Assembly: GCA_030584185.1 (NCBI GenBank)
Contig: CP129495.1
Coordinates: 1,915,469 to 1,979,468 of the forward strand
From: Acidimicrobiia bacterium
GTDB taxonomy: Bacteria > Actinomycetota > Acidimicrobiia > Spongiisociales > UBA11373
Length of the DNA: 64,000 bases
Reading direction: 5' to 3'
Positions 1 through 64,000 of the stretch are shown one piece after another. Numbering within the stretch: the first letter of the stretch is position 1; the number at the start of each line of letters is the position of its first letter. The notes beneath the pieces were generated by a model. It did not search any database. It saw only the letters and a list, made by a program, of their open reading frames with translations, and was not told the DNA's origin. The position numbers and the translations under genes are program-made.

Positions 1-592
1 GGTTCTCGGAGGCGAGGTCGGGCAGGCCATCGGGACCCATCAGGTACTCGACGACGGCGGAGTCGTGCTCCACGTCGGTGTAGTAGATGAAGAAGCGGCG
101 GTTGGTCTCGAAGTCGGGATGGAACGCCATCCCCAGCAGCCCGAGCTCGATTCCCTTGTCGGCGTTCGTCTTGGAGATTATGTCCAGGAACGGGCTCACC
201 GCACCGGTCTCGGGATCGACTGCGCGAATCGTCCCCCGGCGTTCCAGGACGTAGATGGTTTCCGAGCCGGGTGCCACCACGGCGAAGGTCGGGGCGGCCA
301 GTTGGTCGGTGATGATCTCGGCGGCCAGGCCCTGCAGCGGCTGGCCGGGCAGGGGCACGCTGGCCGAGGTGGTTGTCTCCCCGGCAAGGGTGGTGCCCGG
401 ATCACCGGCCTGGGTGGTGTCGGTGCCGGAGGGCTGCGTGGTGGTCGATGCGGTGGCTTCGTCCGTTGCGAACGGATCCTGGGTGAGCATGAACCATGTC
501 AAGAGGGAGATCGAGACGACGATGGCGACCCAGTAGGGCAGGTTGGGTCCCGAGAACACCGAAGGCGGTCGCCGGTAGGTCACGGGCGGCAT
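1..592 (-). CDS. PQQ-dependent sugar dehydrogenase-like protein, membrane-anchored (partial)
   Basis: The reading frame stays open from ATG 592 to the left edge, so only about 197 N-terminal residues are visible and the stop lies outside the window. Residues ~19-37 form a hydrophobic anchor, followed by a Thr/Ser/Gly-rich linker (~45-75) and then the first blades of a glucose/sorbosone dehydrogenase-type beta-propeller, with the signature-like stretch GLLGMAFHPDF near residue 155 and RRFFIYYTD after it. Members of this family oxidise sugars outside the membrane with PQQ, but many homologues have unknown substrates. AAGGA lies about 10 bases before the ATG. A GTG three codons in (583) is an alternative start. 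Family assignment is good; the substrate is unknown. Confidence 0.85.
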   Translation of the reverse strand, partial: MPPVTYRRPPSVFSGPNLPYWVAIVVSISLLTWFMLTQDPFATDEATASTTTQPSGTDTTQAGDPGTTLAGETTTSASVPLPGQPLQGLAAEIITDQLAAPTFAVVAPGSETIYVLERRGTIRAVDPETGAVSPFLDIISKTNADKGIELGLLGMAFHPDFETNRRFFIYYTDVEHDSAVVEYLMGPDGLPDLASEN

Positions 593-676
593 TCTCCCAT
601 CCTTCGGAGGCGGAGCGCATGTTTGCGGCGGCGGCGTCCGCTGGAGGTGCCGCGACTGCGGCGACGGAACCATCGG

Positions 677-682
677 TAGCCT
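677..682 (+). promoter_or_regulatory. Putative -10 element of the LCP gene
   Basis: TAGCCT, predicted to start transcription near 689. The 593-719 gap between the divergent sugar dehydrogenase-like and LCP genes holds nothing else recognisable. No clear -35 was seen. Confidence 0.4.
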
Positions 683-719
683 GGGAGCGTCACAGCGACA
701 TGGGGTGCAGGTCCTGGCT

Positions 720-2309
720 ATGAAAAGCGAAGCCGGTCCGATCGCAGCCGATGGCACCCCGGGATGGAAGATCCTCGTGGGCTCCATCCTGTCGATCCTC
801 GTTCCCGGCGCCGGCCACTTCCTGGTGGGAAGGCGTCGGCGCGCCCTGGTGTTCTTCGCCGCCGATCTCGTGGTGATCGCCTTCGCCGTCTGGCTGTGGC
901 GCAAGGGCGAGATCGGCCTGGTCCGGTTGCTGGTGCAGCCGAGATGGGTGCGCGCCGTCGTCGCCGGGAACCTGCTCCTGGGCTTGTGGCGACTCGTTGC
1001 CGTGGTCGACCTCCTCATCCTGGAGCGGCCCCCGATGAGGATCCTGGCAGTCGTTCCCCTGGGGTCACTGCTGGCGCTGGTGCTGGTGGTGCCCCACCTG
1101 CTGGTCATGACCCGGGCGCTCTCCCTGCTCGGGGTTTTGGAGACCGTCTTCCCGTCGCAGGCCGTGGTGACCGAGGCGTTCGAGCGGTATCGGCCGCCCC
1201 AGACCACGACGACCACGACCGAACCCATGACGACCACCCGCCCCACCATCCCCGGGCTGCCACCCGAGATCGAGCCCTTCGAGCCCACCGAGCAGCTGGT
1301 CGGGCTCGAAGGGCCCGGCCGGGAGCTCGCCGCCGAGCTCGGCACCAACCGGGTGACGGTCCTTCTCGCCGGCGGCGACGCCGGACCGGGAAGGGGCGGA
1401 TTGAGAACCGACACGATGATCGTGGCATCGATCGATCTCCAGACCGGTAGGGGCGTGCTGATCACGATCTCGCGTGAGATCACCGGGGTGCCACTGCCGC
1501 CGTTCCTGCGCACCTCTCAGGGGATCCTCGAACGCCAACAGAGCATCTTCGACCTGGCCAAGGCGGCCGAGGAGGGCGGCTACTCGAAGGCCACCGATCC
1601 TCTGCCCGAGGAGTTCGACCCCTGCTGCTGGCTGGATCGGATCAACGCCATCTATCCGTTCACCAGGGAGTACACCCGGACCTATCCCAACACCTCCCGG
1701 CCCGGGATGGCGGCGCTGCGCGACACCCTCTCCTACGCACTCGGGGTACCGATCCATTACTACGTCCTGGTGGACATGGCCGGGTTCGTCGACCTCGTCG
1801 ATGCCCTCGGGGGAGTCTCGGTCACATCGCGTGAGTCGATGCACGTTCGCATGTCGCCCGCCAAGGAGGGGGACGAGGAGATCGTCATCGAGATCTCGCC
1901 CGGCCGGTACCGGTTCGACGGGCGCACCGCCCTCGCCTACGTGCGCAATCGCACCGACAGCAACGACATCGTTCGCACGCGGCGGCAGCGTTGCTTCGTG
2001 AGAGAGGTCGTCGGTCAGATGGACCTGAAGACGGTGATCATTCGCTTCGACCGGATCGCCTCGGCGATCCAACGCCACACCCGGACCGACATTCCCGTCG
2101 AGATCCTTCCCGACCTGGTACAGGTGGTGGCCGAGATGGACCGCAGCAACATCGGGACCGCCGCCATCCAGCCCGGCTACTACGCCGACAAGGTCGACTA
2201 TCGGGGCCTTCCGGTGTTCAACCAGCAGCGGGTGAAGGCGGAGGTGAAACGGCTCATGGAGGGTCGATCGTCGTCCCCGACCGCCATCGACGGTTCGGAG
2301 TGCGGATAG
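720..2309 (+). CDS. LytR-CpsA-Psr (LCP) family protein
   Basis: LCP enzymes transfer lipid-linked glycopolymers onto peptidoglycan on the outer face of the membrane. The 529-residue protein starts with several hydrophobic segments within the first ~130 residues, then a Thr/Pro-rich linker (TTTTTEPMTTTRP). The LCP domain spans roughly residues 228-430. It shows the RTDTMIV strand, an ALGVPIHYYVLVDMAGF core, and the Arg-rich phosphate-binding segment AYVRNRTDSNDIVRTRRQ. Four N-terminal membrane segments are more than the single anchor usual in this family. GTG 705 in the same frame is an alternative start; ATG 720 has AGG eight bases upstream. The malic enzyme gene converges on it, with only 10 bases between the stops. 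Confidence 0.88.
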   Translation: MKSEAGPIAADGTPGWKILVGSILSILVPGAGHFLVGRRRRALVFFAADLVVIAFAVWLWRKGEIGLVRLLVQPRWVRAVVAGNLLLGLWRLVAVVDLLILERPPMRILAVVPLGSLLALVLVVPHLLVMTRALSLLGVLETVFPSQAVVTEAFERYRPPQTTTTTTEPMTTTRPTIPGLPPEIEPFEPTEQLVGLEGPGRELAAELGTNRVTVLLAGGDAGPGRGGLRTDTMIVASIDLQTGRGVLITISREITGVPLPPFLRTSQGILERQQSIFDLAKAAEEGGYSKATDPLPEEFDPCCWLDRINAIYPFTREYTRTYPNTSRPGMAALRDTLSYALGVPIHYYVLVDMAGFVDLVDALGGVSVTSRESMHVRMSPAKEGDEEIVIEISPGRYRFDGRTALAYVRNRTDSNDIVRTRRQRCFVREVVGQMDLKTVIIRFDRIASAIQRHTRTDIPVEILPDLVQVVAEMDRSNIGTAAIQPGYYADKVDYRGLPVFNQQRVKAEVKRLMEGRSSSPTAIDGSECG

Positions 2310-2319
2310 GCCGGCCTGC

Positions 2320-4014
2320 TCAGGCGGGGCGGTAGGGGAGGTACACCGGGTCCCACATGGCCCGGTCCACCGATCGTTCCGGGTCGGAGAGCGCCGGCGC
2401 CACCCCGTCTTCGGTCGCCTGCTCGGCCACCGCCAGGGCGACCGTGCGCGAGACCTGGCGGACGTCCGTCATCGACGGGTAGAGGGCGCCCGCCTTGGAT
2501 CGCTCCCTGGAGACCGAATCCGCCAGCGCTCGGGCGGCGGCGAGCAGCATGCCGTCGGTGATGCTCCGGGCCCGGGCGACGATCGCTCCCAGACCGAGTC
2601 CGGGGAACACGAACACGTTGTTCGCCTGCCCCACCAGGCGCTCGTCGGAGCCGGAGCCGACAGAAGGGAACGGGCTGCCGGTCGCCACCAGGCACCTTCC
2701 ATCCGACCAGCGGATCACCGCTTCGGGGGTCGCCTCTACCGAGGCCGTCGGGTTGGACAGCGGCATCACCACCGGGTGCCGGTGGGCGGCCGCCATGTCG
2801 CGGATCATCTCCTCGGTGAAGGTTCCCGGCCTTCCGGTGACGCCGATGAGCACCGACGGGCCGTGATTGCGGACCACCGTCGCCAGGTCGAGGCGGCCCC
2901 GTGTCGTGTCCCATCCCGAGACCAGAGCCGGGTCGGCCGCCACCTCCACCTTGTGCTCCCGGGCCTCGCCGGCCATCACCAGGCCGTTGCTGTCGGTGAC
3001 GAGGATGCGGCTGCGGGCCTCTGCCTCGCCGAGGCCGTCGCTCACCATCGCGCTACGCAGCAGCATTGCGATTCCGGCCCCTGCCGAACCGGCGCCGGCG
3101 ACGACGACTCGCTGGTCGCGCAGCCGGGCCCGCTGCAGCCGCATGGCGACGTGGAGCCCCCCCACCACCATCGCCGCCGTTCCCTGGATGTCGTCGTTGA
3201 ACGACGGAATCGTCTGGCGATGGGCCTCGAGGTGACGGAAGGATGTCTGGTTGCCGAAGTCCTCCCACTGCAGGATGGCTCCGGGGTAGACGGTTCGCAC
3301 GGCATCCACGAGCTCGTCCACCAGATCCCAGTAGGCGTCGCCCCGAAGCCGGGGAGCGCGATACCCCAGGTACAGGGGGTCGTCGAGCAGCTCGGCGTTG
3401 TCGGTGCCCACATCGAGTGACACCGGCAGGCACAGCGAGGGGTGGATGCCTGCTGCCGCCGAGTACAGCGCCAGCTTCCCGATCGGGATCCCCATCCCGC
3501 CCGCTCCCTGATCCCCGATCCCGAGGATCCTCTCGTTGTCGGTGACCACGATCACGGCCGCTTCCGGCATCTGGTAGTTGAGCAACAGGCGCTCCACGTC
3601 GCCGCGATCGTCGGGCGTCACATACAGCCCGCGCGCCCTCCTGAAGATCCGACTCCAGTGACGGCAGGCCTCGGCCACGGTGGGCGTGTAGATGATCGGC
3701 ACCGTCGCCTCGACGTGGTCGAGCAGCAGCCGGTGGAACAGGATCTCGTTGCGGTCGTGGAGCCCGGCGAGGTAGATGTGGCGTTGCAGGTCGTCGGCCT
3801 TGTCGGTGAGCTGATCGAGGGTTCGCTCCACCTGCTCCTCCAGGGTCGACACGTGGCGCGGCAACAACCCGGCCAGTCCCAGCGAGTGTCGTTCGGCATC
3901 GGTGAAGGCGGTCCCCTTGTTGAGGAGCGGCTCCTCGAGGAGCGCCCGGCCGCGCTGCACGACCGGGAGATACGGCTGTCCGGTGACCGAGTCGAACGCT
4001 GGTTGGTACCTCAC
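2320..4014 (-). CDS. NAD-dependent malic enzyme
   Basis: Oxidative decarboxylation of malate to pyruvate, linking the TCA cycle to pyruvate metabolism. The 564-residue length fits the large (MaeA/eukaryotic-like) class rather than the ~400-residue form. Visible features are the N-terminal malic domain with IIYTPTVAEAC (catalytic Tyr region), GIPIGKLALY (catalytic Lys near 179), the metal-binding EDFGNQTSF stretch, and a Rossmann GAGSAGAG near residue 306. Translation starts at GTG 4014, which overlaps the stop of the upstream P-loop gene as GTGA, so the two are probably co-transcribed and coupled. Cofactor preference (NAD over NADP) is inferred from subfamily length only. Confidence 0.9.
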   Translation of the reverse strand: MRYQPAFDSVTGQPYLPVVQRGRALLEEPLLNKGTAFTDAERHSLGLAGLLPRHVSTLEEQVERTLDQLTDKADDLQRHIYLAGLHDRNEILFHRLLLDHVEATVPIIYTPTVAEACRHWSRIFRRARGLYVTPDDRGDVERLLLNYQMPEAAVIVVTDNERILGIGDQGAGGMGIPIGKLALYSAAAGIHPSLCLPVSLDVGTDNAELLDDPLYLGYRAPRLRGDAYWDLVDELVDAVRTVYPGAILQWEDFGNQTSFRHLEAHRQTIPSFNDDIQGTAAMVVGGLHVAMRLQRARLRDQRVVVAGAGSAGAGIAMLLRSAMVSDGLGEAEARSRILVTDSNGLVMAGEAREHKVEVAADPALVSGWDTTRGRLDLATVVRNHGPSVLIGVTGRPGTFTEEMIRDMAAAHRHPVVMPLSNPTASVEATPEAVIRWSDGRCLVATGSPFPSVGSGSDERLVGQANNVFVFPGLGLGAIVARARSITDGMLLAAARALADSVSRERSKAGALYPSMTDVRQVSRTVALAVAEQATEDGVAPALSDPERSVDRAMWDPVYLPYRPA

Positions 4015-4970
4015 GCAACCCCTTCCACGAGCCGCCCGAGAGCATCGGCCAGGCCGTCATGGACCATGGTCACGGCATCCGGGTCCCACGAGGACGGATC
4101 GTCGCGCAGGAACGAGGTGCGGTCCACACGGTTGTCGAAGCGAGCGATCGGGATCAAGAAGGTGTCGTCCCCTGATGCGATGGCGATGGTGCCCGGTACC
4201 GGCGACGTCTCTTGCAGCCAGTTCATGTCGTCCATCCCGTAGTCGAGCAGCATCACCTCTTCGGGTACCCCGTGGTGGAGGATCGAGGCGTCCCCCTCCG
4301 CGCCGGGCAGAGCGCGCTCTCGATTGCGGCGCCGACTCTCTTCGGGTGTCACCCATACGTACAGGATCGATGCGCGGCCGAGGGCCTCGGGACCGAGAAT
4401 CGGCAACGAGTGGGCGTATCCCAGCGGAGCGGGGAGCGGGGGGCGGGCGCCGTGTGGTCCGCCCCGTGCGAGCTCGACGATCGTGGTCGCCCCGTCCGAG
4501 CCGTCCGGTCCGAGTCGGGGAAGGTTCGCCGTCAGCACTGCTGCCTCCGGGGCGATGGCCTCTGCCAGTTCCGGCCCTCCTCGGAGCTCGGGATCGTCGA
4601 TCCCGACAGCCTGGCGGGCGGCGGTCAGCCGCCGGATCAGGTGCTCTGGCTCCCGGCGATGAGGGGCATCGTCGGTGAGCGAGGCGATGTCCTCTCCGAT
4701 GAGGCGGGTGAGGGTCAGCCAATCCCTGCGGTCGCGAAAGGACGAATCGGGATCGTCGAAGAAGGCGGGCTCGTGGCCGAGGCGTCGCTGCTCTTCGGAG
4801 ATGCGTCGCATCAGGTGCACGTAGGGGTAGTCGTCCACCTGCACGGTCGGTCCCAGGTAGAGCTCCGCGCAACGATCGGGTCCGAGGTGTTCCAGGTAAC
4901 GGCGAATCTCCGACTTCCCGGATGCGGGAAGGGCGAGCATCAGGAGCAGGTCGATGGTCACGCCCCACAT
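4011..4970 (-). CDS. P-loop nucleotide-binding protein of unknown function
   Basis: A 319-residue protein beginning with a hydrophobic beta strand and a Walker-A-like ALPASGKS at residues 13-20, which resembles small-molecule kinases and zeta-toxin-like P-loop proteins. I do not recognise the family beyond this. The rest is acidic and Arg-rich, with VWVTPEESRRRNRERA, a segment that resembles the LID/Arg region of kinases. It overlaps the malic enzyme start by four bases (GTGA) and is the first gene of that pair. GTG 4961 is an alternative start. A kinase or phosphotransferase role is inference from the P-loop alone. Confidence 0.6.
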   Translation of the reverse strand: MWGVTIDLLLMLALPASGKSEIRRYLEHLGPDRCAELYLGPTVQVDDYPYVHLMRRISEEQRRLGHEPAFFDDPDSSFRDRRDWLTLTRLIGEDIASLTDDAPHRREPEHLIRRLTAARQAVGIDDPELRGGPELAEAIAPEAAVLTANLPRLGPDGSDGATTIVELARGGPHGARPPLPAPLGYAHSLPILGPEALGRASILYVWVTPEESRRRNRERALPGAEGDASILHHGVPEEVMLLDYGMDDMNWLQETSPVPGTIAIASGDDTFLIPIARFDNRVDRTSFLRDDPSSWDPDAVTMVHDGLADALGRLVEGVA

Positions 4971-5001
4971 GTTCCCACGCCGACCGGGTGTCGGCTCCGC
5001 C

Positions 5002-5007
5002 TAGATT
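5002..5007 (+). promoter_or_regulatory. Putative -10 element of the secreted toroid-protein gene
   Basis: TAGATT about 42 bases before GTG 5049, giving a predicted leader of about 35 bases that contains the AGGAGAG Shine-Dalgarno sequence. The element lies in the 78-base divergent gap shared with the P-loop gene. Confidence 0.4.
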
Positions 5008-5048
5008 CTGCGGGCCGTGTCCGACACGATTCGAAGAGGAGAGCGAAG

Positions 5049-6221
5049 GTGATCGTCGGTCGCCGCCTGTTCGCCAGGGTGTCCGTGCTCCTCGTCGGAG
5101 CCTTGATTCTCCGGGTGGCGGTGGTCCCCGCCGAGGTGTGCCCTCCGGTCACGGTGGAGGCGGTGCGCGGTTCGGCCGAGGCAGCGGTGGCCTGGCTGGC
5201 CGGGAACCAGGCGGTCGATGGGCGCTTCGTCTACGGCTATGACCGCTCCGGCGACGTGGTCAACGGGGACTACAACGCGGCGCGTCACGGCGGAGTCGTG
5301 ATGTCGCTGTACCAGGCCTACGACGCCCTCGGCTCGGAAGAGGCCCTGGAGGCAGCCGATCGAGGCGTCGACTTCGCCCTTGGCGACATCCTGGAGGTGG
5401 ACGACTGGCTCGCATGGAACCCGCTGGGAAGGGTGCCCGTGGGGCCCAACTCTCTGCTGCTCGCCGCCTTGGCCTTGCGCCGGATGGCCACCGGCGATCC
5501 CGTCCACGACGACCTGATGCGGGGAGTGGGGAGGTTCCTGCTGGTGCAGCAGCAGCCCGATGGCAGCGTGTTCGACTCGTGGGACCACGCCGAGCAGGCG
5601 CCCTGGCCGACCTACTCGCTGTATTCGACGGGGGAGGCGGCCTGGGCGCTGGCCCTTCTCGACCGGGCTTTTCCCGGCGAGGGCTGGGGCGAGGCGGCGG
5701 CGCGCACCGTCGATCACATGGCCACCTCCCGTGATCGGGTCGAAGGGCGGATCACCCGGCTTCCCGATCACTGGGCTGCCTACACCCTGGCCGACCTCGA
5801 TCCCTCGCTGCTCAACGGCGTTCGGGTCGACTACGCCAGGAGGCTCGCCGGCTACTTCGGGATTCGCCTCCGGTTCGAGGCTCAGCGGCGAGGAGAGGGG
5901 ATCAACCTCCTTCTGCGCTGGTATCCGGGACCGCCTGCCGGGGTCGGCACCGCCGCCGAGGGCATCGGTGCCCTCTGGCGGCTGGCCCGCTCCGACGCCC
6001 GCCTCGCCGATCTGCTCCCCAACGTCGAGACCCGGATGCTGTGCACGGCAGGAATCATGGTGCTGCGTCAGGTGGGGTCGCAGGAGGCGCTCGCCTGGGA
6101 TCGGCCGGAACTGGTGGCAGGCGCCTGGTTCTACCGTGACTACACACAGATGGACGATCAGCAGCATGTGCTCTCGGGTCTCTTGGCGGTGCTGCCCCTG
6201 CTGGAGGAGGAATCGAGGTGA
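5049..6221 (+). CDS. Secreted protein with terpenoid-cyclase-like alpha/alpha toroid repeats
   Basis: 390 residues. The first ~27 form a signal peptide (RRLFARVSVLLVGALILRV). The mature part has recurring helical hairpins with small and aromatic residues, such as AAVAWLAGNQAVDGRFVYGY, ARHGGVVMSLYQAYDALG and FLLVQQQPDGSVFDSW. These resemble the alpha/alpha toroid shared by squalene/hopene cyclases, prenyltransferases and six-hairpin glycosidases. No DXDD-type catalytic motif was found, so a cyclase activity is not claimed. The start GTG 5049 is fixed by the upstream AGGAGAG; the frame stays open much further upstream, but that part is antisense to the P-loop gene. The next gene overlaps its stop (GTGA). 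Confidence 0.65.
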   Translation: MIVGRRLFARVSVLLVGALILRVAVVPAEVCPPVTVEAVRGSAEAAVAWLAGNQAVDGRFVYGYDRSGDVVNGDYNAARHGGVVMSLYQAYDALGSEEALEAADRGVDFALGDILEVDDWLAWNPLGRVPVGPNSLLLAALALRRMATGDPVHDDLMRGVGRFLLVQQQPDGSVFDSWDHAEQAPWPTYSLYSTGEAAWALALLDRAFPGEGWGEAAARTVDHMATSRDRVEGRITRLPDHWAAYTLADLDPSLLNGVRVDYARRLAGYFGIRLRFEAQRRGEGINLLLRWYPGPPAGVGTAAEGIGALWRLARSDARLADLLPNVETRMLCTAGIMVLRQVGSQEALAWDRPELVAGAWFYRDYTQMDDQQHVLSGLLAVLPLLEEESR

Positions 6222-6760
6222 GTGGAGCCCTGCTCGTGTTGCTCGTGGTGGCGGCGGTCAACCCGCCTCGCACTCGCATCGCTCTTCCCGACCAGTTGGG
6301 CGGGCCGGCAGCCGGCGTCGGCCTCGGGCTCTCGGTTGCGGTGGTGGCGGCGATCGCCGCTTCGTCCGGAACTGTGCTCGACATCCTTGAGATCTCCCCG
6401 GAGACCTTCCTCATCGCCACCGGCCTGGTGGCGGTGATAGCCGGGACGGTGATGTCCTTCTCGCCGGAGCCGCGGGTCGAGCCCCCACTCGCCGGCTGGC
6501 GCGTCGGCGTCTGGCCTGTGGCGTTTCCTCTGCTGCTCAGCCCTCAGGTGTTGCTGCTGGCCGTCGCCCTTCCCGGGCAGGTGGGTGTGTGGGCGACCGT
6601 GGTCGCCCACGCCGTGGCCTTCGGGCTGGCGATCGGGCTGGCGCTCTTCCCGGGTCGGGATCTCGGCAGGCGGCTGCTCGCATCCCTCGGGGTGGCGCTC
6701 GGAGCAGTGCTGGTGGTGGGGGGCATCTGGGCGATGATCGAGGGAATCCGGGACGTCTAG
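6218..6760 (+). CDS. Small integral membrane protein, MarC/SnatA-like features
   Basis: 180 residues with five or six hydrophobic segments and almost no soluble part. The N-terminal VVAAVNPPRTRIALPD resembles the NP-containing first helix of the MarC family, but the rest is too divergent to name. Start GTG 6218 overlaps the previous stop and has AGGAGG about 10 bases upstream inside the preceding gene, so the two are likely translated together. The last four bases CTAG carry its own stop and, on the other strand, the stop of the tetR gene. Confidence 0.55.
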   Translation: MSGALLVLLVVAAVNPPRTRIALPDQLGGPAAGVGLGLSVAVVAAIAASSGTVLDILEISPETFLIATGLVAVIAGTVMSFSPEPRVEPPLAGWRVGVWPVAFPLLLSPQVLLLAVALPGQVGVWATVVAHAVAFGLAIGLALFPGRDLGRRLLASLGVALGAVLVVGGIWAMIEGIRDV

Positions 6761-7386
6761 TCGGCCCGGATCGACGCCCAAACCCACTCGAACAGCCTGG
6801 CCGAGTACCCGGGAGCGACCTCCCCGGAGTGGAGGGCGCGCATCAGGATCGGTCCGGTGAGGAGGTCCACCACCAGGTCGGGATCGACTCCGCCACGAAC
6901 CAGGCCGAGTCGTCGGCCCTCCTTGATCGCCTCGGCGGCGAGCAACCGTCGCGGCCTGGTCACTGCGGTCCGAAACGCCTCGATCAGTTCGGGATGCCTG
7001 GACATCTCCACCATCAGGGTTCCGATGACCCCGAGCCCGATCCCCTCGATCAGGGCGCGTTGGAACCGTTCACACATCTCCCGCAGCAAGGACTCCGGGT
7101 CATCGCCTCTCGGTGGCTCGATTCCGGCCAGCCGCACCACCAAGGCTGCGGCGGCAAGCGACGCCTTGTCCGGGTACAGCCGGTACAGGGTGGCCTTACC
7201 GACGCCGGCTGCCGCTGCGACCGCCTCGACCGACATGCGGGCGTACCCCGCCTCGCGTAGGGACCGGTAGGCGGCGTCGAGGATCATCCGATCGGTGTCG
7301 GCATCTCCCGGCCGCCCGGGGCGCCGGCCGGGATCTCTCGGCGCTCCATGACCGTCGCCTGTCTCCGCATTCGGGCTGAGGCTCAT
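6757..7386 (-). CDS. TetR family transcriptional regulator
   Basis: 209 residues. After a Pro/Gly/Arg-rich N-terminal tail (1-32), the helix-turn-helix lies at ~51-72, with SVEAVAAAAGVGKATLYRLYPDK, a typical TetR recognition helix. The C-terminal part is helical, as expected for ligand binding and dimerisation. Start ATG 7386 has GGAGA about 9 bases upstream; longer readings run antisense into fabH. The gene diverges from fabH with about 91 bases between the starts, so regulation of the fabH pair or of itself is a reasonable guess, but no operator was identified. Confidence 0.88.
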   Translation of the reverse strand: MSLSPNAETGDGHGAPRDPGRRPGRPGDADTDRMILDAAYRSLREAGYARMSVEAVAAAAGVGKATLYRLYPDKASLAAAALVVRLAGIEPPRGDDPESLLREMCERFQRALIEGIGLGVIGTLMVEMSRHPELIEAFRTAVTRPRRLLAAEAIKEGRRLGLVRGGVDPDLVVDLLTGPILMRALHSGEVAPGYSARLFEWVWASIRAD

Positions 7387-7464
7387 CGAGTCTCCGGGTG
7401 CAGGTTGGGAGGGATGACGGATCGTAACCAGGCGTCTGCGCCGGATGCCCTCGGGGCGGGTCAC

Positions 7465-7470
7465 TAGCCT
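7465..7470 (+). promoter_or_regulatory. Putative -10 element of fabH (near-leaderless)
   Basis: TAGCCT ends seven bases before GTG 7478. No Shine-Dalgarno sequence lies between, so the transcript probably begins at or next to the start codon. Confidence 0.5.
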
Positions 7471-7477
7471 GCGCTGC

Positions 7478-8485
7478 GTGCTGCGGTCGAGGATCACAGG
7501 GGTGGGGGCGTTCCTGCCTGAAGGCGTGGTGACCAATCGCGCGCTCGAGAAGGTGATGGAGACCTCCGACGCCTGGATCGTGCAGCGCACCGGCATCAGG
7601 GAGCGGCGTTGGGTGGACCCCGAGGTGGCCACCAGCGACCTGGCCCTCGAGGCGGGATCGGCGGCACTGCTCGATGCCGGCCTGCAGCCCGGCGATCTGG
7701 ATGCCATCTTCGTCGCGACGCTCACTCCCGATCACTTCTTCCCGGGCACGGCCTGTTTTCTCCAGGCCAAGCTCGACGCCCCGGTCGGGATCCCTGCCAT
7801 CGATGTGCGCCAGCAGTGCAGTGGGTTCGTCTACGCCGCAGCCATCGCCGATCAGTTCATTCGCTCAGCGGCGATGCAGCGCGTCCTGGTGGTGGGTGCC
7901 GAGATCCACTCCAAGGCGCTGCACCTCGACACGCAGAGCAGGGACGTTTCGGTGATCTTCGGCGACGGTGCCGGCGCCGTGATTCTCGAGGGGTGCGACG
8001 TGGTCGGAGCCGGAGAGTCGCAGATCCTCTCCACCCATCTGCACTCGGACGGGCGGTTCGCCGATCAGCTGTGGCTCCCGGCGCCGGGAATGGCCTTCCC
8101 TCGTTTCATCGATCACGACCTGATCGACGCCGGTGCCCACCATCCCAAGATGAACGGCCGGCTCACCTTCGTCCATGCGGTGGCCCGCATGGACGAGGCG
8201 GTACACGAGGCCGTCGCCGCCAACGGGCACACCCTCGACGAGGTCGACCTGTTCCTGTTCCACCAGGCCAACCTGAGGATCAACGAGGCGGTGGCCAAGG
8301 ACCTCGGAATCCCTGCGAGCAAGGTGTTCAACACCATCGAGTGGACCGGCAACACCAGCGCTGCCACCATCCCGATCGGAATGCACGAGGCCCGCAAAGC
8401 CGGCGTGCTGCAGCCAGGGATGCTGGTGGCGGTGGCAGTGTTCGGCAGCGGGCTCACCTGGGGATCGATGCTGCTGCGATGGTGA
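7478..8485 (+). CDS. fabH: 3-oxoacyl-ACP synthase III (beta-ketoacyl-ACP synthase III)
   Basis: Starts fatty-acid chains by condensing acyl-CoA with malonyl-ACP. The 335-residue protein has the full KASIII triad: Cys114 in DVRQQCSGFVY, His262 in LFHQANLRI and Asn292 in EWTGNTSAAT. The N-terminal GAFLPEGVVTN and TGIRERRW stretches are typical. Start GTG 7478 was chosen because a TAGCCT hexamer lies just upstream and the fold begins at LRSRITGVG; the frame is open to 7445 but those residues look non-conserved. The arginase-fold gene overlaps its 3' end by seven bases, an unusual partner. A specialised, non-housekeeping KASIII is possible since no other fab genes are near. Confidence 0.9.
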   Translation: MLRSRITGVGAFLPEGVVTNRALEKVMETSDAWIVQRTGIRERRWVDPEVATSDLALEAGSAALLDAGLQPGDLDAIFVATLTPDHFFPGTACFLQAKLDAPVGIPAIDVRQQCSGFVYAAAIADQFIRSAAMQRVLVVGAEIHSKALHLDTQSRDVSVIFGDGAGAVILEGCDVVGAGESQILSTHLHSDGRFADQLWLPAPGMAFPRFIDHDLIDAGAHHPKMNGRLTFVHAVARMDEAVHEAVAANGHTLDEVDLFLFHQANLRINEAVAKDLGIPASKVFNTIEWTGNTSAATIPIGMHEARKAGVLQPGMLVAVAVFGSGLTWGSMLLRW

Positions 8486-9351
8486 AGCCCCTCGCCCTGC
8501 TCGGCGTGCCCTTCGATGGTGCCGCCACCCTGGGGTGGCCCGGGGCGCGATACGCCCCCGACGAGGTGCGCCGCAACCTCGGCTGGATGAAGATGCGGGT
8601 CGAAGACGGCGCCATCTACTGGATCGACCGGGACCAGGTGATTCCGTTCGATCCCGCTCGGCTCGAGGACGCCGGTGATGTGGCGGTGGTTCCCCACGAC
8701 CTGATGGCGACCCTTGCCGCCACCAGGGAGCGCGTCTGTGAGCTGGTGTCAGGCGGGCGGGTTCCGGTCGTCGTCGGTGGGGACGACTCGGTTCTGTTTG
8801 CGGCGGTCGCCGGGGTCCATGACGCCGTTGCGGGGCGGGTGGCCGTGATCCACTTCGATGCCCACCTCGACCTGACGGCGGGAAACCCGCTTCAGGGGAT
8901 GCACAGCCAGTCGAGCGGGATGCGCCGGGCCCTGGAGTTGGAACGGGTCGATCCACGATGCAGCGCCCAGGTGGGGACTCGGAACTTCAACTTTCCGTCA
9001 TCCAAGGCATTCATCGACTCGGTCGGGTTGACCGAGATCCCTGCGACGCGCGTGGACGCCATCGGGGTGAATGGGGTGCTCGAGGTGCTCGACCCGCTGA
9101 TCTCGGCGGCCGACCACCTGTTCGTCGGAGTCGACATCGACGTGCTCGACCCGGCACACGCCCCGGGTGTCGGGTGGCACGAGCCGGGCGGCCTCACCAG
9201 CAGGCAGCTGCTCGATCTCCTGGTGGCTCTGGCCCCGGGCGTCGATGGGTGGTGCTTCGACGAGGTGAACCCGATGACCGACCACCGGTCGCAGACCTCG
9301 ATCCTCGCCGCCAACCTCATCTTCCAGGTGGCGGTGGCATCCGGCCTCTGA
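8479..9351 (+). CDS. Arginase/agmatinase (ureohydrolase) superfamily protein
   Basis: 290 residues with the ureohydrolase fold. Metal-binding motifs are FDAHLD (Asp127, His129, Asp131) and GVDIDVLDP (Asp219, Asp221). The first motif, usually GGDHS, reads GGDDS (100-104), so the His metal ligand is replaced by Asp103. The closing EPGG and E-V-N-P segments are present. The enzyme could hydrolyse a guanidino compound such as agmatine, or act on a related substrate; the ligand change makes the canonical reaction uncertain. ATG 8479 overlaps the fabH stop by seven bases, so the two are co-translated. It converges with the VanW gene, with no gap between the two stop codons. Confidence 0.8.
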   Translation: MVKPLALLGVPFDGAATLGWPGARYAPDEVRRNLGWMKMRVEDGAIYWIDRDQVIPFDPARLEDAGDVAVVPHDLMATLAATRERVCELVSGGRVPVVVGGDDSVLFAAVAGVHDAVAGRVAVIHFDAHLDLTAGNPLQGMHSQSSGMRRALELERVDPRCSAQVGTRNFNFPSSKAFIDSVGLTEIPATRVDAIGVNGVLEVLDPLISAADHLFVGVDIDVLDPAHAPGVGWHEPGGLTSRQLLDLLVALAPGVDGWCFDEVNPMTDHRSQTSILAANLIFQVAVASGL

Positions 9352-11226
9352 CTACGGCACCGTGGTGGTGGTCGTGGTCGTCTCGGGAGGGGCACACGTC
9401 GGATCGGCTTCGTCCCACTCGAGGATCTTCCACATGCCGGCGTAGCGGTGCGGCCAGGACTCGGTGGTCTTGGTGCCGTCGGGGTAGGTGATGTAGCGGT
9501 ACACGGTGACCGACCAGCCGCCGGCGCCGTTCTGCGCCACCTTCGCCGTCTCCTCGGAGCAGTACGGGGCCGCCAGCTCCGGGTTCTGCCTCTTCACCGT
9601 CGTGATCGAGGTGTGGTTGTAGCGGCCGGAGAGCCCGGCCTCGACCAGCAGGCCGCCGTTGTCGCCGTAGATCTTCACCGTGATCGAGGTGTCGGTGTGG
9701 GAGGTGCGGATCACGACGGCGTTCTCGGTGTTGTTGCGGAAGATGAGCTCGGGTGAGCGCCATCCCATGGTGGCCTCGCGTCCCTCCGGGTAGCGGCTGA
9801 ACCAGGCCGAGTGCGGGGTGTGGGAGACGTCCTCGAGCCCGGCGAAGAACACGGCGTTGTACAGCGTCGTGGCGAACTGGCTGGTGCCGCCTCCGATGCA
9901 GATCTCACCCTCCTCGACCAGCTCGCCGCCCTGCAGGGCGCCGGCGCAGACATAGCCCTTGTCCACGGTGCGCTTGCCCACATGGTCGTTGACCGAGAAG
10001 AGCTCCCCGGGCATCACCAGCGCCCCGTCGACGGCGTCGGCGATGCGCTGGATGTTGATCACCCGCTTGGCGCAGCATGGATGGTTGGTGGTGAACTCAC
10101 CGATCACGCCCTTGATGCCCAGGGCCTCGGCATCTGCGGTGGAGAACTCGGCCTCGCGCACTACGGTGTACGGGAGGTCGCCCTGCCTGCCTTCGGCGTC
10201 GATGGCAGCGAGGATCGCATCGACGAGCCGGTCGGTGTCTGGCGCCGTCACCGGGATGCTGGGAACGATCTCGACGGTCTCGGCCTCGTCGTCGATGACG
10301 ATCTCGGCGTCGACGGCTTCGGTCTCCAGGGCCGGCCCCATCGACTCGATGTGGGCGATCAGCGGCGCCGGATCGAACGAGAGGGAGAACCCGACCCCGC
10401 CGTCGGGATCCTCGGTTCGAGTGATGATCAGCGCCTCGATGAGCAGCGTGGGATCGAACGTGACCTCGGTCCCCAGGTCGCCGTTGGTCAGCCTCACCCG
10501 CTCGTCGACCATGGCATGGGCCTCGGCGGCGACCGCATCGATCTGCTCGGCGGTGGTGGTCGGCTCCAGGAAGCGGGTGGGGAGGGTCACCGGGGAGCGG
10601 TTGGGGTCTTGCAGAGCGGCGGCGATGAGCGGGATCGCCTGGTCGGTGTCGATTCCCGTGCCCTGGGCCGGGTACTCGACGACGATCGCGCCGTCCTCGA
10701 CGCGGACGTCACCGGCGTATGCGGGCTCGTCGATGCCCTCGATCTCCCATTGGCGCATGATCTCGGCGAGCAGGGCCTCGTCGTAGGAGAATCCGGCTTC
10801 CAGCGTCTCGTTCCCGGCGACGAAGTTGCGCACCCACCAGCCGAACTGGGCGAGCACCGTCCCGTCGCGTCCGTTGCGCATCGCCTCGGCGACTGCGGCG
10901 TCCTCGTCCAGGTCGAAGACGATGGCCTTGGGATCGAGCTCGAAGGTCCTGCCGGCGACCTCCACCACGACCGGGAGGTCCCGCAGGGAGTCCTCGTACA
11001 GGCGAAGCGTTTCGGCGGCGTCGGAGGCGTTCAGTCCGCCGATGTCCACCCCTTCCACGACCACGGTTCCCAGGATCTCTCCTCCGTTGGTGGCGCGGTC
11101 GGCGGCGAAGGCGAGTCCGACGGCGCCGGCTGTCGCCGCCGCGGCGAGCAGCCCGATGCGCAGCGCACGCGGCAAGCGGGGAAGCCACTTGGGACGCGTC
11201 AACCGGAGCTTGGGGAAACGGGGCAT
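9352..11226 (-). CDS. VanW family protein (peptidoglycan-binding-4 / VanW)
   Basis: 624 residues. A basic N-terminus and a hydrophobic anchor (~20-42) place the rest outside the membrane. Two repeated regions of the YoaR/PG_binding_4 type occupy roughly 60-350. They are followed by the VanW domain with EFTTNHPCCAKRVINIQRIADAV, LFSVNDHVGKRT and the GGGTSQFATTLYNAVFFAGL core. The C-terminal extension ends in a poly-Thr tail. VanW proteins are cell-envelope proteins of uncertain biochemical role, found in and outside vancomycin-resistance clusters; nothing here suggests a resistance cluster. The start ATG 11226 follows a TATACAAT promoter hexamer, and the longer open frame reaches into the bcp gene. 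Confidence 0.88.
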   Translation of the reverse strand: MPRFPKLRLTRPKWLPRLPRALRIGLLAAAATAGAVGLAFAADRATNGGEILGTVVVEGVDIGGLNASDAAETLRLYEDSLRDLPVVVEVAGRTFELDPKAIVFDLDEDAAVAEAMRNGRDGTVLAQFGWWVRNFVAGNETLEAGFSYDEALLAEIMRQWEIEGIDEPAYAGDVRVEDGAIVVEYPAQGTGIDTDQAIPLIAAALQDPNRSPVTLPTRFLEPTTTAEQIDAVAAEAHAMVDERVRLTNGDLGTEVTFDPTLLIEALIITRTEDPDGGVGFSLSFDPAPLIAHIESMGPALETEAVDAEIVIDDEAETVEIVPSIPVTAPDTDRLVDAILAAIDAEGRQGDLPYTVVREAEFSTADAEALGIKGVIGEFTTNHPCCAKRVINIQRIADAVDGALVMPGELFSVNDHVGKRTVDKGYVCAGALQGGELVEEGEICIGGGTSQFATTLYNAVFFAGLEDVSHTPHSAWFSRYPEGREATMGWRSPELIFRNNTENAVVIRTSHTDTSITVKIYGDNGGLLVEAGLSGRYNHTSITTVKRQNPELAAPYCSEETAKVAQNGAGGWSVTVYRYITYPDGTKTTESWPHRYAGMWKILEWDEADPTCAPPETTTTTTTVP

Positions 11227-11238
11227 GGACCGGCGGCG

Positions 11239-11246
11239 ATTGTATA
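11239..11246 (-). promoter_or_regulatory. Promoter -10 (TATACAAT) of the VanW gene
   Basis: An AT-rich octamer in a GC-rich setting, read on the minus strand, with its end 12 bases from ATG 11226. The predicted leader is about five bases, so the message is nearly leaderless. Confidence 0.6.
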
Positions 11247-11258
11247 GGGGGCTGCCGG

Positions 11259-11723
11259 TTATCCGACTGCATCCCCGATTGCGGCCAGGAGGCGGTCGGC
11301 ATGGCCGCCGGAGCGCACGTTCTTCCACGCTTCGAGGATGCGCCCGTCGGGACCGATCACGAACGTCGACCTGATGATTCCCTCGTGCTCCTTCCCGAAG
11401 CTGCGCTTGGTGCCCCAGGCACCGTATGCCTTGGCGGCTGTGTGGTGCTGGTCGGAGAGGACCGGGAAGGGCAGGTCGTGCTTGTCCCGGAACCGGGCCA
11501 GGCGCGAGACCGGATCCGGGCTGATGCCGACCACCGAGTATCCCGCGGCGGTGAACAGATCGTGCCGGTCGCGCAGGTCGCAGGCCTGAAGTGTGCAGCC
11601 GGGGGTGAAGGCGCGCGGGTAGAAGTAGATCACCAGTCCGCCGCCTGCGAAGTCGCTCAGCGACACCGGGACACCGGTCTCGTCGGGCAGGGTGAACTGT
11701 GGGGCCTCGTCTCCGGGCTGCAT
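11259..11723 (-). CDS. bcp: Thioredoxin-dependent peroxiredoxin, Bcp/PrxQ type
   Basis: Reduces hydroperoxides in the cytoplasm using thioredoxin. The 154-residue length matches PrxQ proteins. The active-site segment YPRAFTPGCTLQACDLRD carries the peroxidatic Cys43 and, five residues on, Cys48, the usual resolving Cys of two-Cys PrxQ. Start ATG 11723 has AGGAG seven bases upstream. ATG 11744, seven codons earlier, lacks this signal but is also possible. It lies between the VanW gene and rlmN on the same strand with short gaps. Confidence 0.92.
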   Translation of the reverse strand: MQPGDEAPQFTLPDETGVPVSLSDFAGGGLVIYFYPRAFTPGCTLQACDLRDRHDLFTAAGYSVVGISPDPVSRLARFRDKHDLPFPVLSDQHHTAAKAYGAWGTKRSFGKEHEGIIRSTFVIGPDGRILEAWKNVRSGGHADRLLAAIGDAVG

Positions 11724-11772
11724 CGGTGCTCCTGTGGTCGTCATGTCGAGGATGGCAGGGAGCCGGTGCCGG

Positions 11773-12798
11773 TCAAGCCGGGGCCTTGGCCCGCAGCTGG
11801 CCGCAGGCGGCGTCGATCTCGGCGCCGCGCGTGTCGCGCAGCGTGCACTTGGCGCCATGGCGGCGGACATCGGCCACGAACGCGGCCACCCGTTCCTCGG
11901 ACGGCGGCCGTTGCGGGGCGAGCGGCGTCGGATTGAGCGGGATGACATTCACGTGGGCCTGCAGCTCTCGAGCGATCGATGCCAGCGATCGCGCCTGCTC
12001 CGGGGTGTCGTTGATCCCGTCCATGAGTGCCCACTCCAGGCTGACCCTTCGGCCATGGGAGCGGCGGAAGCGCTCCGCAGCCTCGATGAGGCCGTCCAGT
12101 GGATACCGGGCTGCGATGGGCACCAGCTGCTGGCGGAGGTGGTCGTCGGCGGCATGGAGGCTGATCGCCAGGGTCACCGGCCACGGCTCGGCCGCGAGGC
12201 GGTCGATGGCCGGTGTGATGCCGACCGTGGACACGGTCACCGACCGCCCCGACATCCCGGCCACGTCGACCATGCGGCGGATCGCCTCGCGAACGTTCGG
12301 GTAGTTGGCCAGCGGCTCACCCATGCCCATGAACACCACATTGGTCACCCTCGGCGGCGAACCGGGCAGTGGCTCGGTCGCCAGCCTGGCGTTGGCCCAT
12401 GCGACCTGGGCGAAGATCTCCCCGGCGTCGAGGTGCCGCTCGAAACCGAACTGGCCGGTGGCGCAGAAGGTGCATCTCATGGCACATCCCGCCTGGCTCG
12501 AGATGCACAGCGTGGTGCGGCGCGGATACCCCATGAGCACCGACTCCCAGGCGGTCCCGTCCGGGGAGCGGAACAGCCACTTGACGGTCGAGCCATCGTC
12601 GCCGGCTCGCTCCGCCTCGACGGTCATCGGCCACAGGCGGTCGCCGATGGCGGTGCGCACCGACTGCGGGAGGTTGGTCATCTCGTCGGTGGTCATGACG
12701 GGACGGCGGTACAGCCATTGCCGCAGCTGATCGACGCGGAAGGCAGGCTCTCCTTCGATGAGGACGCCGAGGTCCTCGGGGGTGGTGAGGTAGGGCAA
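11773..12798 (-). CDS. rlmN: Dual-specificity 23S rRNA/tRNA adenine-C2 methyltransferase RlmN
   Basis: Radical SAM enzyme that methylates A2503 of 23S rRNA and A37 of some tRNAs. The [4Fe-4S] motif is Cys105-x3-Cys109-x2-Cys112 (GCAMRCTFCATGQFGF). The C-terminal GAKCTLRDTRG holds the catalytic Cys that forms the methyl-linked intermediate, and NVVFMGMGEPLANY is the SAM-binding GEP region. With TTG 12798 the protein is 341 residues and begins right before the conserved RVDQLRQWLYRR. An upstream start would run into the HhH gene, whose stop lies at 12803-12805. The start codon is the least certain part. Confidence 0.9.
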   Translation of the reverse strand: MPYLTTPEDLGVLIEGEPAFRVDQLRQWLYRRPVMTTDEMTNLPQSVRTAIGDRLWPMTVEAERAGDDGSTVKWLFRSPDGTAWESVLMGYPRRTTLCISSQAGCAMRCTFCATGQFGFERHLDAGEIFAQVAWANARLATEPLPGSPPRVTNVVFMGMGEPLANYPNVREAIRRMVDVAGMSGRSVTVSTVGITPAIDRLAAEPWPVTLAISLHAADDHLRQQLVPIAARYPLDGLIEAAERFRRSHGRRVSLEWALMDGINDTPEQARSLASIARELQAHVNVIPLNPTPLAPQRPPSEERVAAFVADVRRHGAKCTLRDTRGAEIDAACGQLRAKAPA

Positions 12799-12802
12799 GG
12801 CT

Positions 12803-13150
12803 TCAGCGGCGACGGGCCAGGGCGATCCAATCGCTCGCCCTGGCCTCGGTGACGCCGGCGGCTTCGGCGACTGCGTTCGCATCGGCGGCGGCGAGCTCGT
12901 CGAACCGAGAGATTCCGGCGGCGGCGAGACGACCCTTGAACACCGGGCCGATCCCCTTGATCTCACTCAGGTCGTCGGCGTCGGCCCGTGTCGCAGTCGG
13001 AGGTGGGGCAACCCGGAATGCCGGTGCCTCGGCGGGGGTCACCGGACTGGTCTCTGGCCGGAAGATGCGGTCTCGAAGCATCCACAGAGCAGCCACGACT
13101 CCGGCTCCGACGCCGACGATGGCACTTCCTATCTTGGCTGAACGGCGCAC
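12803..13150 (-). CDS. Small membrane-anchored helix-hairpin-helix protein
   Basis: 115 residues. Residues ~7-25 form a membrane helix followed by a Pro/Ala-rich linker. The C-terminal half (~60-105) matches the helix-hairpin-helix fold of the DUF4332/'predicted flap endonuclease-1-like' type, with LSEIKGIGPVFKGRLAAAGI and FDELAAADANAVAEAAGV. Such domains usually contact nucleic acid without sequence specificity, but the membrane anchor leaves the role open. The start GTG 13150 is supported by a TACAAT hexamer ending six bases upstream. Confidence 0.65.
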   Translation of the reverse strand: MRRSAKIGSAIVGVGAGVVAALWMLRDRIFRPETSPVTPAEAPAFRVAPPPTATRADADDLSEIKGIGPVFKGRLAAAGISRFDELAAADANAVAEAAGVTEARASDWIALARRR

Positions 13151-13156
13151 CCGGCA

Positions 13157-13162
13157 ATTGTA
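13157..13162 (-). promoter_or_regulatory. -10 element of the HhH gene (leaderless)
   Basis: TACAAT on the minus strand, six bases before GTG 13150. It shares an 83-base divergent gap with the promoter of the next gene. Confidence 0.6.
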
Positions 13163-13219
13163 CGCCCCTAGGGTCTTCTGGGGGCGGTGGGGCGATTCCC
13201 TCTTGGGCCGTGGCGGTCG

Positions 13220-13225
13220 TACCAT
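13220..13225 (+). promoter_or_regulatory. -10 element of the secreted protein gene (near-leaderless)
   Basis: TACCAT ends eight bases before ATG 13234; no Shine-Dalgarno sequence follows. Confidence 0.55.
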
Positions 13226-13233
13226 CGCCCAAC

Positions 13234-14358
13234 ATGAACCGGGCTCGGATCCTCGCCGTCGTTCCCGCCTTGGTGGCGGTCCTCCTGCCGACAACGGCGG
13301 GCGCCAAGGGGCCGGTCGGCTGTGCGGGGCGGTTCCCCGAAACCACGTTCGTGGAGGAGCGCACCGAAGGGCCATTGAGGCTGCTCGGCGCCGGCATCGG
13401 GGACGCCTTGATGGATCGCTACGCAACCGAGTTCGGCGGGCTGGCCGGGATGCTCGAGGCCGACCTGGGGTCGGTGGGCGGTATCGAAGTCTGCATCTTT
13501 CCCAACGCCGTTCCGTGGGATGCCCAGGCCCTGGGCTGGCCCGAGTTCCATCGGCTCCACGCTGCCGCCTTCGGATCCGAGGGCGTGGTGGTGGTGTCCG
13601 CCTACCTGATCACGCCCTCCATCGACGCCGGTCGCAACGGGCTGGTGCACGTCTGGCTGTGGCGTCTGGGCGAGGGCCTCTATCCCCAGGTCCTGGCCGA
13701 AGACGTGAAGGGCCTCTACCGCAACCGCCTCGACTCCACCGTGGACAGCGTGCACAACGCCCTGGTCCGGCAGAACATCGGCCTGGCCGAGCCGTGGCCA
13801 CCGTTCAACTGGATGGCCGGGGCGATGACCGACCCGCTCCTGTTCGACCCCGAGAAGCCGTACGGGGGGATGGGCGACTTCGCCGGGTTCGTCATGGACG
13901 CCGGGGACGCCACGATCCTGGCTGACCCTGAACCGGCAGCCGTGGCAGACCTCGACGAGCAGTGGCGCCAGGCGCTGTACGACGAGTCGGGGTCCACCCT
14001 GGGCGGTTCCAAGGAATGGATTGTCGGTGCGGTGATGATCTTTGGCCTGTTGCTGCTTGCGGCGGCCCTGGCCTACCTCACCCGGCGCGCCCGGCTGCGG
14101 GCCCATCAGCAGCGGCGGGCCGCCGCCCTGAGGATGCTCTCCGGCCAGTCGGCGGTGGGCCGCTCAGGTTCCCCCGGCGCTGGCCGTCCCGACGCGGGGG
14201 TCGGCAGCGGCCCACCTGGTGCCGTCGGGCGCCACGGCGACGACCGAGACCGGCCCCCAGCCCGGTCGCAGTCCGGGGCCGGACTCGACGGCGTGCCCTC
14301 GGGCGCGCAGGCCGGCGACGACCTCTTCAGGCACCCCGAGTTCACAGGAGAGGACTGA
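13234..14358 (+). CDS. Secreted or membrane-bound protein of unknown function
   Basis: 374 residues. A signal peptide (1-24, ending ...TTAGAKG) is followed by a ~240-residue extracellular part. It contains DRYATEFGGLAGMLEADLG and a VHVWLWRLGEGLYPQVLAEDV segment that recalls peptidase-MA-like or substrate-binding folds, but no HExxH motif was found. A membrane helix lies at ~267-290, then a basic tail. The last ~64 residues are Gly/Pro/Arg-rich and are read from the strand opposite the 3' end of ggt, so the true C-terminus may be shorter than the open frame. I do not recognise the family. Confidence 0.6.
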   Translation: MNRARILAVVPALVAVLLPTTAGAKGPVGCAGRFPETTFVEERTEGPLRLLGAGIGDALMDRYATEFGGLAGMLEADLGSVGGIEVCIFPNAVPWDAQALGWPEFHRLHAAAFGSEGVVVVSAYLITPSIDAGRNGLVHVWLWRLGEGLYPQVLAEDVKGLYRNRLDSTVDSVHNALVRQNIGLAEPWPPFNWMAGAMTDPLLFDPEKPYGGMGDFAGFVMDAGDATILADPEPAAVADLDEQWRQALYDESGSTLGGSKEWIVGAVMIFGLLLLAAALAYLTRRARLRAHQQRRAAALRMLSGQSAVGRSGSPGAGRPDAGVGSGPPGAVGRHGDDRDRPPARSQSGAGLDGVPSGAQAGDDLFRHPEFTGED

Positions 14359-15747
14359 GCGATATCGGTTGCGGCCTTCGGCATGCCAGCGCCAGGAGCG
14401 CTGCGCCTCGGGTGGCGACAACCCGGCGGCCAGGATGAGGGCCGCCATCTGCAGGAGGTACTGAGGTTGCTGGTCGCCACCCCTGGTGCCGAGCAGCATG
14501 GCCACCGAATCGCAGCGGGTCCACAGGGTCGGCGAGAGCGTGTGCATCGGCCGCTTTCCCGGTGTCGCCTCGTTGGGGTGTCCCTGCTCGAGCGTGAACC
14601 CGGCGCCACGATTGTGGAGGAACACCCCGGTGCCGGTGGCTCCGATCCCGCTTCCGATTCCGGTGAAGTTGCTCTGGATGCACGACACCGCCATCCCCGA
14701 AGGGTCAACGGCGCAGAAGTAGGCGGTTCCTCCGGGTAGGCGACGGGGGGCAGCCCATCGGGACACCCCGTGGTCGGAGATTCGCCGGATCCGGGGGAGC
14801 AGCCGGGCGCGGTCGAGCAGTTCGCTCGGGTCCATGGGGGCGGTGGACGGATCGGAGACCAGGAGGTCGCGCTCCCAGGCCACGGCCCGGTACGCCTCGA
14901 TGAGGGCGTGATGGAAGGCGGGATCGGCGGGGTCCGGATCGGCGTCGAGCGCCTCGAAGAGGGTCGCCGCCGCCAGCGTCAGGTAGCCCTGGCTGTTGGG
15001 CGGGACCGTCCATGCCCGGAGGCCGAAGAGATCGGCCCCGAGCGCCGGCACCCAGTCCGGCCGGTTGGCTTCGAGGTCGGCGGCAGCGAGAACGCCATCG
15101 GTGGCGGCCACGATCGCGGCCGCCACCCTCCCCGAATAGAAGGCGTGGCGTCCCTCGGTGGCGATGGCGCCAAGCGTTCCGGCCAGATCGGGGCGCCGCA
15201 GCACGGTGCCGGGCGGGGGTGGCGACCCGCCCGGGTACAGGGCACGGGCCGGATCCTGGCCGGCGACGACGCCCTCGATCCGCACCAGGTCGTCCGCCAG
15301 CTCCTTCGACACCTCGAAGCCGTCCTCGGCGAGGGAGATCGCCGGTGCCAGGAGTCGGGCCAGGTTGCGCGATCCGTGGCGGCCGGCAAGGGCCTCCCAT
15401 CCGTCGACGCATCCGGGCACCGTGATCGACTCCGGCGAGCGCCTCGGGATCGCCTTCAGCCCGCCGGCTCGCAGCGCGTCGGCATCGAGCCCCGATCCCC
15501 CCCGACCCGAGGCGTTGAGCACTTCCGGGGCTTCCATTCCCGGGCGGTGGACGATGGCGAACAGGTCGCCGCCCACCCCGCAGGTCGTGGGCAGCACGGT
15601 GCCCAGCACGGCGTTGGCGGCGATCACGGCGTCGGCGGCGTTGCCGCCTTCCCTCATCACCGAGAGAGCGGCCTCCGTGGCCAGATGGTGGGGGGTGACC
15701 GCAACGGCGCCGCTACCCCGGTACTCGGAGACGGGAAGCGGCGACAC
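14164..15747 (-). CDS. Gamma-glutamyltransferase family protein (Ntn hydrolase)
   Basis: 527 residues, the length of the GGT/cephalosporin-acylase family, which cleaves itself at a Thr to give two subunits. The N-terminal PHHLATEAALSVMREGGNAADA and VGGDLFAIVH are typical. The nucleophile is inferred to be Thr341 in GGTAYFCAVD; canonical GGTs have TTH, so the residues after the nucleophile differ. GSGIGATGTGVFLHNRG and PMHTLSPTL of the small subunit are conserved. No signal peptide is evident, unlike most secreted GGTs. GTG 15747 is the start, nine bases from the stop of the upstream gene, so they are probably co-transcribed. Glutathione breakdown or another gamma-glutamyl substrate is possible. 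Confidence 0.85.
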   Translation of the reverse strand: MSPLPVSEYRGSGAVAVTPHHLATEAALSVMREGGNAADAVIAANAVLGTVLPTTCGVGGDLFAIVHRPGMEAPEVLNASGRGGSGLDADALRAGGLKAIPRRSPESITVPGCVDGWEALAGRHGSRNLARLLAPAISLAEDGFEVSKELADDLVRIEGVVAGQDPARALYPGGSPPPPGTVLRRPDLAGTLGAIATEGRHAFYSGRVAAAIVAATDGVLAAADLEANRPDWVPALGADLFGLRAWTVPPNSQGYLTLAAATLFEALDADPDPADPAFHHALIEAYRAVAWERDLLVSDPSTAPMDPSELLDRARLLPRIRRISDHGVSRWAAPRRLPGGTAYFCAVDPSGMAVSCIQSNFTGIGSGIGATGTGVFLHNRGAGFTLEQGHPNEATPGKRPMHTLSPTLWTRCDSVAMLLGTRGGDQQPQYLLQMAALILAAGLSPPEAQRSWRWHAEGRNRYRSVLSCELGVPEEVVAGLRARGHAVESGPGLRPGWGPVSVVAVAPDGTRWAAADPRVGTASAGGT

Positions 15748-15756
15748 CGTCGGGGT

Positions 15757-16371
15757 TCAGTCGCGCCGGACGATGCGCCGGTTGAGGGCGTCGAGCACGG
15801 CTCGCACCACGGCCTCCGACTCGTCGCCCTGGCTGATCGCAGACCCCACGGCGATCTCCTCTCCCCGGTCTCCGGTGGAGACGACGACGGCGACGACCAC
15901 GGTGCGCATGCCGATGGCGGTGGCGCCGACGGCGTCCAGGGCCAGGGCTTCGCCGGGGAGCAGGCCCTCCACGGCCCGGGTCGCCGCCTCGCCGACCAGG
16001 CGCATGCGAGCCGCCGGGGAGGCGGGGCCGGTGGCGGTTCCGACATGATCCTCCCCGTACCAGTGGAGGGTGACCGCAACCGTGGTCCGGGCCCCTTCCG
16101 GGATCTCGTGAACGCCTTTGATGGCCGGACGATCATCGCCGTCGCTCAGGTTCTCGGGGCCGATGGAGACGACGGAGATGGCGCGCCGGTCGATGCTGAC
16201 CCCGAAGCGTGCCAGGGCCAGGGTCTGCACGTCGCGCACCACCTGCTTCGGCGCCTTCTGCGGCGAGGCGAGCACGTGCACCTCCGAGACGCCGTCGCCG
16301 TTGCCGGTGACGCGCACCGCCCTCACCGAGGGCAGCCTCGCCAGGGTCTCTTCGATCTCGTGGATGTCCAC
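15757..16371 (-). CDS. Conserved hypothetical protein
   Basis: 204 residues, soluble, no recognised family. Two alpha/beta halves are visible. The first (1-70) has the pattern EIEETLARLPSVRAVRV and later QTLALARFGVSIDRRAISVVSI, like an ACT- or BON-type small domain. The second (~95-200) has TTVAVTLHWYG and AVVRAVLDALNRR, which vaguely recalls dimerisation domains of metabolic enzymes. It is the first gene of a probable pair with the GGT gene and diverges from the hairpin-rich region. No function is claimed. Confidence 0.55.
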   Translation of the reverse strand: MDIHEIEETLARLPSVRAVRVTGNGDGVSEVHVLASPQKAPKQVVRDVQTLALARFGVSIDRRAISVVSIGPENLSDGDDRPAIKGVHEIPEGARTTVAVTLHWYGEDHVGTATGPASPAARMRLVGEAATRAVEGLLPGEALALDAVGATAIGMRTVVVAVVVSTGDRGEEIAVGSAISQGDESEAVVRAVLDALNRRIVRRD

Positions 16372-16502
16372 ATCCCCTCCGCAGGGTGGGAAGGCCGGGT
16401 ACGGGTCCCTCCGCCGTGGCCACCAAGCGTAGCCACCGTGGTGACCGGCTGTGATCCCTGCGAAAAGCCGCGAAATCCTCCCCAGAACCTACCGGGATGC
16501 GC

Positions 16503-16508
16503 TACCGT
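16503..16508 (+). promoter_or_regulatory. Possible -10 element before the intrinsic terminator
   Basis: TACCGT, with a predicted start near 16515. If active, it would make a transcript of only about 40 bases ending at the terminator below. No good -35 was seen, so an origin further upstream is equally possible. Confidence 0.3.
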
Positions 16509-16517
16509 GTCTTCGGG

Positions 16518-16556
16518 CGGACGTCTCCCTGCGATGTGCAGGGGCGTCCGTTTTTT
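16518..16556 (+). terminator. Intrinsic (Rho-independent) terminator
   Basis: CGGACG (16518-16523) pairs with CGTCCG (16545-16550), and inside it CCCTGC (16527-16532) pairs with GCAGGG (16538-16543) around a five-base loop. Six T residues follow directly (16551-16556). There is no plus-strand gene upstream, so it must act on a leader or a small RNA starting in 16372-16517. Confidence 0.75.
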
Positions 16557-16853
16557 GGTGCCCGGAGTCATCCGGGTGGGTAGGTGAGGCCGCCGGTGGC
16601 GGCCCATCTTTGACATTGAGGTGGGCGCCCCGCGTGCCGATGAGGTACGCAGGCGACCTCCGGGGTTGCCCGGGTCACGTACGGCTGGCTAGCACTCGAG
16701 AGAGAGCGAAGCGGATCGATCCGTCGCCGGACTAGGGAAGGCGACGAGATTCAGGAAGGGAAGCGGTAAGTGACATGTGGCAGACCGTGGGAGTTAAGCC
16801 GAAGGCTTGCCGGTTCGAATGAGCTGGCGGGTCGGTTGATCAACTGACACCCG
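16557..16853 (+). ncRNA. Candidate structured RNA / leader upstream of the HD-domain genes
   Basis: This gene-free stretch holds a chain of complementary pairs. They are CCCGG/CCGGG (16561-16576), GGCCGCC/GGCGGCC with a three-base loop (16588-16604), and GTACG/CGTAC enclosing CCGGG-GTTG-CCCGG (16645-16682). Next come the self-complementary 12-mer CGGATCGATCCG (16712-16723), GTCGCC/GGCGAC (16723-16745) and CGGT/ACCG (16764-16787). The last are AAGCC-GAA-GGCTT (16796-16808), GCCGG/CTGGC (16809-16828) and CGGGT/ACCCG around GGTTGATCAACT (16828-16853). I could not match it to tmRNA, SRP RNA, RNase P RNA or any riboswitch class I know. It ends 22 bases before the HD gene, so a cis-acting leader is the simplest reading. 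Transcription itself is not shown. Confidence 0.4.
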
Positions 16854-16875
16854 GGCAACCCCCTACCCAACCAAC

Positions 16876-18177
16876 ATGAGACCCAACGAACGCAAGGGCG
16901 CAGTCCTGGCAGCATGCCTGGCAGCAACAGGCATCGCCGTGCTCGTCGTGCTCTTCATCATCCAATCGGAACCCGATCCGATGTGGCTGTGGGCGACTCT
17001 GGCGGCAGCCTTCGTGGTGCTGGACTTCGCATCGGTGGAGGTGAACGACCGGCTCTTCGTGTCGGGTTCCATCATGGCGGCATTCACCGCTGCAGTGATC
17101 TTCGGGCCGGAGTCGGCGGTGCTCGCCGTGTCCTTGATGGCCGCCGTCGCCGTCCTCCACCCCGACGACCTGAGGGAGCGCAACTGGAGGCGCCCTGCGG
17201 CCAACTTCGGTCAGCTGGTGATCTCGGCGGCGGTGGGCACCGCCGTCTTCCTCCCCTTCCTCCCCGAAGGCCCCGTGGAGGCGTCGCACCTTCCGCTCCT
17301 CGCCGCCGGGGCCGCCCTGTCTGCGGCCGTCTACGACTGGGTCAACTTCCGACTGGTGCGCTTCATCGTGCGAATCCTCTACCCCGACCGAACCCTGCGG
17401 CCGTGGTCGAAGATGCTCACCAACCACCTGGCGCTCGCCGTGCTCGGCGGCTTCGGCGGGATCCTGGGCGCCGCCTATGTGATGGTGGGCCCGGTCATCC
17501 TCCCGCTGATGTTCATCGTGTTCCTGGTCGGCCAGATGGGTTTCCACACCTACTCGCAGCTCAGGGTGGCTCACGAGGATGCGGTGCGCGGCCTGGTCAA
17601 GGCGCTCGAGGCGATCGACCCCTACACCAAGGGGCACACCGAACGGGTCGCCCACTTCGTTCAGATCGCCGGCGGCCGCCTCGGGCTGGCCCCTGAGCGG
17701 CTGGAGCGAATGCGATGGGCGGCACTCATCCACGACGTGGGCAAGGTGGCGGTCCCATCCGGGCTGCTGCACCATCAGGGGCCCCTCACCCCGGAAGACC
17801 ACCGGGTGATGACCGAGCGGATGCAGCCGGTGGAGCGCGTCCTCGCCACGGTCGACTTCCTCGCCCCCATGGTGGAGATCGCCGCCGCCCAGCATCTGGT
17901 CCATGATCCGTCGCGGGTGCCGCTCTCGCAGGAGCAGCGGCTGCTGGTGATCGCCGACGAGTTCGACGCCATGACCAGCACCCGCTCCTACCGGGCGGCC
18001 ATCACCCAGCGGGAGGCGTTCGCCCGGCTGCGGGAGCGCGCCCTCGACCTCGGCCAGGTCGAGGTGGAGGCGCTCATCGGGGCCATCATCGAGCGTGGCG
18101 AGGCGTATGGCTCCCCGGAGCGGGAGTCCTCCGAGGCGGTGGAGCGCCTGGTCCGGGAGCGTTCGATCCGTGCCTGA
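16876..18177 (+). CDS. Membrane protein with HD-GYP-like phosphohydrolase domain (GYP motif lost)
   Basis: 433 residues. About six hydrophobic segments fill residues 8-225, then a cytoplasmic HD domain follows: AVRGLVKALEAIDPYTKGHTERV (His254), AALIHDVGKVAVP (His286-Asp287) and IADEFDAMTSTRSYR, all typical of HD-GYP proteins that hydrolyse cyclic di-GMP. The HHExxDGxGYP signature between them is missing, replaced by AAAQHLVHDPSRVPL, so c-di-GMP hydrolysis is doubtful. The upstream hairpin-rich region probably forms its leader. No Shine-Dalgarno sequence precedes ATG 16876. The next gene, a related protein, overlaps its end by eight bases. Confidence 0.75.
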   Translation: MRPNERKGAVLAACLAATGIAVLVVLFIIQSEPDPMWLWATLAAAFVVLDFASVEVNDRLFVSGSIMAAFTAAVIFGPESAVLAVSLMAAVAVLHPDDLRERNWRRPAANFGQLVISAAVGTAVFLPFLPEGPVEASHLPLLAAGAALSAAVYDWVNFRLVRFIVRILYPDRTLRPWSKMLTNHLALAVLGGFGGILGAAYVMVGPVILPLMFIVFLVGQMGFHTYSQLRVAHEDAVRGLVKALEAIDPYTKGHTERVAHFVQIAGGRLGLAPERLERMRWAALIHDVGKVAVPSGLLHHQGPLTPEDHRVMTERMQPVERVLATVDFLAPMVEIAAAQHLVHDPSRVPLSQEQRLLVIADEFDAMTSTRSYRAAITQREAFARLRERALDLGQVEVEALIGAIIERGEAYGSPERESSEAVERLVRERSIRA

Positions 18178-19354
18178 CCGTCGTCGCCTCGCTGTCGCCC
18201 TGGTCGCTGCTGCTGTCGGCACCGGAGCCCTGGCCGCCCGGTGGCCGGGCCCGATCGGGCTGCTCGTCGTCGGCCTCTACGCCTTGGCCCAGGTGCCGCT
18301 CATGCCGACACCCTCAGGTATGGGGGTCTCCTTCACCCCGGCGGTGGCAGGCGGTCTCGCCCTGGCCAGCGGTGGTTCCCCGATCCTGGTGCTGGCCGCC
18401 GGGGCGGTGGCACTCCCCATGGGTGTCGCCGCAACCCACTTGGTCCCGTGGGGAGCCACCGCGCGGTCCCGCATTCCCTCGGAGGCTGCAGGGGTGGCAT
18501 CGTTTGGCGCCGTCTTCTGCGCCGCCGTTCTCCTGTTCCCCGAACGCCAGGTCGACCATCCGCTGGTGCTCGCCGCTTTCGCGGCGTCGGCGACGATCGG
18601 CTTGATGGTCACCACGCTCCTTCGCGCCGGCGCCGGAGGACGGCTCACACCTCGCCGGCTGCTGATGGTGCGCGCCTTCGCCGACTGGCCTGCGTACACG
18701 GTGCTGTATGCGGCCGCCGCCATGTTCGCCATCACCGTCCCCGAGATGGGGGCTTGGTCGCTCCTCCTCGCCGGCCTCCCGACGGCATTCGGGTACCTGG
18801 CCATGATGCGCCTGCAACGTACCCGCCACACCTACCGGCAGACCATCCACGCCCTGGGCCGGATCCCCGAAGCAGGCGGGCTGGTCGCAGATGGGCATTC
18901 CGAGCGAACGGCGGCATTGGCCACCGCGGTGGCGGCACAGCTCGGTCTGGGCGGCCGGGCCCTGGACCGGGTCGAGTTCGCCGCCCTGCTGCACGGGATA
19001 GGCCGGCTGGTGCTCGCCAACCCGGCGGTGACCGCCGGCGAGTACAGCCTCGCCGACGTCAGCGGCTGGAGCGCGGCGATCATCGGGGAGTCCGAGTATC
19101 TGGCGGAGGTCGCCGAGATCGTCGCCGTGATGAACAGCCCCTACCGACAACCCGGCCAGGAGCGCGACCGCTCCCTCCCGGTCGAGGCGCAGGTGGTCCG
19201 TACCGCCTCCGCGTTCTGTGACGGGAGCTCCGAGGGTGCAGGCCCACTGGAGGCCATGGAGACCCTGCACCGCGGTGCCGCCTACGACTTCGATCCCGAG
19301 GTGGTCGCCGCCCTGCGCCGGGTGCTGGAGCGCGAGGGCGCCATCGCCGGCTGA
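18170..19354 (+). CDS. Membrane protein with degenerate HD domain, paralogue of the upstream gene
   Basis: 394 residues with the same plan as its neighbour: hydrophobic segments to ~residue 215, then an HD-like region with HALGRIPEAGGLVADGHSERTAALATAVAAQLGL. The catalytic pair reads LLHGIGRLVL where HDVGK is expected, so the Asp metal ligand is lost and the domain is probably a sensor or a partner rather than an enzyme. Start GTG 18170 lies inside the end of the first gene, eight bases before its stop, which points to coupled translation. The two likely act as one complex; this is inference from order and similarity. Confidence 0.65.
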   Translation: MPDRRRLAVALVAAAVGTGALAARWPGPIGLLVVGLYALAQVPLMPTPSGMGVSFTPAVAGGLALASGGSPILVLAAGAVALPMGVAATHLVPWGATARSRIPSEAAGVASFGAVFCAAVLLFPERQVDHPLVLAAFAASATIGLMVTTLLRAGAGGRLTPRRLLMVRAFADWPAYTVLYAAAAMFAITVPEMGAWSLLLAGLPTAFGYLAMMRLQRTRHTYRQTIHALGRIPEAGGLVADGHSERTAALATAVAAQLGLGGRALDRVEFAALLHGIGRLVLANPAVTAGEYSLADVSGWSAAIIGESEYLAEVAEIVAVMNSPYRQPGQERDRSLPVEAQVVRTASAFCDGSSEGAGPLEAMETLHRGAAYDFDPEVVAALRRVLEREGAIAG

Positions 19355-19361
19355 CCCGGAT

Positions 19362-19367
19362 TAGCCT
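19362..19367 (+). promoter_or_regulatory. Putative -10 element of the enoyl-CoA hydratase gene
   Basis: TAGCCT 23 bases before ATG 19391. The short predicted leader contains GAGGA seven bases before the start. Confidence 0.4.
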
Positions 19368-19390
19368 CGGGCGCCCGCCTCCGAGGACTG

Positions 19391-20158
19391 ATGCTTCGCT
19401 ACCAGGTCACACCGCCACGGGCCACGGTCACCATCGACGATCCGGAGAGGCGCAACCCCCTCTCCAACGCGGCGATGGACGAGATGGCCGAACTGATCGT
19501 GCGCGCCGCTGCCGACCCGGAGGTGAGGGTGATCGTGATCACCGGCGCCGGCGACCAGGCGTTCTCCGCAGGGGGCGACCTCGGTGGAGGCTTCGTCGAT
19601 CGGCCGGTCGCCGGGCACGGTGAGAGGGCCGCCCTCGCCCGGCTGCTGATGGCGATGCGGGACTGCGGCAAGCCGACGCTGGCCAGGGTCAACGGACACG
19701 CCCTTGCCGGCGGGTTCGGTATCGCCGCCGCCTGCGACGTGGTGATAGCCGTGGACGATGCCTCCTTCGGGGCTCCCGAGATCAAGGTTGGCCTGTGGCC
19801 GATGATGATCACCGCCGTGCTGCAGCGAGTGATGCCCCAGAAGGCGGCCTTGGAGCTGATGATGACCGGGCGTCGCATCGACGCCGAGGAGGCGCGGCGT
19901 CTCGGTGTGGTGTCGCGTGTCGTGGCCCGGCACGAGCTGGACACCGTGGTCGACCTGGTCGTCGCCGAACTGGCCTCGATGAGCCCGCTGGTGCTGCGCC
20001 TCGGTCGCGACGCCTTCTACGCCGTCGAGGACATGGCGTTCGAGGAGTCCTTGCAGCGCCTTCACGCCGGGCTGACGGCGGTGGCCGCCACCGAAGACGC
20101 CGCCGAGGGTGTCGCCGCCTTCGTGGAGAAGCGCAAGCCGCGTTGGCGGGGAAGGTGA
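19391..20158 (+). CDS. Enoyl-CoA hydratase/isomerase (crotonase) family protein
   Basis: 255 residues, the standard crotonase length. The oxyanion-hole segments are AFSAGGDLGGG and GHALAGGFGIAAACDVVIA, and the PEIKVGLWP loop follows. The catalytic Glu of true hydratases is not obvious in the segment after PEIKVGLWP, where the sequence reads MMITAVLQRVM, so the activity could be isomerase, hydratase or another crotonase reaction. The GTGA overlap with the NUDIX gene links the two. No acyl-CoA dehydrogenase or thiolase is nearby, so the pathway cannot be named. Confidence 0.85.
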   Translation: MLRYQVTPPRATVTIDDPERRNPLSNAAMDEMAELIVRAAADPEVRVIVITGAGDQAFSAGGDLGGGFVDRPVAGHGERAALARLLMAMRDCGKPTLARVNGHALAGGFGIAAACDVVIAVDDASFGAPEIKVGLWPMMITAVLQRVMPQKAALELMMTGRRIDAEEARRLGVVSRVVARHELDTVVDLVVAELASMSPLVLRLGRDAFYAVEDMAFEESLQRLHAGLTAVAATEDAAEGVAAFVEKRKPRWRGR

Positions 20159-20640
20159 CATCCACGGAGCCGAAGCGTTTCCGACCGTCGGCGAAGGCGG
20201 TGGTCGTCGTCGACGGTCGGCTCCTGGTGACCCGAAACCGAACACCGGGTGACGCTCGGCCCGACTGGCACATCGTGCCCGGCGGCGGGCAGCGCCCCGG
20301 AGAGACCCTTCACGAAGCCCTGGTGCGCGAGGTGGCCGAGGAGACCGGCTTCGAGGTGGTACCCGGCCGGCTGCTCTGGGTGCGCGAGCTGATTGCCGCC
20401 CGTCGGACCGAGTTCCCCTTCGATCCCGAGGATCACGCCATCGAGGTGATGTTCGCCGCCACCCCGACCGGCGTGGTCTCCGAGCCCAGCGAGGTGGATT
20501 CCTACCAGCAGGAAGTGGTGTGGGTCACCGGGCCCGAGCTGGAGCGCATTCGCTTCTATCCGGCCTCACTGGTGCCGGCCATCCGCCGTTACATGACCGG
20601 AGGCGACCCGGGCCCGGTCTACCTGGGTGACGTCGACTGA
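20155..20640 (+). CDS. NUDIX hydrolase
   Basis: 161 residues. The NUDIX box is complete: Gly44-x5-Glu50-x7-Arg58-Glu59-Val-Ala-Glu62-Glu63-Thr-Gly65. Such enzymes cleave nucleoside diphosphates linked to another group. The VVDGRLLVTRNR strand and the DWHIVPGGG stretch before the box are typical. GTG 20155 overlaps the stop of the crotonase gene (GTGA); residues upstream in the open frame are antisense or out-of-frame shadows. Substrate unknown. It converges with the TlpA gene, four bases between stops. Confidence 0.9.
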   Translation: MTSTEPKRFRPSAKAVVVVDGRLLVTRNRTPGDARPDWHIVPGGGQRPGETLHEALVREVAEETGFEVVPGRLLWVRELIAARRTEFPFDPEDHAIEVMFAATPTGVVSEPSEVDSYQQEVVWVTGPELERIRFYPASLVPAIRRYMTGGDPGPVYLGDVD

Positions 20641-20644
20641 GGCC

Positions 20645-21265
20645 TCACGGTCCGAACGCCGTCTCCAGCAGCGAATCGAGTTGAGCCTCGTCGAGCCTGC
20701 CGAACACGGTCTTCACGATCAGGCCGTCCGTCGAGATGAAGTAGGTGGCTGGCAGGCCAGGTGATGGGTAGCGGCGTGCCACCCGCTCCGCCTCGTCGAT
20801 CGCCAGCGGGTAGGAGACGGCGATCTCGGCGGCGAACCCGGCGGCCGCCGTCGGGTCGTCCTCGACGGCCACCCCCAGGAAGAGAACCTCGGGGTGGGCG
20901 GTGGCGGCGGCGTCGAGCGCCGGCATCTCCGCCCGGCACGGGGTGCACCACGAGGCCCAGAGGTTGAGCACCACCGGCCGGCCGTCCTCCTCGAGATGGG
21001 TCGACAGTCGAAACGGGGTGCCGTCGATCAGGTCCACTTCGAAGTCGGGGGCGGTGTCGCCGGCCACGGTCGGGATCGGGCCCAGCGAGGGGAGGGAGGT
21101 GTCGGCGGCGTCGCCCTCGGTGCCTCCCAGAAGGGCGGCGCCGCCGGCGACCAGACCCACGAAGATGAGGGTGAGCAGGCCAAGAGGCCAGCGCCTGCCG
21201 GCTCGGGTCGGGGCGGGATCGGCAGCCGGTTCGGGCGTCGGCTCGGCAGCGGTGTCGAGATCCAT
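20645..21265 (-). CDS. TlpA-like membrane-anchored thiol-disulfide oxidoreductase
   Basis: 206 residues. A membrane helix at ~26-46 anchors a thioredoxin domain with the redox motif Trp106-Cys107-Thr-Pro-Cys110 in NLWASWCTPCRAEMPAL and the cis-Pro segment GLPATYFI. It would work outside the membrane as a reductant in disulfide exchange or cytochrome maturation, as in the ResA/TlpA group. No cytochrome biogenesis gene is in the window. ATG 21265 is chosen because TACGCT ends seven bases upstream; a longer frame overlaps the divergent molybdoenzyme gene. Confidence 0.88.
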   Translation of the reverse strand: MDLDTAAEPTPEPAADPAPTRAGRRWPLGLLTLIFVGLVAGGAALLGGTEGDAADTSLPSLGPIPTVAGDTAPDFEVDLIDGTPFRLSTHLEEDGRPVVLNLWASWCTPCRAEMPALDAAATAHPEVLFLGVAVEDDPTAAAGFAAEIAVSYPLAIDEAERVARRYPSPGLPATYFISTDGLIVKTVFGRLDEAQLDSLLETAFGP

Positions 21266-21272
21266 CGCTGCG

Positions 21273-21278
21273 AGCGTA
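21273..21278 (-). promoter_or_regulatory. -10 element of the tlpA-like gene (leaderless)
   Basis: TACGCT, minus strand, seven bases from ATG 21265. Together with TACCAT on the other strand it fits two back-to-back leaderless promoters in a 51-base gap. Confidence 0.5.
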
Positions 21279-21304
21279 CCGGGGCCACGTCGGTACCCCA
21301 TGGG

Positions 21305-21310
21305 TACCAT
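21305..21310 (+). promoter_or_regulatory. -10 element of the molybdoenzyme gene (leaderless)
   Basis: TACCAT, six bases before ATG 21317, with no Shine-Dalgarno sequence between. Confidence 0.55.
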
Positions 21311-21316
21311 CGGTCG

Positions 21317-21931
21317 ATGCCGTCGTTCTTCGAGCGCAACCGAGCCGGTCTCTCCGAGGGGGGGATCGATCCGGCCCGCCTCCCTCCCGGCCAGTACCAC
21401 ACAGATCGTTTCCCGGTGCTCCACGCCGGGGAGGTGCCCACCGTGGATCCGGCAGAGTGGGAGTTCACGGTGGGCGGTCTGGTGGGGAAGCCGGGACGAT
21501 GGGACCTGGAGGGATTTCGATCACTGCGGCGGCGGTCGATCGTGGCCGACATCCACTGCGTCACCAAGTGGTCGCGGTTCGACACCGAATGGGAGGGGGT
21601 ACCGACCACGGAGGTGCTCTCGCTGGTGTCGCCGCTTCCCACCGCCACCCATGTCCTGGTCCGGGCCGAGCACGGCTTCACCGGGAACCTCCCTCTCGAG
21701 GACTTCGCCCGGGAGGACAACCTCTTCGCCTGGCGGCACGGTGGCGAGGATCTGACCCCGGATCACGGCTGGCCGCTGCGGCTGGTAGTTCCACACCTGT
21801 ATTTCTGGAAGTCGGTGAAGTGGGTGCGGGGATTCGACCTTCTGGACCACGACCGGCCCGGCTTCTGGGAGCGCAACGGCTACCACATGTACGGCGACCC
21901 GTTCAGGGAGCAGCGCTTCTGGGGGGATTGA
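21317..21931 (+). CDS. Molybdopterin-dependent oxidoreductase, sulfite-oxidase fold, catalytic domain only
   Basis: 204 residues that match the SUOX/MsrP-type molybdopterin domain: WEFTVGGLVGKP, the cofactor Cys81 in VADIHCVTKWSRFDTEWEGV, FTGNLPLEDF and the C-terminal FWKSVKWVRGFDLLDHDRPGFWERNGYH. There is no Tat signal peptide, haem domain or C-terminal dimerisation domain, so it is a short stand-alone cytoplasmic form common in actinobacteria. Substrate is unknown; sulfite or a sulfoxide are candidates. The 3' end overlaps the convergent menC-like gene by 29 bases. Confidence 0.87.
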   Translation: MPSFFERNRAGLSEGGIDPARLPPGQYHTDRFPVLHAGEVPTVDPAEWEFTVGGLVGKPGRWDLEGFRSLRRRSIVADIHCVTKWSRFDTEWEGVPTTEVLSLVSPLPTATHVLVRAEHGFTGNLPLEDFAREDNLFAWRHGGEDLTPDHGWPLRLVVPHLYFWKSVKWVRGFDLLDHDRPGFWERNGYHMYGDPFREQRFWGD

Positions 21932-22979
21932 GGGCGGCTCTCTCGAGGGACACCTCGGCCTTGCGGATGCAGGTCCGATCGAGGAGTTCGGTGTCGGGAT
22001 CTATCCCGATGCCGGGGGCCTCCTCGGGCGCCACCGCACCGTCGACAGCGTCCGGGTAGGGCGCCAGGTCGGCGGCGAGGTAACCGTTGGGGGGTCCGAC
22101 GGCGGCGTCGTCCACCCCGGGCAGCGTCGCCAGCGCCAACAGGTGCCTCCTCCCGATGGCGGTGTCGAAGGTCCCCCCCACCTGCACGCCGACGCCGGCC
22201 GCCGAGCACAGGTCGAGTATCGCCCGCAAGGCGGCCAGCCCCGCCCGGTTCGGTTTCACCGCCACCCGCCCGGCGGCGCCGGCGGCGAGTGCTCGGCGCA
22301 CCGCAGCCTCGTCGGGGACGCTCTCGTCGAGGGCCACCACCGCCTGCAGGCGCCGCCTCAGGGCTGCATGAGAGTCGAGATCTTCGGCGGGGAACGGTTG
22401 CTCGATGAAGGAGACACCCATGGCGTCGAGGGCGGTGAGACGGTCGTCGCCCGGATCCCGGTAGGACCCGTTGGCGTCCACACCGATGTCGAGCCCGGGA
22501 ACTCCCTCGCGAAGCACGCCCACCGGCTCCAGCTCGCGGTCGGGGGCCACCTTCACCTTCACCGCCCGCACGCCTCGGTCGGCCAGCCGGTTCGCCTCGG
22601 CGGCGGCCTGCTCCCGGTCGAGGATCCCCAAGGGTGTGCGGGCAGGAACCGGGCGTCCCGACGCCCCAAGGTGGCGGTGCAGCGGAACCCCGGCAGAACG
22701 GGCGGCGGCGTCGGCCCTTGCCGCCTGCATGGCGGCGGCTGCGATCGGGACCGGGGGGAGGCCATCGATCCAGATCTCGGGGCGGCAAAGGGTGGCGTAT
22801 GCGGCCTCGGCGGTGCCTGCCCTGCCCGACGGGAACGCCGGGGCCTCACCCCAGCCGACTGAGCCTTCCGCGTCGAGGGCGACGATCACCGAGCGGCGGC
22901 CCGTGTAGGTGCCCGTAGCCGTGACGAGCGGGCTCAGGAACTGCACCTCGATCTCCCAGAGCCGCAGGCGCGGGGTCAT
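21903..22979 (-). CDS. menC: o-Succinylbenzoate synthase-like enolase superfamily protein
   Basis: 358 residues of the muconate-lactonising subgroup. The catalytic set is complete: Lys141 and Lys143 (AVKVKVAPD), metal ligands Asp168 (GVDANGSY), Glu193 (IEQPF) and Asp218 (LDES), and Lys242 (VAVKPNRAG). This pattern fits o-succinylbenzoate synthase of menaquinone synthesis or an N-acylamino-acid racemase; the two cannot be told apart by sequence alone. No other men gene is nearby, so the symbol is tentative. The start ATG 22979 has TACCCT seven bases upstream, just beyond the aconitase stop. Confidence 0.8.
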   Translation of the reverse strand: MTPRLRLWEIEVQFLSPLVTATGTYTGRRSVIVALDAEGSVGWGEAPAFPSGRAGTAEAAYATLCRPEIWIDGLPPVPIAAAAMQAARADAAARSAGVPLHRHLGASGRPVPARTPLGILDREQAAAEANRLADRGVRAVKVKVAPDRELEPVGVLREGVPGLDIGVDANGSYRDPGDDRLTALDAMGVSFIEQPFPAEDLDSHAALRRRLQAVVALDESVPDEAAVRRALAAGAAGRVAVKPNRAGLAALRAILDLCSAAGVGVQVGGTFDTAIGRRHLLALATLPGVDDAAVGPPNGYLAADLAPYPDAVDGAVAPEEAPGIGIDPDTELLDRTCIRKAEVSLERAALNPPRSAAP

Positions 22980-22986
22980 GTCGGGC

Positions 22987-22992
22987 AGGGTA
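22987..22992 (-). promoter_or_regulatory. -10 element of the menC-like gene (leaderless)
   Basis: TACCCT, minus strand, seven bases before ATG 22979 and immediately after the stop codon of aconitase, so the gene can be transcribed separately from acnA. Confidence 0.5.
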
Positions 22993-22996
22993 GGGG

Positions 22997-25684
22997 TCAG
23001 GCCTTCTCCTGGCGGGCGCCTTCGGCCATCTGCCGCAGCACCATGTGGAGGATGCCGCCGTGGCGCAGGTACTCCACCTCGATGGGCGTGTCCACCCTGG
23101 CCACGGCCGTGAACTCCACCGAAGAGCCATCGGAGCGGGCGGCGGTGATCCGGAGGAGCGACCTGGGCTCCAGGGAGTCGTCGAGGCCGATGGCGAAGGT
23201 CTCGGTTCCTTCCAGTCCCAGCGTGGCGGCGCTCTCCCCGTCCTGGAAGGTGAGCGGCAACACCCCCATCATCACCAGGTTGGAACGGTGGATCCGTTCG
23301 AAGGACTCGACGAGAACCGCCTTCACACCGAGGAGGAAGGTCCCCTTGGCGGCCCAGTCCCGTGATGATCCCATGCCGTAGTCCTTGCCTGCGATCACGA
23401 TCAACGGCGTTCCTGCCCGCCGGTAGGAGAGAGACGCCTCATGGACGCTCTTCACCTCCCCGTCGGTGAAGTCGGTGGTGAGCCCGCCCTCGGTGCCGGG
23501 AGCGAGACCGTTGCGGATACGCACGTTGGCGAAGGTGCCCCGGGTCATGACCCGGTCGTTTCCCCGCCGCGACCCGTACGAGTTGAACTCGGCCGGGTCG
23601 ACTCCGCGCTCCATCAGATACCTGCCGGCCGGGGAGTCCTCGGCGATCGAGCCGGCCGGGCTGATGTGGTCGGTGGTCACCGAGTCGCCGAGCATCAGCA
23701 GCGCCCGGGCACCTTCGATCGGCTGCAGCGAGGCCGGTTCGGTGGCCAGGTCGCGGAAGAAGGGTGGCTCCTGTATGTAGGTGCTGGCCTCGCTCCATTC
23801 GTAGATGTCGCCTGTCGGGGCGGCTATTGCCTGCCACTCGTCGGATCCCTCGAACACCGAGGCGTACTGCTCGCGGAAGCGGTCCTCGGTGACATGGGCC
23901 GCCACCAGGGAGGCGACCTCGTCCGGGTCCGGCCAGATGTCTCTCAGGAACACCGGGCTGCCCTCCGGGTCGTACCCGAGCGGCTCGGAGGTGAGGTCGA
24001 TGTCGATCGTCCCCGCCAGTGCGTACGCCACCACCAGCGGTGGAGAGGCCAGGAAGTTGGCCCGCACGTCGGGGGAGATCCGCCCTTCGAAGTTCCGGTT
24101 GCCGGAGAGAACGGCAGCCGCCACCAGGTCGTGCGAGACGATGGCGTCGTGGATCGGATCGGGAAGCGGGCCCGAGTTGCCGATACATGTCGTGCACCCA
24201 TAACCGACCAGGTGGAACCCGAGAGCCTCGAGGTCCTCGGTGAGCCCGGCGCGGTCCAGGTACTCGGTCACGACCTTGGAACCGGGGGCGAACGACGTCT
24301 TCACCCACGGCTTTCGGGTGAGACCCCTCCGGCGTGCCTTTCGAGCCACCAATCCGGCGCCCACAATCACGAACGGGTTGGAGGTGTTGGTGCACGAGGT
24401 GATGGCGGCGATCACCACGTCCCCGTTGCTCAGGTCGAAGCGGGCGTCGCCGTACTCGACACCGACCGCCGGCGCGACGCCCTTGCCGGCCCAGGCGCCC
24501 GCCATCTCGGTGGCCCAGGCCGCCTTCACCTGGTCGAGGTCGATGCGATCCTGTGGCCGGCGCGGTCCCGCCACAGAGGCGGTCACCGTGCCCATGTCCA
24601 GGGAGAGGGTCGACGAGTAGGCGATCGGGGCCGAGTCGTCGCGCCACATCCCCTGCATCCGGTAGTACTGCTCGACCGCCTCCACCAGCGCCTCGTCGCG
24701 CCCGGTGAGTCGCAGGTAGCGGGTCACCTGCTCATCTACCGGGAAGAACCCGACCGTCGCCCCGTACTCGGGAGCCATGTTGGCGATGGTGGCCCGGTTG
24801 GCCACCGGCATCCCCGCCAGCCCGGGGCCGAAGAACTCCACGAACTTGCCCACCACGCCGTGGGCGCGCAATATCTCGGTCACCCGCAGCACCAGGTCGG
24901 TCGCCGTCGAACCATGGGGAAGCGTTCCCTCGAGGCGGAACCCGACCACCTCGGGCACCAGCATGTAGATCGGCTGGCCCACCATCCCCGCCTCGGCTTC
25001 GATGCCGCCGACACCCCAGCCGAGCACACCGAGGCCGTTGATCATCGTCGTGTGCGAGTCGGTCCCCACCAGCGAGTCGGGGAACACCCGGCCCCCCTCG
25101 TCCCACAGCACCTTTGCCAGGTACTCCAGGTTGACCTGATGGACGATCCCGGTGGCAGGAGGCACCACTCGGAACCCGTCGAAGGCCTGCCGGCCCCACT
25201 TGAGGAACTCGTACCGCTCCCGGTTGCGCTCGAACTCACGCCTGCTGTTGAAGGCGAACGCCATCGGCGAGGCGAACATGTCCACCTGCACCGAGTGATC
25301 CACCACCAGGTCGGACTGCACCAGGGGGTTCACCAGTGCGGCGCTGGCCGGATCGCCGGTCATGCGGACGATCGCCGAGCGCATCGCCGCCAGGTCCACC
25401 ACCGCGGGGACCCCGGTGAAATCCTGCAGGACGACCCGCGCCGGACGGAACGCCACCTCCACCTCGCCCACCTTGCTTGCGTCGTATCCGGCGAGGGCGG
25501 CCACGTCCTCGTCCCGCACCACCAGGCCGTCGTGGGATCTCAATGCCGCCTCGAGCAGCACCTTGATCGAGTACGGCATGGCGGCCAGATCCCCGAGATG
25601 TGCCAGGGCATCCAGGCGAAACACCTCGCGCTGCCCCAGCGGCGTGTCGACGGTGTAACGGGCTCGAAACGGATCGGGTGTCAT
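22997..25684 (-). CDS. acnA: Aconitate hydratase A
   Basis: TCA-cycle isomerisation of citrate to isocitrate. 895 residues, the AcnA/IRP length. The cluster ligands are seen in [12 protein letters not shown] and [38 protein letters not shown] and the C-terminal swivel with [15 protein letters not shown] are characteristic. ATG 25684 has GAGGACC upstream, and TAGACT 26 bases before the start is a probable -10. The open frame upstream of the ATG is non-conserved. Such enzymes can bind RNA when the cluster is lost, but nothing here shows that. Confidence 0.96.
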
Positions 25685-25710
25685 CTCAGGTCCTCGGTCG
25701 GCACCTGCCG

Positions 25711-25716
25711 AGTCTA
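25711..25716 (-). promoter_or_regulatory. Putative -10 element of acnA
   Basis: TAGACT, minus strand; the predicted leader of about 20 bases contains the GAGGA site. The 93-base gap between acnA and lemA holds divergent promoters. Confidence 0.45.
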
Positions 25717-25764
25717 CGAAGCCCGGAGAGACACGCCGTCCCAGCGACTCCAGGGCAATGCGGG

Positions 25765-25770
25765 TAGGCT
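25765..25770 (+). promoter_or_regulatory. -10 element of the lemA gene (leaderless)
   Basis: TAGGCT, seven bases before ATG 25778. Confidence 0.5.
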
Positions 25771-25777
25771 TTCCGGC

Positions 25778-26329
25778 ATGACCGCCATCATCATCGCCGC
25801 CGCCATCGTCGCGCTTCTGATCCTGCTCGTGGTGGTTCTCTACAACCGCCTGGTGCGTCTTCGCAACCGCACCGACAACGCATGGTCGCAGGTCGACGTC
25901 CAGCTCAAGCGCCGCTACGACCTCATCCCCAACCTGGTGGAGACCGTCCGCGGCTACGCCACCCATGAGCGCGAGACCTTCGAGGCGGTGACCCGAGCGC
26001 GCGGCCTCGCCCAGGACGCCTCCACCGTCGAGGAACAGGCCACCGCCGAGAACATGCTCACCGGCGCCCTGCGACGGCTGTTCGCAGTTGCCGAGGACTA
26101 CCCGGAGCTCCTCGCCAGCGAGAACTTCCGCAACCTGCAGGCGGAGCTGACCGAGGCCGAGAACAAGATCTCGGTGGCGCGCCAGATCTACAACGACGCC
26201 ACGCTGACCTTCAACAACACCGTGCAGACGGTGCCCTCGAATCTCGTCGCCGGCATGTTCGGGTTCCGGACCCGGGCCTACTTCGAGGGCGAGGACGACA
26301 TCCGCAGCGCTCCCGAGGTGCAGTTCTGA
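25778..26329 (+). CDS. LemA family membrane protein
   Basis: 183 residues. One N-terminal membrane helix (3-22) with a short outside end, followed by a helical bundle: [23 protein letters not shown], the family hallmark, then [17 protein letters not shown] and [24 protein letters not shown]. LemA proteins are of uncertain role and are often encoded next to DUF2207 or TPM-domain proteins, as here. The next gene starts inside its stop codon. Confidence 0.93.
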
Positions 26330-28206
26330 AGCGAGCCCTGCCCGTCGCCCTGATCACAGCGGCGCTGCTGGCGCTGGCGGTCCCGCCTGCGGCGGCGAAG
26401 TCGTACCACGTCGCCGCCGCCCGGGTGGAGGTGGAGATCGCCTCCGACGGGTCGGTGTGGGTCACCGAACACCTCACGTTCTCCTTCGACGGCACCTTCG
26501 AGGGCGCATACCGCGACATCCCCACCTGTCCCGGTGAGCGGGTCCTCGACGTCGCCGTCTCGGAGGCAGGACAGGCCTACGCCCCCGGTGCCTCGACCGT
26601 GCTCGGGTCCACGGACAGGCCGGGCACCTTCGGAACGGTTGACCTCGGATCGCGGCTGCGGGTGGTGTGGCATTACCGCGCCGCCGACGAGGATCGCACC
26701 TTCACCATCTCCTACCGGATGACCGGTCTGGCCGTGGCCTACGACGATGTGGTGGACGTCAACCTCCAGGTGTGGGGCGACCAGTGGGCGGTGGATCTCG
26801 ACCAGATCGAGGCGGTGATGTCGGTGCCGGGGTCGCCCGAGTCGGGTGAGGTGCTGGTGTGGGCCCATCCCGGCACCGTCCAGGGGTTCACCGAGTTCGA
26901 TGTCGACGGCATCACCCCGCTGCTCTACGCCGTGAACGTGCCACCCAACCAGTTCGTCGAGATGAGGGTGGTGTTCCCCAGGGACCTGCTCACAGGCACC
27001 TCGGGGGCGACGGTGAGGTCGGGTGACGGCCTGGACGGAATCCTCGCCGAGGAGGAGGCCGAGGCAGCCCGCAGCGAGGCGGAGATCGCCGCCGAGGAGG
27101 AGCGCCGGCGCGCCCAGCGCAACTCGGTGCTCGCCCTGCTCCTCTTCCTGATCCCGATCCCGATCATCCTCACGTGGGGGTACCGCCGGTTCGGGGCCGA
27201 ACCGCGCGTCCGTTTCGACCGGGAGTACGAGCAGGAGCCGCCGTCGAGCCATCCTCCCGCCGTAGTGGCCGCTCTGGTCTCCCAGGGCCACGCCGATGAG
27301 GCGGCCTTCACCGCCACCCTGTTCGACCTGATCCGCAGGGGAGTCTTCACCGCCGAGCCGGTGCAGGTCGAACGATCCACTTGGATGGGGCTGCGCAAGG
27401 AGATGATCTCCGACCTCCAGATCGGGCTGGGCGACACGGAGCGCTCCCTGCGGGCCTTCGAACGCTCGGTGGTAGACATCGTCGAACGCGTCCTCGACGG
27501 CGAACCCCAGCCCCTGCACGAGTTCCGCAAGCTGATCCGCGAGGACATCACCGAGAACGCCTCCACCTATCAGTCGTTTCGCCGTCAGGCGGTGGAGGCC
27601 GCCACCTCCGGCGGGATGATCGACATCTCGGGAAGGACGCGGGGCCCGGTGACGGTCGGGACGGTGATGGTGGTCTTCGCCGGCCTGGCCTGGATGGTGG
27701 CGCCGACCTTCATCGAGATGATCACCGGTGCCGCCGACACCGAGGTGTTCCGTGTGGGGATCGTCGTCGTGGGCGTGTTCGGTCTCTTCGCCGTCGGGAT
27801 GAGCGCACTCTCCAACCGCTTCTGGGTGCGCCGATCGTCCGAAGGGGCGCTCCTGGCGGCCCGTTGGGAGGCGTTTCGCAGATACCTCCAGGACTTCAGC
27901 CGGATGGAGGAGGCCCCGGTCATCTCGCTCACCCTCTGGGAGGAGTTCCTGGTGTACGGGATAGCCCTCGGGGTCGCCGAGGACGTGCTCGAGGCAGCCC
28001 GGTTGAGCGCACCGGTGGAGGTCGAAGACTCCAGCCTGTTCTGGTACGGGAGCCACGGCTTCGGCGGGCACTCCTCGAACGCCATCTCCGGGATCGAGCG
28101 GGCTCTCACCGGGGCGTTCAGCCCGCCATCGTCCTCCGGTGGGGGAGGCGGGTTCTCGGGCGGTGGGGGTGGGGGAGGCGGCGGTGGCGGCGGAGGTGCC
28201 TGGTGA
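26326..28206 (+). CDS. DUF2207 membrane protein with CTG start
   Basis: 626 residues if translation begins at CTG 26326. The in-frame codons after it encode a clean signal peptide ([18 protein letters not shown], then PPAAAKS), which the next GTG (26425) would lose. No ATG, GTG or TTG lies in frame before it. GAGGTG sits five bases upstream, and CTGA overlaps the lemA stop like the GTGA overlaps elsewhere. The extracellular DUF2207 domain follows ([19 protein letters not shown]), then a membrane helix near 265-285, a cytoplasmic part, two more helices (~445-490) and a poly-Gly C-terminus ending GGAW, typical of the family. Function unknown; partner of LemA. Confidence 0.85.
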
Positions 28207-28226
28207 GGGTGCCGCCGGGCCACCGT

Positions 28227-28232
28227 TAGCAT
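28227..28232 (+). promoter_or_regulatory. Putative -10 element of the mrp gene
   Basis: TAGCAT 25 bases before GTG 28258; GAAAGG lies about eight bases before the start. Confidence 0.4.
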
Positions 28233-28257
28233 TCACCGTCCCTGCGAAAGGTTCAGC

Positions 28258-29337
28258 GTGAGCTCCCCCGATCCCGAGGCCATCGCCTCCGCCGTCGTCG
28301 AGCCTCTGCTGCGTCGCCCGGCGGGAGAGCTGGGGATGGTGCGAGAGGCGAGCGCTTCGGGTGCCGCGGCCCGGGTGGGGATCGTGGTCCCGTCGCAACG
28401 ATGGGAGGCGTCTTCCCTGGCCGCCGCCATCGCCGACGCCCTCAAGCGTGCGGGCTTCTCCACGGTCGACGTCGAGGTCGCCTTCATGGACGACGACGAG
28501 CGCGACGCCCTGGCCGCCAGGCTGGCATCCGAACGCCCCGGACCGGTCGGTGGCCCGGGGTCCCGCACCCGGGTCATCGCCATCGCCTCCGGAAAGGGGG
28601 GGGTGGGCAAGTCGTCGATCACCGCCAACCTGGCGGTCTCCCTTGCAGGCATGGGTCACGACGTGGCCGTCATCGACGCCGACGTGTGGGGCTACTCGAT
28701 ACCCCGGATGCTCGGGATCGAGGATCCGCCGTCGGCTCTCGGCCCGCTGATAGTCCCGCCGTCGGCTCACGGCGTGCGCGTCATCTCAATGGACTTCTTC
28801 GTGCCAACGGACGAGGCGGTGGTGTGGCGGGGGCCGATGTTGCACAAGGCCCTCGAGCAGTTCCTGGGCGACGTCTTCTGGGACGAGCCCGAGTTCCTGC
28901 TGGTGGACATGCCGCCAGGGACCGGCGACGTGGCGATATCCATGTCCCAGTTCCTGCCGCGGTCCCAGACCATCGTGGTGACCACGCCTCAGCCGACCGC
29001 CCAGCGCGTCGCCAAGCGCGCTGCCGGGATGGCGGCCAAGGTCAACCAGGAGGTCATGGGAGTGGTGGAGAACATGTCCTGGTTCACCGGTGACGACGAC
29101 CAGAGGTACGAGCTGTTCGGTGCCGGTGGCGGCCAGGAGCTGGCCGACGAGTTGGGGGTGCCGCTTCTGGGCCAGGTCCCACTGGTGCCCGCCATGCGTC
29201 AGGGCGCTGACGATGGTCTCCCGGTGACCCTGGCCGCCCCCGAATCGGAGGCGGCGTCGGCGTTCGCCTCCATCGCCGAGCGCATCGTGGCGCTCCGGCC
29301 GCGGGTCCGCACCCATCCCGAGCTGGTGATCAGGTGA
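28258..29337 (+). CDS. mrp: Mrp/NBP35 family P-loop ATPase (Fe-S cluster carrier type)
   Basis: 359 residues. A DUF59-like N-terminal domain (~5-90) precedes the ATPase with the deviant Walker A GKGGVGKS (112-119), MLVDMPPGTGD-like Walker B (FLLVDMPPGTGD) and TTPQPTAQRVAKRAA. Relatives load or carry Fe-S clusters. The CPxC motif that binds the bridging cluster in many homologues is absent: the segment reads NMSWFTGDDDQRYELFG, as in several actinobacterial Mrp proteins. GTG start. The DUF3107 gene follows with its own promoter. Confidence 0.9.
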   Translation: MSSPDPEAIASAVVEPLLRRPAGELGMVREASASGAAARVGIVVPSQRWEASSLAAAIADALKRAGFSTVDVEVAFMDDDERDALAARLASERPGPVGGPGSRTRVIAIASGKGGVGKSSITANLAVSLAGMGHDVAVIDADVWGYSIPRMLGIEDPPSALGPLIVPPSAHGVRVISMDFFVPTDEAVVWRGPMLHKALEQFLGDVFWDEPEFLLVDMPPGTGDVAISMSQFLPRSQTIVVTTPQPTAQRVAKRAAGMAAKVNQEVMGVVENMSWFTGDDDQRYELFGAGGGQELADELGVPLLGQVPLVPAMRQGADDGLPVTLAAPESEAASAFASIAERIVALRPRVRTHPELVIR

Positions 29338-29348
29338 CCGGCACCATC

Positions 29349-29354
29349 TAGGAT
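29349..29354 (+). promoter_or_regulatory. -10 element of the DUF3107 gene (leaderless)
   Basis: TAGGAT, six bases before ATG 29361. Confidence 0.55.
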
Positions 29355-29360
29355 CGGGAC

Positions 29361-29597
29361 ATGGCCACGAACGCGCGCGTCAAGATCGGAATCACCTTCG
29401 CCCCTCGCGAGATCGACGTGGAGGTCGAGGACGCCGACGCCTTCATGGCCGAGTTCGCTCGGATCGTGGAGGAGGGGGTCCGCGTCTGGTGGGTGACCGA
29501 TCGCGAGCAGCACCGGCACGGCGTGCTCGTCGACAAGATCGCCTACGTGGACGTGGAACCCGAGCGCGATCGAAAGATCGGATTCAGCAATCAGTAG
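29361..29597 (+). CDS. DUF3107 family small protein
   Basis: 78 residues. The pattern KIGITFAPREIDVEVED at the start, a central acidic helix, and DKIAYVDVEPE near the end match DUF3107, a small cytoplasmic family largely confined to actinobacteria and of unknown function. The protein ends in a basic tail (ERDRKIGFSNQ). It supports the actinobacterial origin of the window. Confidence 0.85.
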   Translation: MATNARVKIGITFAPREIDVEVEDADAFMAEFARIVEEGVRVWWVTDREQHRHGVLVDKIAYVDVEPERDRKIGFSNQ

Positions 29598-29639
29598 TTG
29601 GGGCGGCGGCCGCCCGGGCGTGGTGCCCGGCGGCAGGGA

Positions 29640-29906
29640 TCAGCTGGCGCGGCGGCGTCGTTCGGCGAGCCAGCGCTTGCGCAGGCGGCGCCGGTCGTCC
29701 TCGGCATAGCCACCCCATACCCCCGCCTCCTGGTTGGTCTCCAGGGCGTAGTTGAGGCACTCCTCCTGGACGGCACACTGGGCGCAGATGGCCTTGGCGG
29801 CTTCGATCTGCTCCACGGCCGGCCCGGTGGTTCCGATGGGGAAGAACAGGCTCGGGTCCGAGTCGCGACACGCCGAGAGCTCTCGCCAATCGGTGATCGT
29901 CAACAT
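29640..29906 (-). CDS. whiB: WhiB-like transcriptional regulator
   Basis: 88 residues. Four Cys ligands for a [4Fe-4S] cluster are Cys13, Cys41, Cys44 and Cys50 (SACRDSD, ICAQCAVQEEC), followed by the GVWGG turn (62-66) and a basic C-terminal tail with RRRLRKRW and ERRRR for DNA contact. These proteins bind the sigma factor and sense NO or oxygen. The short form and spacing fit the WhiB1/WhiB2 type, but the exact class cannot be fixed here. AGGAGG precedes ATG 29906 by about 13 bases. A strong promoter and a CRP-like site lie upstream. Confidence 0.95.
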   Translation of the reverse strand: MLTITDWRELSACRDSDPSLFFPIGTTGPAVEQIEAAKAICAQCAVQEECLNYALETNQEAGVWGGYAEDDRRRLRKRWLAERRRRAS

Positions 29907-29938
29907 GATGTTGGTTTCCTCCTGGATTCGGCCGTGAA

Positions 29939-29954
29939 TGTGCAAACTTTCACA
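29939..29954 (-). promoter_or_regulatory. Putative CRP-type operator in the whiB leader
   Basis: On the minus strand, TGTGA-AAGTTT-GCACA: one mismatch from TGTGA-N6-TCACA. It is centred about 14 bases after the predicted start of transcription, so binding would most likely repress. The direction of regulation is inference. Confidence 0.45.
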
Positions 29955-29966
29955 AGGCCGTTGCGA

Positions 29967-29995
29967 AATGTAGGCGCGGAGGGGGCCCCGGTCAA
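29967..29995 (-). promoter_or_regulatory. Promoter of whiB
   Basis: TTGACC (29990-29995) and TACATT (29967-29972), minus strand, separated by exactly 17 bases. This is the best sigma-70-type promoter in the window. Predicted start near 29960, with a ~54-base leader. Confidence 0.7.
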
Positions 29996-30053
29996 GGGGT
30001 TTTCTCGGTGCACTCGGAAAAACACCTGAGCGCTTTGTGTTGTTCCCCCGGGG

Positions 30054-30059
30054 TAATCT
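30054..30059 (+). promoter_or_regulatory. -10 element of the yqeY gene (near-leaderless)
   Basis: TAATCT, nine bases before ATG 30069, in the gap shared with the whiB promoter. Confidence 0.5.
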
Positions 30060-30068
30060 CCCGACATC

Positions 30069-30533
30069 ATGTCGATAGGTGAAGAACTCCACGCCGAGCT
30101 CCAGGACGCCATGCGCAGCCGCGACCGAAACCGGCTCGACGTCATCCGCCAGATCGAGACCGAGGTGTCGCGGGCCAAGTCCGAGCCCGGTTTCGCCGGC
30201 CAGGCCGACGACGCCCTGTATCTCGGGGTGATCGCCGCCTACATCAAGAAGATGGACAAGGCGAGGGCCGAGTTCGCCGCCGCCGGCGAACGGGGGCAGG
30301 ACGCCGTGGAGAAGCTCACCTTCGAGATCGACTACCTGTCCCGCTGGCTTCCGGCAGCGGCCGGCGAGGACGAGACCCGCGAGGTGGTGCGCGTCGCCCT
30401 GATGGAGCTGCGCGCCGCCGATCCCAGGCAGGCGGGCCAGGTGATCGGCCACATCATGAAGAACGGCCCCAGGGGAATGGACGGGGCGCTGGTCGCCCGG
30501 CTGGTGCGTGAGGCCCTCGGCGCCGAGGGCTGA
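30069..30533 (+). CDS. GatB/YqeY domain-containing protein
   Basis: 154 residues, all-helical, matching the stand-alone YqeY family. It resembles the C-terminal tail domain of GatB, which recognises tRNA in the amidotransferase. The ends LHAELQDAMRSRDRNRLDVIRQI and GQVIGHIMKNGPRGMDGALVARLVREAL are diagnostic. Free-standing YqeY proteins may contribute to tRNA handling, but their role is not settled. A CPBP protease gene follows on the same strand with its own promoter. Confidence 0.9.
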   Translation: MSIGEELHAELQDAMRSRDRNRLDVIRQIETEVSRAKSEPGFAGQADDALYLGVIAAYIKKMDKARAEFAAAGERGQDAVEKLTFEIDYLSRWLPAAAGEDETREVVRVALMELRAADPRQAGQVIGHIMKNGPRGMDGALVARLVREALGAEG

Positions 30534-30572
30534 GGGGCCGCCGAACGCCGGGCCCCGCTCGGCCCCGTCTGA

Positions 30573-30578
30573 TACCGT
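30573..30578 (+). promoter_or_regulatory. -10 element of the CPBP gene (near-leaderless)
   Basis: TACCGT, nine bases before GTG 30588. Confidence 0.45.
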
Positions 30579-30587
30579 CGCCTGCCC

Positions 30588-31349
30588 GTGACCACCGAAG
30601 CGCCGGCCGGCGCCCCCATGCTCGACCGTCGCAGCCTGGTGGTCTACGTGTCGGCCACCGTGCTGCTCGTTCTGTTCAACTACTGGGCCCTGCCCGTTCG
30701 ATTCGAGGGGACGGTGCTGGAGGGGCGGGTCATGGACCTGCTCGGTGACGGCTACGAGCATTACCGGCCACTTCTCGCCTACCAGTTCTGGGGGATGGCC
30801 AGCCTCGTGCTCCGGGTGCTGGTCCCGGCTGCGATCGTGGTCTGGGTGCTGAACGAGCGGCCCGGCGATTGGGGGTTCCGCATCCGGGGGCAGTGGGCGA
30901 AGCTCCGGCCCTACCTCCTGGCGCTCGCCGTGATGCTCCCGGTGCTCTTCCTCGTGTCCGGCCTCTCATCCTTCCAGGCCAAGTACCCCCTCTACGACTT
31001 CGCCGTCCTCGGCGGGTGGCACTTCTGGGGCTTTCACCTCTTCTATGGGTTGCAGTTCCTGGGGCTGGAGGCGTTCTTCCGCGGCTTCGTGCTCTTCGGC
31101 CTGCACCCCCGCCTGGGCAACCACGCCATCGCCGTCATGATGATCCCCTATGTGATGGTCCACTTCGGGAAGCCGATGCCCGAGACCCTCTCCGCCATCG
31201 TCGCCGGGTTCGTGCTCGGGTACCTGGCACTCAAGTCCGGTTCCTTCCTCTGGGGATGGATGCTCCACTGGGGGGTGGCGCTCACCATGGACGTGATGGT
31301 GATCGGCCGCGAGTTCGGGTTCGGGGCGATACCCGGGATCCTGTTCTGA
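30588..31349 (+). CDS. CPBP family intramembrane metalloprotease
   Basis: 253 residues with several membrane helices. The Abi/CAAX-protease motifs are present: [15 protein letters not shown] (ExxxR) and [12 protein letters not shown] (His), with a later [10 protein letters not shown] His-containing helix. The usual EExxxR has only one of the two Glu residues (EAFFR). Members cleave prenylated or other membrane proteins, and some protect against bacteriocins. The next gene, kbl, is separated by 35 bases and has its own TAGCTT. Confidence 0.85.
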
Positions 31350-31371
31350 GCGGCTCGGTGCCACAGTCGGG

Positions 31372-31377
31372 TAGCTT
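31372..31377 (+). promoter_or_regulatory. -10 element of kbl (leaderless)
   Basis: TAGCTT, seven bases before ATG 31385 and four before the in-frame GTG 31382; the spacing favours the ATG. Confidence 0.5.
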
Positions 31378-31384
31378 CGGGGTG

Positions 31385-32575
31385 ATGTCCGACGCCTTTC
31401 GCTCCGATCTGGCGGCCCGCATCGCCGACCTGCGCCATCGCGGCCTCTACAAGTCGGAGCGGGTCATCGGCTCGCCCCAGTCGGCCCGGATCCGCCTCGA
31501 GGACGGCACCGAGGTGGTCAACATGTGCGCCAACAACTACCTGGGGTTGGCGGACCATCCCGCCCTGGTGGAGGCGGCGAAGCGCGCCCTCGACACCTAC
31601 GGGTACGGCATGGCCTCGGTGCGCTTCATCTGCGGCACCTCGACGGTGCATCGGGCGCTCGAAGAGCACGTCTCCGGGTTCCTCGGCACCGAGGACACCA
31701 TCCTCTATTCGTCCTGCTTCGACGCCAACACCGGGCTGTTCGAGACGATCATCGACGAGGGGGATGCCGTAATCTCGGACTCCCTCAACCACGCCTCGAT
31801 CATCGACGGGATCCGCCTGTGCAAGGCCGAGCGCCTCCGGTACGCCAACAACGACATGGTGGACCTCGAGGCCCGGCTGGGGGAGGCCGCCGGAGCCCGC
31901 CACCGCCTGATCGCAACCGACGGCGTTTTCTCGATGGACGGGGTGCTCGCCGACCTGAGCGGGATCGTGGCCCTGGCCGAAGAGCACGACGCCATGGTGA
32001 TGGTCGACGACTCCCACGCCGTCGGCTTCGTAGGCCCGCGAGGACGGGGCACCCCCGAGGCCACCGGGACCATGGGACGGATCGACCTGCTCACCGGAAC
32101 CTTTGGCAAGGCCCTGGGCGGGGCCTCCGGCGGGTACACCAGCGGTCCCGCCGAGGTGATCGCCTGGCTGCGGCAGCGATCCCGTCCCTACCTCTTCTCC
32201 AACTCTCTGGCCCCGGTGATCGCCGCCACCACGATGCGGGCGCTCGACCTCATCGACGAGTCCGACGAGCCACGTCGGCGCCTGGCGGAGAACGCCCGGG
32301 CCTTCCGGGAAGGGATGACGGCAGCCGGCTTCACCCTGGCCGGAGCGGACCACCCGATCATCCCTGTGATGCTCGGGGACGCCCGGGTGGCGGCGCAGAT
32401 GGCCGATCGGCTCCTCGACGAGGGGCTCTACGTGATCGGCTTCTCCTTCCCTGTGGTCCCCGAGGGCCAGGCCCGGATCCGGACCCAGATGTCGGCGGCA
32501 CACACTCGAGCCGACATCGAGTTCGCCGTGGAGGCGTTCACCCGGATTGGGCGAGCGATGGGGGTGGTGAGGTGA
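31385..32575 (+). CDS. kbl: Glycine C-acetyltransferase (2-amino-3-ketobutyrate CoA ligase)
   Basis: PLP enzyme that splits 2-amino-3-ketobutyrate with CoA into glycine and acetyl-CoA, the second step of threonine degradation. 396 residues. Lys242 in [15 protein letters not shown] binds [33 protein letters not shown]-like ([19 protein letters not shown]) and [13 protein letters not shown] are typical of the alpha-oxoamine synthases. The open frame reaches back inside the CPBP gene but the conserved protein begins at MSDAF. The gene is coupled to tdh by a GTGA overlap, which supports KBL over the related AONS or KAPA synthases. Confidence 0.95.
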
Positions 32576-33600
32576 AGGCCCTGGTGAAGGCGCATCCGGA
32601 GCCGGGGCTGTGGATGGAGGACGTCGATCCGCCTTCCCCCGGTGACCACGACGTGCTGATCAGGGTGCTCAAGACCTCGATCTGTGGCACCGACCTGCAC
32701 ATCCTCAACTGGGATCCGTGGGCACAGGCGACGATTCCGGTGCCGATGGTGGTCGGTCACGAGTTCATGGGGGAGGTTCTCGCCCTCGGAGGCTCGGTGG
32801 GAGGCCTTGAGGTGGGGCAGCGGGTCTCGGGCGAGGGACACATCACCTGCGGCCACTGCCGCAACTGCCGGGCGGGGCGCCGTCACTTCTGTCACAACCA
32901 CCTGGGCCTGGGCGTCACCCGCCCCGGGGCGTTCGCCGAGCAGCTGGTGCTTCCCGCAGAGAACGTGTTCCCGGTGCCCGCCCACGTCTCCGACGACGTG
33001 GCTGCGGTCCTCGACCCGCTGGGCAACGCCGCCCACACCGCCCTCGAGTTCGACCTGGTGGGGGAGGACGTGCTGGTGACCGGGGCAGGCCCGATCGGCC
33101 TAATGGCGGCAGCGATCGCCCGACATGTGGGGGCCCGCTTCGTGGTGGTCACCGACGTCAACCGGTTCCGCCTGGCACTGGCCTCGGCGATCGGGGTCGA
33201 TCGAGTCGTCGACGTCGCCTCCGAGGCGGTGGCATCGGTGATGGGAGAACTCGGCATGACCGAGGGATTCGACGTGGGGATGGAGATGTCGGGAAGCGCC
33301 GACGCCTTCAACCAGATGCTCGGCGTGATGAACCACGGCGGGAAGGTGGCGGTGCTGGGGATCCCTCCGGGCGAGGTGACCCTCGACCTCGACGCGGTGA
33401 TCTTCAAGGGCCTCTCGGTGCACGGGATCTACGGGCGCAAGATCTTCGACACCTGGTACAAGGTCTCGTCGATGCTTCAGACCGGCCTCGACGTGGCGCC
33501 GACCATCACCCACCACTTCTCCGTGGACGAGTACCAACAGGCGTTCTCCGCGGTGGCCTCGGGGGAGTGCGGGAAGGTGATCCTGGACTGGGCCCGGTGA
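32572..33600 (+). CDS. tdh: L-threonine 3-dehydrogenase
   Basis: Zinc-dependent medium-chain dehydrogenase that oxidises L-threonine to 2-amino-3-ketobutyrate. 342 residues. The catalytic zinc site is Cys38 (SICGTDLHI) and His63-Glu64 (GHEFMGEV); the structural zinc is held by four Cys in [18 protein letters not shown]. The Rossmann motif is [22 protein letters not shown] is characteristic of TDH rather than alcohol dehydrogenases. It starts at GTG 32572 within the kbl stop and forms the usual kbl-tdh operon. Confidence 0.96.
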
Positions 33601-33604
33601 GGCC

Positions 33605-35374
33605 TCACATCACCGCCGTGCCCAGGGTCCAGTCGGCGTAGAGCCGGGCGTACACCCCACCCGACACCACCAGGCGATGGTGCGGTCCCCGTTCCACCAG
33701 GCGGCCCTGGTCGAACACCAGAACCTCGTCCGAGGCCTCCGCCGTAGCCAGTCGGTGGGCGATGGTCACCGAGGTGCGCCCGGTGGTGAGCCGGTCGATG
33801 GCGTGACGCAGCGACACGTCCAGTGCCGGGTCCACCGCCGAGGTGGCCTCGTCGAGCACCAGCAGGTCGGGGTCGGAGATCCAGGCGCGCACCATGGCGA
33901 TCAGCTGCCTCTCCCCGGCGGACACCCCCGAACCGCGTTCGCCGACCGGGGAGTGGATCCCGGCGGGCAGCCCGGCCAACCAGTCCTGCAGGTCTAGCTC
34001 CCGGAACGCCTGGCGTATCTGCTCGTCGGTGGCGTCGGGGCAACCGTACCGGACGTTGTCCGCCACCGTCCCCGTGAACAGGAAACCCTCCTGGGGGACG
34101 AACGCCACCCGGGAGCGCAGGCTGGCCATTCGCACCTCTCGCAGGTCGATGCCGCCGATGCTCACCTCGCCCTCGCTGGGGTCGAGGAGGCGGACCAGGA
34201 GCTTGGCGAAGGTGGTCTTCCCTGAACCGGTCTCGCCCACCACCGCCACCCGCGTACCCGGCGGCAGCTCGAGGTCGATCCCGGAGAGGACCTCGCCGCC
34301 CGTCGGATATGAGAACGACACGCCGGAGAAGGCGAGCCCGAGGGGACCCTCCGGAAGGTCCGCAGCATCCTCTGCCTCGGCCACCTCCACCGGTGCGTCC
34401 AGGGTCTCCACGATGCGGCGCAGGCCCGAAGCGGCGCTCTGGGCGAAGTCGAGGATCTCCACCAGGCTCTGGATCGGTGCGATCAGGAGGTTCACCAGGA
34501 AGAGGAAGGCGAGAAGCACCCCTGCGGTGACACCGTGCTCCGGGCCCAGGTAGAGCCCGACCACGATGACGGTGGTGGTGAGTGCGGCGGCGAACAGCTC
34601 GGCGGTGGAGAACAGCACGTTCCCGAAGTGGGCGGCCTTGAACTGGGCCCGGAACCGGGTCTCGAGGGCGTCGTCTACCCGCTGCAGGGTCACCGCCTCG
34701 GCGCCGTAGGCACGAACCTCGGGGAGGGCGTTGATCGCCTCGCCCATGATCGCCAGGCTGTTGGCCACGCGCTCCCGCACCCGGTCGTAGCGGCGACGAA
34801 GCACCTTCTGCGCCCACAGCAGGTTGATGGTGAACAGGACGGTGCCCCCGAGCACGATCAGCGCCAGCAGCCACTGGTACAGGGCCATGACCACCAGCGC
34901 CGCCAGCACCTGGGTTCCGTTGACCATGAACATGATCCCGCCCCAGTTCATGAAGTCCTGAAGGGTGCGCATGTCGGAGGTGACCCTTGAGACCAGTGCG
35001 CCGCGGCGTTCGGTCTGCACGTGGAGCACCGATCGGCGCAGCAGATGGGAGAACACCTCGACCCTGAGGTCGGAGATGCCCGTGGACGCCTGGCGAACCA
35101 GCCGCACGAGCCCGGTGCGGGTCATGACACCGCCGGCCACCACCGCCACCAGGCCGACCACGGCCAGGGTGATCACCCCGCCGAGGTCGACGCCGTCGGA
35201 GGTGATGTGGCGATCCAGTGTCAGCTGGGTGAGTATCGGGATCAGGATCTGCACCGCCGTGCCACCCAGGTTGAGCAGCACCACCAGCCACAGCCTGCGG
35301 CCGATGATCGGCGCCTCGGCTAGGGCGCGTCGGATCGCCTGCAGGGTCGACAGGCGGGCCGCGGCGGTGGTCAT
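33605..35374 (-). CDS. ABC exporter half-transporter with the catalytic ATP site
   Basis: 589 residues: six membrane helices (~25-310) and an ATPase domain with Walker A GETGSGKTT, Walker B LLVLDEATSAVD including the catalytic Glu, and the switch His in VTIAHRLAT. Its own signature reads VSAGE instead of LSGGQ. It is the second gene of a pair, overlapping the upstream gene as ATGA. The pairing of its Walker motifs with the partner's intact LSGGQ gives the one working site, as in TM287/288-type heterodimers. Substrate unknown; drug, lipid or peptide export is typical. Confidence 0.92.
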   Translation of the reverse strand: MTTAAARLSTLQAIRRALAEAPIIGRRLWLVVLLNLGGTAVQILIPILTQLTLDRHITSDGVDLGGVITLAVVGLVAVVAGGVMTRTGLVRLVRQASTGISDLRVEVFSHLLRRSVLHVQTERRGALVSRVTSDMRTLQDFMNWGGIMFMVNGTQVLAALVVMALYQWLLALIVLGGTVLFTINLLWAQKVLRRRYDRVRERVANSLAIMGEAINALPEVRAYGAEAVTLQRVDDALETRFRAQFKAAHFGNVLFSTAELFAAALTTTVIVVGLYLGPEHGVTAGVLLAFLFLVNLLIAPIQSLVEILDFAQSAASGLRRIVETLDAPVEVAEAEDAADLPEGPLGLAFSGVSFSYPTGGEVLSGIDLELPPGTRVAVVGETGSGKTTFAKLLVRLLDPSEGEVSIGGIDLREVRMASLRSRVAFVPQEGFLFTGTVADNVRYGCPDATDEQIRQAFRELDLQDWLAGLPAGIHSPVGERGSGVSAGERQLIAMVRAWISDPDLLVLDEATSAVDPALDVSLRHAIDRLTTGRTSVTIAHRLATAEASDEVLVFDQGRLVERGPHHRLVVSGGVYARLYADWTLGTAVM

Positions 35375-37167
35375 CCCACCCCCCGGGACCTGGCGGCGGC
35401 CTCCTGCTCGTACGCCTCGACCAGCCGGGCGTAGCCGCGCTCGGTGGCGAGCAGTTCGGAGTGGGAGCCCTGGGCGATCACGCGGCCGTCGTCGATGAAG
35501 ATCACCTGGTCGGCGAGACGGATCGAGGACGGCCGGTACGCCACCACGATGATCGTCGAGGGCAGGGCGGCGGTGTGCAGACGGCGCAGGATCTCGGCCT
35601 CCACCGACGGATCCACCGCCGAGGTGGCGTCGTCCATTATCAGCACCCGGGGACGGCGAGCCAGGGCCCGGGCGAGGGCGATTCGCTGCCGCTGGCCGCC
35701 GGAGAGCGACGCTCCCCGCTCACCGACATGGGTGTCATACCCCTCGGGGAGTGCCTCGATGAAGTCGTGGGCGCCGGCGAGCCGGGCCGCCTCGATCACC
35801 CTCTCGTCCGGCATCTCCACGCCGAGAGTGATGTTGCCCCGCACCGTGTCGTCGAACAGGTACGCGGTCTGGGCCACGTAGGCGATCTCCTTGGCCAGTT
35901 CGTGCCGGGCGAATTCCCGCAGGTCTCTCTCGTCGAGGTGGATGCGCCCACTCGCCGGGTCCCAGAGGCGGGCAAGGAGCAGGGTGAGGGTGGTCTTCCC
36001 CGAACCGGTGGGGCCGACCACGGCCACGGTGCGTCCTGCGGGGACGTCCACCACCACGTCGGTGAGGACGGCCTCCCCGGTCTCGTAACCGAAGCCGACC
36101 GCCGCCGAGTCGACCGGCGCCGGCCCCGTCTCGGGCCGGGCGGCGAGGTCGCCGTACTCGACGCGTTCGTCGGCGGCGAGCACGGCAGCCACACGGTTCC
36201 AGGCGGGGATGGCCGCCGCCATGTCGAAGAGCACGAAGGCGATCAGCTGGATGGGAAAGGTGAGTAGCGAGAGCAGGTACATGGCGGTGACGATGTCGCC
36301 CTCGGTGATCGCCCCGGCGTCCACCCGCAGTGCACCCACCGCCAGGACGCCGAGGGCGACCGCCGGGATGAGAACCACGATGAGCGTCCGGAAGGTCTCC
36401 CAGCGAACCCCCAGGTCGACGGTGATGTCGCGCAGCCCGTCCGAAGCCACCCGCATGCGCGCCGTCTCATGGTCCTCCCGTCCCAGTGCCTTGACGGTGA
36501 GCGCCCCGTCGAAGCTCTCGTGGGCGACCCCGCTGACGACACCGTTCTGCGTCTGGATCCCCTCCCATGCCGGGTACAGGGTGATGGCGGCCCGCACCTC
36601 GATGGCCACCACCACGCCCATCCCGGCGAGCGCCACCATACCGAGCCACGGGTCGAGCAGGGCGAGCATCACCACGGTTCCGATCACCAACAGCGACACG
36701 CCGGTGGCGTAGGGGAGTGGAGCGAGGACGCTGGTGCCCCGCTCGGTGTCGTTGTCTGCCACCGCCAGCAGATCGCCGATCGACTGGCGATCGAACCACG
36801 CCAGCTCCAGTTCCAGCTGGTGCTCGATGAGCCGGCTCCGTAGCTGCTGCTGGTTGCGCAGCTGGAGCCACCCGGCCGAGGTGCGGCGCATCACGATGGC
36901 CGCCGCCTTCCAGGCGGCCACTCCGACCACGGCCAGCACCACGGGAAGCGCCTTGCCCGACATCGGCTTCCCGTCGCGCAGGACGGGCAGCACCGCAGTG
37001 TCGGTAACCCAACCGATCACCAGCGATGAGGCGATGATCGCGGCGGCGAACCCGGCGGCGCCGGTGACCGCCAGGGCGAATGCGAGCGGCTGGGTTCGGA
37101 TGAACCCGCCGACGATTCGCAGGCCTTTGCCCAGAACCTGGGCGGCATTCAGGGGTGGTTGCTCCAC
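35371..37167 (-). CDS. ABC exporter half-transporter with the degenerate ATP site
   Basis: 598 residues, six membrane helices and an ATPase domain. Walker A GPTGSGKTT and signature LSGGQRQRIALARAL are intact, but Walker B reads VLIMDDATSAVD (Asp instead of the catalytic Glu) and the switch His is Tyr (VVAYRPSS). These changes mark the non-hydrolytic site of a heterodimeric exporter and fit exactly with the defects in the partner. Start GTG 37167 was chosen because TATCCT lies six bases upstream; the open frame upstream is non-conserved. Confidence 0.92.
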   Translation of the reverse strand: MEQPPLNAAQVLGKGLRIVGGFIRTQPLAFALAVTGAAGFAAAIIASSLVIGWVTDTAVLPVLRDGKPMSGKALPVVLAVVGVAAWKAAAIVMRRTSAGWLQLRNQQQLRSRLIEHQLELELAWFDRQSIGDLLAVADNDTERGTSVLAPLPYATGVSLLVIGTVVMLALLDPWLGMVALAGMGVVVAIEVRAAITLYPAWEGIQTQNGVVSGVAHESFDGALTVKALGREDHETARMRVASDGLRDITVDLGVRWETFRTLIVVLIPAVALGVLAVGALRVDAGAITEGDIVTAMYLLSLLTFPIQLIAFVLFDMAAAIPAWNRVAAVLAADERVEYGDLAARPETGPAPVDSAAVGFGYETGEAVLTDVVVDVPAGRTVAVVGPTGSGKTTLTLLLARLWDPASGRIHLDERDLREFARHELAKEIAYVAQTAYLFDDTVRGNITLGVEMPDERVIEAARLAGAHDFIEALPEGYDTHVGERGASLSGGQRQRIALARALARRPRVLIMDDATSAVDPSVEAEILRRLHTAALPSTIIVVAYRPSSIRLADQVIFIDDGRVIAQGSHSELLATERGYARLVEAYEQEAAARSRGVG

Positions 37168-37173
37168 CGGGTC

Positions 37174-37179
37174 AGGATA
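37174..37179 (-). promoter_or_regulatory. -10 element of the ABC exporter operon (leaderless)
   Basis: TATCCT, minus strand, six bases before GTG 37167. Confidence 0.5.
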
Positions 37180-37281
37180 GGGGCCGTGACGGGGGATCCT
37201 CACGGGCGGTCGGGAGCGTCGCGGTGCGCACATCTCGTGATACGGCGGTCGTGGCGTCAGGTACTGCTTCCTGGTCGGGGA

Positions 37282-37614
37282 TCAGCTCTCACCGGCGCAG
37301 GAAACGCATCGAGAGGTCCATGGAATCACCTCGAGGCGCGCCTCAGGGATGTCGGATGAGCAGACCTCACACCGCCCGTACCCGCCCTCGGCGAGGCGGG
37401 TCAGGGCGTGATCCACTTCTTCCAGGGATCGGGCGATGGAGCGGGCGGAGGCGGTGGTGGCCAGCCTCTCCACCGCCTCGGAGGTGCCGTCCCCGACCCT
37501 TTTCCCAAACGAGACCCCGACACCCGGTGCTCTCGGCTCGGTGAGACGGTCGAGCTCGGCCTGGAGCTCGGTTCGCCTGATCGTCAGCCTCTCGCGTGCC
37601 ACGCCAAGGTCCAT
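37282..37614 (-). CDS. DksA/TraR family zinc-finger protein
   Basis: 110 residues. An N-terminal coiled-coil-like helical pair (~5-75) is followed by a C4 zinc finger: Cys82, Cys85, Cys103 and Cys106 in GRCEVCSSDIPEARL and SRCVSCAG. The segment EVDHALTRLAEGGYGRCEVC is the family signature. DksA-like proteins act in the RNA polymerase secondary channel; the acidic tip needed for this (DxxDxA) is not obvious, so a role other than stringent control is possible. Confidence 0.9.
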   Translation of the reverse strand: MDLGVARERLTIRRTELQAELDRLTEPRAPGVGVSFGKRVGDGTSEAVERLATTASARSIARSLEEVDHALTRLAEGGYGRCEVCSSDIPEARLEVIPWTSRCVSCAGES

Positions 37615-37645
37615 GGGGCCATGGTGGCATGCCGGCCTCAGCCGG

Positions 37646-39265
37646 TCACCGGACCTCGGGGAGTATCGGGGGACGCATCAGCGGCCGGAGGAAGGCGAGG
37701 GCGGGGCGCGGCTCGGCGGCGGCAGCGGCGAGCACCCCGCCGTTCAAGGCACCCACGATCCCGGGTGCCGAGGCGTCGGCCCCGCCCAGATAGAGGCCTC
37801 GCAGACGGGTCCTGGGTAGGAGCGAACCGTCATGGAACCGGGCGACCGCCGTGCCCAGTCCGTAGATCGAGCCGCGGTGGGCTGCGGCGAAGTGGTTGGT
37901 GGACAGCGGGGTGGACATCTCGACGTGGTCGACCATCTGGGCCAGGGCGGGGTATCGGCCCAGGTACTGCTCGAGCAGTCTGGCGGTGAGGGCCGCCTTG
38001 AACTCGTCGTAGGCGGCGGGACGGCGCTGCCACCTGGTGCCCTGCCACCGTGCGAACGCCTCCCAGGGGACGAAGGCGATCGCCTCCCCCGTGTGGCGCG
38101 TCTCCGTCCCGGGGTCGTGGAGTGGATCCTTGAGCGAGGGGAACGAGCAGAACATCACGGGCGAAGCGCCTGGCTCACGATCCGGCGCCACCTGCCACAG
38201 CCCCTCCTCGACATCCCATGAACCGAAGTACCACTGGCACCATCTGCGGGCGCCCGCAGCAGCGATGTCGCCCCGGAAACCGAGGTAGAGGCTGACGTGG
38301 GCGGGCCCGGCCTCCCGGTAGGGCTCGCCGGGACCCCCCAGTTCTTCGCCGAGCAGCCCGGCGGTGGGTATGGCTCCGATCGTGCTGACCACCCGCCGCG
38401 CTTCCACGAGGGATCCGTCACCGAGGCGGACGCCGACGACACGGCCGCGATGGCGCTCGATGGCGGTCACGGGGCGTCGTACCGCCGTCCAGCCGCCGGC
38501 GTCGGCGACGGTTCGCAGCAGCGAATCGGCGATGCTCGCCGCCCCGCCCACCGGGTAGTAGGCGCCTCGCAGGAAGTGGCGGACCATCAGGGCGTGCATG
38601 GCGAAAGAAGACCGCGAGGGCGGGGTGCCGTAGTAGCCCCACTGGGCGGCGAGAACCGCCCGCATCCGGGGGTCGTCGGTGAGGGAGGCCAGCACCTCGG
38701 CAGTGGTGGCGTCGACGTGTGGTGCGGCTGCGGCCATCGCCCTTCCCGCCGCCCCCGGGGCCAGCAGGCGGGGCATGGCCCGCGCCTGGATCGCCTTGGA
38801 CACCGATCGTGCCGCCGTCCTGGTGAGGGCGAGGTACTCGTCGATGGCGGCCCTCTCCCCGGGGAAGGACTCCCCCAGGGTCTGGCGGAACCCTTCGGCG
38901 GTGTCGGGAAGGCGGACCGAGAACCCGTCCGGGAAGTTGAACTCGTCGTAGAACTCGCCCACCGGCTCCCAGGCGAGCCGCCCGTCGCCGAGTGCGGCGA
39001 GGAGCCGCCCCGGATACGACTGCTGGGACATCTCCCCGACGATGTGCACGCCTACGTCCCAGCGGTATCCGGGCCGCTTGAAGGTCTGGGTGAATCCCCC
39101 CGGGATGTTGTGCTGCTCCAGGATCAGCACCCGGCGTCCGAGGCGGGCGAGGAGGGCGGCGGCGGCCATCCCGCCGATGCCCGAGCCGATGACCACGTAG
39201 TCCCATGGCCCTTCGGGGACGTCGTGGCTCCAGGGTCGAGACGGCTTCGGGTCGGTGTCGGTCAC
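37646..39265 (-). CDS. FAD-dependent oxidoreductase of the phytoene desaturase/retinol saturase type
   Basis: 539 residues. The dinucleotide-binding motif YVVIGSGIGGMAAAALLARLG (residues ~24-45) ends in EQHNIPGG. LYLGGADASAPGIVGALNGG at the C-terminus is the second FAD segment. WDVGVHIVGEM and SLKDPLHDPG resemble the retinol saturase/carotenoid isomerase (CrtISO) subgroup, which reduces or isomerises polyenes. No other carotenoid gene lies near, so substrate is open. It is transcribed alone, between the zinc-finger gene and the repeat-rich gap before the tRNA. Confidence 0.85.
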   Translation of the reverse strand: MTDTDPKPSRPWSHDVPEGPWDYVVIGSGIGGMAAAALLARLGRRVLILEQHNIPGGFTQTFKRPGYRWDVGVHIVGEMSQQSYPGRLLAALGDGRLAWEPVGEFYDEFNFPDGFSVRLPDTAEGFRQTLGESFPGERAAIDEYLALTRTAARSVSKAIQARAMPRLLAPGAAGRAMAAAAPHVDATTAEVLASLTDDPRMRAVLAAQWGYYGTPPSRSSFAMHALMVRHFLRGAYYPVGGAASIADSLLRTVADAGGWTAVRRPVTAIERHRGRVVGVRLGDGSLVEARRVVSTIGAIPTAGLLGEELGGPGEPYREAGPAHVSLYLGFRGDIAAAGARRWCQWYFGSWDVEEGLWQVAPDREPGASPVMFCSFPSLKDPLHDPGTETRHTGEAIAFVPWEAFARWQGTRWQRRPAAYDEFKAALTARLLEQYLGRYPALAQMVDHVEMSTPLSTNHFAAAHRGSIYGLGTAVARFHDGSLLPRTRLRGLYLGGADASAPGIVGALNGGVLAAAAAEPRPALAFLRPLMRPPILPEVR

Positions 39266-39340
39266 TGTTCCACCTCGGGTATCGGATCCAGGAGGGTACG
39301 CCGAAGCGGGTTCGGCAGCGATGGAAGGATCCGGTGTGGG

Positions 39341-39560
39341 GACGCGAGGAGTGTCGCCCCCTCCGGCAGTTCGTTCCTACCCCCGCTGGGAGGAGCACCC
39401 CGAAGGGGAGCGATGGGCAGGCCCCGACGGACCAGTGTCGCGCGGTGCCCCCTCCGGCCATTCGGGCCACCTCCCCCTGCGGGGGAGGGAACACGCCACA
39501 CCTGCTTCGGGCGGTTTCTTCCTCCCCTCGTTTGGGGAGTACCCCGATGCGGAGCGGCTC
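39341..39560. repeat. Palindromic, REP-like repeat cluster
   Basis: Within the 434-base gene-free gap (39266-39699) there are two imperfect direct copies of a ~25-base unit ending ACCCCGA-G-GGAGCG (39388-39412 and 39533-39556). There are also perfect hairpins, CCTCCCCC-TGC-GGGGGAGG (39470-39488) and CTCCCC-N6-GGGGAG (39522-39539), plus a CCCCCTCCGGC motif seen twice. This layout resembles dispersed REP-type intergenic elements. Open frames across it are shadows. Whether copies exist elsewhere in the genome cannot be seen here. Confidence 0.6.
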
Positions 39561-39699
39561 ATTCGTCCCCGGCAGGGGGGAGTACGGCGAAACCGGGAGG
39601 GGGGCAAGAGCAACATGAGCCATGGACTCGATCTCGCCGCCGATGCCTTGGCGCAGATGCCGCCACGCGACAACCGTGCACGATGTCTCGCGACCTCGG

Positions 39700-39771
<72 letters not shown>

Positions 39772-39816
39772 GGTTCCACCATTGTACCGGTGCGGGGTGC
39801 GATCACCGGCGGCCGG

Positions 39817-39822
39817 TACGAT
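39817..39822 (+). promoter_or_regulatory. -10 element of argS (short leader)
   Basis: TACGAT, eleven bases before ATG 39834. Confidence 0.45.
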
Positions 39823-39833
39823 GCCACCACACC

Positions 39834-41492
39834 ATGGTCCAGTTCCCCGACGCCATCCGCGAGGCACTTCAAGCCGCCCTGGACGCAGCCGCCGCCGATG
39901 GCGCACTGCCCGGCCTCGGTCCCGTCGAGTTCGTGGTGGAGCGGCCCCGGGATCGGGCCAACGGCGACTGGGCATGCAACGTCGCCCTGGTCGCCGCCGG
40001 GGCGGCGAAGATGCCGCCCCGTGCCGTTGCCGATGCGGTCGTCGCCCACCTTCCCCCCATCCCTCACGTCGAGCGGGTGGAGGTCGCCGGCCCCGGTTTC
40101 ATCAACTTCACGGTGGCGCGCTCCTGGTACCTGGAGGTGCTGCAACGCGCCGCCACGGGTGGTCCCGGGTTCGCCCGGTCCAGCGCTGGATCGGGGGAGC
40201 GGGTCCAGGTGGAGTTCGTCTCCTCCAACCCCAACGGCCCGCTGCACATCGGGCACGGTAGGGGTGGCGTGATCGGCGACGTACTGGCTCGCCTGCTCGA
40301 GTACGTCGGCCACCCGGTGGAACGGGAGTACTACTACAACGACGCCGGGGCACAGATCGACCGCTACGCCCTCAGCCTCCAGGCCCGATACCTCCAGGCC
40401 CTCGGCCGGGACGCCGCCGTGCCCGAGGACGGTTACCACGGCGCCTATCTGGAGGAGTGGGGCCGGGAGTTGGCCACCGAGGTGGGTGACGTCCTGGCCA
40501 CCGACGGCCTGGCCGAGATCCGTGCCTGGGGCCTGGCCCGGGCGATGCGCGACATCGAGGAGACCCTGATCCTCGCCCGCATCCCCTTCGACGTCTGGTT
40601 CAGTGAGACCAGCCTGCACCAGGACGGCCGGGTGGACGAGTCGATCCGGGTGCTCGAGGAGCGGGGTCACGTCTATCGGGACGAAGGCGCCACCTGGTTC
40701 CGCACCACCGAATTCGGCGACGAGAAGGACCGGGTCCTGGTCAAGTCGAACGGCGAGTACACCTACATCGCCCCCGACGTCGCCTACCACCGGGACAAGT
40801 TCGAGCGCGGCTTCGACCGGGTGATCAACATCTGGGGTGCCGACCATCACGGATATGTGCCGAGGATGAAGGCGGCGGTGGAGGCGATGGGATACGACCC
40901 GGAGCGCCTGGAGGTGGTGATCACTCAAACGGTGAACCTGATGCGGTCCGGCGAGCCGGTGCGGATGTCCACCCGGGCGGGCGAGTTCGTCACCTTCCGC
41001 GAGGTCCTGGAGGAGGTGGGCACCGACGCCACCCGTTACCACCTTGCCGCCTTCAGCCCCGACACCGCCATCAACTTCGACCTGGAGGCGGCCCGGGCAC
41101 AGTCGATGGACAACCCGGTCTACTACCTGCAGTACGCCCACGCCCGCATGTGCTCCCTGGAGCGGTTCGCCTCCGAGCAGGGAGTGACCCGCGTGCCGTT
41201 GGGCGACGCCGACCTGTCGCTGTTGACGCACCCGGCCGAGGCCTCCCTCCTCGAACAGCTCGACCTGCTGGCCGAGGAGGTCGCCGAGGCGGCCCGGCGT
41301 CGCGCCCCGCACCGCCTCTGCGGTTTCGGCCAGGAGTACGCCGCAGCCTTCCACCGCTTCTACACGGATTGCCGCATCGTCACCGACGATCCGGAGATCA
41401 CCCAGGCCCGCCTCTGGCTGGTGGAGGCCTCCCGCAACGGGATCAGGGCCATCCTCGATCTGCTCGGGCTCAGCGCGCCCGAGCAGATGTAG
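39834..41492 (+). CDS. argS: Arginyl-tRNA synthetase
   Basis: Class I synthetase, 552 residues. The N-terminal additional domain (1-110) precedes the ATP site with PLHIGHGRGG (HIGH from His138). The KMSKS loop is replaced by RMSTRAG, common in ArgRS. The C-terminal anticodon-binding helices contain YYLQYAHARMCSLERFA, diagnostic for this family. ATG 39834 follows a TACGAT promoter hexamer; the open frame upstream covers the tRNA and repeats and is not coding. hom follows after eight bases. Confidence 0.97.
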   Translation: MVQFPDAIREALQAALDAAAADGALPGLGPVEFVVERPRDRANGDWACNVALVAAGAAKMPPRAVADAVVAHLPPIPHVERVEVAGPGFINFTVARSWYLEVLQRAATGGPGFARSSAGSGERVQVEFVSSNPNGPLHIGHGRGGVIGDVLARLLEYVGHPVEREYYYNDAGAQIDRYALSLQARYLQALGRDAAVPEDGYHGAYLEEWGRELATEVGDVLATDGLAEIRAWGLARAMRDIEETLILARIPFDVWFSETSLHQDGRVDESIRVLEERGHVYRDEGATWFRTTEFGDEKDRVLVKSNGEYTYIAPDVAYHRDKFERGFDRVINIWGADHHGYVPRMKAAVEAMGYDPERLEVVITQTVNLMRSGEPVRMSTRAGEFVTFREVLEEVGTDATRYHLAAFSPDTAINFDLEAARAQSMDNPVYYLQYAHARMCSLERFASEQGVTRVPLGDADLSLLTHPAEASLLEQLDLLAEEVAEAARRRAPHRLCGFGQEYAAAFHRFYTDCRIVTDDPEITQARLWLVEASRNGIRAILDLLGLSAPEQM

Positions 41493-41500
41493 GGGGCGCC

Positions 41501-42784
41501 GTGGCGGTTGGCATCGGAATCGCCGGAGCCGGGACGGTGGGAGGCACCCTGATCCGACGGCTGGTGGACGAGCGGGAGATGGTGACCGCCCGCACCGGGC
41601 TCGACCTGGAGGTGCGCCGGGTGGCCGTGCGCGACCCCTCCAAGGCGCGGGTGTTCGACCTGCCATCTGGGATCGTCACCGGCGACGTCATGGATCTCGT
41701 CTCCGACCTCACGGTGGACCTGGTGGTGGAGGTGATGGGGGGGCTGGAGCCGGCCGGGTCGCTGGTGCTCGCCGCCCTGCAGGCGGGCAAGCCCGTGGTC
41801 ACCGCCAACAAGGAGCTGATCGCCGCTCGTGCGCCCGAGCTGGTTGCGGCCGCCGCCGCCTCCGGGGTTCCGCTGCTGTTCGAGGCGGCGGTGGGCGGGG
41901 GTATCCCGATCATCCGGCCGCTCTCCGAGACCCTTGCCGGGGAGCAGGTGGACCGGGTGATGGGGATCGTCAACGGCACCACCAACTTCATCCTCACCGC
42001 CATGGCCGAACAAGGCTGGTCGTACGAGGAGGCCCTGGCCGAGGCCCAGCGCCTCGGTTACGCCGAGCCCGATCCGGAGGCCGACGTCTCCGGAGCCGAC
42101 GCCGCCTCCAAGGCGGCCATCCTGGCCGGGCTCGCCTTCGGCGTGTGGGTCGACCCGGCCCGAGTCCATCGTGAGGGCATCGACGGGATCACCGTCGACG
42201 ACCTGGCAGCTGCTTCGCGGCTCGGATACGCCATTCGCCTTCTCGCCGTGGCCGAGCGCATCCCGGCCGGTGTCGTCGCCCGGGTGCATCCGGCGATGGT
42301 GCCGCTCGCCCATCCGCTGGCCTCGATCCGGGGGGCGACCAACGCCATCTTCATCACGGGAGCATCGGCCGGCGAGCTGCTCTTCGCCGGCCCTGGCGCC
42401 GGCGGCGATCCCACCGCCACCGCGGTGCTGGGGGACGTCATCGACGCCGCCCGGGAGCTTCTGTCGGGGGCCCAGGCGGCCCCCCGTCTCGCCTTCGGCC
42501 CCGGCGAAGTGGCCGGCTTCGAGGAGGTGGAAACCCGCTGGTGCCTGCGCCTGGAGGTCCAGGACAGTCCCGGGGTGCTGGCCCGGATCGCCGGGGCGTT
42601 CGGCGACGCCGGCGTGAGCTTGCGATCGGTGTGGCAGGAGGGTCGGGGCGACCGGGCGACCCTGCTGCTCGTGACCCATGCCGCCCCCGAGGCGGCGCAG
42701 CGCCGGGCGCGAAGTGCCCTCGAGGGCCTCGACGTGGTGGCCGAGGTGGCGTCGGTGATCCGCGTGGAGGGCGAGCCGGGGTGA
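41501..42784 (+). CDS. hom: Homoserine dehydrogenase with ACT domain
   Basis: Reduces aspartate semialdehyde to homoserine, the branch point to threonine and methionine. 427 residues: Rossmann domain from [15 protein letters not shown], the conserved TANKELIA and [12 protein letters not shown] segments, the catalytic [15 protein letters not shown], and a C-terminal ACT domain (~345-420, [23 protein letters not shown]) for threonine feedback. GTG 41501 has AGGGGG upstream. It follows argS closely and is coupled to thrC by GTGA. lysA, which usually sits between argS and hom in actinobacteria, is not here. Confidence 0.96.
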
Positions 42785-43806
42785 GTGCCTGGCCCGGGGT
42801 GATCGCCCGATTCCGCGACCGACTCCCCGTGACCGACTCCACGCCGGTGGTCACCCTGCTCGAGGGCGACACCCCGCTGCTGCCGGCACCGCACCTTTCG
42901 GGCCTGGTGGGGCGCCAGGTTTTCCTCAAGGTCGAGGGGGCCAACCCGACCGGCTCCTTCAAGGATCGGGGGATGACCCTGGCGGTGAGCAAGGCCCTCG
43001 AGGAGGGTGCTACCGCCGTCGCCTGCGCCTCCACCGGGAACACCTCGGCGTCGGCCGCCGCCTACGCCGCCCGCGCCGGGATCGAGTGCATCGTGGTGCT
43101 GCCCGCCGGGAAGGTGGCGCTGGGCAAGCTGGCCCAGGCGGTTCGCCATGGCGCTCGGGTGATCTCGGTCGACGGCTCCTTCGACCAGGCCCTGGAGATC
43201 ACGGTCGCCCTCTCGGAGCGTCACGGGGTGTCCCTGGTCAACTCGATCAACCCGTACCGCATCCTCGGCCAGCAGTCGGTCGCCTGGGAGGTGGTGGAGG
43301 CGCTAGGGGAGGCGCCGGCGGTCCACGCCCTGCCGGTCGGCAACGCCGGGAACATCACCGCCCACTGGATGGGGTACCGGGCGGTGGGGGCGGCACCCCG
43401 GATGTGGGGGTTCCAGGCGGCAGGGTCGGCGCCGATCGTCCTCGGGCGGCGGGTGGAGCGTCCGGAGACGGTGGCCACCGCCATCCGCATCGGGAACCCG
43501 GCGTCATGGGATGGGGCCGTCGCCGCTCGCAACGAATCCGGGGGGCGCATCGAGGCGGTGACCGACGAGCAGATCCTCACCGCCTACGACCTGCTCGCCT
43601 CACGTGAGGGGGTGTTCTGCGAGCCGGCGTCGGCGGCGTCGGTGGCCGGGGTCCTCGCCTTCGCCGGGGATCTGCCCGACGGGCCGGTGGTGTGCACCCT
43701 CACCGGGCACGGCCTCAAGGATCCCGGGGTGGCGGTCGACGGTCTGGAGCCCGCCGCACCGGTGGAGGCGACCCTGGAGGCGGTGGTCTCGGCGCTGGGT
43801 TGGTGA
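42781..43806 (+). CDS. thrC: Threonine synthase
   Basis: PLP enzyme that converts O-phosphohomoserine to threonine. 341 residues, the shorter actinobacterial class. Lys61 in PTGSFKDRG binds [21 protein letters not shown] and the phosphate-binding [16 protein letters not shown] are typical. It starts within the hom stop codon. thrB, needed to supply its substrate, does not follow as it does in mycobacteria, and is not seen in the window. Confidence 0.96.
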
Positions 43807-43821
43807 GGGCTCTGCCTGCCT

Positions 43822-43849
43822 TTGCTCCCGGCGGAGAATCCCCTACAAT
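43822..43849 (+). promoter_or_regulatory. Promoter of the transaldolase-like/rho operon
   Basis: TTGCTC (43822-43827) and TACAAT (43844-43849), 16 bases apart. The predicted start near 43856 gives a leader of about 100 bases before GTG 43957. Confidence 0.6.
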
Positions 43850-43956
43850 GCGAATCGGGCATCCGCCCCGATCTCCTCGACCGGTTCCCCATGGCCCGCG
43901 TACACGCCGGTGCCGTGCCCGATCGAGGGACATCCCAAGACCTCGCTGGAGGTAGC

Positions 43957-44625
43957 GTGAAGCTCTTCCTGGACACGGCGCACCTCGCCGACATCGAAAC
44001 CGCACGCGGCTGGGGGATCCTCGACGGGATCACCACCAACCCCACCCTTGCCGCCAAGGAAGGTCTCTTGTTCCACGACCTGATCCGCGCCATCACCTCG
44101 ATCATCGATGGCCCGGTCTCTGCCGAGGTGGTCGCCGACGACCGCGAGGAGATGCTGCGCCAGGCACGTGAGATCTCCGCCATCGCCGGCAATGTGGTGG
44201 TGAAGGTGCCCATGACCCGCGAGGGCGTCGCCGCCGGCGCCCGCATCGTTGAGGAGGGGATCCCGATCAACGTGACCCTGGTGTTCTCCGCCGCCCAGGC
44301 GATCCTGGCGGCCAACATCGGGGCCACATTCGTCTCGCCGTTCCTGGGCCGGGTGGACGACGTGGGCAACGACGGCCTCGGCCTCCTATCCGAGATCACC
44401 TCCATCTACGCCACTCAGGGGTACGACACCGAGGTGCTCGCCGCCAGCCTGCGCCACCCGGTGCACGTGGTGGAGTCGGCCCGGCTCGGCGCCGACGCCG
44501 CAACCATGCCCTTCGCCGTGATGGAGAAACTCTTCGACCATCCACTGACCGACATCGGCAACGAACGTTTCAACCGCGACTGGGAGGCCTATCAGGCCGC
44601 CCTCGCCGCTCGCAAGCAGTCCTGA
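43957..44625 (+). CDS. Fructose-6-phosphate aldolase / transaldolase-like (TalC type)
   Basis: 222 residues, the small class of the transaldolase family. Lys83 in [10 protein letters not shown] forms the Schiff base; [20 protein letters not shown] and [15 protein letters not shown] are diagnostic. It may act as a true transaldolase or as a fructose-6-phosphate aldolase. GGAGGT four bases upstream fixes GTG 43957, although an in-frame ATG at 43891 could extend the protein by 22 non-conserved residues. It occupies the place of thrB between thrC and rho. Confidence 0.92.
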
Positions 44626-44638
44626 GGAAAGGGACCAG

Positions 44639-46171
44639 ATGACCAGCAGAGCCATGCTCCACGAGAAGTCGCTCGACGAGCTGCGGGTGATCGCCGCCTC
44701 CGTCGGTGTGACCGATCACGAGTCGCTGCAGAAGTCGAAGCTGATCGCCGCCATCCTCGGCTCCGACGCCTTCGACGCCAGCTCCGAGCCGGCCCCGGTC
44801 GAGCTGCCCGCCGTCGAGGAGCGTCGCTCCCCGGACGGCCAGGGCGGAGCCGAAGCGGAGGAGGACCTCTCGGGTGAGTCGGCCGACCGCCAGGCGCGGG
44901 TCACCGCCCGCAGCGACCAGCGGGGCGGCCAGAGCCGTCGTGACGACCCCCGCGGCAACCGGCGCGGCGGCCGCAGCCGGAACGGGCGCCCCGGTGCCGT
45001 CACAGGCGGCGGGGGAGCCCCCGAACCACAGCAGCAGTGGGACGATGCCGACCTGGAGAACCGTGAGGGGATCCTCGACGTCCTCCCCGAGGGGTACGGC
45101 TTCCTGCGCTGCACCGGGTACCTGCCCGGCGACAAGGACGTGTACGTGTCGGCCACCCAGGTGCGCCGCTTCGGCCTGCGCCGGGGCGACATCATCAGCG
45201 GCCCGATCCGTCCGCCCCGGTCACAGGAGAAGTTCCCTGCCCTGACCCGGATCGACAACGTGAGCGGGATGGACGTGGAGGAGGCCCGGCGCCGCCCCAA
45301 GTTCGGCGACCTCACCCCTCTCTTCCCCGACCAGCGGCTCCGCCTCGAGGTGCCCGGTCAGCCCAACCACGTACTGGCCCGGATCGTCGATCTGATCGCC
45401 CCCATCGGCAAGGGGCAGCGCGGCCTGATCGTTTCGCCCCCGAAGGCGGGCAAGACCACGGTGCTCAAGGAGATCGCCAACTCGATCTCCCACAACAACC
45501 CGGAGTGCCACCTGATCGTGGTCCTGGTCGACGAGCGTCCGGAGGAGGTCACCGACATGCAGCGCTCGGTGAAGGGCGACGTGATCTTCTCCACCTTCGA
45601 TCGTCCCGCCGAGGAGCACACCCAGGTCGCTGAGCTTGCCCTGGAGCGGGCCAAGCGGCTCGTGGAGTCGGGCAACGACGTCGTGATCCTGCTCGACTCG
45701 ATCACCCGCCTCGCCCGGGCGTACAACCTGGCCACCCCGGCATCGGGGCGTATCCTCTCCGGAGGCGTCGACTCCACCGCCCTGTACCCGCCGAAGCGCT
45801 TCTTCGGTGCGGCGCGCAACATCGAGGAGGGGGGCAGCCTCACGATCCTGGGCACCGCCCTGGTCGAGACCGGGTCCCGCATGGACGAGGTGATCTTCGA
45901 AGAGTTCAAGGGCACCGGGAACATGGAGCTGCGGCTCGACCGCAAGCTCGCCGACAAGCGGGTGTACCCGGCGATCGACATCGAGGCCTCCGGGACCCGC
46001 AAGGAGGAGCTGCTCTTCGAGCCCGATGAGCTCACACAGGTGTGGAAGCTGCGGCGGGTGCTGCTCGCCCTGCCCGAGCCTTCGGCCGGGCTGGAGTTGC
46101 TCATCGACCGCCTCAAGAACGCCAAGTCCAACGCCGAGTTCCTCGCCGATGTGGCCAAGTCGGGCAACTGA
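44639..46171 (+). CDS. rho: Transcription termination factor Rho
   Basis: Hexameric RNA helicase that ends transcription. 510 residues. An N-terminal helical domain (1-45) is followed by an Arg/Gly/Asp-rich insertion (~65-130) typical of actinobacterial Rho, then the cold-shock-like RNA-binding domain ([16 protein letters not shown]) and the RecA core with Walker A PPKAGKTT (from ~267), Walker [14 protein letters not shown] and [23 protein letters not shown] precedes ATG 44639. It is co-transcribed with the aldolase. Confidence 0.97.
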
Positions 46172-46182
46172 CCGCCACCGGG

Positions 46183-46188
46183 TAGGAT
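46183..46188 (+). promoter_or_regulatory. Putative -10 element of rpmE
   Basis: TAGGAT, predicted leader about 16 bases, containing GGAGAGA before GTG 46211. Confidence 0.4.
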
Positions 46189-46210
46189 CCAGCACCCCAG
46201 GAGAGACACC

Positions 46211-46495
46211 GTGAAGCAAGGCATCCATCCCCATTACCGCGAGGTCGTTTTCCAGGACACCTCCTCCGGGTTCAAGTTCCTCACCCGATCCACCATCGAC
46301 ACCTCGGAGACGATCGAGTGGGAGGACGGCAACACCTACCCGCTGGCCCGGGTGGAGATCTCCAGCGCCAGCCACCCCTTCTACACCGGGAAGCAGATCC
46401 TGGTCGACTCGGGGGGCCGGGTGGAGCGCTTCCGCAAGCGTTACGGGCGCCAGGGCTTCACCAGCGGGCCCGGCGAGACCGCCCAGGGCGAGTAG
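46211..46495 (+). CDS. rpmE: 50S ribosomal protein L31, type B (zinc-free)
   Basis: 94 residues. [28 protein letters not shown] and [12 protein letters not shown] match the type-B form, which lacks the CxxC zinc ligands of the ordinary L31. Type B paralogues are usually zinc-limitation replacements, but here it sits in the standard rpmE place behind rho. A Ser/Gly/Glu tail of ~15 residues extends beyond the core. The next gene starts at GTG directly after its stop. Confidence 0.94.
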
Positions 46496-47428
46496 GTGTC
46501 CCGGTCCCCGGGGGCCACGGTCGGGGGACAGGCCGTCATCGAAGGCGTGATGATGCGCGCCCCATCCAAGTGGGCGGTGGCAGTGCGTCGCCCCGACGGG
46601 GTGATCGAAGCCCGGCGCCACGACCTTCCCCGTCTCTCCGCTCGATCCCGCCTGGCCCGCATCCCCTTCGTGCGCGGGGTGATGGTGCTGGGCGAGTCGC
46701 TCACCCTCGGGTTCCGGGCACTCACCTGGTCGGCCCGCAAGGCGTCCGAGGAGGAGGGCGAGGAGGAGCTGAAGTCGTCCCACCTGGTCGTCGCCATGCT
46801 CGGGGCGCTTGTGGTGTTCGTCGGGGTGTTCATGCTCCTGCCCCTGCTCGCCGCCAAAGGGGCCGAGCGCCTCTTCGGTGAGTCCACCATCGTGTTCAAC
46901 GTGGTCGACGGCGTCGTGCGCGTGGTCCTCTTCGTCGGGTACATCTGGGCGATCGGGAGGTCGGCCGAGATCAAGCGGGTGTTCGAGTTCCACGGGGCGG
47001 AGCACAAGACGATCCATGCCTACGAGGCGGGCGACCCGCTGACCCTGGATGCGATCCAGAAGTACAGCCCCCGCCATCCTCGCTGCGGCACCAACTTCCT
47101 GTTGATCGTGATCCTGGTGGCGATCGTGGTGTTCACCTTCGTGGGGCGGCCGTCGCTGGTGTGGTTGGTGGCGAGCCGCGTATTCCTGATCCCCGTGATC
47201 GCCGGGATCTCGTACGAGTTGTTGAAGGCAGCCGCCGACCGCAGGTGGATGGCGGCCGTGTCGCGGCCGGGGATCTGGCTGCAGCGGCTCACCACCGCCG
47301 AGCCCGACGCCGACCAGGTGGAGGTGGCGGTGGCTTCTCTGCTCGCCGCACTCGACGACGGCGAGAGGGTGGCGGTGGAGGGTCGAGGCCCGGTGCTCCC
47401 CGGGGCCCTCGCCTTCGAGGTGACCTGA
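46496..47428 (+). CDS. DUF1385 membrane protein
   Basis: 310 residues. [14 protein letters not shown] at the start and [16 protein letters not shown] in the middle are the DUF1385 hallmarks (the latter's His residues could bind metal). Several membrane helices lie at ~95-120, 135-150 and 195-240. The family has no known function but commonly precedes prfA, as here; its stop overlaps the prfA start by one base. GTG start. Confidence 0.9.
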
Positions 47429-48504
47429 TGGACCCCGGCCTCCTGGCCCGCCTGCAGGAGGTGGAGGCCGCCTTCGAGCAGACCCTCGAGGAGATGGGCG
47501 ACCCGGCGGTGGCCGGCGACCAGGAGCGCTACGCCGTCATCGCCCGGCGTCACGCCGAGCTGCGCGACGTGGTGGAGGCGTTCCGGCAGTGGCGGGATGC
47601 CGAAACCGAGGCGTCCGAAGCCGCCGAGTTGGCCGATGCCGAGACCGAGCCGGGCATGGCGGCCGAGCTGCGGGCCATGGCCGACGAGCGATCCGGTGCC
47701 GCTCAGCGGCTGGAGCGCCGCATGCGGGTGATGCTGGTACCCAGGGACCCCAACGACGACAAGGACGTGATCGTCGAGATCCGGGGAGCCGTCGGGGGCG
47801 ACGAGGCTGCGATCTGGGCGGGGGACCTCTGCAAGATGTACCAGAGGTACGCCGAGGAGCACGGCTGGATCGTGGAGCCGGTCGCCTCGTCCCCCTCGGA
47901 GGCGGGTGGATTCAAAGAGGTCACCTTCGCCGTGAAGGGTCGGGGCGCCTACTCCCGGCTCAAGTACGAGGCGGGGCCCCACCGGGTGCAGCGGGTCCCC
48001 AGGACCGAGTCGCAGGGCCGGGTGCACACCTCGATCGCCACGGTGGCGGTGCTGCCGGAGGCCGAGGAGGTGGAGGTGCAGGTCGACGACAACGACCTGG
48101 AGATCGACGTGTTCCGCTCCACCGGGCCTGGTGGGCAGTCGGTGAACACCACCGACTCGGCGGTCCGCATCACCCACAAGCCGACCGGGCTGGTGGTGAC
48201 CTGCCAGGACGAGAAGTCGCAGCTGCAGAACAAGGCCAAGGCGCTGCGTGTGCTGCGCGCCCGGCTGTATCAGATCGAGATGGAGCGCCAGCAGGCCGCC
48301 CAGGCGGCGGACCGGCGGTTCCAGGTGGGTTCGGGGGAGCGGGCCGAGAAGATCCGCACCTACAACTACAAGGAGAACCGGGTCACCGACCACCGCATCG
48401 GTCTCACCATCAAGCGGCTCCCCGAGATCCTCGAAGGCGACCTCGACGAGTTCGTCGACGCCCTCACCCTGGAAGACGAGGCGAGGCGGCTCGGCGGGGG
48501 TTGA
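47428..48504 (+). CDS. prfA: Peptide chain release factor 1
   Basis: Recognises UAA and UAG stop codons. 358 residues. The catalytic GGQ is at 235-237 in [17 protein letters not shown], the modification target of PrmC. The tripeptide region of RF1 (PxT) appears as [14 protein letters not shown] nearby, and the C-terminal [15 protein letters not shown] is diagnostic. prmC normally follows but is displaced by 6.9 kb here. Confidence 0.97.
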
Positions 48505-48516
48505 GGGGCCGGGGTG

Positions 48517-48624
48517 ATGGCTGGTCCCACTACCCCCGGCCTTCTCGGCTGGTGTCTCGCATGGGTGCCCTGGACCGCCGTCTCGGTGGCCCATCATCTC
48601 GCCGATCGGTTCCCCGAGGCCTGA
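48517..48624 (+). CDS. Possible small hydrophobic protein
   Basis: 35 residues (MAGPTTPGLLGWCLAWVP..., ending RFPEA), one hydrophobic helix. GGGG is close upstream, and the ORF lies 12 bases after prfA. No homologue is recalled, and the ORF is short enough to be chance; it may also be a remnant at the border of the inserted segment. Confidence 0.25.
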   Translation: MAGPTTPGLLGWCLAWVPWTAVSVAHHLADRFPEA

Positions 48625-48654
48625 GAGCGAACCGGTTGACCTCGACCCCACCCC

Positions 48655-49029
48655 ATGGCACGGTTGCGCGGAGTGACATCTCAGGACGCATCCCGCCTCG
48701 ATCTATACACTGGCCTCGTCGAAGTCCTTGGACCCAACAGGGCGGACACGCTCATGGCCTACCTTCCGACCACGGATCTTGGCACGCTTGCCACTAGGTC
48801 CGACCTCGCAGTGCTGAGGTCCGACCTCGCAGTGCTGAGGTCCGACCTAGGAGTGTTGAGGTCCGACCTCGCCCTGCTGGTCGATCGCGTGTCGGGCATC
48901 GAGCAGGCGGTGGTTCGCCTCGACGGGAGGATGACCCAGCGCCTGGACCGACTCTTCCTCGCTCTCGTGGCCGGGCTGTTCGTGGTGGTCGCCGCCATGG
49001 CCGGCGCGGTGGCAGCGGCACTGGGATAG
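48655..49029 (+). CDS. Coiled-coil protein with heptad repeats and a C-terminal membrane anchor
   Basis: 124 residues. After ~45 residues, four exact-length heptads (RSDLAVL, RSDLAVL, RSDLGVL, RSDLALL) start a coiled coil that continues through VDRVSGIEQAVVRLDGRMTQRLDRL; a membrane helix (~100-122) ends the protein. Similar short coiled-coil/tail-anchor proteins are common in actinobacteria and unassigned. GTG 48673 is an alternative start. The heptads are encoded by a 21-base tandem repeat. Confidence 0.6.
   Translation: MARLRGVTSQDASRLDLYTGLVEVLGPNRADTLMAYLPTTDLGTLATRSDLAVLRSDLAVLRSDLGVLRSDLALLVDRVSGIEQAVVRLDGRMTQRLDRLFLALVAGLFVVVAAMAGAVAAALG
48796..48879 (+). repeat. Four tandem 21-base repeats inside the coiled-coil gene
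   Basis: Four units in a row; units 1 and 2 (48796-48816 and 48817-48837) are identical, unit 3 differs at four bases and unit 4 at three. Each unit encodes one heptad, so copy-number change alters coiled-coil length without shifting the frame. Confidence 0.85.
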
Positions 49030-49115
49030 TCGGGTCGGCTTCCGGCACGCGAAGTCGCCTACTGGGTTCGGCCGTGCTTGGCCGGGTCGTGTCGAGTGGA
49101 CACGAGTTCAGGCGT

Positions 49116-49826
49116 TCAACCCGCAGTGCACTCCCACACCCGTGCGGTCCACAGCATGCGCGACCCCTTCTCGCGGAGCTGCACGATCCGCTCCTTGGCC
49201 AGGGCCACCACCACCGGTGCCTCGGCCAGGGCGCGGGGGAGCGGGATCTGCCTCTCGCTCAGCTGGGTGATCTTCCCGTAGATGGTGCGCGCAGCGCGCA
49301 GGATCGATCCCTCGTCCTGCAGGCTTCCAGTGGGCAGGAAGAGGCGTCCCCCCGCCCGCAGCCGCTCCCGCGCCGCCCGCAGCATCCGGATCGGCAGCTC
49401 GGAGCCCCGCGGGCCACCCCCGCCACGCGACGGGAACCATCCGCTCTCGGCGGCGATGGCATCCGGGATGCCCGAGACGTCGCCGATGATGACATCCGCC
49501 TGGACGTCCGCGGGGAGCGGGTCGAAGAGGTCGCCATGGAGGAACGTGATCCGATCGCCGACGCCGTGGCGCTCGGCGTTGCGTGTCGCCAGCTCGGCGA
49601 CGTCGGGGGCCGAGTCGATCCCGAACACCCTTCGAGCCCCCAGCTTGGCGGCGATGATCGACAGGATGCCCGAGCCGCAACCGACGTCGATCACCTCGTC
49701 GCCCTCGGCAACCTCGATGGCCTCGGCGAGGACCGTCGAGATCGTGGAGGGCTGGAAGGTGCTCTCGGAGATCTCGAGGTCCATCGGGCCGCACCGGCCC
49801 GTCCAGTGGAAGGTTCCAGCGTCCAT
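49116..49826 (-). CDS. SAM-dependent methyltransferase (PrmA/arginine-methyltransferase-like)
   Basis: 236 residues of the class I fold. VIDVGCGSGILSIIAAKLGA (from ~45) is motif I, and VFGIDSAP is the acidic SAM loop. STFQPSTISTVLAEAI before motif I resembles PrmA and protein arginine methyltransferases, whereas the middle segment DVIIGDVSGIPD lacks the NPPY of N6-adenine or glutamine enzymes. Substrate unknown. TACACT (49868-49873) with CCGACA 17 bases upstream forms a plausible promoter. Confidence 0.72.
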   Translation of the reverse strand: MDAGTFHWTGRCGPMDLEISESTFQPSTISTVLAEAIEVAEGDEVIDVGCGSGILSIIAAKLGARRVFGIDSAPDVAELATRNAERHGVGDRITFLHGDLFDPLPADVQADVIIGDVSGIPDAIAAESGWFPSRGGGGPRGSELPIRMLRAARERLRAGGRLFLPTGSLQDEGSILRAARTIYGKITQLSERQIPLPRALAEAPVVVALAKERIVQLREKGSRMLWTARVWECTAG

Positions 49827-49867
49827 GCGTGCCCCCAGGGGTCGGTGCCCTCGGCGAGGACCAGATC

Positions 49868-49896
49868 AGTGTACGCCCACGGTCGACCTTTGTCGG
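49868..49896 (-). promoter_or_regulatory. Putative promoter of the methyltransferase gene
   Basis: Minus strand: CCGACA (49891-49896) and TACACT (49868-49873), 17 bases apart. It lies between this gene and the end of the toxin gene. Confidence 0.45.
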
Positions 49897-49906
49897 GGGT
49901 GGTTGT

Positions 49907-50254
49907 TCACAGGGCGAGGTGGAGGCGCAACGCCTCGTCGATCGCAGCCATTAGGGTTGGCGGCACGGATCCGAGCCGGGCGCCGACACGGCCGACGGCG
50001 AGCGACCGCACCTGCTCCGCCTGGGCCTTGGAGTCGTGCCCCAGCCCGGTGGCGGCCGAAGGCAGCAAGACTTGGAAGGGGTATAGCCGCGCGACGCTGG
50101 TCGAGAGGGGCACGACCGTGATGACTCCCCTGCCGAGACGGGCCGCCGCGGTGTTGGCGCCGTCGTTGGAGACGATCACCGCCGGCCGCCGCTTATCCGC
50201 CTCGCCCGACTTGGCTGGATCGAGGTCGACCGAGCGGATCTCGCCGCGCAGCAT
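49907..50254 (-). CDS. MazF/PemK-family toxin
   Basis: 115 residues. The start MLRGEIRSVDLDPAKSGEADKRRPAVIVSND matches the MazF fold, a ribosome-independent mRNA endonuclease; GVITVVPLSTSV is the second conserved strand. The canonical xGxExxKxRPxVV pattern is present as SGEADKRRPAVIV. It is preceded on the same strand by a ribbon-helix-helix antitoxin, with stop and start sharing a base, the typical type II arrangement. Activity is inferred from family. Confidence 0.88.
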   Translation of the reverse strand: MLRGEIRSVDLDPAKSGEADKRRPAVIVSNDGANTAAARLGRGVITVVPLSTSVARLYPFQVLLPSAATGLGHDSKAQAEQVRSLAVGRVGARLGSVPPTLMAAIDEALRLHLAL

Positions 50255-50478
50255 CAGCGAATGCCCAGCCCGTCGCCGACCACGGCATCCCACGCATCGG
50301 CCTGATCGGATCCTTCCCACTCCTCCCAGGCGTCGGCGTACTCCGCACCAAGTTCCTCCGCCCGCAACATGCGCACCGCCCGGTGGACCACAGCCGATCG
50401 AGACTCGTAGCCGCGGCTGCGTGCGTAGCGATCGAGGAACTCGACGTCTTCGGCCGGGAGGCTCACGCTCAGCTTCAC
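50254..50478 (-). CDS. Ribbon-helix-helix antitoxin
   Basis: 74 residues. KLSVSLPAEDVEFLDRYARSRGYESRSAVVHRAVRML is a ribbon-helix-helix DNA-binding domain; the acidic C-terminus (AEELGAEYADAWEEWEGSDQADAW) is suited to mask the basic toxin. Antitoxin and toxin are expected to repress their own promoter. GTG 50478 has TAGGAT six bases upstream. Confidence 0.88.
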   Translation of the reverse strand: MKLSVSLPAEDVEFLDRYARSRGYESRSAVVHRAVRMLRAEELGAEYADAWEEWEGSDQADAWDAVVGDGLGIR

Positions 50479-50484
50479 ACCACA

Positions 50485-50490
50485 ATCCTA
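50485..50490 (-). promoter_or_regulatory. -10 element of the toxin-antitoxin operon (leaderless)
   Basis: TAGGAT, six bases before GTG 50478. The AT-richer upstream stretch (50490-50515), with partial palindromes such as GGT-ATG-ACC, is a candidate for self-regulation. Confidence 0.5.
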
Positions 50491-50622
50491 CCTTTGGTAT
50501 GACCAGAGTACTACCAGGGAGATGCCACCCATCGCCACGGGGTGTGCCCAAGCACTGCGAACCACCCAGCCGCTGCACCACCGCGCCCGTCGGTGCAACG
50601 GGTTTCTGTCATACCGGGGTCG

Positions 50623-50628
50623 TATCTT
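50623..50628 (+). promoter_or_regulatory. -10 element of the HNH gene (leaderless)
   Basis: TATCTT, six bases before ATG 50635. Confidence 0.5.
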
Positions 50629-50634
50629 CGGGGA

Positions 50635-51735
50635 ATGACTGTCCTTCTGGATCGGGTCGACGTGCCGATGTTCACCGAGGACCTCGTGGACCGGCTGGCC
50701 GACCGCCGCCGGCAGATCGCAGCCCTCGAGGCCGAATGCGCCGACCTGGTCGCCGAGCTCGTCGAGCGGGCCGATCACGAGGCCCTGGGGCATCGCTCCC
50801 TCGTCGGCCTCCTGGTCGATCGCGTGGGCGTCTCCTCTGGCGCAGCCAGGGGGATGATCAGAGTGGCGACCGCCCTCACCGACATGCCAGCCACCCGCCT
50901 CGCCCTTGCCGAAGGCGACATCGACCTGCCCCGGGCGCGCTTGCTCGCCTCGGCCCGTGACACCAACCCCGTCCTCTTTGCGCGACATGAGCGCACCCTG
51001 GTCGACGCCGCCACCAGCCTGGGGATGACCGACACCACGCGGGCGGTCTCCTACTGGACCCAGCAGGCCAACCTGGGCGCCGCCGAAGCAGGTGCCGCCG
51101 CGGCGTGGGACCGCCGCCGCCTCTTCGTGTCGACGGTGGGCAGCGTCGTCCATCTCGACGGCGTCCTCGACCCGGTCTCCGGGCAGGTGGTGATGACCGC
51201 CCTCGGGCTCGCCACCGACCGGGGCAACCTCGATCCGTGCGACACCCGCTCCGCCCCCCAGCGGCGCGCCGACGCCCTCGTCGAGATGTGCCGGGACCGC
51301 CTCGAGCGGGTCGAGCCCGACGACCCGCGCACCGAGCGGCCGCACGTCATGGTGCACCTCTCTCTGGATGCCCTGGAGGGCCGGGCGGGACGGCCCTGCG
51401 AGCTCGACGACGCCGGGGTGATCACCCCGCAGGAGGCCCGGATGCTCTCCTGCGACGCCAGGGTCACCCGGGTGATCACCGGCCCCGACTCCCGGATCGT
51501 CGACGTGGGGCGCACCACCAGGGTGGTGTCCACCGGGATGCGCCTCGCCCTCGCCGCACGCGATCGGGGATGCGTGATGCCGGGATGTGGGGCACCTCGC
51601 CGTTGGTGCGACGCCCACCATGTGGTCCACTGGGCCGACGGTGGGCCGACCACGCTCGACAACCTGGTCCTGCTCTGCGCCCGCCATCACACCCTGGTCC
51701 ATCAGGGCCGGGCCTGGATCCCCAGGCGGGAGTGA
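50635..51735 (+). CDS. DUF222 / HNH endonuclease domain protein (13E12 family)
   Basis: 366 residues. The helical DUF222 region (1-250) leads to a C-terminal HNH nuclease domain, with DRGCVMPGCGAPRRWCDAHHVVHWADGG and NLVLLCARHHTLVH, where two Cys pairs probably bind zinc. This family is abundant and repeated in actinobacterial genomes (the 13E12 repeat of mycobacteria). Its role is unclear, and it is often found near mobile DNA. It lies inside the prfA-prmC insert next to the toxin-antitoxin pair. ATG 50635 follows TATCTT by six bases. Confidence 0.88.
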   Translation: MTVLLDRVDVPMFTEDLVDRLADRRRQIAALEAECADLVAELVERADHEALGHRSLVGLLVDRVGVSSGAARGMIRVATALTDMPATRLALAEGDIDLPRARLLASARDTNPVLFARHERTLVDAATSLGMTDTTRAVSYWTQQANLGAAEAGAAAAWDRRRLFVSTVGSVVHLDGVLDPVSGQVVMTALGLATDRGNLDPCDTRSAPQRRADALVEMCRDRLERVEPDDPRTERPHVMVHLSLDALEGRAGRPCELDDAGVITPQEARMLSCDARVTRVITGPDSRIVDVGRTTRVVSTGMRLALAARDRGCVMPGCGAPRRWCDAHHVVHWADGGPTTLDNLVLLCARHHTLVHQGRAWIPRRE

Positions 51736-51750
51736 GCCGCCCCACGCCCA

Positions 51751-51756
51751 TACACT
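51751..51756 (+). promoter_or_regulatory. -10 element of the beta-propeller gene (near-leaderless)
   Basis: TACACT, nine bases before ATG 51766. Confidence 0.5.
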
Positions 51757-51765
51757 CGCCGTCAC

Positions 51766-53394
51766 ATGCCACCGCTTCGCCCCGTCCTGGTCGGAATCCT
51801 GATCGCCGGCCTGGTCGCCGCCGTTGCCGTGGGCGCCTTCGTGCTGCTTGGCGACGACACCCCGAGCACCACCGGCACGACCGCTCTCGCCGCCACCACC
51901 AGCACCACCGAAGCGGCGCCGGCGACGACCACCACTCCCGCCACCACCACGACCATCGTCCCGTCCACGACCACCACCACCGAGCCGCCCCTGCATCCCT
52001 GGGTGGACCGCCGCACCGTGGGGCTGCCCTGGGGAGACACCGTCACCGGCCTGCTCACCTTCCGGGGCAACCCCACCCACACCTTCCACGGCACCGGCCC
52101 GGTCCCCGACGATCCGGTGATCCTGTGGCGGTACCCGCAGGGCTCCCCGATGTGCTCGCAGCTCGCCGACTTCGGGGTGGTCTACACCTGGTGTGGCAAC
52201 GGATGGACCGGCCAGCCGGTGGTGTGGGAGCGGCCCGACGGCGTGGTCGAACTGCTCTCCGGCTCCTACGACGCCCGATTCCACTTCGTCGACACCGCCA
52301 CCGGGCTGCCGACCCGTGCTCCACTGCAGACCGGGAGCGTCGTCAAGGGCAGCCCCACCCTCGACCCCGATGGCTTTCCTCTTGTCTACTTCGGCAGCAC
52401 CGACGGCCGGCTGCGGATCGTCGCCCTCGACCGGGGTGAGGCCGAAGAGCTCTGGCAGTTCGCCTCGCCTCCCTTCTCGGAGGAGGGACGCTGGAACACC
52501 CACTGGGACTCCGCCCCCCTCGTCGTCAACGACTTCATGTTCGAAGGCGGCGAGAACTCCATGTACTACGTGTGGCGGCTCAACCGCTCCTACGACGCCT
52601 CGGGCCTGGTCGCCGTCGACCCGGAGCTCGTCTTCAAGATTCCCACCTGGGACGACGACCTGCTGGCCAAGATCCAGCGGGGCTGCTCCGCCAGCAACCA
52701 GGCCCGCTGCACCTCCACCAGCGTCGAATCCACCACAGCCATGTTCGAGGGTCGCATCTACTTCGGCACCTCGGCGGGACGGATCCTCGGGCTGGACATC
52801 ACCGGCGTCGAGCAGGGCAAGGTCGAGGTGGTGTTCGACTACTGGGTGGGCGACGACTCCGACGGCACCCTGGTGGTCGACCCGGAGGGGATGCTCTACG
52901 TCCCTGTGCAGTGGAAGCGGTTCAACGATCGCAGCCGCGAGGTCGGACAGCTGGTCAAGCTCGACCCGTACACCGACGGCGATCCCCGGGTGTGGGGGAT
53001 GTCCTCCGTCACCGACTCCTCCGCCTACGGGGGGGTGTGGGGCAGCCCGGCGCTGGGGGACGGCGTCGTCTATGTGCTCACCAACAAAGGCAACGTGGTC
53101 GCCGTCGATCAGGAGACCGGCGAGGAGCTCTGGTACCACCACATCGGCCCGGCCCCCCGGGTGGGGATGTCGACGGCGCTCACCTCCCCCGTGCTGATCG
53201 GCGACGACCTCCTGGTGGCCGGATGGGAGGGCACGCTGCACCGGTTCGACGTCTCCGACCCCCGCAGCCCGACCCTGGTGTGGTCCTTCCCGGTGGGAGG
53301 GGCGACCATCGAGGCCACCCCGGCGGTGTGGGACGGAGTCATCTACCTCTTCTCGCGCGACGGATACCTCTACGCCATCGGCGATGCCGGCTGA
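51766..53394 (+). CDS. Secreted PQQ-like beta-propeller protein
   Basis: 542 residues. A membrane anchor or signal helix (7-29) and a Thr-rich linker (~35-72) are followed by an eight-blade-like propeller with repeated strands such as LVYFGSTDGRLRIVALD, RIYFGTSAGRILGLDI, VVYVLTNKGNVVAVDQETGEELW and VIYLFSRDGYLYAI. This is the pyrrolo-quinoline-quinone repeat form (BamB-like). No PQQ-binding catalytic residues are identified. Four Cys in the front part suggest disulfides. Function unknown, probably a surface scaffold or binding protein. Confidence 0.75.
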   Translation: MPPLRPVLVGILIAGLVAAVAVGAFVLLGDDTPSTTGTTALAATTSTTEAAPATTTTPATTTTIVPSTTTTTEPPLHPWVDRRTVGLPWGDTVTGLLTFRGNPTHTFHGTGPVPDDPVILWRYPQGSPMCSQLADFGVVYTWCGNGWTGQPVVWERPDGVVELLSGSYDARFHFVDTATGLPTRAPLQTGSVVKGSPTLDPDGFPLVYFGSTDGRLRIVALDRGEAEELWQFASPPFSEEGRWNTHWDSAPLVVNDFMFEGGENSMYYVWRLNRSYDASGLVAVDPELVFKIPTWDDDLLAKIQRGCSASNQARCTSTSVESTTAMFEGRIYFGTSAGRILGLDITGVEQGKVEVVFDYWVGDDSDGTLVVDPEGMLYVPVQWKRFNDRSREVGQLVKLDPYTDGDPRVWGMSSVTDSSAYGGVWGSPALGDGVVYVLTNKGNVVAVDQETGEELWYHHIGPAPRVGMSTALTSPVLIGDDLLVAGWEGTLHRFDVSDPRSPTLVWSFPVGGATIEATPAVWDGVIYLFSRDGYLYAIGDAG

Positions 53395-53403
53395 TCGCTC
53401 CGG

Positions 53404-55320
53404 CTACAGGCCGGCGATCTCCATGGGTTCCAGGTCGTCGGCCGGTTCGAAACCGAGCACCCGCCCGTAGAACCACAGTTCCGCCTCCAGCGCCCGCACC
53501 TGGGTGGAGGCCGCCCGGAACCCGTGCCCCTCGCCCGCGAACTCCAGGTACCCCACCGGCACCCCCTGCCTCACGAGGGCGTCTCGCATCGCCCGGGCTT
53601 GTTCCGGCGGGACCACGCGGTCGTCGGCGCCTTGGAGCAGCAGCACCGGCACCCGGATCGATCCGACCTGCTCGATCGGGGACCGCTCCCGGTACACCTG
53701 CCGCTCCTCCGGGTACGGCCCCACCAGCCGGTCCAGATAGCGTGACTCGAACTTGTGGGTGTCGGTGGCCAGGGTCTCCAGGTCGGTTACGGCGTACTGC
53801 GCCGAACCGGCGGTGAAGGTCTGGTGCTGCGCCAGTGCCAGGAGGACGGTGAACCCGCCGGCGCTCCCGCCCGAGATCACCAGCCGCTGCGGGTCTGCTC
53901 TCCCGGCGGCGGCGAGGTGGGCGGCGGCGAGGGCGCAGTCCCTCACGTCCACCACACCCCAGGTCCCCTCCAGTCGCCGGCGATAGGCCCGTCCGTACCC
54001 GGAGGAGCCCCCGTAGTCGACGTCGAGGACGCCGAAGCCCCGGCTGGTCCAGAAGAGGCGGCCCGGGAGCAGGCCCGGGCGCGCCGCGGCCGTGGGTCCG
54101 CCATGGATGGTGACGATCACCGGCGGCCGCTCGCCCCCCGGTGCGGTGAACTCCGGGTTCGCCGGCGGGTAGTAGAGGGCGTAGGCCTCGCCGTCGGGTG
54201 TGTCGAAGGCGATTCGCTCCGGGATGCTGAGCAGGCCCGGGTCGAACCGCGGCCCCGGGGAAACGTGGATCTCCTCGACCGTTGTGTCGTCGATCCCGAC
54301 CCGGACCACACCCGTGGTGCGGTCCGGTCCCGAGGCCACCAGGAACACCGCCCCCTCGGCGGCCGCCAGGCTGCTCCCAGCGCCGGCAAAGGGGAGGGCA
54401 ACGGTCCGTGGCTTCCTTTCCCCGAGGACCAGCAGGGCGTCGCCGTCCGGGCCGCCGAACGCCGCCACCAGCCTCCCGTCGGGCAGGAAGCAGTACCGCG
54501 ACATGCCGAAGCCCCACTGCGGCACGCCGAACTCGGCGGTCATCGGGGCCAGCGGTTCCGCTTCCTCGCCCCGGTACAGGTTCCACCACCCGGTGCGATC
54601 CGACACGAAGTGGATCACCCCGTCCGGTCCCCACTCCGGCTGGAAGATCGACTCGCTCTCGCCCCCGGCCACCAGGTGGGGCGTCGACACCCGGCCCTCG
54701 GCCGTCAGGTCGGCCACCCACAGCCCGGTCGCATCCCAGGGCATGTCCGGGTGATCCCATGCCAGCCAGGCGAGCCGGGTGCCGTCGGGGGAGATGCGCG
54801 GCGACGAGAAGAAGTCGTGGCCGGAGGCGACCACCTCCACTCCTGACCCGTCGAGGGCGATCCGCACCAGCTCGTTGGTCGGCTCGCCCCCCGTGTCGTG
54901 CCGTTCTCGCACCCCGATCGCCCATCGGTTTCGGATCGTCAGATCGGCGTAGCGCAGGCCGCGCGCCGGTTCCGGCTCGGGGGTGATGGGGACCGCCGAA
55001 CCGTCTACGGACAACCGGTACAGCCGCTGATCGGCGAACGACGAGGCGTAAGCCACTCCTGCCGACGCCGCGTAGGCGCCGCCGCCGTACTCGTGTGCCG
55101 AGGTGCGGGTGTTGAACTCGGGCGGTCCGAAGTCGGCGATCACCCCGTCGGGGGTGCGCCGCACCAGGGCGCTGCGGCCGGACTCGATGGGGCGGCTCTC
55201 CACCCAGAAGAGGCACCCTTCGTCGGTGGCGAGCCTGTCGGTGATGCGGATTCCGGCGCGCGTGGTGGCCTCGGCGGTGATCGGCGAGGACCAGGTTCCG
55301 TACGGGGCTACAGACGGCAT
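53404..55320 (-). CDS. S9-family prolyl oligopeptidase-like serine peptidase
   Basis: 638 residues. An N-terminal seven-blade propeller (1-380) gates a C-terminal alpha/beta-hydrolase. Ser486 in VISGGSAGGF is the nucleophile; the Asp in LLLQGADDRVVPP and the His in GEGHGFR complete the triad. PVIVTIHGGPTAAARPG is the oxyanion segment. The length and motifs fit the acylaminoacyl-peptidase/S9C group. No signal peptide, so probably cytoplasmic. TAGGTT lies six bases before ATG 55320. Confidence 0.92.
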   Translation of the reverse strand: MPSVAPYGTWSSPITAEATTRAGIRITDRLATDEGCLFWVESRPIESGRSALVRRTPDGVIADFGPPEFNTRTSAHEYGGGAYAASAGVAYASSFADQRLYRLSVDGSAVPITPEPEPARGLRYADLTIRNRWAIGVRERHDTGGEPTNELVRIALDGSGVEVVASGHDFFSSPRISPDGTRLAWLAWDHPDMPWDATGLWVADLTAEGRVSTPHLVAGGESESIFQPEWGPDGVIHFVSDRTGWWNLYRGEEAEPLAPMTAEFGVPQWGFGMSRYCFLPDGRLVAAFGGPDGDALLVLGERKPRTVALPFAGAGSSLAAAEGAVFLVASGPDRTTGVVRVGIDDTTVEEIHVSPGPRFDPGLLSIPERIAFDTPDGEAYALYYPPANPEFTAPGGERPPVIVTIHGGPTAAARPGLLPGRLFWTSRGFGVLDVDYGGSSGYGRAYRRRLEGTWGVVDVRDCALAAAHLAAAGRADPQRLVISGGSAGGFTVLLALAQHQTFTAGSAQYAVTDLETLATDTHKFESRYLDRLVGPYPEERQVYRERSPIEQVGSIRVPVLLLQGADDRVVPPEQARAMRDALVRQGVPVGYLEFAGEGHGFRAASTQVRALEAELWFYGRVLGFEPADDLEPMEIAGL

Positions 55321-55326
55321 GGGCCC

Positions 55327-55332
55327 AACCTA
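55327..55332 (-). promoter_or_regulatory. -10 element of the S9 peptidase gene (leaderless)
   Basis: TAGGTT, minus strand, six bases from ATG 55320; it shares a 58-base gap with the prmC promoter. Confidence 0.5.
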
Positions 55333-55366
55333 GCGATCCGGTCCCCGCTCCCGACCCGGGGCGACC

Positions 55367-55372
55367 TACCCT
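55367..55372 (+). promoter_or_regulatory. -10 element of prmC (leaderless)
   Basis: TACCCT, six bases before ATG 55379. Confidence 0.55.
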
Positions 55373-55378
55373 CGGACC

Positions 55379-56170
55379 ATGACCCTCCCGGCACACGAGA
55401 TGGACCGTCTGCGACGGGCGGTGACCGGACGCACTCGCGCCGGCCTGGTGCTCGAGCCCGGCCTCTCGCCCGACGAGCAGGCCCGACTCGACGCCCTGGT
55501 GGGGCGCCGCCTGGCCGGTGAGCCCCTGCAGTACCTGGAGGGAACGGTCGAGTTCGGCCCGATCACTCTCAGCATGGACCGCCGCGCCCTCATCCCGCGT
55601 CCCGAGACCGAACGGGTGTGGGAGGAGGCGGTCGCCTCGCTGCGGGAGGCGGGGCCGGGGACGGTGATCGTCGACCTGGGCACCGGGTCCGGTTGCCTGG
55701 CCCTGGCCCTCAAGCACGCCTTTCCTGAGGCCCGGGTCATCGGCATCGACACCTCCGCCGAGGCGCTGTCCCTGGCCAGGGAGAACTCGGTGCTGACCGG
55801 TCTCGACGTGGAGTGGCTGCAGGGAGACCTCTTCGAGCCGCTCGACCGGGCTCTGGAGGGGCGGATCGACCTGGTGGTGTCCAACCCGCCCTACGTGGCG
55901 ACTGGCGACCCCCTACCCCCCGACGTGTTCGACCACGAGCCCCACGAAGCCCTGTTCGCCGGTCCCGGCGGCACCGAGGTTCTGGCCCGGATCGCCGACG
56001 AGGCGTTCTGGTGGGTGGGGGTCGGGGGATGGGTGATATGCGAGATCGGCGACACCCAGGGCGCCGCCACTCTCGACCACTTCTCCGCCTTCGACCGGGA
56101 GGTGCGCCCCGACCTCGCCGGACGGGATCGCATCCTGGTGGCCCGCCGCGGTGCTTCGTGCTGCGTGTAG
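55379..56170 (+). CDS. prmC: Release factor glutamine N5-methyltransferase
   Basis: Methylates the Gln of the GGQ motif in release factors. 263 residues. A small helical N-domain (1-75) is followed by the SAM domain with IVDLGTGSGCLALALKHAFP and the catalytic Asn169-Pro-Pro-Tyr172 in LVVSNPPYVA. PLQYLEGTVEFGPI and ALIPRPETE are diagnostic of PrmC/HemK. It now has its own promoter because it is separated from prfA by the inserted genes. tsaC follows, as in other actinobacteria. Confidence 0.96.
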   Translation: MTLPAHEMDRLRRAVTGRTRAGLVLEPGLSPDEQARLDALVGRRLAGEPLQYLEGTVEFGPITLSMDRRALIPRPETERVWEEAVASLREAGPGTVIVDLGTGSGCLALALKHAFPEARVIGIDTSAEALSLARENSVLTGLDVEWLQGDLFEPLDRALEGRIDLVVSNPPYVATGDPLPPDVFDHEPHEALFAGPGGTEVLARIADEAFWWVGVGGWVICEIGDTQGAATLDHFSAFDREVRPDLAGRDRILVARRGASCCV

Positions 56171-56204
56171 AGGGGCGGTCCGTTCGCCCTGCTGAATGAG
56201 GGAG

Positions 56205-56227
56205 CACCCCCGAGAGCGGAGGGGGTG
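56205..56227. repeat. Inverted repeat between prmC and tsaC
   Basis: CACCCCC (56205-56211) and GGGGGTG (56221-56227) form a seven-pair stem with a nine-base loop. It is not followed by T residues, so a terminator role is uncertain. Confidence 0.4.
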
Positions 56228-56262
56228 AGCCTGGACCCGCGCGGGGCCCATCACCATGCGAT

Positions 56263-56268
56263 TACCCT
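56263..56268 (+). promoter_or_regulatory. -10 element of tsaC
   Basis: TACCCT; predicted start near 56275, after the GTG at 56272 but before ATG 56293, which favours the ATG as the true start. Confidence 0.45.
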
Positions 56269-56292
56269 GCCGTGTCGTCCATCAAGACTCTA

Positions 56293-56850
56293 ATGTCCTC
56301 CACCGCCCTCGCACTCGAAGCGCTCGCCCGTGGTGAGGTGATCGGCTTCCCCACCGACACCGTCTACGGGATCGGCGCCGCCATCAACAGCCGCGAGGGC
56401 GTCGAGGCCCTCTTCGAGATCAAGGGCCGCAGCGAGGAGAAGCCGATCCCGGTGCTGGTCGCCTCCCTCTCCGACGCCCGTGGCGTGGGGATGGTCGACG
56501 CCGGGGTCGCGCCCCACTGGCCAGGGGCTCTCACAGTTGTGGTGCGTCGCATGCCATCGGTGCCTTCTTGGGTGGGGGACCCCGATGCCGGCACCGTCGC
56601 CATCCGGATCCCGGACCACCCTGTGGCCCTGGACCTGCTGCAGCGCTCCGGCCCCCTGGCCGTGACCTCGGCCAACCGGTCCGGCGAGCCGTCCGCCCTC
56701 GACGACACTACGGCTCGGGCGTCGTTGGGGGACGCCGTTGCGGTGTATGTGCCCGGCACCTCGCCCGGGGGCAGCGCCTCGACCGTCGTCGACCTCACGG
56801 GTCAGACTCCCGTCATCCTCCGCCCCGGCCCAGTGGTCTGGGAAACATGA
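56293..56850 (+). CDS. tsaC: L-threonylcarbamoyladenylate synthase (TsaC/Sua5)
   Basis: Makes threonylcarbamoyl-AMP for t6A37 of tRNA. 185 residues, the short TsaC-type domain without the C-terminal Sua5 extension. ALARGEVIGFPTDTVYGIGA, LFEIKGRSEEKPIPVLVA and GPLAVTSANRSGEPS are the diagnostic segments (the KxR/SxN ATP site). GTG 56272 would add seven residues but would fall outside the predicted transcript. It overlaps the next gene as ATGA. Confidence 0.93.
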   Translation: MSSTALALEALARGEVIGFPTDTVYGIGAAINSREGVEALFEIKGRSEEKPIPVLVASLSDARGVGMVDAGVAPHWPGALTVVVRRMPSVPSWVGDPDAGTVAIRIPDHPVALDLLQRSGPLAVTSANRSGEPSALDDTTARASLGDAVAVYVPGTSPGGSASTVVDLTGQTPVILRPGPVVWET

Positions 56851-57479
56851 GCAGGCGCAAGGGCTCCCGAGAGAGGCCCCGGGCGGAGCAGCGGCAGTAT
56901 CGGGAGAAGTTCACCGGCGGGGGCCGCCGTACCCGGCCTGTCCCAGCGGCGTCTCCAGCCCGAACCGATCCCGGCGAGCCGATCACCCGGGCCAGGCGGT
57001 GGGCGGCCGCACTGCTCGCCACGGTCGTCCTCATCGGGGCGTTCGTCGCCGTCGTGATGGCCATCATCGCCCAGGACGAAGGCCGCGAGGAGGCGGCCAC
57101 TCGGGCCACGGCGGTGGCGGCCGGCCTGGTGCCCGTCGCCCTGGCGGTGTTGGCGATGGTGTCGCGCACGCCGAAGCCGATGCGCCGGGTGCTGCTCGCC
57201 ACCCCGCTCTCCATCGCCGGTTTCGCCGGCCTGGCCACCCTCCTCCGGGAGCCGGCCACGGCCCTGGTGTTCTCCTTCGGCGTGGCCGGGGCGTTCCTGC
57301 TGCGGGCCGATGCCGGCCACCGGGTGACCCTCAGGATCTCGATGGTCTCGCTGGCGGCTGCGGCCACCCTGCTGCTCGCCGTGCTGGTGCCCGAGGCGGC
57401 AGTCCTGCTCGCCCCGCTGCTCCCGTTCCCCGCCTCGGTGGCGGCGGACATCCTCGCCGAGTCCCGGCGGGCCGCCTGA
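56847..57479 (+). CDS. Membrane protein of unknown function
   Basis: 210 residues. A basic, Gln/Arg-rich N-terminal tail (1-52) is followed by five or six hydrophobic helices (~53-205). No family is recognised. It is coupled to tsaC by an ATGA overlap and lies in front of glyA, in the place where mycobacteria have rfe (wecA); there is no sequence sign of a glycosylphosphotransferase. A housekeeping role in envelope biology is only a guess from location. Confidence 0.55.
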   Translation: MSRRKGSRERPRAEQRQYREKFTGGGRRTRPVPAASPARTDPGEPITRARRWAAALLATVVLIGAFVAVVMAIIAQDEGREEAATRATAVAAGLVPVALAVLAMVSRTPKPMRRVLLATPLSIAGFAGLATLLREPATALVFSFGVAGAFLLRADAGHRVTLRISMVSLAAAATLLLAVLVPEAAVLLAPLLPFPASVAADILAESRRAA

Positions 57480-57489
57480 CCGGCTCCGC

Positions 57490-57495
57490 TACCCT
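57490..57495 (+). promoter_or_regulatory. -10 element of glyA
   Basis: TACCCT, 21 bases before ATG 57517; the short leader contains the strong Shine-Dalgarno sequence AGGAGGAGG. Confidence 0.5.
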
Positions 57496-57516
57496 CGCCG
57501 CAGAGGAGGAGGCAGG

Positions 57517-58788
<1,272 letters not shown>

Positions 58789-58793
58789 CCGAC

Positions 58794-58822
58794 TTGCCCC
58801 GCCCGCAGCGGGGGGATACATT
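58794..58822 (+). promoter_or_regulatory. Putative promoter of the atp operon
   Basis: TTGCCC (58794-58799) and TACATT (58817-58822), exactly 17 bases apart. A stem CCCCGC/GCGGGG lies inside the spacer. The predicted start at about 58829 is a few bases beyond GTG 58823, so either the first atp gene starts later or the operon is mainly read from glyA, with GGGGGA serving as Shine-Dalgarno sequence. Confidence 0.5.
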
Positions 58823-58838
58823 GTGAAAGAAATCACAA
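58821..58838 (+). promoter_or_regulatory. CRP/GlxR-type operator at the atp operon
   Basis: TTGTGA-AAGAAA-TCACAA, a perfect palindrome with six-base arms that equals the TGTGA-N6-TCACA consensus of cAMP-receptor-type regulators. It is centred on the predicted transcription start, so bound protein would block initiation. The regulator gene itself is not in the window. Confidence 0.6.
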
Positions 58839-59074
58839 ATAGATCAGAGGGGCGAGGGGTCGGCGGGGGTTCGTACCACGAGGAACTGGGCCGTTCGGTC
58901 GCCTCGGAGCACGCCGCCGCCGGGTTCTTCGCCTCGATCCTCGCCGGGATGTTGCTTGGCCTCGGCCTCGACGCCTGGCTGGGCACGGCTCCCGGCCTGG
59001 TGATCCTGGGGATAGTGTCCGGATCGGTCATAGGTTTCTGGAGGATGTGGCAGGTGGCGAATCGTGACGACTGA
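58823..59074 (+). CDS. AtpZ/AtpI-like small membrane protein
   Basis: 83 residues. After a short polar start, two helices (~33-70) carry GFFASILAGMLLGLGLDAWLGTAPGLVILGI, the pattern of AtpZ, a partner of AtpI that assists c-ring assembly and may carry Mg or Ca. Start GTG 58823 has GGGGGA six bases upstream, but it lies within the CRP-type palindrome and ahead of the predicted transcription start, so the true start could be later in the frame. The next gene overlaps its end by 11 bases. Confidence 0.75.
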   Translation: MKEITNRSEGRGVGGGSYHEELGRSVASEHAAAGFFASILAGMLLGLGLDAWLGTAPGLVILGIVSGSVIGFWRMWQVANRDD

Positions 59075-59462
59075 CGTCGAGGCGGTACTGGCGCGCCACA
59101 CCGCCCGCCGGGTGGTGGTGGTCGGCCCGTTGATCATGGGTGCCTTTCTCATCGCCCGGGGACCCGAGGGCGCCCTCGCCGCCGCCATCGGCGTGCTCAT
59201 CGTCGTCGGATACTTCCTCTTCGGTGGGGCCATGCTCTCGGTGGCGGCACGCATCTCGCTTGGTGCCTATCATGCCGCCGCCCTGCTCGGGTTCTTCATG
59301 CGGCTCGGGCTAATCGCCTTGACGATGCTGGTGGTGGCGCGGGTGACCGACATCGATCGGATCGCCCTGGGGATCGCGGTGGTGGTGTCCTACCTCGTCC
59401 TGCTGGGATGGGAGACGGTCGCCGTTTCTAGGGGAAGGGAAAGGGAACTGGAGTGGACCTGA
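59064..59462 (+). CDS. atpI: ATP synthase protein I-like membrane protein
   Basis: 132 residues with four hydrophobic helices (~20-38, 40-60, 72-92, 98-120). Position right before atpB and the helix plan fit AtpI, which helps assemble the c ring. The sequence itself is poorly conserved in this family. GTG 59064 overlaps atpZ by 11 bases and the stop overlaps atpB, so the operon is compact. Confidence 0.75.
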   Translation: MTTDVEAVLARHTARRVVVVGPLIMGAFLIARGPEGALAAAIGVLIVVGYFLFGGAMLSVAARISLGAYHAAALLGFFMRLGLIALTMLVVARVTDIDRIALGIAVVVSYLVLLGWETVAVSRGRERELEWT

Positions 59463-60268
59463 TGATCTGGGCTTCGGGCTCGTGCGATCCGGCGGTCGAC
59501 ATCATCTGCAAGCCGGAGTTCGTCAACGAGCTGTTCGAGACCCCGGTGGTCTTCAGCATCGGCGGGTTCGACGTCAACCGGGCCATGCTTCTCATGTTCC
59601 TCGCCGCCTTCATCGCCATCGCCCTGCTCTTCTTCGCCTTCCGCAAGCCCCGCGTGGTGCCCACCAAGTTCGGCACCGCCATGGAGGGGCTGGTGGGATT
59701 CGTACGCGACGAGATCGCAATAGGCATCATCGGCCATGACGGGATCAAGTACTTCCCCTACCTGCTCTCCGTGTTCCTCTTCGTCCTCGTGGGCAACCTC
59801 TTCGAGGTCACCCCGCTGATCAACTTCCCGATCACCTCCCGGATGGCGATCCCCGCCTTCCTCGCCCTGGTCACCTACCTGATCTTCGTGGTGGTCGGGT
59901 TCAAGAAGAACGGGTTCAGCTACCTGGGCGACATCATCTGGCCCAAGTCGGTGCCGGTGGCGCTGCGTCCGCTGGTCGGTCTGATCGAGCTGGTGTCCAC
60001 CTTCCTGATCCGCCCGCTCACCCTGGCCGTCCGGCTCTTCGCCAACCTGGTCGCCGGACACGTCATGCTCACCCTCCTGCTTGCCAGCGGGTGGGTGTTC
60101 ATCTCCCACGTCGCCGAGATCGGCCCCCGCGCCGCCATCGGCCTGGGATGGTTCCTGGTGGGGATGGGGATCTTCCTCTTCGAGATCGCCGTCGCCTTCC
60201 TGCAGGCCTACATCTTCACGCTGCTCTCCGCCGTCTACATCCAGACGTCGGTGCATCCGGAACACTGA
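59453..60268 (+). CDS. atpB: F0F1 ATP synthase subunit a
   Basis: 271 residues, the membrane stator that conducts protons. Arg194 in PLTLAVRLFANLVAGH is the essential Arg facing the c ring. KYFPYLLSVFLFVLVGNL and AFLQAYIFTLLSAVYI are conserved helices. GTG 59453 has GGGAACTGGA upstream; ATG 59462 is an alternative. Coupled to atpI by overlap. Confidence 0.96.
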   Translation: MDLMIWASGSCDPAVDIICKPEFVNELFETPVVFSIGGFDVNRAMLLMFLAAFIAIALLFFAFRKPRVVPTKFGTAMEGLVGFVRDEIAIGIIGHDGIKYFPYLLSVFLFVLVGNLFEVTPLINFPITSRMAIPAFLALVTYLIFVVVGFKKNGFSYLGDIIWPKSVPVALRPLVGLIELVSTFLIRPLTLAVRLFANLVAGHVMLTLLLASGWVFISHVAEIGPRAAIGLGWFLVGMGIFLFEIAVAFLQAYIFTLLSAVYIQTSVHPEH

Positions 60269-60496
<228 letters not shown>

Positions 60497-60515
60497 ACGA
60501 GAGGAACCAGAAGTC

Positions 60516-61079
60516 ATGATGAGACTGTTCGCCACCATCGCCTGGGCGGCGGAGGAGACCGTCGAGGAGGCGCCATCGGGCATCGACCTGGTGCTCCCCG
60601 AGATCAACGAGCTGATCGCCGGGGTGATCGCCTTCGCGATCGTGTTCCTCGTCGTGTGGATCTGGGCTCGCCCTGCGATCGCCCGCACCCTGGAGGCACG
60701 CCAGGACGCCATCACCGGTCAGCTGGCCGCCGCCGAGGGCTCAAAGCAGGAGGCCGAGAGCCTGCTCGCCGACTACAAGGCGCAGCTGGCCAAGGCGCGT
60801 GCCGAGGCCAACCAGATCGTCGAGGATGCCCGTCGGGCCGCCGAGGCGTTGCGAGCCGAGATCACCGCCAGGGCCGAGGCCGAGGCCGCCGAGATCGCCC
60901 GGCGCGCCCAGGAGGAGACCAGGGCGGAGCGGGAGCGGGCCACCGCCGCCATCCGCGACGAGGTGGCGTCGCTCTCGCTGAGCGTGGCCCAGAAGGCGGT
61001 CGCCGAGTCCATCGACGCCAAGGTGCACAAGGCCCTTGTCGACAAGTACATCGCCGAGCTGGGGAGCCTCGCCAACTGA
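60516..61079 (+). CDS. atpF: F0F1 ATP synthase subunit b
   Basis: 187 residues. A membrane helix (~29-49, ELIAGVIAFAIVFLVVWIW) precedes a long charged helix with heptads that forms the peripheral stalk; ERERATAAIRDEVASLSLSVAQKAV is typical. ATG 60519 follows directly as an alternative start. Its stop shares one base with the atpH start. Confidence 0.95.
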   Translation: MMRLFATIAWAAEETVEEAPSGIDLVLPEINELIAGVIAFAIVFLVVWIWARPAIARTLEARQDAITGQLAAAEGSKQEAESLLADYKAQLAKARAEANQIVEDARRAAEALRAEITARAEAEAAEIARRAQEETRAERERATAAIRDEVASLSLSVAQKAVAESIDAKVHKALVDKYIAELGSLAN

Positions 61080-61618
61080 TGGCCGCCGACGACCGCATCG
61101 ACGGGTACGCATCCGCCATCCTCGAGCTGGCCAAGGCCGAGGGGCAACTGGAGCGCGTGGGCGACGAACTGTTCCGGATCGCCCGCGCCTTCGAGTCCTC
61201 GGCCGAGTTGCGAGACGCCCTAACCGACCCCCGGGTTCCCGGGGAGCGCAAGAAGGGCGTCGTCGACGACCTGCTGGGCGGCCGGACCTCGCCTCTCACG
61301 CTGAACCTGGTCAACTTCGTGGTGAGCGCCGGGAGGGCCTCCGACCTCCCTGCCATCGCCGACCGGGTCGCCGCCATGGCCGCCGCCGGCCGCAACAAGG
61401 CCATCGCCGAGGTCCGGACCGCCGTCGACCTCGACGAGCCCACCCTGCAGGCCCTCACCGAGGCGTTGAACCGCGCCACCGGCAAGGACGTCGAGGTGAA
61501 GACCGTGATCGATCCTTCCGTGATCGGCGGCGTCGTCGCCCGCATCGGTGACGTCGTCATCGACGGCACCGTGGGCCACCGCCTGCAGCAACTTCGTGAG
61601 ACCCTGAACAAGCGCTGA
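61079..61618 (+). CDS. atpH: F0F1 ATP synthase subunit delta
   Basis: 179 residues, separate from subunit b (in mycobacteria the two are fused as b-delta). An N-terminal helical bundle ([23 protein letters not shown]) binds the top of F1, and the C-terminal segment [29 protein letters not shown] is diagnostic. Starts inside the atpF stop. Confidence 0.96.
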
Positions 61619-61628
61619 GGAGACCGCA

Positions 61629-63143
<1,515 letters not shown>

Positions 63144-63150
63144 CCAGCCG

Positions 63151-64000
63151 ATGGCCAGCGCCGAGCTTCGCCGCATCCAGAGACGGATCAAGAGCGTCCA
63201 GTCGACGATGAAGATCACGCGCGCCATGGAGCTGATCGCCGCCTCCCGGATCGTGCGGGCGCAGAGCCGGGTGGCCGCCGCTCAGCCCTACACCCGCAAG
63301 ATGAACGAGGTGATCCGCAACGTGGCGGCTGCATCGGGGGGCGCCAGCCATCCGCTCCTGGAGGCCCGCCCGGCGGGGACCGTCGGCGCACTGGTGGTGA
63401 GCTCGGATCGCGGTCTGGCCGGGGCCTACAACACCAACGTGCTGCGTCTCGCCGAGGGCAGGCTGATCGACCTCAAGGGCGCCGGCCGCGACCTGCGGAT
63501 CTACGTCGTCGGCAAGAAGGCTGCCGCCTACTTTCGCTATCGCGGATACATCGTGCAGCAGACCTTCCTGGGGGTCACCGACGCCCCCGGGTACGGCGAC
63601 GCCCGGGGGATCGCCAACGTGCTGATGAACGACTTCGCCGAAGGCACCGTCGACTCGGTCGAGGTGTTCACCACCCGCTACCAGTCGGCGTTGACCCAGA
63701 CGGCTTCCACCTGGAACCTGCTCCCCATCGAACCGCCCGCCGGCGGCGATGACGCCGCAGGGCCGGTGGGGTACACCTACGAGCCGTCGGCCGACGCCAT
63801 CCTGGGGCGGCTGCTGCCGCGTTACGTCGAAGGGGCCGTGTTCGGCATCCTGCTCGAGGCATCGGCCTCCGAGCACGCCGCCCGTCGCCGCGCCATGAAG
63901 GCGGCCACCGAGAACGCCGAAGAACTGACACGGGTGCTCAGCCGGCAGGCCAACCAGGCCCGCCAGGCCGAGATCACCACCGAGATCTCCGAGATCGTCG
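63151..64000 (+). CDS. atpG: F0F1 ATP synthase subunit gamma (partial)
   Basis: 283 residues are visible and the frame stays open to the right edge, ending EITTEISEIV, so probably only a few C-terminal residues are missing. The N-terminal RRIQRRIKSVQSTMKITRAMELIAASR and the C-terminal ASEHAARRRAMKAATENAEEL are the rotor shaft helices. atpD and atpC are expected beyond the window. Confidence 0.97.
   Translation, partial: MASAELRRIQRRIKSVQSTMKITRAMELIAASRIVRAQSRVAAAQPYTRKMNEVIRNVAAASGGASHPLLEARPAGTVGALVVSSDRGLAGAYNTNVLRLAEGRLIDLKGAGRDLRIYVVGKKAAAYFRYRGYIVQQTFLGVTDAPGYGDARGIANVLMNDFAEGTVDSVEVFTTRYQSALTQTASTWNLLPIEPPAGGDDAAGPVGYTYEPSADAILGRLLPRYVEGAVFGILLEASASEHAARRRAMKAATENAEELTRVLSRQANQARQAEITTEISEIV

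Follow-up and report, generated by a model that had tools for sequence, protein, structure and literature searches.

A structured mRNA element that wraps a micro-ORF lies directly 5' of a conserved membrane HD(-GYP) operon in many lineages of the phylum Actinomycetota, as our comparison of the window (the whole stretch of 64,000 nucleotides analysed) with its relatives shows. The HD proteins of this operon are predicted to be of the c-di-GMP phosphodiesterase superfamily type. The most likely reading, held with slightly less than even confidence, is that the unit is a leader and that translation of its micro-ORF sets the expression of the HD operon, the control in cis being what we infer. The RNA with its embedded micro-ORF spans classes of the phylum beside c-di-GMP-type membrane enzymes and has no entry in Rfam, Pfam or NCBIfam. 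If the RNA regulates the HD operon, translation or membrane state could set second-messenger enzymes by a new route; should the peptide be the product, it would represent a widespread small protein family. The features of the window are collected in Table 1.

Table 1. Features of the leader and the neighbouring genes in the window
Feature	Position	Strand	Remarks
cons204, conserved 204-aa protein	15757..16371	-	neighbour in most relatives, usually upstream of the RNA, on either strand
-10-like box TACCGT	16503..16508	+	TANNNT in most relatives; no call by a strict scan
5' hairpin GGGCGGACG..CGTCCG, then T6	16515..16556	+	terminator-like; a few bases 3' of the -10-like box
P0 5' strand GGTAGG	16579..16584	+	pairs with 16863-16868; 94% of cells paired, 2 pairs with double changes
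P1 5' strand	16663..16675	+	pairs with 16849-16862; from fold and family alignment; class homologue covaries
P2 5' strand	16676..16686	+	pairs with 16762-16772 (helix 5 of the family consensus)
Motif AGCGAAGCGGA	16705..16715	+	AGCGRAGCG core invariant in 30 sequences spanning the phylum
P3 hairpin, CUAG-containing loop	16722..16746 (16722-28/16740-46)	+	5/9 pairs with double changes (helix 8)
GAAGGG	16755..16760	+	place of the longer micro-ORF's Shine-Dalgarno in relatives; assigned by position only
Possible 15-codon ORF (ATGTGG...GAATGA)	16775..16822	+	weak; stop overlaps the micro-ORF start (ATGA)
P4 hairpin	16810..16835 (16810-16817/16828-16835)	+	4/8 pairs with double changes (helix 10)
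Micro-ORF ATGAGCTGGCGGGTCGGTTGA, MSWRVG then stop	16819..16839	+	start, W, R/K, V/I, G and stop in 13/13 family members
P1 3' strand	16849..16862	+	begins 9 nt past the micro-ORF stop; 13 nt short of HD1
P0 3' strand CTACCC	16863..16868	+	family consensus fold
HD1, MASE9-like membrane domain and HD_5	16876..18177	+	HD kept (LIHDVGK), GYP lost
HD2, membrane protein with HD_5	18170..19354	+	LLHGIGR; 8-base overlap with HD1

The interval ahead of HD1 has the length given in a preliminary description of this DNA, since 504 bases separate the start of the divergent gene (16371) from that of HD1 (16876). It had also been called gene-free, but it holds the conserved six-codon ORF. Segment 16650-16870 folds better than each of its shuffled versions (200/200, z = -2.9). 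Many relatives have TTGNNN ~17 nt upstream of the -10-like box. The intrinsic terminator with six T residues claimed earlier is confirmed as a terminator-like hairpin ending in T6 (16551-16556), and the hairpin, GGGCGGACGTC..GCGTCCG, is kept in 8/11 relatives and absent in L016-L018. A plain scan finds one terminator-like site where 1.5 are expected by shuffling, and on this count alone the site is not beyond chance. We considered the conserved TTGACA/GCCGAT stretch (~16612-16640) as a promoter and dropped this idea: P0 makes the stretch part of the RNA, and no -10 box lies at a fitting distance from it.

The leader RNA is conserved and structured, and its covariation is clear. A long closing helix, P1, encloses the motif, more helices and the six-codon ORF, with the same architecture in 13 genomes of the window's family; in the window the 3' strand of P4 falls within the micro-ORF. 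The consensus fold of the family has 57 pairs, 16 of them changed on both sides, and 10 helices; several of these have only 2-3 pairs and about six are convincing, which makes the "about ten" hairpins of the preliminary description an overstatement. The covariation score of the family helices is 0.195, compared with 0.112 +/- 0.010 after shuffling and at most 0.064 with slid partners. For P1 of the other orders of the class (22 pairs, 16 with double changes) the score is 0.433, compared with 0.205 +/- 0.017 and at most 0.141, respectively. The family leader alignment also shows long runs of invariant bases, many of which are unpaired in the consensus fold. A duplex test with swapped partners gave stronger pairing for the RNA's own pairs (-59.6 vs -43.9), but it is confounded by G+C content and we did not rely on it.

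The micro-ORF exists in a short and a long form. In the window's family it has the consensus M[ST]W[RK][VI]G followed by a stop codon, the second residue being once G and twice N; the start is ATG or GTG, and all three kinds of stop codon occur across the 13 members. In many members this start shares bases with the stop codon of an ORF further 5' that is less conserved, and the stop-start overlap with the 15-codon ORF is found in many but not all relatives. The frame test on the six codons alone is not decisive (synonymous/non-synonymous ratio 0.81 in frame vs 0.93 and 0.44 in the other frames), and our claim of a micro-ORF in this family is based on a start that stays fixed while the stops vary, and on the agreement with the C-terminus of the long form. 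Longer frames in the family (a GTG frame at 16770-16847 and the ATGTGG frame) are open in some relatives and closed in others, and are not claimed.

The long form is predicted to be translated and is under strong codon-level constraint. The leaders in other families of the order mostly hold an ORF of ~29 codons, e.g. MKSTLIKLALTVGTLAAALLAGAAHFRVG followed by stop, with a Shine-Dalgarno sequence and an ATG, GTG or TTG start; as a rule it ends in a hydrophobic or aromatic residue, K/R/S, V/I, G/S/T and the stop. Single-base codon changes among 48 distinct sequences of these micro-ORFs give a synonymous/non-synonymous ratio of 1.72 when read in the ORF's own frame, compared with 0.34 and 0.10 for the two alternative frames, and the stop codons of the 48 are TGA (20), TAA (16) and TAG (12). 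Other orders of the class have AGCGRAGCG and then, at ~70 nt, ORFs like MKKVYVRIALLASSAAALLLAGGAxxW[KR] followed by stop. In the other families of the order, and in other orders of the class and other classes of the phylum, the ORF inside this RNA has 25-30 codons and codes for a small hydrophobic peptide, e.g. MKARILMTLAALASLILAGGAGGRLG followed by stop.

The RNA of the window is probably homologous to the phylum-wide RNA, which is well supported by position, motif and anatomy and less by score. Searching DNA, we found the leader in relatives of the window's family at the same place, in the order ggt - cons204 - leader - HD1 - HD2 - enoyl-CoA hydratase. A covariance model of the family added two more family members and no credible member elsewhere in the order; the matches of model R1 in L038-L041 were rejected as chance, not being at HD loci. 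HD1 orthologues were then traced in 94/137 genomes of the order and their leaders read. The class model, built from 18 sequences of the other orders of the class only and with no neighbour genes in it, matched 33/396 genomes of the phylum at E <= 0.01, mostly in other classes, and a wider sequence model found more loci in the phylum than the class model; the weak tail of both phylum searches, possibly chance, was not counted. The phylum loci that were read nearly always have AGCGRAGCG and the ORF of 25-30 codons. Full-model matches of the sequence-only model R3 are good. Its partial matches (E ~1e-8 to 1e-3) resemble any signal-peptide-like ORF and were not counted, and a DNA pattern search over the phylum, with a pattern that was too strict, gave one match only.

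Leaders from other families of the window's order match R2 at up to E 1e-10. The window itself scores weakly against the class and phylum models: it has 12.2 bits with R2, over exactly P1 to P1, and a chance site scores equally; with R3 it scores 10.3 bits, the next best site having 6.1 and the best window match lying at 16704-16759. Such weak scores (10-12 bits) count against the leader reading for the window, whose tie to the phylum-wide RNA is one of position, motif and architecture: both have the same place, the same AGCGAAGCGGA, the same enclosing helix and the same micro-ORF end. Neither outcome that would have refuted the structured RNA of the preliminary description was seen: the helices are conserved and covary in relatives, and the HD orthologues examined across order and class carry the leader.

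The constant unit is the RNA, the micro-ORF and a membrane enzyme of cyclic-dinucleotide type, usually with a second HD gene. The models are blind to neighbour genes, yet the same class of downstream gene is found throughout. Apart from loci truncated by a contig end, the RNA lies just upstream of, and on the same strand as, a gene for a membrane HD or HD-GYP protein, the latter often matching MASE9, everywhere but in L164 and L189. There a membrane-GAF-GGDEF protein takes its place, with a membrane part related to the one in L171 (E 9e-11). Outside the order, 10/12 loci have a second HD gene downstream. The protein cons204, which has no Pfam or NCBIfam family, is preceded by hpf (ribosome hibernation factor) in several loci. 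It was not found in L164 or in L209, where the order is hpf - RNA - HD-GYP. That L209 retains the downstream gene without cons204, and L164 a related membrane domain with a swapped output, speaks for the leader reading.

The RNA could instead be an independent or dual-function structured RNA acting in trans, with the HD operon merely a syntenic neighbour. Such an RNA would have its own 5' promoter and, in some species, a 3' end made of P1 and a U-tract, and a U-tract is seen past P1 in low-G+C species. The many conserved unpaired bases, e.g. AGCGRAGCG, are more than a simple attenuator needs, and the raiA RNA, an abundant non-coding RNA, lies in the neighbourhood (PMC11706538). However, the RNA is always directly upstream of the same gene class and co-directional with it, even after rearrangement (L164, L209), and in some species it begins right after the stop codon of cons204, which leaves little room for its own promoter. 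We consider action in trans unlikely.

HD1 is a worn HD-GYP protein whose relatives in other classes are intact. Its HD metal-binding motif is kept in the window and in all 36 aligned relatives, while the GYP motif (HHExxDGxGYP) is missing from the window and its family; other classes have it whole or almost whole. MASE9 (PF20972) is matched at 24.5 bits, which is above the cut-off of 24.3 but marginal; several relatives score higher, and some are below the cut-off or have no match. The nearest solved sequences are PDB 5z7c, a 3',3'-cGAMP-specific HD-GYP phosphodiesterase (E 1e-14 to HD1), and 4mcw; HD1 is homologous to these membrane HD-GYP phosphodiesterases but has lost GYP. The HD1 start in the window has no Shine-Dalgarno sequence.

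The preliminary description read both HD genes correctly, i.e. HD without GYP in HD1, and the 8-base overlap and HG for HD in HD2. Its catalytic/degenerate pair is not a conserved design: HG in HD2 is found in the window only, with AD in two relatives and HD in the rest, and HD1 is worn while its relatives in other classes are intact. Control of such a pair by the RNA alone is therefore very improbable in our estimate, although a structured leader and tandem HD genes are indeed both conserved, because the HG is unique to the window and a coding micro-ORF lies within the RNA. What survives of the proposed RNA-controlled HD module is the link between a structured RNA and the HD pair, control by the RNA being still something we infer; the catalytic/degenerate pairing does not survive, and the micro-ORF had been overlooked.

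The leader would work through the helices near the HD1 start. P1, together with P0 in the window's family, would form just past the micro-ORF stop, and in the window 7-13 nt lie between the end of P0/P1 and the start codon of HD1. A ribosome that translates the micro-ORF, or that pauses at the motif ending its peptide (an aromatic or hydrophobic residue, a basic one, V/I, G and stop, in that order), would delay or reshape P1/P0, and hence initiation at HD1 might be opened or closed. The 3' strand of P1 runs into a T-rich stretch in the low-G+C L171, L172, L176 and L178-L180 of several families, where P1 and the U-tract could act instead as a transcription attenuator; no U-tract follows P1 in the window. 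One observation against the leader reading is that a ribosome terminating at the micro-ORF would at most just reach the 3' strand of P1, which starts ~9-20 nt past the stop, and hence occlusion alone may not open P1.

An alternative hypothesis, which we hold to be somewhat unlikely, is that the micro-ORF product is a membrane micro-protein that partners or regulates the adjacent MASE9-type HD protein, the RNA controlling only its own translation. The peptide of 25-30 aa has a basic N-terminus and one hydrophobic helix, with a Shine-Dalgarno sequence in relatives; the codon constraint runs along the whole long micro-ORF, and the gene that is always next to it codes for a membrane protein of sensor type even where the output has changed to GGDEF. 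A membrane-type peptide of ~28 aa kept over the phylum does look like a product with a job, which also counts against the leader reading. But the micro-ORF is only ~14 codons long in L108, where the RNA and HD1 are still there, and in the window's family the peptide has shrunk to six codons (MSWRVG) and lost its hydrophobic part while the RNA and the operon are kept. This favours a role of micro-ORF translation over that of a membrane product, at least in the window's family, which serves as a natural experiment for telling leader and product roles apart. It is doubtful that the micro-ORF encodes an exported peptide signal, i.e. a signal-peptide-like stretch and a tail of 3-6 residues, with the adjacent HD-GYP protein sensing the tail through its membrane domain. 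The tails would be e.g. FKIG, SFRVG and KWR, and we find it just as doubtful that the window's family makes such a tail (MSWRVG) without the export part; if true, this would be an RNA-embedded peptide-to-cyclic-dinucleotide signalling system.

The RNA with its micro-ORF resembles known leaders with a short ORF, attenuation itself being putative here. In leaders of the TnaC, SecM and MifM type, a structured RNA ahead of the regulated gene contains a short ORF whose last residues are conserved, and an alternative structure lies beside the downstream start or a terminator. The HD leader shares the short ORF in a structured leader and the conserved C-terminal residues. Unlike them, it has an RNA core with an invariant motif, a long-range helix around the whole ORF, a hydrophobic peptide of ~28 aa in most lineages and an HD-GYP/GGDEF target, and arrest is only putative in it. 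RNAIII/delta-haemolysin, hok and the type I toxins combine a structured RNA, whose 5' and 3' parts pair over a long range, with a small hydrophobic peptide; the HD leader is similar in both respects but is single-copy and beside one gene class. TnaC has been described as a leader-peptide attenuator (PMC8429421).

No known family covers the RNA or the peptide in our searches. The search of Rfam (release 15) proposed in the preliminary description gave no family over the gathering score in the window or its relatives, and chance matches only at permissive E-values, and no Pfam or NCBIfam family covers the peptide. Our literature search found no paper on either one; most subscription papers were outside its scope, and a prior description is possible. 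A c-di-GMP riboswitch (GEMM-I/II) would be a natural leader for c-di-GMP enzymes, but its models are not matched by the leader RNA, in the window even at E up to 10; a sub-threshold c-di-GMP-I-GGC match in L173 (E 0.9) is at chance level.

The leader RNA is often near another structured RNA. The raiA motif RNA or ModT (RF03072) is likewise ~200 nt long, occurs in Actinomycetota, and often lies a few kb away near the hpf/raiA gene, but it is a separate RNA. Its usual neighbours are comFC and raiA (PMC11706538); the leader RNA does not have this comFC-raiA location and lies upstream of HD1. The raiA model has no match in the window, in the window's genome or at the leader RNA of relatives. We rejected identity of the two, as both coexist in the same genomes and the raiA model misses the leader RNA. 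Among 10 genomes chosen for carrying the leader RNA or a model match, six have a raiA RNA over the cut-off, in five of these on the same contig within ~6 kb. Where read, the raiA RNA sits across hpf from the leader RNA; the window's genome has none. By lying so often near the hpf/raiA RNA locus, the leader RNA is tied to stationary-phase genes.

The protein cons204, whose gene in the window lies divergently upstream of the leader RNA, has ~204-214 aa and is conserved phylum-wide, adjoining the new RNA with its micro-ORF and the hibernation factor gene hpf. No family was assigned to it in Pfam or NCBIfam searches, the only hit being LeuA_dimer, below threshold (E 0.02). In several Actinomycetota genomes (loci L183-L188; genomes G358, G616, G434, G332, G498 and G337), a single neighbourhood comprises hpf, cons204 and an HD-GYP operon along with two structured but unrelated RNAs, the raiA motif RNA and the new RNA with its micro-ORF, which lie within a few kb of each other. 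A tRNA gene is the sole Rfam match reaching gathering score within the window.

Coordinates of the cons204 and tRNA genes
Feature	Location	Strand	Note
cons204 gene	window 15757-16371	(-)	
cons204 gene, relative	L170:859-1494		
cons204 gene, relative	L171:853-1497		
tRNA gene	window 39700-39771	(-)	Rfam gathering-score match

Some micro-ORFs in other families of the order (L074, L080, L122, L090) end in KIT or RIS rather than KVG/KIG, and hence the last residue is variable while the hydrophobic-basic-V/I core is retained. A low-G+C member of the same class (L161, genome G144) contains AGCGGAGCG; its ORF, MRKMFSKAAQAVATIGTNILSGTTMGARRS, has diverged, and its closing helix P1 is long and rich in A+T. 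The models did not pick up this RNA. At L164/L189 (genome G197) the gene downstream of the RNA and micro-ORF encodes a membrane-GAF-GGDEF protein replacing HD-GYP, the membrane domain being a related one.
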